Positions 1 through 25,586 of a stretch of DNA of 25,586 nt are shown in pieces (position 1 is the stretch's first letter; every line of letters starts with the position of its first letter). A program made the translations under genes and the position numbers. The stretch comes from a virus. The notes beneath the pieces are model-generated. The model was not told the origin of the DNA, did no database searches, and was given only the letters and a program-made list of their open reading frames with translations. The stretch is from positions 1 to 25,586 of IMG/VR virus record IMGVR_UViG_3300011114_000122; one strand, written 5' to 3'.

Positions 1-706
1 AGATGGCACTGCCAATAGCAGCGATAAGACGTTGTTTAACAAAACGAATAGTGGCGCGAGTAGTGCTAGAAGCGTTATAGATTTCAGTATCGCTAGTAGT
101 ACCAGCAAGGTTGCCTCTATGAACGTGCGTACCATTGATAAAGAAGTACTGCTTACCATTGGTGGTAAGGCTATAGATGGTAGATGCGGTACCAGCCTGA
201 GCATAAGTGCTTGGGGTACCACCAGTTGTAATCTTCTTTAAGGCAGTTCCATCTGTTACTAATATGCAGTCATTAGTTCCATCATTAACACCGATAAGTT
301 GGGCGGCAGCAGATCCAGAATAGAACGAGGCTGTGTCATTTAATAAAGTTGCTTGACCTCTAGTCCAAACATCTAAACCTTTAGATTCGGTATATTGAAA
401 GCGTAGCGATTCTTCTTGTGCTGGCTCAAAGAACTTAGCACCAGCTCCATAGTGAAATGATGATTGACTTCTTACCCACCAACCAGTAAGTGTCTGCTCA
501 CCTGGCTCTCTGGATTGGTCAACTTGCTGTTTACGATATTGGGCAGTTACGCGACGATAAGGTATCTCATCTGAGTTGGCAAGAAAGAATGGCAAAGCTG
601 CAATTGCAACTTCGTAAGAGGCACCGGTAGGTGTATATGTTGTAGATCCTGCTGGGTTGGAGAGTACATAGGGGATTCCCTCGGTGATGTCATCACTATA
701 TGGCAT
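1..706 (-). CDS. Phage structural protein, probably tail/virion associated (cut by window edge)
   Basis: The frame stays open from an ATG at 706 to the window edge, giving 235 residues of N-terminal sequence; the C-terminus lies outside. The start overlaps the stop of the HNH gene by one base (TAATG), so translation is probably coupled. The product starts MPYSDDITEGIPYVLSNP and includes GWWVRSQSSFHYGAG and QYTESKGLDVWTRGQ. These look like a family of phage minor tail or other virion proteins found in phages with this gene order, but I assign that from memory of similar sequences, not from a diagnostic motif. No signal peptide or membrane segment is visible. It lies downstream of the fibre genes. 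That it is a real gene is very likely; the function is only a broad guess. Confidence 0.75.
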   Translation of the reverse strand, partial: MPYSDDITEGIPYVLSNPAGSTTYTPTGASYEVAIAALPFFLANSDEIPYRRVTAQYRKQQVDQSREPGEQTLTGWWVRSQSSFHYGAGAKFFEPAQEESLRFQYTESKGLDVWTRGQATLLNDTASFYSGSAAAQLIGVNDGTNDCILVTDGTALKKITTGGTPSTYAQAGTASTIYSLTTNGKQYFFINGTHVHRGNLAGTTSDTEIYNASSTTRATIRFVKQRLIAAIGSAI

Positions 707-1146
707 TATTCAACCTCCAAATACTTATTAAGATAGTCAATAGCAGATTGAAGTAACTCTGGATTGTCTTTGAAATTACCTAATGCGACATTACAGTTGT
801 GACATAACACGCCTCTTGGTTGTGAGGAATCGTGATTGTGATCAGCGTGAAACGCTCCACGTCCACCCGCATTTGAACTTTTGCAAATAGCGCAAACTTG
901 ACCTTGTTCGTCAAACCGTTCATTAAATAGTTTAGGAGGAAAGTTGTAACGCTTTTCTCTATTCCAATTTAATCTCGTAGCGCTTATTTTTTCTTGATTA
1001 TTCTTGCGATATTTCTTAAAGCGTGGGGCTTCACATTCCTTACAGGTATACCGATAGCCTCTTTTAGATGAGGCTTCTTTGAAGAAAGAATCTATAGGCT
1101 TATGCTCGTTGCATCTATTGCATTGCAAGTCATCGCCATATGCCAT
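706..1146 (-). CDS. HNH nuclease of the recombination endonuclease VII type
   Basis: A 146-residue protein with two zinc-binding parts. Near the N-terminus, C9/C12 and C35/C38 form a small zinc ribbon. The C-terminal half holds C85-x2-C88, the catalytic DHNH motif at 102-105, and C115-x2-C118, followed by GNFKDNPELLQSAIDYL. This is the layout of the Endonuclease_7 family (T4 gp49), which cleaves branched DNA such as Holliday junctions, and many phages carry free-standing relatives. It may resolve branched DNA before packaging, act as a homing endonuclease, or do both; the sequence does not decide. A ribosome site GGGAGAT precedes the ATG, and its stop overlaps the next start. The position among tail and accessory genes is typical of a freely inserted HNH gene. 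Confidence 0.9.
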   Translation of the reverse strand: MAYGDDLQCNRCNEHKPIDSFFKEASSKRGYRYTCKECEAPRFKKYRKNNQEKISATRLNWNREKRYNFPPKLFNERFDEQGQVCAICKSSNAGGRGAFHADHNHDSSQPRGVLCHNCNVALGNFKDNPELLQSAIDYLNKYLEVE

Positions 1147-1149
1147 CTA

Positions 1150-1224
1150 TTATCTCCCATACTTTGCCCAGATATAACCTACGATTGAACCACAGATAAA
1201 ACTAAATATCATTATTGCCATCAT
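1150..1224 (-). CDS. Tiny single-span membrane protein (24 aa)
   Basis: A short frame encodes MMAIMIFSFICGSIVGYIWA followed by KYGR. One hydrophobic helix fills almost the whole peptide, with a basic C-terminus, so an inner-membrane location is likely. I chose the ATG at 1224 because it overlaps the upstream stop as ATGA, matching other junctions in this genome; an in-frame ATG at 1236 would add four residues. It ends two bases before the HNH ribosome site region. Tiny membrane proteins in this position could be holin-like or lysis accessory factors, but nothing specific supports that. The clear hydrophobic pattern and coupling argue for a real gene. Confidence 0.5.
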   Translation of the reverse strand: MMAIMIFSFICGSIVGYIWAKYGR

Positions 1225-1358
1225 ATTGACCACCATTCATTCTTAATTGGCTGTCCTCGTTGCTTCCATCTTAGATCAGCTAGCATTTTATTCTGCTCAG
1301 CCCAGTCAATATCTGTACTGGACTTGTCAGGCTCCGATGATTGCTGTGACTTCATCAT
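1221..1358 (-). CDS. Small hypothetical phage protein (45 aa)
   Basis: A 45-residue frame starting at the ATG at 1358 overlaps the end of the upstream gene by 32 bases. Its stop overlaps the start of the tiny membrane protein. The product begins MMKSQQSSEPDKSSTDIDW and ends RWKQRGQPIKNEWWSI. It is charged and tryptophan-rich, with a probable helix in the middle (WAEQNKMLADLRW). The ribosome site is weak (TTGGAT). An adjacent in-frame ATG (second codon) is an alternative start. I do not recognise a family with confidence. The overlap with genes on both sides and the plausible amino-acid composition support it, but it could be a chance frame. Confidence 0.5.
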   Translation of the reverse strand: MMKSQQSSEPDKSSTDIDWAEQNKMLADLRWKQRGQPIKNEWWSI

Positions 1359-1560
1359 CAGTTAATCCAAGCGTGGCTAACTTCGCCATCGCACTAGCCT
1401 TTGCATCTGCCTTAGCCGCCTCTGCTGCTTCTCGTTCTGCTTGTTCAATTGCTGCTGCCTGAGCATCTACTTCGCGTTGAGCCATTTCTTCATCGGTTAA
1501 TGGAATCTCTGATACGAAACCAGTAGAGCAATCCACTACTACCTTAGTTGGAACTGTCAT
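1327..1560 (-). CDS. Small alanine-rich helical protein (77 aa)
   Basis: The ATG at 1560 has a strong ribosome site (AAGGAGATAAC) seven bases upstream and overlaps the end of the 103-residue gene by 17 bases. The protein has a short beta-like start (TVPTKVVVDCSTG), then TDEEMAQREVDAQAAAIEQ, leading to an alanine- and charge-rich stretch at about residues 25-63 expected to form one long helix or coiled coil. It ends LTDDEVTAIIGA, a compact UBA-like or helical tail. Proteins of this size and composition are common next to phage tail-fibre genes, where some may help fibre assembly, but I cannot assign a function. Confidence 0.7.
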   Translation of the reverse strand: MTVPTKVVVDCSTGFVSEIPLTDEEMAQREVDAQAAAIEQAEREAAEAAKADAKASAMAKLATLGLTDDEVTAIIGA

Positions 1561-1855
1561 TTGTTATCTCCTTGATGTCGTGGTCTGCGTTAGTGCAATC
1601 CCATAGATAAGTATCTGAATTTAATGTGGCTTCATCGTGGCACTTAGGCGAGTGAAATCCTGTGCCATCAAATGTGTAGCCAATACCTGCATAGTTTTTA
1701 TGTAGCGGAGTACCGCCAAGAGTATGAACTCCTGCGTGTGTGTTGTAGGAAGTCTGCACCCAAGTACCGCCAATTGCATCTTCACACCAAGCCTTTGAGT
1801 GAGCAACAATAACTTGAGTTACTGTTCCATTTTCTATCTGAGCGTAATGACTCAT
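1544..1855 (-). CDS. Hypothetical phage protein near fibre genes (103 aa)
   Basis: A 103-residue protein from the ATG at 1855, preceded by the strong site AAGGAGATAAT. It starts MSHYAQIENGTVTQVIVA and contains GGTWVQTSYNTHAGVH, NYAGIGYTFDGTGFH and TYLWDCTNADHD. This pattern (ENGxVTQVIVA ... GTWxQTSYNT ... KNYAGIGYTYD) recurs in small proteins of marine cyanophages and pelagiphages. They lie beside the tail-fibre genes and their role is unknown; that match is from memory. The compact, aromatic-rich sequence suggests a small beta domain, possibly a fibre accessory part. It follows the glycine-rich fibre gene by nine bases and overlaps the next gene. Confidence 0.8.
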   Translation of the reverse strand: MSHYAQIENGTVTQVIVAHSKAWCEDAIGGTWVQTSYNTHAGVHTLGGTPLHKNYAGIGYTFDGTGFHSPKCHDEATLNSDTYLWDCTNADHDIKEITNDSSN

Positions 1856-1864
1856 ATTATCTCC

Positions 1865-3229
1865 TTAGACCGCATATCTGACGACAACGATTCCTGAACC
1901 GCCAGCACCACCTGCTAAATACGCGCCGCCTTCGCTGGCTCCACCGCCACCTGAACCTAAATTTGCAGTGCCACTAACACCAGCACCGCCACCAGAAGTT
2001 CCAGCATTTCCACCACCGCCTGTGCCGCCTGTTCCGACAGTTCCACCGTAAAAAGTTCCACCACCACCGCCACCAGCATAAGTAACACTTGACCCCGTTA
2101 TGGAAGTCGCAACGCCATTTCCACCATTTCCACCTGTGGAATCTGAGCCATTTCCACCAACCGCACCTGCGCCGCCGCCAGCCGATTGCCCGTAATTTGG
2201 AGCGTTTGAGGCAAAGTAACCGCCGTTATATCCTTGTCCTGAAGTTCCTGTTGCCGCGCCTGTAACTCTACCGCCACCGCCAGAGCCACCGTTTAATGCT
2301 GCGTAAGTACCTCTGGAACCGCCGCCGCCGCCACCCGTAGAAGTGATTGTTGAAAATACTGAATTGTTCCCACTTGTTCCTTGAACCGCACTAGCGCCAG
2401 CCGTTCCACCTGCTCCACCTGCTCCGACTGTTACTGTGTATGCAGTCGCTGCTAAAGATAAAGCAGATTCAAGAGAGCCACCACCACCTGTTGCCGTGAC
2501 GGTGCATCTAAGACCACCTGCACCACCACCACCACCATAAGCGTTACCACCGCCACCCCCACCTGCAACTACTAAGTAGTCAGCAGTCAAAGCCTTGAGT
2601 GGAGTGAATGTGCCTGAGTACTTAAATGTGTGGTACCAATAAGTACCATCGGTAGTAATTACATCGCCACCTGTTGCAGAAGGTACAGAAGTATTTTGGG
2701 TGGATGTGCTAGATGATATTCCGTATAGGGAGAAGGTTGAGTATTGGACAAAAGAACCACTACCGCCAGATAAAGATAAAGAAGTTATTGCAGCAGTACT
2801 TGACCATAATCCAGCAACCATTTTCATATTTATAGCAGCAGCATTTGTTTCTGGGCAATGCTCCATTGATATAGATTTGTAATTTGCAGAAGCATAATTT
2901 GGAATATAGATTTCGCCATTAGAAAATACACTTGCTGTTGCAGTAGAACCATCTATTTGCACTCCCGCTATGCCGTAACCTTCGGCAGAATCAGTAACAG
3001 AAACAGCAGCACTTCCTGTTCCATATATCATTTTCCAAGAATAAATTGAAGCCGAACTTCCATTAAATTTTAAGTAGACTTCATCAGAACTATTTGCATA
3101 ATCACTTCTTGCACTCACCACAACCTTCAAATCAGTAAATGTCTGCGGGATATTAGAGAAGGTAACTGAAGCAGCACCAGCACTACCTACAGTCTGGCGG
3201 GAGATAAGGTTATTAGTTGTAATCGCCAT
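1865..3229 (-). CDS. Tail fibre/adhesin: beta-rich domain plus long glycine-rich tip
   Basis: A 454-residue protein in two parts. Residues 1-172 form a beta-rich domain also found in the two genes just upstream (VTFSNIPQTFTDLKV near residue 22 and STAAITSLSLSGG ... STFSLYGI near 144-171). After the linker GGDVITTDGTYWYHTF comes ADYLVVAGG at about 216. Residues 223-446 are then dominated by runs of glycine and end SGIVVVRYAV. The tail is a classic phage glycine-rich domain. Related tips in T-even-type gp38 adhesins form a sandwich of polyglycine helices whose loops bind receptors. It is therefore a good candidate for the distal receptor-binding tip. The start lies three bases after the upstream stop (TAA, then CTAATG). 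Assignment as a fibre is strong; the target is unknown. Confidence 0.85.
   Translation of the reverse strand: MAITTNNLISRQTVGSAGAASVTFSNIPQTFTDLKVVVSARSDYANSSDEVYLKFNGSSASIYSWKMIYGTGSAAVSVTDSAEGYGIAGVQIDGSTATASVFSNGEIYIPNYASANYKSISMEHCPETNAAAINMKMVAGLWSSTAAITSLSLSGGSGSFVQYSTFSLYGISSSTSTQNTSVPSATGGDVITTDGTYWYHTFKYSGTFTPLKALTADYLVVAGGGGGGNAYGGGGGAGGLRCTVTATGGGGSLESALSLAATAYTVTVGAGGAGGTAGASAVQGTSGNNSVFSTITSTGGGGGGSRGTYAALNGGSGGGGRVTGAATGTSGQGYNGGYFASNAPNYGQSAGGGAGAVGGNGSDSTGGNGGNGVATSITGSSVTYAGGGGGGTFYGGTVGTGGTGGGGNAGTSGGGAGVSGTANLGSGGGGASEGGAYLAGGAGGSGIVVVRYAV
1892..2563 (-). repeat. Glycine-rich coding repeat (adhesin tip)
   Basis: This stretch encodes residues 223-446 of the fibre and is built from imperfect GGxGG-type units interrupted by short variable segments (for example NAPNYGQSAGGG, SSVTYAGGGGGG). 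On the plus strand it appears as long runs of ccaccacc and ccgccgcc. Low-complexity codons of this kind make the region prone to slippage and recombination, a plausible route to receptor-range change. Confidence 0.85.
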
Positions 3230-3232
3230 TAG

Positions 3233-3733
3233 TTATGCCCCAATTCCGTAGAGTGTGAAGGTAGTGCCAGTATCAAAATTTGAATTCAAAAACTTAATTG
3301 AAGTAATAGCAGAAGTTGAACGCCATAATCCCACAACAGCCGCCACTTGGCTGGCAACAGTATTGCTTCTACTCAACCAAGATTTATATGTGCTTGAATT
3401 TGAATAGTTAAGAATTGAACCAATTATATTGAATCTGTTTGTAGGGTTCCCAATATAAATATAACTTGTAGTATCTCTTGAAGAAACAGCAGAAGTGCCG
3501 TTTCCGTTAATCCAAGTACAAGAATAATTAGCACTTGTATCATTGTTAAATTGCACTGTGATTACTGTATTTGCAGTAGATATACCTTCAATTATCCAAA
3601 CCAAATCCGTATAGGTGCCAGGAATAGATGAGAAGGTTACAGATGAGGCAGCAGATGAAAGTGTATTTGTGGCGATGGGAGTGTAAGTTACTGCTGCTGT
3701 GGTGTTACCGCTAGGAGATACTGTTACCATCAT
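3233..3733 (-). CDS. Tail fibre/adhesin domain protein, second of three paralogues
   Basis: A 166-residue protein that is essentially a single copy of the domain shared with both neighbours: SSVTFSSIPGTYTDLVWII near residue 28 and STSAITSIKF ... FTLYGIGA at the end. The sequence is rich in Ser, Thr, Asn and Tyr, as usual for extracellular beta-sheet fibre parts. The ATG at 3733 overlaps the upstream stop by four bases (ATGA) and has GGAG four bases ahead; a second ATG at 3730 is equally placed. It probably forms a trimeric or stacked part of the tail appendage. The repeat relation is clear by eye; the fibre role is inferred from context and composition. Confidence 0.78.
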   Translation of the reverse strand: MMVTVSPSGNTTAAVTYTPIATNTLSSAASSVTFSSIPGTYTDLVWIIEGISTANTVITVQFNNDTSANYSCTWINGNGTSAVSSRDTTSYIYIGNPTNRFNIIGSILNYSNSSTYKSWLSRSNTVASQVAAVVGLWRSTSAITSIKFLNSNFDTGTTFTLYGIGA

Positions 3734-4281
3734 TTAACTCCGTAAAGTGAGAAGGATGAGTAGGTTCTAAACGAAGTAGTTGCGGTTGTTGTTAAATCAA
3801 TTTGAGTAATTGCTGCTGGAGTTGCATACCAAAGCCCAGAACATAAAGATATTTGACCAGAACCATTGTTATCATAACCACCAAGAGAGCGTACTGTTTT
3901 TGTTTTTGAAGTGCTTTGATAATCCAAAATATCAATAACCATACCTGCAAATATATTTGAACCACCTGTATTGTCGGAAGCCAATCTTTGCAAAGAAATT
4001 GTTACATCACTTGTGCCATTAGCAGCGGAAGCACTAGAACCATTACCACTTAAATCGTGAAAAGCATAAGTAGCACTACTTGAATTAAAATTTATTTTTA
4101 AGTCGGCTCCGTCACCAATTGTTCTATTGGTTCTAACTAAACACCGCACCTGCAAATGTGTATAGTCAGTAGGAATAGAACCAAATGTAACGGTAGAAGA
4201 AGCGGTACTCAAAGTAGTACTAGCAATATGATACATAGAGCCAGTAGGGGTATAAAGATGCCCACTTATCTGACTTGCCAT
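3730..4281 (-). CDS. Tail fibre/adhesin domain protein, first of three paralogues
   Basis: The chosen start, ATG at 4281, gives 183 residues beginning MASQISGHLYTPTGS. It has AGGAA close upstream, and it makes the distance to the shared domain equal to that in the next paralogue (25 residues to the TLS motif). An in-frame ATG at 4302, overlapping the previous stop as TAATG but lacking a ribosome site, would add seven residues. The domain shows STVTFGSIPTDYTHLQV near the start, NFNSSSATYAFHDL in the middle and PAAITQIDL ... YSSFSLYGVK at the end. These are the same landmarks as in the two downstream genes. It is probably an adhesin or fibre subunit; host range cannot be read from it. Confidence 0.78.
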   Translation of the reverse strand: MASQISGHLYTPTGSMYHIASTTLSTASSTVTFGSIPTDYTHLQVRCLVRTNRTIGDGADLKINFNSSSATYAFHDLSGNGSSASAANGTSDVTISLQRLASDNTGGSNIFAGMVIDILDYQSTSKTKTVRSLGGYDNNGSGQISLCSGLWYATPAAITQIDLTTTATTSFRTYSSFSLYGVK

Positions 4282-4301
4282 TATTCCTAGAATTGGTGTC
4301 A

Positions 4302-5141
4302 TTAGGAGAGGTCACCGACTATCGTAAATACATTTGATGCGGTACAGATAACGGTACAAGCTGAGTATTGCGCTCTAAGTACTGGAGCTGCTGGAGTGGC
4401 ACCAGTTGAAGTAATGGTTACACCTGATCCTGCGGCAAAGGTAGTAAGACCAGCACCGATAGATTGAACATTGATTTGTTCACCTGCTGCAAAAATTGAT
4501 GGTGGCACTGTTAATGTAATTGATGCAGCATTTGATGTAGTAACAAGTTTACTTGAATCAGAAGCAACTAAGGTGTAACTAGTTCCTGTCTGTGCATTAA
4601 GGGCAAGGTTTATCTTTGCGCTGTTAATGGTAGGGCTAGTCAAGGTCTTATTAGTAAGAGTATCTGTTGTTGCCTTACCCACCAAGGTATCGCTAGTTGT
4701 AGCAGGTAGCGTTAGCGTATTGGTACCAGCAATAGCAGTTGCTTGAACAGTTGTAGTACCAGAAGTTGACCCACTAAAAGCAAAAGATGCTACTGGTGAA
4801 GCATTGTTACGGAAGAATATAAGATCATCGCTAGTAAGTACGTGCTTAACAGAAGCACCTGCCGTATGTGCAATACCAGATACTGCCGGTACACCAGTAC
4901 CAGCCTCACCTCGAACAATAGTTAGAGTATCACCAGATACTCCTGTTACATAAACAATTTCTTCATTGGATGTATCTGCATCTAGGGCAACTGTAAAGAT
5001 ATCTACGTTGCTAGCGCCAAGAGTAATACCACCCATTAAGGCTGTAGCAGTACCTGTTGCTACTACCATAGTAGTAACAGTGGTATTGATACTACTAGCA
5101 AGTGTAGTTGCGGTACTAATACTCGAATACTGTCTAGTCAT
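4302..5141 (-). CDS. Tail fibre protein with repeat module shared with the collagen-like fibre
   Basis: A 279-residue Thr/Ala/Ser-rich protein. Residues 1-103 contain EEIVYVTGVSGDTLTIVRG then HTAGASVKHVLT, a small beta domain seen in many phage fibres and resembling part of the adaptor-like protein upstream. Residues 122-168 ([11 protein letters not shown] ... [18 protein letters not shown]) nearly match a repeat in the collagen-like fibre at 7115-8782. Both proteins also end alike: SYTLVASDSS ... GEQINV ... FTIVGDLS here against [10 protein letters not shown] ... WLVVGDLA there. The two fibres therefore share a C-terminal module and probably fold into similar trimeric tips. The start at 5141 follows GAGGCAGATAA, and the stop overlaps a possible upstream start of the next gene. 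Confidence 0.82.
   Translation of the reverse strand: MTRQYSSISTATTLASSINTTVTTMVVATGTATALMGGITLGASNVDIFTVALDADTSNEEIVYVTGVSGDTLTIVRGEAGTGVPAVSGIAHTAGASVKHVLTSDDLIFFRNNASPVASFAFSGSTSGTTTVQATAIAGTNTLTLPATTSDTLVGKATTDTLTNKTLTSPTINSAKINLALNAQTGTSYTLVASDSSKLVTTSNAASITLTVPPSIFAAGEQINVQSIGAGLTTFAAGSGVTITSTGATPAAPVLRAQYSACTVICTASNVFTIVGDLS
4638..4691 (-). repeat. Copy of the fibre repeat [18 protein letters not shown]
   Basis: Residues 151-168 of the 279-residue fibre. The same 18-residue unit occurs at 7904-7957, 7577-7630 and, with one change (R for K), at 7466-7519 in the collagen-like fibre. The DNA copies differ at many synonymous positions, so the units are kept similar at protein level and are not fresh duplications. 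Confidence 0.85.
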
Positions 5142-5150
5142 TTATCTGCC

Positions 5151-6047
5151 TCAGCTTGTGTAGTGGATACGAATTGGATATTTGTCTTGCAATTTTAAGG
5201 CTTCTTCATTAAGTCTTTGTTGATATAAAGCAAAAATATAACGCGAGGCAGAAACTCCTGCTGTGCTTGGAATTTTGGTATCGTTAAGGTCAGCTTCTGC
5301 TGAACTCAAGTTAATTCGACCAGCATCTAGGTATGAAAGTAATTTATAGGAAGCACCAAGTATGGCTACTTCAGCAGAAGAACTAGGTAGCCCAGTTACA
5401 TCTGCGTAATCATCGGTAGAATTATCTAAAGTATTAGGAGTTGTTGTATACCAAACTTGGACTGTTCTTCCAGGTTGGATATTTTCATAAATGTTTACAG
5501 TATTTTGAGTATTAAAGGTGGCAACATTTGCCATCTGGTCTGCTCTCCAACGGTTGATAGGTAACCATTCTTGGCTAGATCCTGTTGTTTGCCAAGACAT
5601 ATAAAGAATTGACTCTAAGTCATCTGGTAGTGCGTAGGTTACTTGACTAGCATTAAAGGTAAAGGTGGTTGAAACAGTTGCCCATAGTTTAGGATAAAAA
5701 CTATTGATAGCATCATTGATTGCTTTTTTAATAACATTTCTAGGAAAAGTTGGTGTAAGAGTTATCTGAGCATACTGGGCGTGGGGTGAAGCATTAGTGT
5801 TTTGATAGCCTCTACCAAAACCTGGAGCTGCATTAAGAGTACTACTGTTTTGGTCAAAGTTATCAATCCAGATTAGTTCATCATCAATTTCAATTATGCC
5901 TTTGGCTAAGTTAGAACTAGAACCAATAGTCATAGCGGTAGCAGTAGATGTGATAGCACTATTAAGATAAGTTATTCTATCTTGACGCAGGGTGTAACCT
6001 GCTAAAGATGAGCGAACCTCATCTATCATATCGCTAAGTGTTGGCAT
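5151..6047 (-). CDS. Adaptor-like structural protein (298 aa)
   Basis: I chose the ATG at 6047 (protein start MPTLSDMIDEVRSSLAGYT) because it overlaps the glycosyltransferase stop as TAATG and has AAGGA upstream. An in-frame ATG at 6077 would add ten residues inside the glycosyltransferase gene. The N-terminus looks helical and is followed by a beta domain (TATAMTIGSSSNLAKGIIEI, then DDELIWID, later GFGRGYQNT and SPHA). A helical segment near residue 110 (RNVIKKAINDAINSFYPKLW) and a beta-rich C-terminal half follow. Helical ends around a beta core, encoded between head and fibre genes, suggest a head-to-tail adaptor or tail hub protein. No catalytic motif is visible. The role is inferred from position and general build. 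Confidence 0.7.
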   Translation of the reverse strand: MPTLSDMIDEVRSSLAGYTLRQDRITYLNSAITSTATAMTIGSSSNLAKGIIEIDDELIWIDNFDQNSSTLNAAPGFGRGYQNTNASPHAQYAQITLTPTFPRNVIKKAINDAINSFYPKLWATVSTTFTFNASQVTYALPDDLESILYMSWQTTGSSQEWLPINRWRADQMANVATFNTQNTVNIYENIQPGRTVQVWYTTTPNTLDNSTDDYADVTGLPSSSAEVAILGASYKLLSYLDAGRINLSSAEADLNDTKIPSTAGVSASRYIFALYQQRLNEEALKLQDKYPIRIHYTS

Positions 6048-7105
6048 TATTTCCTTTCGTACCAGCCATCTCCCCATAGAGTTAGCAGTCTTGCAAAATA
6101 CTGTTCATATTGTGGTGCTACTGCATCTAATGAATATAAAGATACAGCTCGTTTATGTATTGCTACTGGATCTAAACTCTTTACCCATTCAGTTGCTACT
6201 GCAAATTCCATAGAATTTCTGCAACGATATCCGGTAATACCTTGTGGATTTGTTTCAGTAAAAGCACCCCAGTCAGTTGTGATAGTGGGTGTTCCACAAG
6301 TCTGTGCTTCTATAACTACATTACCAAAAGGTTCTATGTAAAGTGTTGGAGCAAATAGTGCTATCGCACCACCCATTAACTTTGCTCTTTCTTCAGGACC
6401 TACTGGTCCAACCCATTCACCATATTCAATGTTTGGTTTACCAGGACCTGCAAGGATTAAACGCAGTCCCATTTCTTTACAGACGTGCTGGGCAATCATA
6501 ATACCCTTGCGATCTACCATACGTCCTACATATAGGTAGTAATCTTCTTTCTTCTCTTGCAAAGGAAACATCTCAGGTTCTAAGTAACCAGGTATTACCG
6601 CATCGTAGAAGTTTCCATCTACTGTAACTGGATCTCTAAACATTGAATAGATACTGTGCATCCAAGCATAGGATTCAAATACTTTATACTTACTAAATAC
6701 CCCACCATAACCAATACCAAACTCAACGCTCATATGAGATGGGTAGGCATCTGCTATTGATTGTTGTGATGCTCCACCTATTAAACAAATAAAGTCTTTT
6801 TGTTCTAAACGATTTTTTAATTCGTGTATAACATTTTGATTAAATATCTTCCAATGAGGTAATTCTTTATCAAAGCCAGCCTCGGTGTAATGCTTGTCAC
6901 CAATTCCTTCTAACCTTTGTTCATCTGTGATACAAGTTATTAACTCATCACAGGGAGCTTCATTACGGTCACCAGCATAGAGATATACTGTATGACCTAA
7001 CCCTTTCATCATAATACAAAAGCGCCTAACTTTTTCAGTGTAGGCACAATTTACAAATTCTTTAGTTGTTTGGGTATGGGGTAGACCGACTACGTGAAAT
7101 CTCAT
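6047..7105 (-). CDS. GT-B glycosyltransferase, GT4-like
   Basis: A 352-residue protein with two Rossmann-like halves. The N-terminal half begins MRFHVVGLPHTQTT and includes FICLIGGASQQSIAD near 105. The C-terminal half begins YYLYVGRMVDRKG at 189 and has LRLILAGPG at 214 and FAPTLYIEPFGNVVIEA at 251-267. The E258-x7-E266 motif binds the nucleotide-sugar in GT4 enzymes, so a retaining transferase using a nucleotide-activated sugar is likely. Substrate and acceptor cannot be read. It sits between the two repeat-sharing fibres, so it may glycosylate the serine/threonine-rich fibres or modify host surface sugars. Its ribosome site is weak (GGAG lies 24 bases upstream) and it follows the fibre stop by nine bases. 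Confidence 0.88.
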   Translation of the reverse strand: MRFHVVGLPHTQTTKEFVNCAYTEKVRRFCIMMKGLGHTVYLYAGDRNEAPCDELITCITDEQRLEGIGDKHYTEAGFDKELPHWKIFNQNVIHELKNRLEQKDFICLIGGASQQSIADAYPSHMSVEFGIGYGGVFSKYKVFESYAWMHSIYSMFRDPVTVDGNFYDAVIPGYLEPEMFPLQEKKEDYYLYVGRMVDRKGIMIAQHVCKEMGLRLILAGPGKPNIEYGEWVGPVGPEERAKLMGGAIALFAPTLYIEPFGNVVIEAQTCGTPTITTDWGAFTETNPQGITGYRCRNSMEFAVATEWVKSLDPVAIHKRAVSLYSLDAVAPQYEQYFARLLTLWGDGWYERK

Positions 7106-7114
7106 AGTTTTAGT

Positions 7115-8782
7115 CTACGCTAAATCTCCAACAACTAGCCACGAATTGGCTGCTAATTTTATCGCTGTGGCGGCTGAGTTTACAACTCGCAGTTTTGGAG
7201 TAGCGCTAGTAGCACCTGTAGATATCACTGTGGTAGTAGCTGGAGTAGTCGCACCTACAGTCGGTTGACCAGCACCAGTTATCCATACAAAATGGATCTC
7301 GGTACCTACGGCAAAGTTGAATGTGGCATCTGTTGGGATATTGAACTGCGCGGTTGCCGCGTTGTTCATTGAGAATAGATAGCCTTCGTCCCCGCTTGCC
7401 ACAGTATATGCAGCCGTCTTAGCCGTATACCCAATATAAGTCTTAGGTGTATTGATTACTGGAGAAGTAAGGGTCTTGTTAGTCAAGGTATCAGTTGTTG
7501 CTCTACCCACTAATGTATCAGTGCTTGTTGGAAGCGTGAGAGTTCCTGTGTTGCTAATACTAGAAATTACAGGAGTGGTTAGAGTCTTATTAGTTAAAGT
7601 ATCTGTTGTAGCTTTACCTACCAAGGTATCTGTAGCATCTGGAAAAGTAAGCGTTTTAGCAGTAGTAAAGGATGTTGCAAGCGTTCCTGTAATAGCAGTT
7701 GTTTGATTTGCTACTGAGATATTAAGTTTCTTGGTAGCATCGACAGCGCCAACGATATTAGTCGTTGTATCTGATAATGATTTGTTAGTAAAAGTAGTTG
7801 TGCTAGATGCTGTAACTGTAATATCACTTGTAAGGGCAACAGTTCCAGTTGTGGTAGGAAGTGTAAGTGTTCCTGTGTTCACAATGCTAGAGATTACTGG
7901 AGCAGTAAGGGTTTTGTTTGTAAGAGTGTCTGTGGTTGCTTTACCCACAAGAGTATCTGTAGCAACAGGCAAAGTTAATACAGATGCACCAGCAGTTGCT
8001 CCCGAAAGAACAGTAGTAGTACCTGAAGTAGAACCTGAGAACTTAACACCAGTAGTACCAAAAGTAGGCAAGGTTGCAAATACTAAAGCACCACTACCAG
8101 TTTCATCTGTAACTGCTGTTGCAAGATTGGCGCTAGATGGGGTAGCTAAGAATGTAGCAACTCCAGTACCTAGACCAGATACACCAGTTGAAATAGGCAA
8201 ACCTGTAGCGTTAGTAAGAGTTGCTGAGGTAGGAGTACCTAGAACAGGTGTTACTAAAGTAGGGCTAGTTGCAAATACCGCAGAGCCAGTACCGGTTTCA
8301 TCGGAGATGACACCTGCAAGTTGAGCAGAAGTAGTAGCAGCAAATTGAGATAGTGGGTTTGCAGTTAAGCCGACACCTGTAGTTGGGTGAACGTGGTCAT
8401 CTTTAGAGCCAAGTGTTGCAATACCAGCAGATGCTGTACCTAAAGCAACTGGTAGGACTGTTGACAAAGTTCCAGCAGGTCCTGTAGCACCCGTCGCTCC
8501 AACGGGTCCCGTTGCCCCTGTAACGCCCGTAGAGCCTGTAGTTCCAGTAGGTCCTGTAGGTCCAGTCGCACCAGTAACTCCAGTCGTTCCTGTAGAACCT
8601 GTAGGACCTGTTGGTCCTGTGGCTCCAGTAACGCCTGTAGGACCAGTTGCACCTGTCGCTCCTGTAGTACCAATTGGTCCAGTAGGACCTGTGGCTCCAA
8701 CAGCACCTTGCGGTCCTTGATCTGCTGAAAATACTAAAGACTGGTTAGGAGTTATAGATTCAATAACTACATAGGTTGTCAT
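7115..8782 (-). CDS. Collagen-like tail fibre protein
   Basis: A 555-residue fibre. Residues 1-22 ([20 protein letters not shown]) are a likely attachment piece. Residues 23-104 are 27 unbroken Gly-X-Y triplets, mostly GPT, GAT and GVT, expected to form a collagen-like triple helix. Residues 105-240 contain [12 protein letters not shown] and the common phage fibre motif [20 protein letters not shown]. Three copies of [18 protein letters not shown]-type units lie at 276-293, 385-402 and 422-439. The C-terminal tip, from about 450, ends SWLVVGDLA and resembles the tip of the 279-residue fibre. The start overlaps the previous gene as ATGA, with GGAG nine bases upstream. It is probably a trimeric appendage carrying receptor-binding or spacer function. 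Confidence 0.9.
7466..7519 (-). repeat. Fibre repeat unit, third copy in the collagen-like fibre
   Basis: Residues 422-439 read [18 protein letters not shown]. This copy and the one at 7577-7630 are separated by a short linker ([18 protein letters not shown]), so they form a near-tandem pair. Confidence 0.85.
7577..7630 (-). repeat. Fibre repeat unit, second copy
   Basis: Residues 385-402 read [18 protein letters not shown], identical in protein sequence to the copies at 7904-7957 and 4638-4691. Confidence 0.85.
7904..7957 (-). repeat. Fibre repeat unit, first copy
   Basis: Residues 276-293. It is preceded by [11 protein letters not shown], which also precedes the copy in the 279-residue fibre, so the shared block is longer than the 18-residue unit itself. 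Confidence 0.85.
8471..8716 (-). repeat. Collagen-like Gly-X-Y coding repeat (27 triplets)
   Basis: The stretch encodes a perfect succession of glycine-led triplets with Thr, Pro, Ala, Val, Ile and Ser in the other positions. On the plus strand it reads as repeats of the type ggtcctgtagctccagt. Internally repeated nine-base units make triplet gain or loss by slippage likely. Confidence 0.93.
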
Positions 8783-9120
8783 AGGGTTACAGCTCCCGTT
8801 ACAATAAATAGACCTTCAAGATATCTAGTGACGGTAGAGCCACTATCTAAAACTAAATCATAAGAATAACGACCAGCAGTAATTTCTTCTGTAAGGGCTG
8901 CCGAAATGGTAACTGTTACAGTTCCTGTGGCACCAGTTAGAACCATACGACCATTAGTTGTAGTAGCAGTTATGGTTGTAGTAGAAGATCCGACAAATGG
9001 GCGCACTGTCATAGTTCCGGTGTAGCCAGTAATGTTAATTGGAACAGCGTCGTTGTTAATAGAGAATTGAAAATTAAATGTTGTTGCTTGCTCGCAGATT
9101 AAGTTAAACTTAGCACTCAC
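8779..9120 (-). CDS. Small beta-rich structural protein (113 aa)
   Basis: Starts with GTG at 9120, overlapping the upstream stop as GTGA, with AAAGGTG ahead of it. The protein begins [20 protein letters not shown] and continues [16 protein letters not shown], then [20 protein letters not shown] and a final FIVTGAVTL. This is an immunoglobulin-like or baseplate-upper-domain style small beta fold seen in many phages directly before a fibre gene (pattern: QGATF ... ITGYTA-like ... YDL.L ... V.RYLEG). It probably connects the fibre to the tail or baseplate. It ends with a four-base overlap onto the collagen-like fibre, consistent with joint synthesis. The fold is inferred from pattern, not proven. 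Confidence 0.75.
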
Positions 9121-9401
9121 GTTGACACCTTTCTGAGTGCAGCCGCAGCAGGTAGTTGAGAAGTACTAGCGATGAGATTACATACACCATTAAAATCGAG
9201 GCGATTAGTGCTAGTGGTTCCCGCAATCGCATTTAGAACTCCTACTGTGTCAGTTAATAATGTTGATACCGAACGTTGTACTGCCCATTGCCTTGCGGCA
9301 AGTGCTTGTCCAACCATTGCTGAAGGAACTCTATAAGTGCCACCATTGGCAAGTCTGTTTAATTCATCTAAAAGAGTTGTACCTGCTACTCCTAGTGCCA
9401 C
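9117..9401 (-). CDS. Small hypothetical structural-region protein (94 aa)
   Basis: Starts with GTG at 9401 behind the ribosome site GGGGAAAT. The sequence MALGVAGTTLLDELNRLANG, TYRVPSAMVGQALAARQWA and LRKVST is largely helical with an alanine-rich character and no cysteine cluster except one residue (VCNLIAS). Its stop overlaps the GTG of the next gene by four bases. I do not recognise a functional family. The place between basic small proteins and the pre-fibre beta protein suggests a minor virion or connector part. Confidence 0.7.
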   Translation of the reverse strand: MALGVAGTTLLDELNRLANGGTYRVPSAMVGQALAARQWAVQRSVSTLLTDTVGVLNAIAGTTSTNRLDFNGVCNLIASTSQLPAAAALRKVST

Positions 9402-9412
9402 CTATTTCCCCT

Positions 9413-9571
9413 TTACTTCTTCTTAGTTCTTTTTGCTGCTGCGTTATCTACTAGATTTGGATAAGGTCTACCTGCTGCTTTTGCTCTAGCTTTCGCTGCT
9501 GACTTCTGCGCAGGAGTTAATGCCTTTGATTTCTTGTTAGGATTTGGCTTATCCCAAAATGCTTTCTTCAT
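9413..9571 (-). CDS. Tiny lysine-rich protein (52 aa)
   Basis: A 52-residue frame from the ATG at 9571, whose ATGA overlaps the stop of the 92-residue gene by four bases. It begins MKKAFWDKPNPNKKSKALTP and ends AAAKRTKKK. It has 13 lysines and 3 arginines against 2 aspartates, so it is strongly basic and probably binds nucleic acid or another acidic partner. The middle (PAQKSAAKARAKAAGRPYP) resembles alanine/lysine linker or histone-like tails. Small basic proteins next to capsid and tail genes are common in related phages, but no function is established to my knowledge. Confidence 0.72.
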   Translation of the reverse strand: MKKAFWDKPNPNKKSKALTPAQKSAAKARAKAAGRPYPNLVDNAAAKRTKKK

Positions 9572-9846
9572 CTACAACTACAATCCCAAGCGCGAAGCGA
9601 CTTGTTTATCCTAGAGTTTGGATCCTTTGCTGTTTTAGCAGAAGTTAATTTAGATTTCATTCCACACATACGACCACAGAAAGACTTGCGCCTTCCTGCT
9701 AACTTAGGTGATTTAGCAGCCTGAGCTTTTTTAACTGGAGGTTTTAGGTTCATCCCCTGCGCTTTAGCAGAGGCGCGACCTTTGGCGTTAAGTCCACCCT
9801 TGGGGTTCTTACCCTCTGCTCTTTGCCACGCTGGAGATTTAGCCAT
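9568..9846 (-). CDS. DUF6321-like small basic protein (92 aa)
   Basis: The product begins MAKSPAWQRAEGKNPKGGLN and continues AKGRASAKAQGMNLKPPVK. After an Ala/Lys linker come GRRKSFCGRMCGMKSKL and DPNSRINKSLRAWDCSCR. The order SPAWQR-EGKN-GGLN-KGR, PPVK, RRKSF-RM-GM, SLRAW-C-C is the one I know from the phage family DUF6321, of unknown function. Cysteines in the RRKSFCGRMCGM region and at the C-terminus could bind a metal. The ATG at 9846 overlaps the upstream stop (TAATG). Its stop overlaps the next start. It may associate with DNA or the virion because of its charge, but that is inference. Confidence 0.8.
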   Translation of the reverse strand: MAKSPAWQRAEGKNPKGGLNAKGRASAKAQGMNLKPPVKKAQAAKSPKLAGRRKSFCGRMCGMKSKLTSAKTAKDPNSRINKSLRAWDCSCR

Positions 9847-10016
9847 TACTTCTTCTTGCCCATTTTCTTCTTAGACATTTTTGCCTCTGATAGAGCAATA
9901 GCAATTGCTTGCTTACGACCTTTAACTACTGGTCCTTTGTTACCTGAGTGCAACATACCACTCTTAAATTCTTTCATTACTTTTGCAACTTTAGCTTTCT
10001 TAGCTGCTTTATTCAT
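9846..10016 (-). CDS. DUF6496-like small basic protein (56 aa)
   Basis: A 56-residue frame from the ATG at 10016 that overlaps genes on both sides as TAATG. It contains KVMKEFKSGMLHSGNKGPVV then KGRKQAIAIALSEAKM. The pattern VM-EFK-G-LHSG-KGPVVK-RKQAIAIALSEA is the signature of DUF6496, a short domain found in many phages and some bacteria, with unknown function. Seventeen lysines and one arginine face only two glutamates. The conserved core makes this a secure gene despite its size. Confidence 0.85.
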   Translation of the reverse strand: MNKAAKKAKVAKVMKEFKSGMLHSGNKGPVVKGRKQAIAIALSEAKMSKKKMGKKK

Positions 10017-10105
10017 TACTTGCCTTGCTTAGGTGCTGGGTTACCTGGAGCGCCTGTTTGTAAATCTTCATAAGTACCAAAACCACAACCACATTCTTTA
10101 CACAT
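10016..10105 (-). CDS. Tiny cysteine-cluster protein (29 aa)
   Basis: A 29-residue frame starting MCKECGCGFGTYEDLQTG and ending NPAPKQGK. Its stop overlaps the next start as TAATG, and its start lies two bases after the stop of the upstream lysine-rich gene. C2, C5 and C7 sit together in CKECGCG, resembling half a zinc knuckle or a truncated zinc ribbon. Three cysteines alone do not complete a site, so dimerisation or sharing a metal with a neighbouring cysteine-rich protein would be needed. Gene packing and composition support it; function unknown. Confidence 0.6.
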   Translation of the reverse strand: MCKECGCGFGTYEDLQTGAPGNPAPKQGK

Positions 10106-10107
10106 AA

Positions 10108-10266
10108 TTACTTGCCTTTCTTCATAGCAGAGTTTTTCATCATCTTGCCATTAGGCATTTTGTGCATACCTTTTTTAACTTCTGCTTTTTTCTTAGCAGG
10201 AGATTCTGCTTTTTCGTGCTTCATCATTGCTTTCTTTGAAGCATACTTTTCACCTTTTGCTGACAT
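10108..10266 (-). CDS. Tiny lysine- and methionine-rich protein (52 aa)
   Basis: The ATG at 10266 follows a strong ribosome site (CAAGGAGTAAC). The product begins MSAKGEKYASKKAMMKHEKA and ends MMKNSAMKKGK, with 17 lysines against 4 glutamates and eight methionines. Low-complexity basic composition suggests a nucleic-acid or polyanion-binding peptide, perhaps packed in or attached to the virion. It heads the run of tiny overlapping genes 10266-9413. I do not recognise a named family. Confidence 0.7.
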   Translation of the reverse strand: MSAKGEKYASKKAMMKHEKAESPAKKKAEVKKGMHKMPNGKMMKNSAMKKGK

Positions 10267-10268
10267 TG

Positions 10269-10550
10269 TTACTCCTTGAAGGTAAGGTTAATTCCATCAA
10301 ATGCTTTTCCGGAATCGTTGGATAGTTTAACTGCGGCATCTATATCGGGTTGTCTAGTAGAGCGAGGTTCTATACCTTGCTTAGTAGCACTCCAATATGA
10401 CTGTATTTCTTTATTGTCTTTTTTTTCTTTATCTCTATCCCAGCCTTGACGGGTAGGAAAACATCCACCAAACATAGGCATATTGGATTGGATACAGTCG
10501 CCATATGTTTCGTGATCTTGAGTCTTACAAGAACTAGCGCAGTTGCTCAT
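10269..10550 (-). CDS. Cysteine-rich N-terminus hypothetical protein (93 aa)
   Basis: The product begins MSNCASSCKTQDHETYGDC, giving C4, C8 and C19, then C29 in MFGGCFPTRQGWD. The rest is polar and helical: IQSYWSATKQGIEPRSTRQP and DAAVKLSNDSGKAFDG. Proteins with the start CxSxCKTQDHxxYxxC followed by Y-x-A-x-x-QGI-P-ST recur beside the major capsid gene in aquatic phages with this gene order, from memory, with no known role. The cysteines and His could form a zinc site. The start overlaps the upstream stop as ATGA and lacks a clear ribosome site, so translation is probably coupled. Confidence 0.75.
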   Translation of the reverse strand: MSNCASSCKTQDHETYGDCIQSNMPMFGGCFPTRQGWDRDKEKKDNKEIQSYWSATKQGIEPRSTRQPDIDAAVKLSNDSGKAFDGINLTFKE

Positions 10551-10867
10551 ACTGGAGTTACATAATCTGAGTAGCCAGCATTGATTAAAACAGTAGCCTG
10601 TTCATCACTAATAGTATATTCGTGACCACCAAGAAAGTAATAACTACAAGCCGCTAAATCATCTTGACTTGGTGTTTCAGTTTCCACAACTGTAGTTCCG
10701 GTAACAAGTAAAGATTGACCGCGAGCTATATCAGTAAGATAAGGATTAGTGGTTCCAGTAATAGACCCGCCAGTAATTGGTCTACCAGCCAAACGAGAAT
10801 AAGGACTATAAGTATTGGTCGTATTCCAAGTTTGCCAGCGCCAAGGTGTTGTTAGCGTATATGCCAT
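10547..10867 (-). CDS. Probable head-completion or structural protein downstream of capsid (106 aa)
   Basis: A 106-residue protein with AAAGGTAATAA in front of its ATG at 10867. It opens MAYTLTTPWRWQTWNTTN and includes GQSLLVTGTTVVETETPSQD, followed by YFLGGHEYTISDEQATVL and a terminal YSDYVTPV. The location directly after the capsid hairpin and the mixed beta/helical pattern suggest a small virion protein such as a head decoration or head-completion part. No decisive motif is visible. It overlaps the next gene by four bases. Confidence 0.7.
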   Translation of the reverse strand: MAYTLTTPWRWQTWNTTNTYSPYSRLAGRPITGGSITGTTNPYLTDIARGQSLLVTGTTVVETETPSQDDLAACSYYFLGGHEYTISDEQATVLINAGYSDYVTPV

Positions 10868-10886
10868 TTATTACCTTTCATCTAGT

Positions 10887-10916
10887 GACAGGGGTAGGTT
10901 TGACCCTACCCCTGCC
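10887..10916 (-). terminator. Strong hairpin after the major capsid gene
   Basis: On the minus strand CAGGGGTAGG and CCTACCCCTG pair perfectly around a six-base loop (10-base-pair stem, arms 10905-10914 and 10889-10898). One G-T and one G-C pair can extend it to twelve. It begins 11 bases after the capsid stop. No T-run follows, so it is not a textbook intrinsic terminator. It could be a partial terminator, a factor-dependent stop, or a 3' end stabiliser that keeps capsid mRNA in excess. Confidence 0.65.
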
Positions 10917-10926
10917 GAACGGACAA

Positions 10927-12111
10927 TTAGCCGTTTGTTGCAGCAGACTCAATACGATAAAGAGCTGCTTCACGAAGGCGGTTAAAGCCTCCGAAGTAGT
11001 ACCAACCAATTGTGCGGAAACGACGAAGTGCATCAATCTCTGGTCCGATAACGGTAGAAATGTCTGCTGCTTGTGCTTCAGCCAATGCTTCACGACCTGC
11101 GACAATTGCGCGGTAGTTGTTGGTAAATGTAACAGTACCTGTGTCAGCAGCAGATGTAACGTTGCTTGCTGTCTTAGCATAGGTAAATGTTGTTGATGAT
11201 GGTACCGATACAATTGTAGCGGCGGTTGAGTTAACTGTGGTTGCAGTTACGGCAGCAACAGCTACGATTTGACCTACGCCAAGACCGTGAGCAACTGCTG
11301 TTGTGATTGTTGCAACGTTAGTTGTCAACGCAACGTTTGTAATTGTAGTGCTAGTAGTGATACCAGCAGCAAGTGATAACCCGTTGAGAACACGTGGTGT
11401 TTCTACAACGAAGGCACCTTCGATAACACCAACTGCGCCAGCAGTGAATGGTGTGCGCTCTACATACTTAGTCAATTCTTGGAATCCACCGGTGCCTGTT
11501 TCAGCACGAAGATCAGCAGATTGACGTGGGTGTAGATATGCTGCATAGAGTTCGCCCATACGAGGCAGAGCCTTGTTGGTACGTAGAGATACAACTGCGT
11601 TGCGAATATCAGCAACTGAAATTGTGTCTACAGAAAGAACTGTAGCAGATGATGTTGGAGCGGTACCAGAAGGACCGTTTGAGTAGATTGCGTTTGTACC
11701 AGCGCAAAGAACTTGACCGACAACATTATCAATGCTGTCTGCTGCGTTGTATGCGATAATATCAGCAAGAGCTGAATCAACATCGTTGAAAGAAGTTAAG
11801 TTTAACTTCTTAGTTGTTGTTACTGCTGAACCGTATTCGTTCAAAGTAACGGTAACCTGTGATGGGTTACCTAATGCAATGCTTGATACATCAGAAGTTT
11901 CTGTCAATGTAGAAGTAGCTTGTGCTAAATCTGAATAGATTGAGAATACAACTGATGATCCTGGCATTGCCTGTTGTACTGGCTTAACGTCAGCTAATGA
12001 ACGCATAACTGGAATGGAGCGAAGCGCCATTCTTACATACTGGTCGTATGCAGCAGTTACGAGTGAGCTGATCGTCGAGCTAGAGGTGGTAGTACCGGTT
12101 GGAATTGCCAC
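10927..12111 (-). CDS. Major capsid protein, N4-gp56 type, with inserted beta domain
   Basis: A 394-residue protein forming the head shell. The N-terminal part (MAIPTGTTTSSSTISSLVTA, then YDQYVRMALRSIPVMRSLAD) and the core (TETSDVSSIALGNPSQVTVT, KKLNLTSFNDVDSALADIIA) fit the N4-gp56 family of HK97-fold capsid proteins. Its typical C-terminal motif GWYYFGGFNRLREAALYRIE is present at 369-388. Residues about 250-330 are an extra Thr/Val-rich beta domain (AHGLGVGQIVAV ... SVPSSTTFTYAK) of a type also seen in phage tail and fibre proteins. The start is GTG at 12111, because no in-frame ATG fits and AAAGG lies upstream. It follows the scaffold gene by 31 bases and is followed by a strong hairpin. 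Identification is firm; the domain boundaries are approximate. Confidence 0.9.
   Translation of the reverse strand: MAIPTGTTTSSSTISSLVTAAYDQYVRMALRSIPVMRSLADVKPVQQAMPGSSVVFSIYSDLAQATSTLTETSDVSSIALGNPSQVTVTLNEYGSAVTTTKKLNLTSFNDVDSALADIIAYNAADSIDNVVGQVLCAGTNAIYSNGPSGTAPTSSATVLSVDTISVADIRNAVVSLRTNKALPRMGELYAAYLHPRQSADLRAETGTGGFQELTKYVERTPFTAGAVGVIEGAFVVETPRVLNGLSLAAGITTSTTITNVALTTNVATITTAVAHGLGVGQIVAVAAVTATTVNSTAATIVSVPSSTTFTYAKTASNVTSAADTGTVTFTNNYRAIVAGREALAEAQAADISTVIGPEIDALRRFRTIGWYYFGGFNRLREAALYRIESAATNG
11122..11364 (-). other. Inserted Ig-like/beta domain within the capsid gene
   Basis: Encodes residues 250-330 of the capsid protein. The pattern ATITTAVAHGLGVGQIVAV, then TATTVNSTAATIVSVPS and TTFTYAKTA is the common phage surface motif in which 'AHGL..GD.V.V.GV' is followed by 'V..VPS.T.FTY'. 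It interrupts otherwise N4-gp56-like sequence, so it probably projects from the shell surface. Confidence 0.6.
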
Positions 12112-12142
12112 TTTAGGTCTAGCCTTTCGTTAGGATTGGATG

Positions 12143-12613
12143 TTAGAGTCCAGAACCTCTAATAATGTCATCCAGTTCTTCGCGACTATTTGCGTTCAAA
12201 ATCTTGCTTAACACATTATTGTTATGCTCAGGTGAAGCACCTTGCTCAACAGTATTAGTCATTCTTTTGTATGCAGCCGCTTGCGCTGGGTCCACATTAG
12301 GTGTCTGGGGTTTTTCTTCGACTTGATAACCGAAAACATCGGCATAATCTTCAAGCCATTTAGACACGGACTCCTCAGTTGGGTCAATGTCCTGTGGGAT
12401 AAAATTAGCAATTTTGCTATTTACCCCGCGACTGGCGAGGGTATCTTTGATTGCTCGTTCTCTTTGCGCTTTATTTAGATTTTCAAAGCTGGCTTTAAGT
12501 TCTGCCATCTCTTTATCTTTTTGCTTGTTAGCTTTGCGCAGTTGTTTAACAAGGTCATTGTTTGATGAATCGGTATCGAAATCATCATCATCCTCGTAGT
12601 CTATATTGGACAT
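12143..12613 (-). CDS. Scaffold-like capsid assembly protein
   Basis: A 156-residue, strongly charged protein immediately upstream of the capsid gene. It opens with an acidic stretch (SNIDYEDDDDFDTDSSNND), followed by a predicted coiled coil (LVKQLRKANKQKDKEMAELK to about residue 55). Then come the conserved-looking ASRGVNSKIANFIPQDIDPT and SVSKWLEDYADVFGY, and a C-terminal helix (REELDDIIRGSGL). Charge, coiled coil and place are typical of phage scaffold proteins, which direct shell assembly and leave before maturation. No protease motif is seen. AAGGA precedes the ATG at 12613 closely. The gene is the first after the structured leader. Confidence 0.8.
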   Translation of the reverse strand: MSNIDYEDDDDFDTDSSNNDLVKQLRKANKQKDKEMAELKASFENLNKAQRERAIKDTLASRGVNSKIANFIPQDIDPTEESVSKWLEDYADVFGYQVEEKPQTPNVDPAQAAAYKRMTNTVEQGASPEHNNNVLSKILNANSREELDDIIRGSGL

Positions 12614-12655
12614 TAGTCCTTCTCCCTATTCGTTAGTTGAATTCGTTAGCCTCAC

Positions 12656-12674
12656 ATTATCTGGGGAAGATAAT
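12656..12674. promoter_or_regulatory. Perfect inverted repeat ATTATCT-N5-AGATAAT
   Basis: Seven bases on each side of a five-base spacer (GGGGA on the plus strand). It could be an operator for a dimeric regulator or an RNA stem-loop ahead of the scaffold gene. The symmetry is exact. Confidence 0.55.
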
Positions 12675-12704
12675 ATGGCTCTAACTACCAGTCTTGGTTA
12701 CGCT

Positions 12705-12727
12705 CTTTGGGTCTGGTTTTCCCAAAG
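12705..12727 (-). terminator. Hairpin CTTTGGG-N9-CCCAAAG after the 461-residue gene
   Basis: A perfect seven-base-pair stem with a nine-base loop starts five bases past the stop codon. The bases after the stem on the minus strand (AGCGTAACC) are not T-rich, so efficient intrinsic termination is unlikely. A transcript-processing or attenuation role fits better. Confidence 0.5.
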
Positions 12728-12732
12728 CAGGT

Positions 12733-14118
12733 CTAGTATTGCCCAGCTCTCTCGCGAGCTAGCGCTCCACCGGTCAAACCAGTGGTTCCACCAAAGGTGG
12801 CTTTCTCTAAGCCAGTAAGTTTCTTGCGTTGCTTAGCGGCTTCTTGTTGCCCTGGAAGATTAAAAATTTCTGATTCGGCAGTAGTTTGAGTGTACGGAGA
12901 TTCTCCATATACTGATGCAAGTTCTGAACCGCGTTGCAACCCACCACCAATTGCTCCGTAACCTTGTTGCGCTTGTTGTTGTGTAATACCAGCAGCAGCA
13001 AGTTGTTCTGCCCTAGTTACATTAGATGAAAGTCCTGACTGTAGCGCAGCACCACCAATTTCAGCAGCTTGTATCTGGCGTTGAATTAGAGGCAAAGCCT
13101 TTTGTGGGTCTAAAACATAAGCAAGTAAATTGCCCTTGGTTATTCCAGGATAAAATTGAGTTAAAGATTGCATTACTTCAGGTGATGCGTTATTGACCCT
13201 ATTTACTGCAAGTTGGATTCTATCTTCTAATTCTATTGGGCTAACATCACCAGCAATAAACTTTTGAAATTCTGCTTGAGTACCCATAGCATCTTTTGCC
13301 CAATATGATTCAGGTAATCCATATCTGCGCATAGTGCTTTGGTAAGAATCTTCTAGTCCGATATAAGCAGCTTCGGATATAGCACCATAACCTGCTTTAA
13401 TTCGAGCAGCATTTCCCGCAAAGCGGTCTTGATATGCTTTTGTATTGCGAAGTTCAATACTAAACTCTGATGGAGATAAGTTTTTTTCTGCTAGGGAACG
13501 TATATCTCCCACTAGACTACCTAATCCATATTTTTCAAATTCAGATTTAAGTAATGAATAAGCAGATACTCGTTCATTAAATGCAGTTGTTGCAGCAGTC
13601 TTGGCAGTGTCTAAAGCCTTTTGATAATTTACATAAGAACTTTGATCTGTAAATTTTGTGCCATCAGTAGCAGTATAAGACTGCCCACCTGCACCTGCAC
13701 CGGGAACCCCGCTTGGAGTCTTGGTGCCAGTTATTTTAGTTGTTCCATCTTCATAAACTTCAGTAAATGTACCATCTTTATTATCAATAGTTTTTATTAA
13801 CTTTTTAACTGATGCTTCTTTTACATTAGCGGCAAGAGTAGGTACATAAGTGCCACTTTCCTTTGCTTGCTCCGCTGCTGTTTTATATTCTGGATTTGGT
13901 TCAAAAGTTTCTGTAACTCCACCGTTTCCATCAGCTATCTTTACATAGCGATCAGTTGCATTTTTAGCATTTAATCCACCCAGATATCTATAACCTAATA
14001 CAGTTCCTTCTGCTGGAAAACCAGTAACATCTTTTTTGGTTTCTGGAGATGGTGTTGGAGTCGCATTTCTTGCAAAGGTAGTAGAAGCATCTCTTTCGCC
14101 GCCGTATGTAGTTGCCAT
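12733..14118 (-). CDS. Presumed internal virion protein with shared N-terminal tag (461 aa)
   Basis: A 461-residue protein. It begins MATTYGGERDASTTF, almost identical to the start of the 310-residue protein upstream. Residues 30-150 form a Thr/Lys-rich, low-complexity region with VYEDGTTKITGTKTPSG. From about residue 175 it is helical (RVSAYSLLKSEFEKYGLGSL, RNTKAYQDRFAGNAARIKAG, ATPEV-like repeats). The Gln/Ala/Gly-rich C-terminal part includes GITQQQAQQGYGAIGGG, then AESEIFNLPGQQ and KATFGGTTGLTGG. Similar 'Y..RF-G' and 'QQQAQQGY' segments occur in large virion proteins of aquatic phages. Lying between portal and capsid, it probably enters the head or the cell with the DNA. No enzyme motif was found. 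The start has GGGGTAATA directly upstream. Confidence 0.7.
   Translation of the reverse strand: MATTYGGERDASTTFARNATPTPSPETKKDVTGFPAEGTVLGYRYLGGLNAKNATDRYVKIADGNGGVTETFEPNPEYKTAAEQAKESGTYVPTLAANVKEASVKKLIKTIDNKDGTFTEVYEDGTTKITGTKTPSGVPGAGAGGQSYTATDGTKFTDQSSYVNYQKALDTAKTAATTAFNERVSAYSLLKSEFEKYGLGSLVGDIRSLAEKNLSPSEFSIELRNTKAYQDRFAGNAARIKAGYGAISEAAYIGLEDSYQSTMRRYGLPESYWAKDAMGTQAEFQKFIAGDVSPIELEDRIQLAVNRVNNASPEVMQSLTQFYPGITKGNLLAYVLDPQKALPLIQRQIQAAEIGGAALQSGLSSNVTRAEQLAAAGITQQQAQQGYGAIGGGLQRGSELASVYGESPYTQTTAESEIFNLPGQQEAAKQRKKLTGLEKATFGGTTGLTGGALARERAGQY
14078..14100 (-). repeat. 23-base direct repeat encoding the ERDASTT tag, copy 1
   Basis: An exact 23-base match to 15013-15035, ending 18 bases inside each gene start (equal distance from both ATG codons). 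It encodes the GERDAST part of the shared N-terminus. Confidence 0.9.
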
Positions 14119-14120
14119 TA

Positions 14121-15053
14121 TTACCCCTGGAATCCGAAGTCACGAAGAACATTTTGTGTAATGTTTGAAACTTCTTCTCTAGCTTTATCTGTATATTGCC
14201 AACGATTATCCTTGCGAAGTGTTCTTTGAAAATCATATAATGACATTTCTTTATCTGGACCTATAGCCATACGAAGGGTAGGATCATCTAAAGTAATAGT
14301 TTGTGGATTTACTTCCAATATAGATGCCATAGCATTTCTATACGGTAAATATATTGCTTCTAGGTCAACACCTTTATCAAGTAATGCCGCTACTTTATCT
14401 GGTAAACCACGCTTTGCTGTATCACGAATAACCTGTTTGTAAGTTTCAATTGATTCACCATTTGCTATATTTTTTAACCATTCATCTATACTAGAACCAA
14501 AATTGTTATTTATATCAAGTCCATTTGCAGCAGCTACTTGTTTTAATGTAGCAAGATTTTCACCAATTTGTCCCTTTGGCTTTACATCAGGTTTACTTGA
14601 AAATGCAGTTAGTGCATCATCAAGGATTAAATTTTCAGGTGTACCCTTGATGTAATAATCTTCTATTTCTTTATCAGTTAAAGATAAACCATTTGACTTT
14701 AGAGTTTGCTTTATTGACACAGCAAAAGATTTAAGACTTTGTTTGTATAAATCTGTATTTTCAAGTTTTAATAAATAACGACTTCTGGCATCGGTAGATA
14801 ATTTAGAAAACTTAGTTGTATAAAAAAGGTCTTGGGCTTCGGTATATTTTTTTTCTTTCCATAAATCAAATACTGCTTGCAATTCATCTTTGTATATTGA
14901 ATCAGGACCCAGTAATGCTACGCCAATGCCAAGATTTTTTCTTATATCCGTTGTAGATGTAGGTTCTACAGCAACTGTTTTATTTGGAATTGTTGGAACT
15001 GGTGCTGTAAAAGTAGTAGAAGCATCTCTTTCGCCACCTGTATTAGTTGCCAT
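14121..15053 (-). CDS. Presumed internal virion protein with shared N-terminal tag (310 aa)
   Basis: A 310-residue protein starting MATNTGGERDASTTFTAPVP, sharing GGERDASTTF with the next gene. After a proline/threonine linker it is mainly helical and lysine-rich (LQAVFDLWKEKKYTEAQDLF, KLENTDLYKQSLKSFAVSIK, SLYDFQRTLRKDNRWQYTD) and ends NVLRDFGFQG. The ATG at 15053 overlaps the previous stop as TAATG. Apart from the tag, I see no convincing similarity to its neighbour. It is probably a component of the injected or core virion complex with the 254-, 461- and 1501-residue proteins, judged only from gene order and composition. Confidence 0.68.
   Translation of the reverse strand: MATNTGGERDASTTFTAPVPTIPNKTVAVEPTSTTDIRKNLGIGVALLGPDSIYKDELQAVFDLWKEKKYTEAQDLFYTTKFSKLSTDARSRYLLKLENTDLYKQSLKSFAVSIKQTLKSNGLSLTDKEIEDYYIKGTPENLILDDALTAFSSKPDVKPKGQIGENLATLKQVAAANGLDINNNFGSSIDEWLKNIANGESIETYKQVIRDTAKRGLPDKVAALLDKGVDLEAIYLPYRNAMASILEVNPQTITLDDPTLRMAIGPDKEMSLYDFQRTLRKDNRWQYTDKAREEVSNITQNVLRDFGFQG
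15013..15035 (-). repeat. 23-base direct repeat encoding the ERDASTT tag, copy 2
   Basis: Partner of 14078-14100. The flanking bases are not identical, so the match is restricted to the tag. Confidence 0.9.
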
Positions 15054-15817
15054 TATTTGGTTCCTAACTGATCGAATAGCCAGCTAGTAAAATCAACGCG
15101 CTCTTTACGGGCAAGGTCAATTGGAGCTTCTGATTTAAGTTTAGACTGAATGAGTGATGTTGCTTTTTCTTTGGTAAATCCTGGGGTGGTTTCGACAACA
15201 TTCATTCCACCTTTTTGAGTAGTCTTTGTTATTGTTCCTTGTTGTATCATTTTATTGATAGACCCAGTTAAAGATTTGTACCAATCTGCATTTTCATCAG
15301 TTTTATTTATTTCTCTACCAAGCAAACTTAAAGCACTTTCATTTACAAGGTCTTTAATTTCAGCAGTTGAATAATTGTAAATTTGTTTAGTTGGCAATCC
15401 TGCTGCTGCTGTATCTTGTCCAAAGCCACCGGCTTTGAGTTGTTTCATATATTCTTCTGGATCTAATTGCGCAGTAGATGAACCCAATACTACTTGAAGC
15501 CACGCATTTTGAATAGATGCTAGACTTTTAGTCCCTTTAGAAATAATGCCATTTGCAATAAGTTGTTTGCGAATAATTGAAAGATTTTTAGGTTGTCTGG
15601 CACCTAAAATAAGTGCAGAAATTGTTTTAACTCCAGTTTTTGTTGGAACATTGCCAGCACCAGATATTACTTGTCCTGTTGTTGGATCAGTAAAAGCCCC
15701 GCTAGCGTCAGCGCCATAACTGCCAGCAGCGGTATTCCCACCACCACTAGCAGATGCTCCCTTGTAGTTAGGGTTAGCTGATCCAGCATTAGATTTTATA
15801 GGTTCGTAGCCAGACAT
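15053..15817 (-). CDS. Presumed virion protein, glycine-rich N-terminus (254 aa)
   Basis: A 254-residue protein from the ATG at 15817 (AGGATAAA upstream, one base after the 1501-residue gene ends). Residues 1-55 are Gly/Ala/Ser/Asn-rich and probably disordered (SANPNYKGASASGGGNTAAG). The rest is helical: KNLSIIRKQLIANGIISKGT, SIQNAWLQVVLGSSTAQLDP, STAEIKDLVNESALSLLGRE, then TKEKATSLIQSKLKSEAPID and SWLFDQLGTK. The helical pattern with periodic 'W..VV' and 'A.SLL' resembles tape-like or core virion proteins. No enzymatic motif. I infer a virion role only from the neighbourhood. Confidence 0.65.
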   Translation of the reverse strand: MSGYEPIKSNAGSANPNYKGASASGGGNTAAGSYGADASGAFTDPTTGQVISGAGNVPTKTGVKTISALILGARQPKNLSIIRKQLIANGIISKGTKSLASIQNAWLQVVLGSSTAQLDPEEYMKQLKAGGFGQDTAAAGLPTKQIYNYSTAEIKDLVNESALSLLGREINKTDENADWYKSLTGSINKMIQQGTITKTTQKGGMNVVETTPGFTKEKATSLIQSKLKSEAPIDLARKERVDFTSWLFDQLGTK

Positions 15818-15818
15818 T

Positions 15819-18800
15819 TTATCCTAACTTCATAAAGATACTTTTAATAACGGGTTTTAATTTTGGTTCAGATTCAGAAAGTGACAAAAGATAGTTTTCC
15901 CATTTTTGTTTTTCTTCTGTTGAGGCTATTCCTTGGATATTTAACATATTATATTGGGACATAATCTCGCTATGTCTTTGATAATCACCCATCAACGCTT
16001 TAACAAGTTTTGCTTGTTCGTGTTGTGGTGGGTTACTTGATGAAAATATCTTAGTTAATTGATTATAGGCAGTTTGTGCATTTACCCTACCCTCATTACT
16101 TGTGTAATCAACATACCAAATTGGATATAAATTTTTCATTTTAGTCATAATCTGTGACCAACGGTCATTTTCTACTTGCTTAGAATATGAATCATAATTA
16201 GCCGAGGCTTGGTCAATGATAGCAATATGTTTTTTAATCTCAGGAGATATAAATTGGTCGCCTTGAGAGATATAAAACTGTTTAAGTAAATCTTTTGGAG
16301 CAAGATAACTTCTTAGGTGCATATTCATAATCTCATTGTAAACAGCACGATCAGATTCATTCTTAGCATTATCTTGTGGGATAAGATAAAATGCTCCAGT
16401 TGAAACACCAGATTTTGAATTAAACATTTCTTTATTATTGTTTATGTAATCAACTGTTTCTTGGATATAAGGATACTTAGCTCCAGGAACATTAGATGTT
16501 GTTTTTGCTACGGTATAAGATATAGCCTTGTTACCGTGAGTACCTAGAAACTCTAATAAAGCATCTGCATAATTGCCTTTTGATTTAACAAGTTTCCAAA
16601 ACTCATCACGGAATCCTGAATCTTCTTGAGATATCTGTGGAGCTAATGGTGATGTAAGATTTAGAAATGTTTTTACTGCTAAAATTGATCGAGCATTATT
16701 TTGAATTCTATTTATAAAATTTTGTCTGTCATATTCGTTAGAATCAGGTCCTGGAACCTGACCGTGATAATAGGCTGCCGCCAGTGCAGATGCCATAGCA
16801 TTGCCCATTTGGTTAGATAAATCTATTGGCGTAAAAGCAGCAAGGGCTGTTTTTGCCCAAGTAGCAGGAATTAAACTATCTATAACACCACGTTGAAATG
16901 ATATATCGCCTACTGTTTTATTAACAATTTCTTTTGTTGATGGAAACCAGTCAGAAATTAAGTTAGCGGTTACTGCAAAGATTGGAGAAACACCAGGCGT
17001 CTGCAATTCAGGAAGAACGCTTTTTAACGATACTAAAGAGCCGCGAGCTGTTATTGGCAATCCAGATACTATTGGGATATTGTAAGCTGCTAAGGCGCTT
17101 TGAACAGCTTTTCCAAATTCACCTACACCTGGAAGATAAATATATTTATTTCCATTTTCATCTGCTTGAACAAATCCTGGGTCATTTAATGCGTGTTCTG
17201 CTAATTGATAAAAACGCAAACCTCTTGAGAATAAAGGAGAAGCAATACTTGTATCCTTCAAAGTAGCATATGCTCTTTTTAAGGCTTGTTCTTGAGCAAA
17301 ATAAAATGGTAAAAAGTTACGAGCTAATTGCGAAAATTGGTTTCGCAAAGCAGTATTGTGAATTTGCGGTAGCATTGCATATGATGCTTGAGTTTGAGCA
17401 ATTCTAACTGCCTGACTATCTAACATTTTTTTAGCAATAACTTGTGGTGCCAATCTTGCATAAGCATCAGCAACGTGTATCATATACAAAGGTTCACGTG
17501 CTAATCCATTAACAATTGGGTCAATAACTTTCTTAAAACCTATATTAGTAATCTTCTCAATCAATCCCTTGCCTGGCACATATGGTTGTAATGCTGGTCC
17601 AGCAACTGCGGCTGGAACAGATTTCTTAAAATCTCTTACCATAGTAACTACTTGGTCAAAATCAGTGCTTTCGCCAGCAGCTATATTTTTTGCAAAAGAT
17701 TCTAAATAAGTACCATCTTTGCCAACAACCATACCAAGTAATGAATCTACTCGGTCTTGAGCAAAAGTGCGAAGTTCTCCGTTGGCAACAGCATCTTCCC
17801 AGCGAGTTAGGGTTCTAATTTCTTTATTGTATCCAGAATAAGTACCATTTGTTGCTTGAAGCATACGATCATATTCTTTGTCAACAAGTTCTTTTCGCAA
17901 AGCTAAAAAGTCTTTATGTTTAGCCATTTTAGTAATATCATCATCAATTTGAAATTTATTTATTGTGGTATATTTTTTTGATAAATCAGTTAAATCTGTT
18001 GCTATATTTTTATAGGTTGTTTCATTAGCAGCTTTGTTTAAGTTAGTAGCATATCTTGGAGCATAATGAATATCAGATGCTGAATATGTTGTATACTCCG
18101 GCAAATCTCTAAACATAGGGCTGTTCTTTTGAATTTGATAATAATAATGAGCTGCTTGATTCATCTGATATGAAGTAGCGGCATCGTATCCGTGACCAGT
18201 TTGTACCGCTTCCGAAAGAAACATTCCCTTATTTGCTAATACAATTTTAGTTGCAAGTTCAATTTGGTCATCTGGTAACATTTTTGCAGCAAATTTCAAA
18301 CCTCGTCGTTTAGCTTCTTGAAATGCTGGGAAACCTGCTTGCATTACATCGGGAGTAATTCCGTTATGAAGTCCAAGTGCAGTCATAGCCGCTGCAAAGA
18401 TATGGCTTGTTTCTTGTGGCATTAAATCATAGTCTGATTTTGCAACGGCAACAGTAAGTTTTGACTTAAAAGTATTTATTACACCAAAACGAGCAAATGT
18501 TGGTATCAATTCAGATGCTGCAATGCGTAACCCAAAACCCATAGTAGCAAGAGCAAGTGGCTTAAAAATTTTATTTGTATATCTTTTTGCAATAAATTCA
18601 TCTATCGGACCAATATATTTTGCAAACTTACCAGCGGCTCGCATTGCTTTTTTAATTTCATAATAATCTGGAATATCAAACATATCTCTTGCGTGACCGC
18701 TAACGATACCGCCAACTTTTGGACCTTGAGCAGTAATGTACTCACCAATGTTTTCACCAAGTACATTAGTTCCATAAATCTGTGTTCCAACTAATGGTTC

Positions 18801-20324
18801 ACTAATTTGGTTAATTTCATCCATAACATTTTTTACAAATACATTGTCATCTGGCAAACCAAGAGCTTTGAATGATTCTAAAATTGTATGGTTTTTAATA
18901 CTACGCGCTAAACCTAGATCATTTACCGCAACTGCTTCTGCGTATTTTCCTGCAATTTCTTTTGCAGCAGAATCACCTAAACCTATACGACCCATACGAT
19001 ATACAGTAGTTGCTGCATCTGGTGCGTTCCATCTAAATTTAGTTAATGATAATTTTGCAGTTTCGGCATCTACGCTATATGGCATATAACCAGAAAATGT
19101 TTTGTAAACATTTCCTAAACTTTTTTTAACTCCTAATTTTTTCCATTCTGGATTAAGTATTCTAACTCCAGCAGCAGTTGTTCCAATGAATTTAGGAATT
19201 GACGCATTGCGCAAAATGTCTACAACTTTTGAATCACCAAATTTAGCACGAAGCAATGTACGAGTAGGAAGCATTGCTTGACCGGCAAGAGTTCCTTGCA
19301 ATTCACCAAAGTATAATGATGTCTTAAAAAATTGATGTACTTCGTCAGCAGATTTCATAGCACCTAAACGACCCGCTGCTATTGTTCCAAGTTGTGGAAA
19401 CTTTTGAACAATCTCACCAGCAGTAGATTTTGCTATATCATCAAGCGCTCTATTGTAAACTCTAGCAGATGAATTAAATATGCCACTGCCAGCACGAACC
19501 ATATCTATTTGGTCAGATGTAACAGCAAGACGGGAACGTGAAATAATAAAATCTCTAACGCCAGGAACTGTATCAAGAATTGGATATTTAAGTTGTATTG
19601 CTCCAGCTTTATCTAATCCTAAAAATTTTCCAAACTTCATAAGTTGACCAAAACGACCAACAATCATTGTTGGATCCGTGTTAATATCAAATGCTAAATC
19701 AACAAAACCCGAAGCTGTTTTACCTTTGCCAGTACTTGTATTACGAAATGCTTTAGCGGTACCGTCTGCACCTAAAGCATCAGATGCTACAGCAAGTGCA
19801 TTGCTAAAATCTCTACCTGCAGAAACTGTGTAATTATCATTATTACTTTTTGCATATGAATCTGAATAAGTATTTTTCCAAGGACCAACAGTTGAAAGTT
19901 TGCGTAAGGCTACTCCAGCAGCATCAATACCAGCTATTGCTCCAATGGGACCACCCAAGAAAGCTCCACCAACGCCACCGCCAATAACACCAAGTGTTAC
20001 AGCAAATCCAGGCAAAAATCCGTGATCTACATATACTGAATGAGTAAATTTGTAATCACGTTGAATTTCTTTAAGACCTTTGCCTAACCATTCTAAAGGG
20101 GCTAAAGCGGTATTACCTAGTTTATTCCAAAATTTATCAGTACCATTATCTTGACTATGGTCACTTATGGCATCTTGAACAGCAATGCCACGTGTAGCAT
20201 AAGATACAATTGGTGCAACAACTTTTGGTTGTCCACTATTGTATACATCGCTTGCTAAACCAGGATTACGTGCTAGGTCGGGAGTTACCCAATCATCCCA
20301 AAATGAGCTTTTAGTATCTCCCAA
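15819..20324 (-). CDS. Very large presumed internal virion/ejection protein (1501 aa)
   Basis: At 1501 residues this is the largest gene. It starts with TTG at 20324 (GGDT-like start, TTG GGA GAT), with AAGGA eight bases upstream and no usable ATG nearby. A hydrophobic, glycine-rich stretch lies at residues 102-140 (FLPGFAVTLGVIGGGVGGAF, then GGPIGAIAGIDAAGVAL), a candidate membrane-inserting segment. The rest is long and mostly helical, with recognisable segments such as RNFLPFYFAQEQALKRAY and KYIYLPGVGEFGKAV in the C-terminal half. Large proteins beside the portal in podoviruses (for example T7 gp15/gp16, or the N4 virion polymerase position) are injected with DNA and form a conduit. I see no convincing polymerase, protease or lysozyme motif, so the ejection role is an inference from size, position and hydrophobic segment. 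Confidence 0.7.
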   Translation of the reverse strand: MGDTKSSFWDDWVTPDLARNPGLASDVYNSGQPKVVAPIVSYATRGIAVQDAISDHSQDNGTDKFWNKLGNTALAPLEWLGKGLKEIQRDYKFTHSVYVDHGFLPGFAVTLGVIGGGVGGAFLGGPIGAIAGIDAAGVALRKLSTVGPWKNTYSDSYAKSNNDNYTVSAGRDFSNALAVASDALGADGTAKAFRNTSTGKGKTASGFVDLAFDINTDPTMIVGRFGQLMKFGKFLGLDKAGAIQLKYPILDTVPGVRDFIISRSRLAVTSDQIDMVRAGSGIFNSSARVYNRALDDIAKSTAGEIVQKFPQLGTIAAGRLGAMKSADEVHQFFKTSLYFGELQGTLAGQAMLPTRTLLRAKFGDSKVVDILRNASIPKFIGTTAAGVRILNPEWKKLGVKKSLGNVYKTFSGYMPYSVDAETAKLSLTKFRWNAPDAATTVYRMGRIGLGDSAAKEIAGKYAEAVAVNDLGLARSIKNHTILESFKALGLPDDNVFVKNVMDEINQISEPLVGTQIYGTNVLGENIGEYITAQGPKVGGIVSGHARDMFDIPDYYEIKKAMRAAGKFAKYIGPIDEFIAKRYTNKIFKPLALATMGFGLRIAASELIPTFARFGVINTFKSKLTVAVAKSDYDLMPQETSHIFAAAMTALGLHNGITPDVMQAGFPAFQEAKRRGLKFAAKMLPDDQIELATKIVLANKGMFLSEAVQTGHGYDAATSYQMNQAAHYYYQIQKNSPMFRDLPEYTTYSASDIHYAPRYATNLNKAANETTYKNIATDLTDLSKKYTTINKFQIDDDITKMAKHKDFLALRKELVDKEYDRMLQATNGTYSGYNKEIRTLTRWEDAVANGELRTFAQDRVDSLLGMVVGKDGTYLESFAKNIAAGESTDFDQVVTMVRDFKKSVPAAVAGPALQPYVPGKGLIEKITNIGFKKVIDPIVNGLAREPLYMIHVADAYARLAPQVIAKKMLDSQAVRIAQTQASYAMLPQIHNTALRNQFSQLARNFLPFYFAQEQALKRAYATLKDTSIASPLFSRGLRFYQLAEHALNDPGFVQADENGNKYIYLPGVGEFGKAVQSALAAYNIPIVSGLPITARGSLVSLKSVLPELQTPGVSPIFAVTANLISDWFPSTKEIVNKTVGDISFQRGVIDSLIPATWAKTALAAFTPIDLSNQMGNAMASALAAAYYHGQVPGPDSNEYDRQNFINRIQNNARSILAVKTFLNLTSPLAPQISQEDSGFRDEFWKLVKSKGNYADALLEFLGTHGNKAISYTVAKTTSNVPGAKYPYIQETVDYINNNKEMFNSKSGVSTGAFYLIPQDNAKNESDRAVYNEIMNMHLRSYLAPKDLLKQFYISQGDQFISPEIKKHIAIIDQASANYDSYSKQVENDRWSQIMTKMKNLYPIWYVDYTSNEGRVNAQTAYNQLTKIFSSSNPPQHEQAKLVKALMGDYQRHSEIMSQYNMLNIQGIASTEEKQKWENYLLSLSESEPKLKPVIKSIFMKLG

Positions 20325-20325
20325 T

Positions 20326-20712
20326 TTAGAATCCTTGCTGTATGCGTTGTGCCAGATATTTCATTGATGGTGAAGCATTTGGATTTGAAGCTAATTGATT
20401 AAATAATTGATAAGCGTCTGTGTATTGCATTTGAGTAGCATCTTGCATACCCATTGCTTCAGGTCCAGGACCTGCTCCTAATGGTATTCCAGATGTAATT
20501 GGTTCATCTTTACGTTGTGTTGATGCAAATAAACCAACCATTGGTTCTGGTTTTGTAGTAGAACTTACATCTGGATTTGGGCGCGTAGACGCTCCAGCAA
20601 TATCTTCTTGCATAATTTTACGGTCACCATAGTTTTGTGATGGTGGTAAATCTTCTCGTACAGCGAACTTGCCTGGACCAGATACACCGGTAAGCGGGTT
20701 TGTATCTCCCAT
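20326..20712 (-). CDS. Small proline/asparagine-rich hypothetical protein (128 aa)
   Basis: A 128-residue protein from the ATG at 20712 with a strong AGGAGG site. It begins MGDTNPLTGVSGPGKFAVR and continues KIMQEDIAGASTRPNPDV, then GIPLGAGPGPEAMGMQD. It ends in a helical segment LFNQLASNPNASPSMKYLAQ. It looks largely disordered with a C-terminal helix pair, typical of small proteins found between portal and large virion proteins. The 'NPLTGVSGPGKFAVR' start recurs in related phages from memory. No function known; it might help assemble portal or core proteins. Confidence 0.75.
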   Translation of the reverse strand: MGDTNPLTGVSGPGKFAVREDLPPSQNYGDRKIMQEDIAGASTRPNPDVSSTTKPEPMVGLFASTQRKDEPITSGIPLGAGPGPEAMGMQDATQMQYTDAYQLFNQLASNPNASPSMKYLAQRIQQGF

Positions 20713-20922
20713 TTAGTCCTCCTGTAATGTTTCTAAATCGTTTGTCATCTGTTCCCACGCTTTGGAAACCTTGTTCTTGCGGTTTGCGTGGTAAATTGCT
20801 AATTCTAAAAATTCTTCTGATAGTCCGTGAAATGAACTTGTAATGTTATGAAAGAATCCAGCTAATACTACTACAAAATCTGCGGAGCGTACTGGACGTG
20901 TAACAAAATCTTTATCATCCAC
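20713..20922 (-). CDS. Small hypothetical protein downstream of portal (69 aa)
   Basis: A 69-residue frame starting with GTG at 20922, with GGAGG about ten bases upstream, ending directly against the next start (TAAATG). The product DDKDFVTRPVRSADFVVVLA, then FFHNITSSFHGLSEEFLELA and NRKNKVSKAWEQMTNDLETL is helical with amphipathic segments. No family assigned. Composition and packing argue for a genuine gene. Confidence 0.7.
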   Translation of the reverse strand: MDDKDFVTRPVRSADFVVVLAGFFHNITSSFHGLSEEFLELAIYHANRKNKVSKAWEQMTNDLETLQED

Positions 20923-20948
20923 TATCCAGTACCTCCGACGAAAAATTG

Positions 20949-21080
20949 TTAAGCCTTCTTTCCTTTGCGACCTGCTGGCATTATACCGAAAAACACTTTG
21001 CCACCTGCTGGCTTAGAGGTGTCTTTCTTGCCTTCAACTGGCTTTGATACTGGTGCTGGTTGACGTGATCCTTTATTCAT
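20949..21080 (-). CDS. Tiny lysine-rich protein after portal (43 aa)
   Basis: A 43-residue frame from the ATG at 21080 with an excellent site (AGGAGGTGTATAA). It begins MNKGSRQPAPVSKPVEGKK and ends FGIMPAGRKGKKA. It has nine lysines and two arginines against two acidic residues. The gene fills the gap between the portal stop and the 69-residue gene. The basic, proline-rich composition is like that of other tiny genes in this window; role unknown. Confidence 0.72.
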   Translation of the reverse strand: MNKGSRQPAPVSKPVEGKKDTSKPAGGKVFFGIMPAGRKGKKA

Positions 21081-21096
21081 TTATACACCTCCTCGG

Positions 21097-22848
21097 TTAT
21101 GCTGCGCCGCCTATTGAAGCGAGCAAAGTTGCTATATCTGGACGTTGACCAGCAGCGGGGGTTGCACCACCTTGTGGAGTTTGATTTGGCTGCGAGGCAG
21201 GGGCGGGAACCGCACCCGTTGCTGGAGTCATAGGTTGTTCACCAGGTGCTGGTTGAGTTTGCGCTGGCACTGGTTCTGGAGCAAATGCTTTTTCAATTAT
21301 TGTTTCTAGTTGTAATCCCTTTTGTCTGCCCTTAATGACTTCAGCAATTCTACTAATGATTTGAGTAGGGTCTTGTCCTTGCGCTGCAAGTGCTGGAATA
21401 GCTTGAGCATACTGAGCAACAGCAACACGTAAAGAATCACGCATTTCTTCGATGTCCACACGCTGTTCTTCTTGGGTGACATTTAGCTCCATAGGTATTT
21501 CTCGTCGGACATAATCACGTGATACAAGTTTATCGCTACGCATTTGTAGTAATGCAATGATGGCTCGGTTAGGATCCATACCAGACATAATTCCATAGCG
21601 TACATCTACACCATATTCGCCATTGATATCGCGAGTAGGTGTGTACTTCATTGTAAATGGTGTTCCATCATCTACACCTTTAATAACTTTAACTATGTTA
21701 CCAAAGATTTTTTCATCTATCTCAAAGCATTGTGCTGCAAGATCTGTAAAGAATCTAGCAAAGTGAGCTTGTGCTGCTTTAATCTGTGTATCAAATCCAG
21801 CTTGTAGAGCCTGTACACCGCGACCAGTAACGATAGAAGCATCAATGTTACCGCTTCTAGTTTCTGGATATCTAGCACCGATACGAAGTTCACGCTCTAA
21901 TACACCAGATTCAGTAAATACACCTGCTGGTAATTCTAATGGAACTCTACGGATACCTTGTGGATTGGCAGAACGCATAATAGCATCTGGACCAAGGGCT
22001 AATTCTTGCACATCTTGCGGGATAGCAATAGGTGCTTGGATTGATTTTTCAGCAGCTTGAATTTGTAATACTGCAAACCTTGCTCTGGCAAGTTGAACTG
22101 CAAGTACATCATCAAATTGACCACGTGCTTCGCCATCTAAAGATGAGCGCATAGCGACCTGCGCTAAGCATTTGCCAACTGGATTAGGAATGTTAGCTAG
22201 AACCAAGTTCTTTCGTTCTGGGATAAAGATTAAGTCTTGGTCTTTATCGTGATAGCGAACTAGGGTTACATAAGGAGAATTAGCAAGGTAAGAATTTTGT
22301 GGAATAATTTGAGAATAGAACTCTGGATATTGAGCTGCTAAAGTTTCTGCATCAGTTGCAGTTACTTGTGTTAATGAGATACAACGACCAAACCTATCAA
22401 CTTCTGGATAAACTCCAAAAGGATTTAATAAGCGGATTCGAGGATTGTTAGTTTCGTAATCCATCTCGATAATGGCTGGAAGTAAACCGTAGGTATTAAA
22501 CCAATCAGCGCCTTGATACATTTGTATCTGTAATTCTGATGCTGAGATATAATGATTAACAATTCTAGTTCTAGTATCGGCTGCCTTGCGTTGGGTATCT
22601 GAAACCATATTGGTTGCAGCGCAGTTAAAAGATGGCAATGGTGCCATTACTTCTGCTAAATCCCTAGCAGCTACATCAACAAAGTTAGCAACTAGAGGCT
22701 TTGGATAGTCCTCAGAAAACATTGCTGGATATACCTTAGAGATATCGCCCTGACGCACAGAGAGTACATCGCGCATCCTCTGGTCACGTGCGGAGTAGCG
22801 TGTTTTAAGTCTTGCGACTTTAGCTACTACCTCTTTAGTTGATAACAA
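21097..22848 (-). CDS. Portal protein
   Basis: A 583-residue protein that should form the dodecameric ring through which DNA enters and leaves the head. It opens with a helical segment (SARDQRMRDVLSVRQGDISK) and continues with PLVANFVDVAARDLAEVMAP and NPFGVYPEVDRFGR. The central part LQIQAAEKSIQAPIAIPQDV to VTGRGVQALQAGFDTQIKAA has the helix-rich stem character of portals. From residue 522 the tail is rich in proline, glutamine and alanine (VPAQTQPAPGEQP). The start is TTG at 22848, because no in-frame ATG is close, and AAGGA lies upstream. Position one gene after the large terminase matches the usual packaging cluster. Family assignment rests on size, order and pattern. Confidence 0.85.
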   Translation of the reverse strand: MLSTKEVVAKVARLKTRYSARDQRMRDVLSVRQGDISKVYPAMFSEDYPKPLVANFVDVAARDLAEVMAPLPSFNCAATNMVSDTQRKAADTRTRIVNHYISASELQIQMYQGADWFNTYGLLPAIIEMDYETNNPRIRLLNPFGVYPEVDRFGRCISLTQVTATDAETLAAQYPEFYSQIIPQNSYLANSPYVTLVRYHDKDQDLIFIPERKNLVLANIPNPVGKCLAQVAMRSSLDGEARGQFDDVLAVQLARARFAVLQIQAAEKSIQAPIAIPQDVQELALGPDAIMRSANPQGIRRVPLELPAGVFTESGVLERELRIGARYPETRSGNIDASIVTGRGVQALQAGFDTQIKAAQAHFARFFTDLAAQCFEIDEKIFGNIVKVIKGVDDGTPFTMKYTPTRDINGEYGVDVRYGIMSGMDPNRAIIALLQMRSDKLVSRDYVRREIPMELNVTQEEQRVDIEEMRDSLRVAVAQYAQAIPALAAQGQDPTQIISRIAEVIKGRQKGLQLETIIEKAFAPEPVPAQTQPAPGEQPMTPATGAVPAPASQPNQTPQGGATPAAGQRPDIATLLASIGGAA

Positions 22849-22862
22849 TTGAATTCCTTAAA

Positions 22863-23018
22863 TTAGTTTGTATAACCATTATTCCAAGATTTAGAACCAT
22901 ACTTTTTATTAAATGCTGCATCATTGCCAACCATAGGACGCTTTGTAGGCATAGCAGGTTTCTTTGCTACTGGCTTCTTTGCTACTACTTTTTTAACAAC
23001 TGGTTTCTTAGCTGCCAT
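22863..23018 (-). CDS. Small histone-tail-like protein between terminase and portal (51 aa)
   Basis: A 51-residue frame from the ATG at 23018, preceded by TAGGAGATAAC. The first half is a repeated lysine/alanine/proline/valine pattern (AAKKPVVKKVVAKKPVAKKP, then AMPTKRPMVGNDAAFN). This resembles the AAKKPA-type tails of bacterial histone-like proteins and eukaryotic H1. The second half is aromatic and polar (KKYGSKSWNNGYTN). It has 13 basic residues against one acidic, so DNA binding is likely. Placed between the packaging genes, it may contact DNA being packaged. Function is inferred only from composition. Confidence 0.75.
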   Translation of the reverse strand: MAAKKPVVKKVVAKKPVAKKPAMPTKRPMVGNDAAFNKKYGSKSWNNGYTN

Positions 23019-23031
23019 TGTTATCTCCTAG

Positions 23032-24894
23032 TTAGATGAATGTACGTTCTTGTTCCGCGAACAGTTCATCGAGATTGATTACTGTGCGTTTTGCGCGTTC
23101 GCTGCGCGACAAAAATGGATTCTTCATATGGTGTACTGCGTGGATACCTTGGTTAAGCATCTCTCGCGCTCTGATCTCACAAAACCATAGAGCCATTACC
23201 ATATCGGTCTTACCCTTAGTGGTGGGTGACCAAGTGATAAGTTGTTCTATTAAAGCCTTTATGTTTTCGGTTTGATCCGAAGGAAGGTGTATTAGATTAT
23301 CTCTGTGGTGCTTACCGTCGGCTTGCTTAGTGCCAAAGAGGGTAGACATAGAAGCTACACCAAAACCTGAATCCCATTTATTAGAACCGGTATGGTGTTC
23401 TTTAAGTAGTACACCTTTAGAAGCAAGTTGCTGACGGATACCTTCATCTTGAGTTAAGAAAGATTGAAAGGCGTTCTTCTCCACAACCCACTCACTAGGA
23501 GCATAGAGGTTGGTCCAGTCAAAGATTAACTGCCTAATAGCAGCAGGGGTGGGTCTAGTAATTTTAATAGCATCTACAATGTAACGCTTATGTGATATAC
23601 GGTCTACCGCGTAACAGATAGCGGCGGTATCGCCAACCATTGCTGGGTCTAGCCCACAGACAATAGAAAAACCATTCATATCTTTAGGGTGACCAGGGTG
23701 ACCTGGAACTAATCTGCCAGACTTACGCATACCATCAATAGAGCCACGAACAGATACTGGGTCAAAGATTGCATCGTCAGAGATATCTTGTTGCTGGTAA
23801 ATCAAAGCCCAAGTAGAGGGATCCATAGATTGTCGTTCGTTGTAAAGGTTACGTCCGGACCATCTAGGATAGAGTCCAGTTTCTGGGTTCTTATCTTCTT
23901 CCTTCTGCCCATCAAAGGGTTGGTCAGATTCTGCCCAGAGAGTTAACCACTTATCAGGGTCCTCATCTGTTTCAAGCAAAGCTGGCATAGCCAGATAAGT
24001 CCAAGGAACTAAGCCACCTGGGTATCTATCAGGGTTACGCAACTCTTTATAGAGGTCTACTGCGCTAACTCTAGTACCAATAATGATTAACTTCCCCGTA
24101 GGGTTAAGACGAGAACGCACATCTTGGGTAAGCCACTTAATCTGTCGTTCAAAATCATTAGCATTAGATAGGGTTACAGCATCATCAACTATAATCATAT
24201 CGGCTCGTTTACCGTAAATCTGACCACCGATACCAACAGCTTCTATATTGGGGTCTTTCTCACTAGACTCACGCAATTCATCACCAAAGGTGATTCGAGT
24301 TGCTTGCCACGATGCTGACTTAGAATTGAACCCTACGCCAGCAGCGTACGCTTGTTGTAAGGTTTCATACATAGGATGTGTAAGGCGCTGCTTTATGGCG
24401 TAGAGAAAGTCAGATGCTAGGCGCTGGGTCTGAGATACTATCAAGATTCTAAAGTTAGGGTTTTGACATATGAGCCAAGTCACATAGTCTATAGTGATAG
24501 TAATAGACTTTGCGTGGTTGGGCGGTATGTTCAAAAGAATACGGTTACTAGCTATACCTTTTTCAAACTTCATAGCTGGGTGGAGCCAAGATGGATCTCT
24601 ACCTTCAATTACATCAACTAGATTAGTTTGGTGTGGGAAGGTCTGGCTATGTAAGAATCTTTGACGGAACTCTGCAAAGTCAATATCGTGGACATCGCCG
24701 GAGGCGAATACCTTAGTTCTAAGTCCTAGCCTAGTTCGATCTACTTTGTCAGCAAATGCTTTATCAGAGCGACGGTAGTACTCATAAGTCTTGAGAGTTT
24801 TGCCGGCTTCGCTGCAAGCCTTCTCAACGGTAACACCTTCAGCTACGCAAGTAAGAATAATCCTCTTGGCGATATCGGCTGAGTTTTCAGACAC
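23032..24894 (-). CDS. terL: Large terminase subunit (packaging ATPase-nuclease)
   Basis: A 620-residue protein, first gene of the operon. The ATPase domain shows a Walker A-like IPPNHAKS at 123-130, Walker B DMIIVDD at 232-238 and the coupling-like LIIIGTR at 269-275. The RNase H-like nuclease has likely metal ligands D416 (CGLDPA), E472 (VVEKNA) and D564 (GKTDMVMA). Residues 1-55 (IAKRIILTCVAEGVTVEKAC, then KTLKTYEYYRRSD) look like a helix-turn-helix similar to those of small terminases. The length fits a normal large terminase plus this extra N-terminal part. Start is GTG at 24894, with GAGGAAA upstream. It should drive DNA into proheads through the portal. Confidence 0.93.
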   Translation of the reverse strand: MSENSADIAKRIILTCVAEGVTVEKACSEAGKTLKTYEYYRRSDKAFADKVDRTRLGLRTKVFASGDVHDIDFAEFRQRFLHSQTFPHQTNLVDVIEGRDPSWLHPAMKFEKGIASNRILLNIPPNHAKSITITIDYVTWLICQNPNFRILIVSQTQRLASDFLYAIKQRLTHPMYETLQQAYAAGVGFNSKSASWQATRITFGDELRESSEKDPNIEAVGIGGQIYGKRADMIIVDDAVTLSNANDFERQIKWLTQDVRSRLNPTGKLIIIGTRVSAVDLYKELRNPDRYPGGLVPWTYLAMPALLETDEDPDKWLTLWAESDQPFDGQKEEDKNPETGLYPRWSGRNLYNERQSMDPSTWALIYQQQDISDDAIFDPVSVRGSIDGMRKSGRLVPGHPGHPKDMNGFSIVCGLDPAMVGDTAAICYAVDRISHKRYIVDAIKITRPTPAAIRQLIFDWTNLYAPSEWVVEKNAFQSFLTQDEGIRQQLASKGVLLKEHHTGSNKWDSGFGVASMSTLFGTKQADGKHHRDNLIHLPSDQTENIKALIEQLITWSPTTKGKTDMVMALWFCEIRAREMLNQGIHAVHHMKNPFLSRSERAKRTVINLDELFAEQERTFI

Positions 24895-24926
24895 TATTTT
24901 CCTCTATTAAAAATCGGGCGAAATAA

Positions 24927-24942
24927 ATCGCTATTCAGCGAT
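24927..24942 (-). terminator. Hairpin ATCGCT-N4-AGCGAT ahead of terminase
   Basis: A perfect six-base-pair stem with a four-base loop. On the minus strand it is followed by TTATTT and later ATTTTT, a T-rich context that fits a weak intrinsic terminator or attenuator. It lies 32 bases before the terminase start, so it could control the amount of readthrough. Confidence 0.45.
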
Positions 24943-25007
24943 AGATAGTGGGGAAGGATATAGTGGGCATTGATTATCACAAAATAATAGAACTATCCCT
25001 ACTAATT

Positions 25008-25138
25008 ACCCCGAAGGGGTTTGTCGGGCTTGGCGCCCGAAGGAGCTGGGCGAACTGAGGGGTAAGTCAGCGCTTGACCTAGGGGTCATCGCGCTAGCGA
25101 TATTGGGTCGCAAATGGGAGCTAAGGTTATTTGCTCCC
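25008..25138. other. Cluster of five hairpins upstream of terminase
   Basis: Perfect short stems follow one another: ACCCC-GAA-GGGGT (25008-25020), TCGGGC-N5-GCCCGA (25024-25040), TGACC-N4-GGTCA (25075-25088), ATCGC-N4-GCGAT (25088-25101) and GGGAGC-N11-GCTCCC (25116-25138). The GC-rich arms contrast with the AT-rich surroundings. On the plus strand the first is followed by TTTGT, so it might also end a leftward-facing early transcript. Confidence 0.6.
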
Positions 25139-25155
25139 CTATACTGTATAAGGCA

Positions 25156-25174
25156 GGAAATATATCGCATTTCC
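25156..25174. other. Inverted repeat GGAAAT-N7-ATTTCC
   Basis: A perfect six-base inverted repeat overlapping the possible -10 of the minus-strand promoter. It could be an operator or part of the hairpin cluster. Next to it, TATAC-T-GTATA at 25140-25150 is another short palindrome. Confidence 0.45.
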
Positions 25175-25185
25175 CGCTTTTTCAA
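25159..25185 (-). promoter_or_regulatory. Possible promoter for the late operon
   Basis: On the minus strand TTGAAA (25185-25180) is followed after 15 bases by TATATT (25164-25159). The spacing is shorter than the usual 17, so the match is modest. It is the best sigma-70-like candidate I see before the terminase, and the CRP-type palindrome lies just upstream of it. Confidence 0.3.
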
Positions 25186-25200
25186 AATAAATCTTTTATT

Positions 25201-25216
25201 TGTGACCAACCTCACA
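25201..25216. promoter_or_regulatory. Perfect CRP/GlxR-type palindrome TGTGA-N6-TCACA
   Basis: The site matches exactly the core recognised by Crp/Fnr-family activators, including actinobacterial GlxR (TGTGA-N6-TCACA). It sits about 15 bases upstream of the candidate -35 and directly beside a tandem repeat. Binding is not proven. Confidence 0.45.
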
Positions 25217-25220
25217 GGAT

Positions 25221-25250
25221 ATAATAGGACAAAATAGGACAAAGTAGGAC
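25221..25250. repeat. Three 10-base tandem repeats (xxAxTAGGAC)
   Basis: The units ATAATAGGAC, AAAATAGGAC and AAAGTAGGAC lie head to tail with exactly one DNA turn per unit, so bound proteins would face the same side. This is typical of iterons or cooperative operator sites. Confidence 0.75.
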
Positions 25251-25338
25251 AACAGTAGCCCCCTTTAACTTTATCAAAAATATCTATTTGGGGAGTACCG
25301 CGCCCACCCTGCATTTATTTAACACACGGGGGTCGTTT

Positions 25339-25396
25339 TGTCCGTATTTATGCGTTATTGTACAGTTTGTGCGTTATTGTTTATTATGTCCGTATT
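25339..25396. repeat. Nested direct repeats TGTCCGTATT and TGCGTTATTGT
   Basis: TGTCCGTATT occurs at 25339-25348 and 25387-25396. Between them TGCGTTATTGT occurs at 25351-25361 and 25370-25380. The order A-B-B-A, all in the same direction, is unusual. TGTCC is also the complement of the GGACA core in the tandem repeat at 25221-25250. Confidence 0.75.
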
Positions 25397-25482
25397 GTCT
25401 GTTGTTAATTTTGCGAGGGCTTGCTCCACTTTCGGCAGGGTATCCCTCACCTATTCGCCCCTATATTTAATGATTACCGGAG

Positions 25483-25541
25483 CCGCTAACCGTTAGCCCT
25501 AACCCTTAACCCTTAGCCTTATCCCTATCCCTTAGCCCTAG
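25483..25541. repeat. Telomere-like array of 6-7 base CCCTWA units
   Basis: Nine successive units read CCGCTAA, CCGTTAG, CCCTAA, CCCTTAA, CCCTTAG, CCTTAT, CCCTAT, CCCTTAG, CCCTAG. On the minus strand these are G-runs separated by 3-4 bases (TTAGGG-like), able to form G-quadruplexes. Confidence 0.8.
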
Positions 25542-25546
25542 CCGAT

Positions 25547-25573
25547 AGCTGCTCCCTCTCTAATCGGGCAGCT
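25547..25573. repeat. Inverted repeat AGCTGC-N15-GCAGCT at the right edge
   Basis: Perfect six-base arms directly after the telomere-like array, with a pyrimidine-rich loop (TCCCTCTCTAATCGG). The window ends 13 bases later, so further structure may be missing. Confidence 0.5.
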
Positions 25574-25586
25574 CTTATCCTCTCTC

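Follow-up and report, generated by a model that had tools for sequence, protein, structure and literature searches.

The locus described here raises the question of why a phage should carry a run of telomere-like words beside its packaging genes, and of what these words might do. The window, which is the whole stretch analysed and consists of a virus record of 25,586 bases cut at both ends, holds on its plus strand an array of nine degenerate 6-7 nt words at 25483..25541, with a TANCC core on that strand and GGNTA on the minus strand. Read in order along the minus strand, the units are GGCTAG, GGCTAAG, GGATAG, GGATAA, GGCTAAG, GGTTAAG, GGTTAG, GGCTAAC and GGTTAGC, and Tandem Repeats Finder resolves them into a period of 7 (25487-25539, 8 copies) and a period of 13 (25481-25540, 4.5 copies). 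The preliminary description had reported nine such units in a row starting about 590 bases from the terminase gene, and both statements agree with our analysis: nine units occupy about 60 bp, and 589 bp separate the TerL start codon from the start of the array. Chance, which that description had raised as a possible source of the units, is argued against by 2000 dinucleotide-preserving shuffles, in which the nine GGNTA words found inside 64 nt compare with a maximum of 5 for the intergenic region and 6 for the nearest 187 nt (P <= 0.0005), and no further GGNTA cluster of this kind occurs elsewhere in the window. The array is no assembly artefact, because a contig from a different metagenome (L084), whose sequence extends beyond the window's end, carries it letter for letter. 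It is likewise identical in L082 and L083, four more haplotypes carry a unit-shuffled version, and an exact search with the array core returned matches confined to this same clade. An Rfam scan of the window gave zero hits. A coding role is ruled out by clade indels of 6, 7, 14 and 20 nt that break any reading frame, and a GGAGC..GCTCC inverted repeat flanking the array was dropped as a structural candidate, the minus-strand DNA folding no more stably than shuffles (z 0.48).

The genomic setting of the array is that of a divergent junction. The large terminase subunit gene (TerL; PHROG 38, E 9e-65) occupies 23032..24894 on the minus strand, and contig L002, whose TerL is 100% identical, extends beyond the window there, first through a promoter-like TTGACA-N16-TATAAC and then through genes in the opposite direction, which together place the array between TerL and the early genes, in a region flanked by divergent reading directions. 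The window's end was dropped as a possible genome end since three other contigs read through it; the window stops at a spot that in L002 corresponds to a GGATAAGAGCTG duplication. The virus appears to be freshwater actinophage-like, a label that rests on the relatives of its TerL. Elsewhere in these genomes, the structural gene block of the window encodes a 1501-aa protein (15819-20324, minus strand) with no PHROG or Pfam match, and the early region of L002 encodes a protein (1707-2312, minus strand) whose weak similarity to the DNA polymerase III beta clamp falls short of the Pfam cut-off (E 0.001-0.003).

A position for the genome end is suggested by comparison with cultured phages. The TerL of the window shares 43-44% identity over 98% with those of the Streptomyces cluster BF podoviruses, and upstream of the gene lies a two-part element that we take to be homologous to the right terminal-repeat border of these phages. 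Its first half is GACCCCCGTGTGTTAA at 25319..25334 on the minus strand; its second half, ACTCCCC at 25290..25296 on the same strand, corresponds to AGTCCCC following ...GTG, with the putative cut between the two. The general form is GACCC..GTTAA-22/23 nt-A[GC]TCCCC, with GACCCCCGTGTGTTAA, 22 nt and ACTCCCC in the window. Romero, WRightOn and Stella, which belong to three genera of cluster BF and whose records show identical sequence at both ends, have terminal repeats of 264, 264 and 263 bp that all share the right border GACCCGGGGGTTGTTAA-N(about 23; 23 nt in Romero)-AGTCCC, and announcements of cluster BF phages give repeats of 253 and 265 bp with ends read by sequencing (PMC9753666, PMC13097060). 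Under a loose pattern, and with three landmarks corrected, a recognisable border element was found upstream of TerL in about 74 of the 80 loci examined. The relatedness of TerL and the common border element together lead us to predict a terminase cut, and hence a genome end at the border of a terminal repeat, at 25296/25297; the array spans the stretch 186 to 244 bp from this predicted end. The record of Abafar shows a 396-bp repeat that overruns the common border and was treated as a probable record artefact. Planktophila phage E7 (OX376640) was rejected as a source of the end, its record being without a terminal repeat; a similar element, GACCCCAGAGTGTTTAA-N22-ACACTCACCC (read by eye), lies 5' of its TerL. 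Between border and TerL, L003 and L028 have an additional small lysine-rich gene and L079 a tRNA-like stretch. As a predictor of genome ends in a widespread uncultured phage group, the border element could allow termini to be placed in existing contigs.

The far border of the terminal repeat is less sharply marked. The block GGATACCCTGCCGAAAGTGGAGCAAGCCCTC at 25415..25446 on the minus strand, recognisable in many relatives, is a candidate because the contig starts of relatives pile up at a matching distance: 12 of 123 contigs start 120-171 bp upstream of the border, compared with about 0.6 expected from the density elsewhere. Four or five contigs end 0-77 bp past the border, with L210, L211 and L202 within about 18 bp. 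This pile-up of contig ends, the indirect evidence for terminal repeats in the freshwater contigs, fits a repeat shorter than that of the BF phages, and assemblies that break at strain variation and overlap by one assembler k-mer can equally produce it. No common cut motif could be named at the far border. If the repeat is about 263 bp long, as in BF, the array would form its outer part, and with a shorter repeat it would lie just outside.

The position and orientation of the array are conserved well beyond its own clade. In 94 non-redundant relatives outside the clade, whose zones were compared without confident alignment, we counted 274 GGNTA words compared with 144+/-10 in shuffles that preserve dinucleotides and ignore kinship, which makes the word counts non-independent events. 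Gaps of 6/7 nt between words number 33 against 3.0 in shuffles; spacings of 6, 7 and 8 nt occur 17, 16 and 17 times against about 1.5 each, and spacings of 4, 5 and 9 nt never. The density of the words is highest about 170-225 bp upstream of the border, where it reaches 1.5 per 50 nt, compared with about 0.2 per 50 nt outside the peak and 0.08 on the opposite strand. A large environmental family in which the sequence is scrambled but a comparable array persists on one strand and at a similar distance amounts to a natural mutagenesis experiment.

We lean slightly towards reading the array as one resembling the SRL of T7, placed at the concatemer junction in the genome-end region of a virus with direct terminal repeats. 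The packaging start or genome end that the preliminary description had proposed near the array gains partial support from the BF-homologous border element 186 bp away, and its telomere-like or quadruplex reading gains none. The terminal repeat would flank the array on one side and the early promoter on the other, or the array would lie in the far edge of the repeat, with its words kept on a fixed strand at a roughly constant distance (about 160-310 bp) from the packaging cut. It is probably bound by protein during replication, maturation or packaging. Such a protein, plausibly the terminase or a replication or maturation factor, would read the words in double-stranded DNA and, once bound, could gather at the junction and aid both the cutting of concatemers and the duplication of the terminal repeat. 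The precise place of the cut, the length of the repeat, the identity of the bound protein and the role of the array are inferences.

The strongest competing explanation, which we nonetheless regard as unlikely, is that the array has no packaging role and is an operator or origin array, offering sites to a repressor or activator of the early promoter or to a replication initiator. Consistent with this, the array lies about 155 bp upstream of the early promoter of L002, whose TTGACA-N16-TATAAC is sigma-70-like, and 9-nt CAGACAA-type repeats sit between array and border. Perfect DnaA boxes (TTATCCACA), often paired, are present in 22 of 115 relatives (e.g. L063, L072, L061, L079), and 44 of the 46 boxes fall in a 100-bp strip 50-150 bp upstream of the border, adjoining the array zone, making a replication origin inside the predicted terminal repeat possible. 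However, perfect DnaA boxes are absent from the window, typical iterons are far less degenerate than these words, and the position of the array is tied to the border element with its strand fixed. Packaging and origin roles are compatible with each other.

Putative regulatory signals also mark the TerL side of the junction. A TGTGA-N6-TCACA palindrome at 25201..25216 (minus strand) directly follows a -10-like box in a promoter-like site, and this sequence is the consensus of CRP/GlxR-type regulators. Of its 10 letters, 9-10 match in 71 of the 74 freshwater relatives, where the best shuffled sites mostly reach 6-7, and all 10 match in three Streptomyces BF phages, in which the offset is almost identical, suggesting that the late promoter may be wired to a CRP-type regulator of the host. 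Three 10-nt AATAGGACAA repeats occupy 25223-25252, between border and TerL.

Improbable to a greater degree is the explanation that the array is fast-evolving filler, produced as units slip and are exchanged within a strip of G-rich non-coding DNA whose words are under no selection. The close relatives do gain and lose whole units, as reflected in the clade indels, and they differ in unit number and order; the conserved unit count that the preliminary description proposed to look for is not found, and conservation of position, strand and core is. Yet the variation is unevenly distributed, as the spacer letters change and the GG and TA of the core are kept: core positions are invariant at 28 of 28 in the clade, whereas 6 of 21 other positions are variable (P 0.004 without an out-of-register haplotype, 0.015 with it). 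The agreement of otherwise unrelated sequences in the 94 relatives on words, spacing and strand at one place further argues against unselected filler.

Very improbable is a role for the array in shielding or marking a DNA end as a quadruplex or telomere-like structure: the G-rich strand has GGG runs and one loose motif (loops up to 12 nt) in the window, but the array contains no G3(N1-7) x4 motif, its G4Hunter maximum is 1.2, motifs of G-triplets in the zones of relatives are not enriched (2/115 compared with 5.5 in shuffles) and two-G motifs number 72 against 68, the GGG runs drop from 5 to 2 in close relatives that retain all 7 cores, and the predicted end is an ordinary terminal repeat. Four conserved G3 runs with short loops, by which a quadruplex element would be recognised, are absent. 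The quadruplex potential and telomere-like end proposed earlier are accordingly not supported, the G-triplets being lost in close relatives that keep the GG-TA core. The array is no telomere, and a quadruplex is improbable. It resembles eukaryotic TTAGGG repeats in the letters of some units, but these units are irregular, internal in concatemers and unconserved in their G-triplets.

Among known systems, the BF phages (Beephvirinae) match the window in their related TerL, in a border element with 22-23 nt spacing and TGTGA-N6-TCACA after it, and in a map where TerL points away from the junction on one side and an opposite-reading gene lies on the other. In contrast to the window, their repeats contain other degenerate arrays (period 10, 14, 20; ACATG/TGTCC type) and no CCTAA words.

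The array itself has its closest counterparts in T7-type phages, and the earlier view that it is unusual in a phage cannot be maintained: T7, T3, phiYeO3-12, SP6 and K1-5 have comparable arrays on the same strand at a similar distance. With positions counted from the genome end in the direction of the early genes, T7 has CCTAAAG in mostly 13-nt steps from 174 to 340, T3 has CCTAAAG words at 128-160 and 243-275, phiYeO3-12 has words at 128-292, SP6 has CCTTAGT-type words from 224, and K1-5 has them mainly from 286. In the same reading direction, and on the same strand as in T7, the window has CCCTAA(C)/CCCTTAG at 186-244 bp from the predicted end. Its zone contains 5 CCTWA words (P 0.017) and 11 TANCC words (P 0.003), with 0-1 on the reverse strand, CCTWA having been defined after the arrays had been seen. 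CCTWA words are absent from phiKMV, gh-1, phiEco32 and the cluster BF phages, which lack TANCC words too, and the array is not required for a terminal-repeat end because the first three, which are terminal-repeat phages, do without it; the nine comparison phages were picked as well-known terminal-repeat podoviruses, and the proportion among them is no survey.

The T7 arrays, which we take to be those named SRL and SRR, share with the arrays of T3, phiYeO3-12, SP6, K1-5 and the window tandem degenerate CCTWA(A/G) words on the strand that reads from the end to the early genes. In the T7-type phages the arrays stand 130-350 bp from the end, close to or within the terminal repeat, and precede the early promoters. 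The window array likewise consists of tandem degenerate short words, which resemble CCTAAAG on the strand leading into the early genes, and lies on the early-gene side of the homology-predicted border, 186 bp from it. A period of 12-13 is common to both, whereas the window words stand 6-7 nt apart rather than about 13 and have the core TANCC. A search beyond the repeat at the opposite end returned no second, SRR-like array, and the words show no peak on the border's TerL side; we therefore describe the array as working like an SRL array, with moderate confidence and by analogy, and do not file it as a member; both genome ends would carry it only if it lies inside the repeat. The similarity to the T7 words may be coincidence. 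To our knowledge, the function of the T7 short-repeat arrays, and the way in which terminal-repeat phages duplicate and cut their ends, are unsettled. It is a tentative possibility that CC(C)TWA arrays with a constant strand and a constant distance to the packaging end had separate origins, or are anciently shared, in proteobacterial podoviruses (the T7 and SP6 groups) and freshwater actinophage-related phages. In either case they would point to one common function in the making of terminal repeats, which the roughly one hundred divergent versions of the freshwater family that are already public would make readable by comparison.
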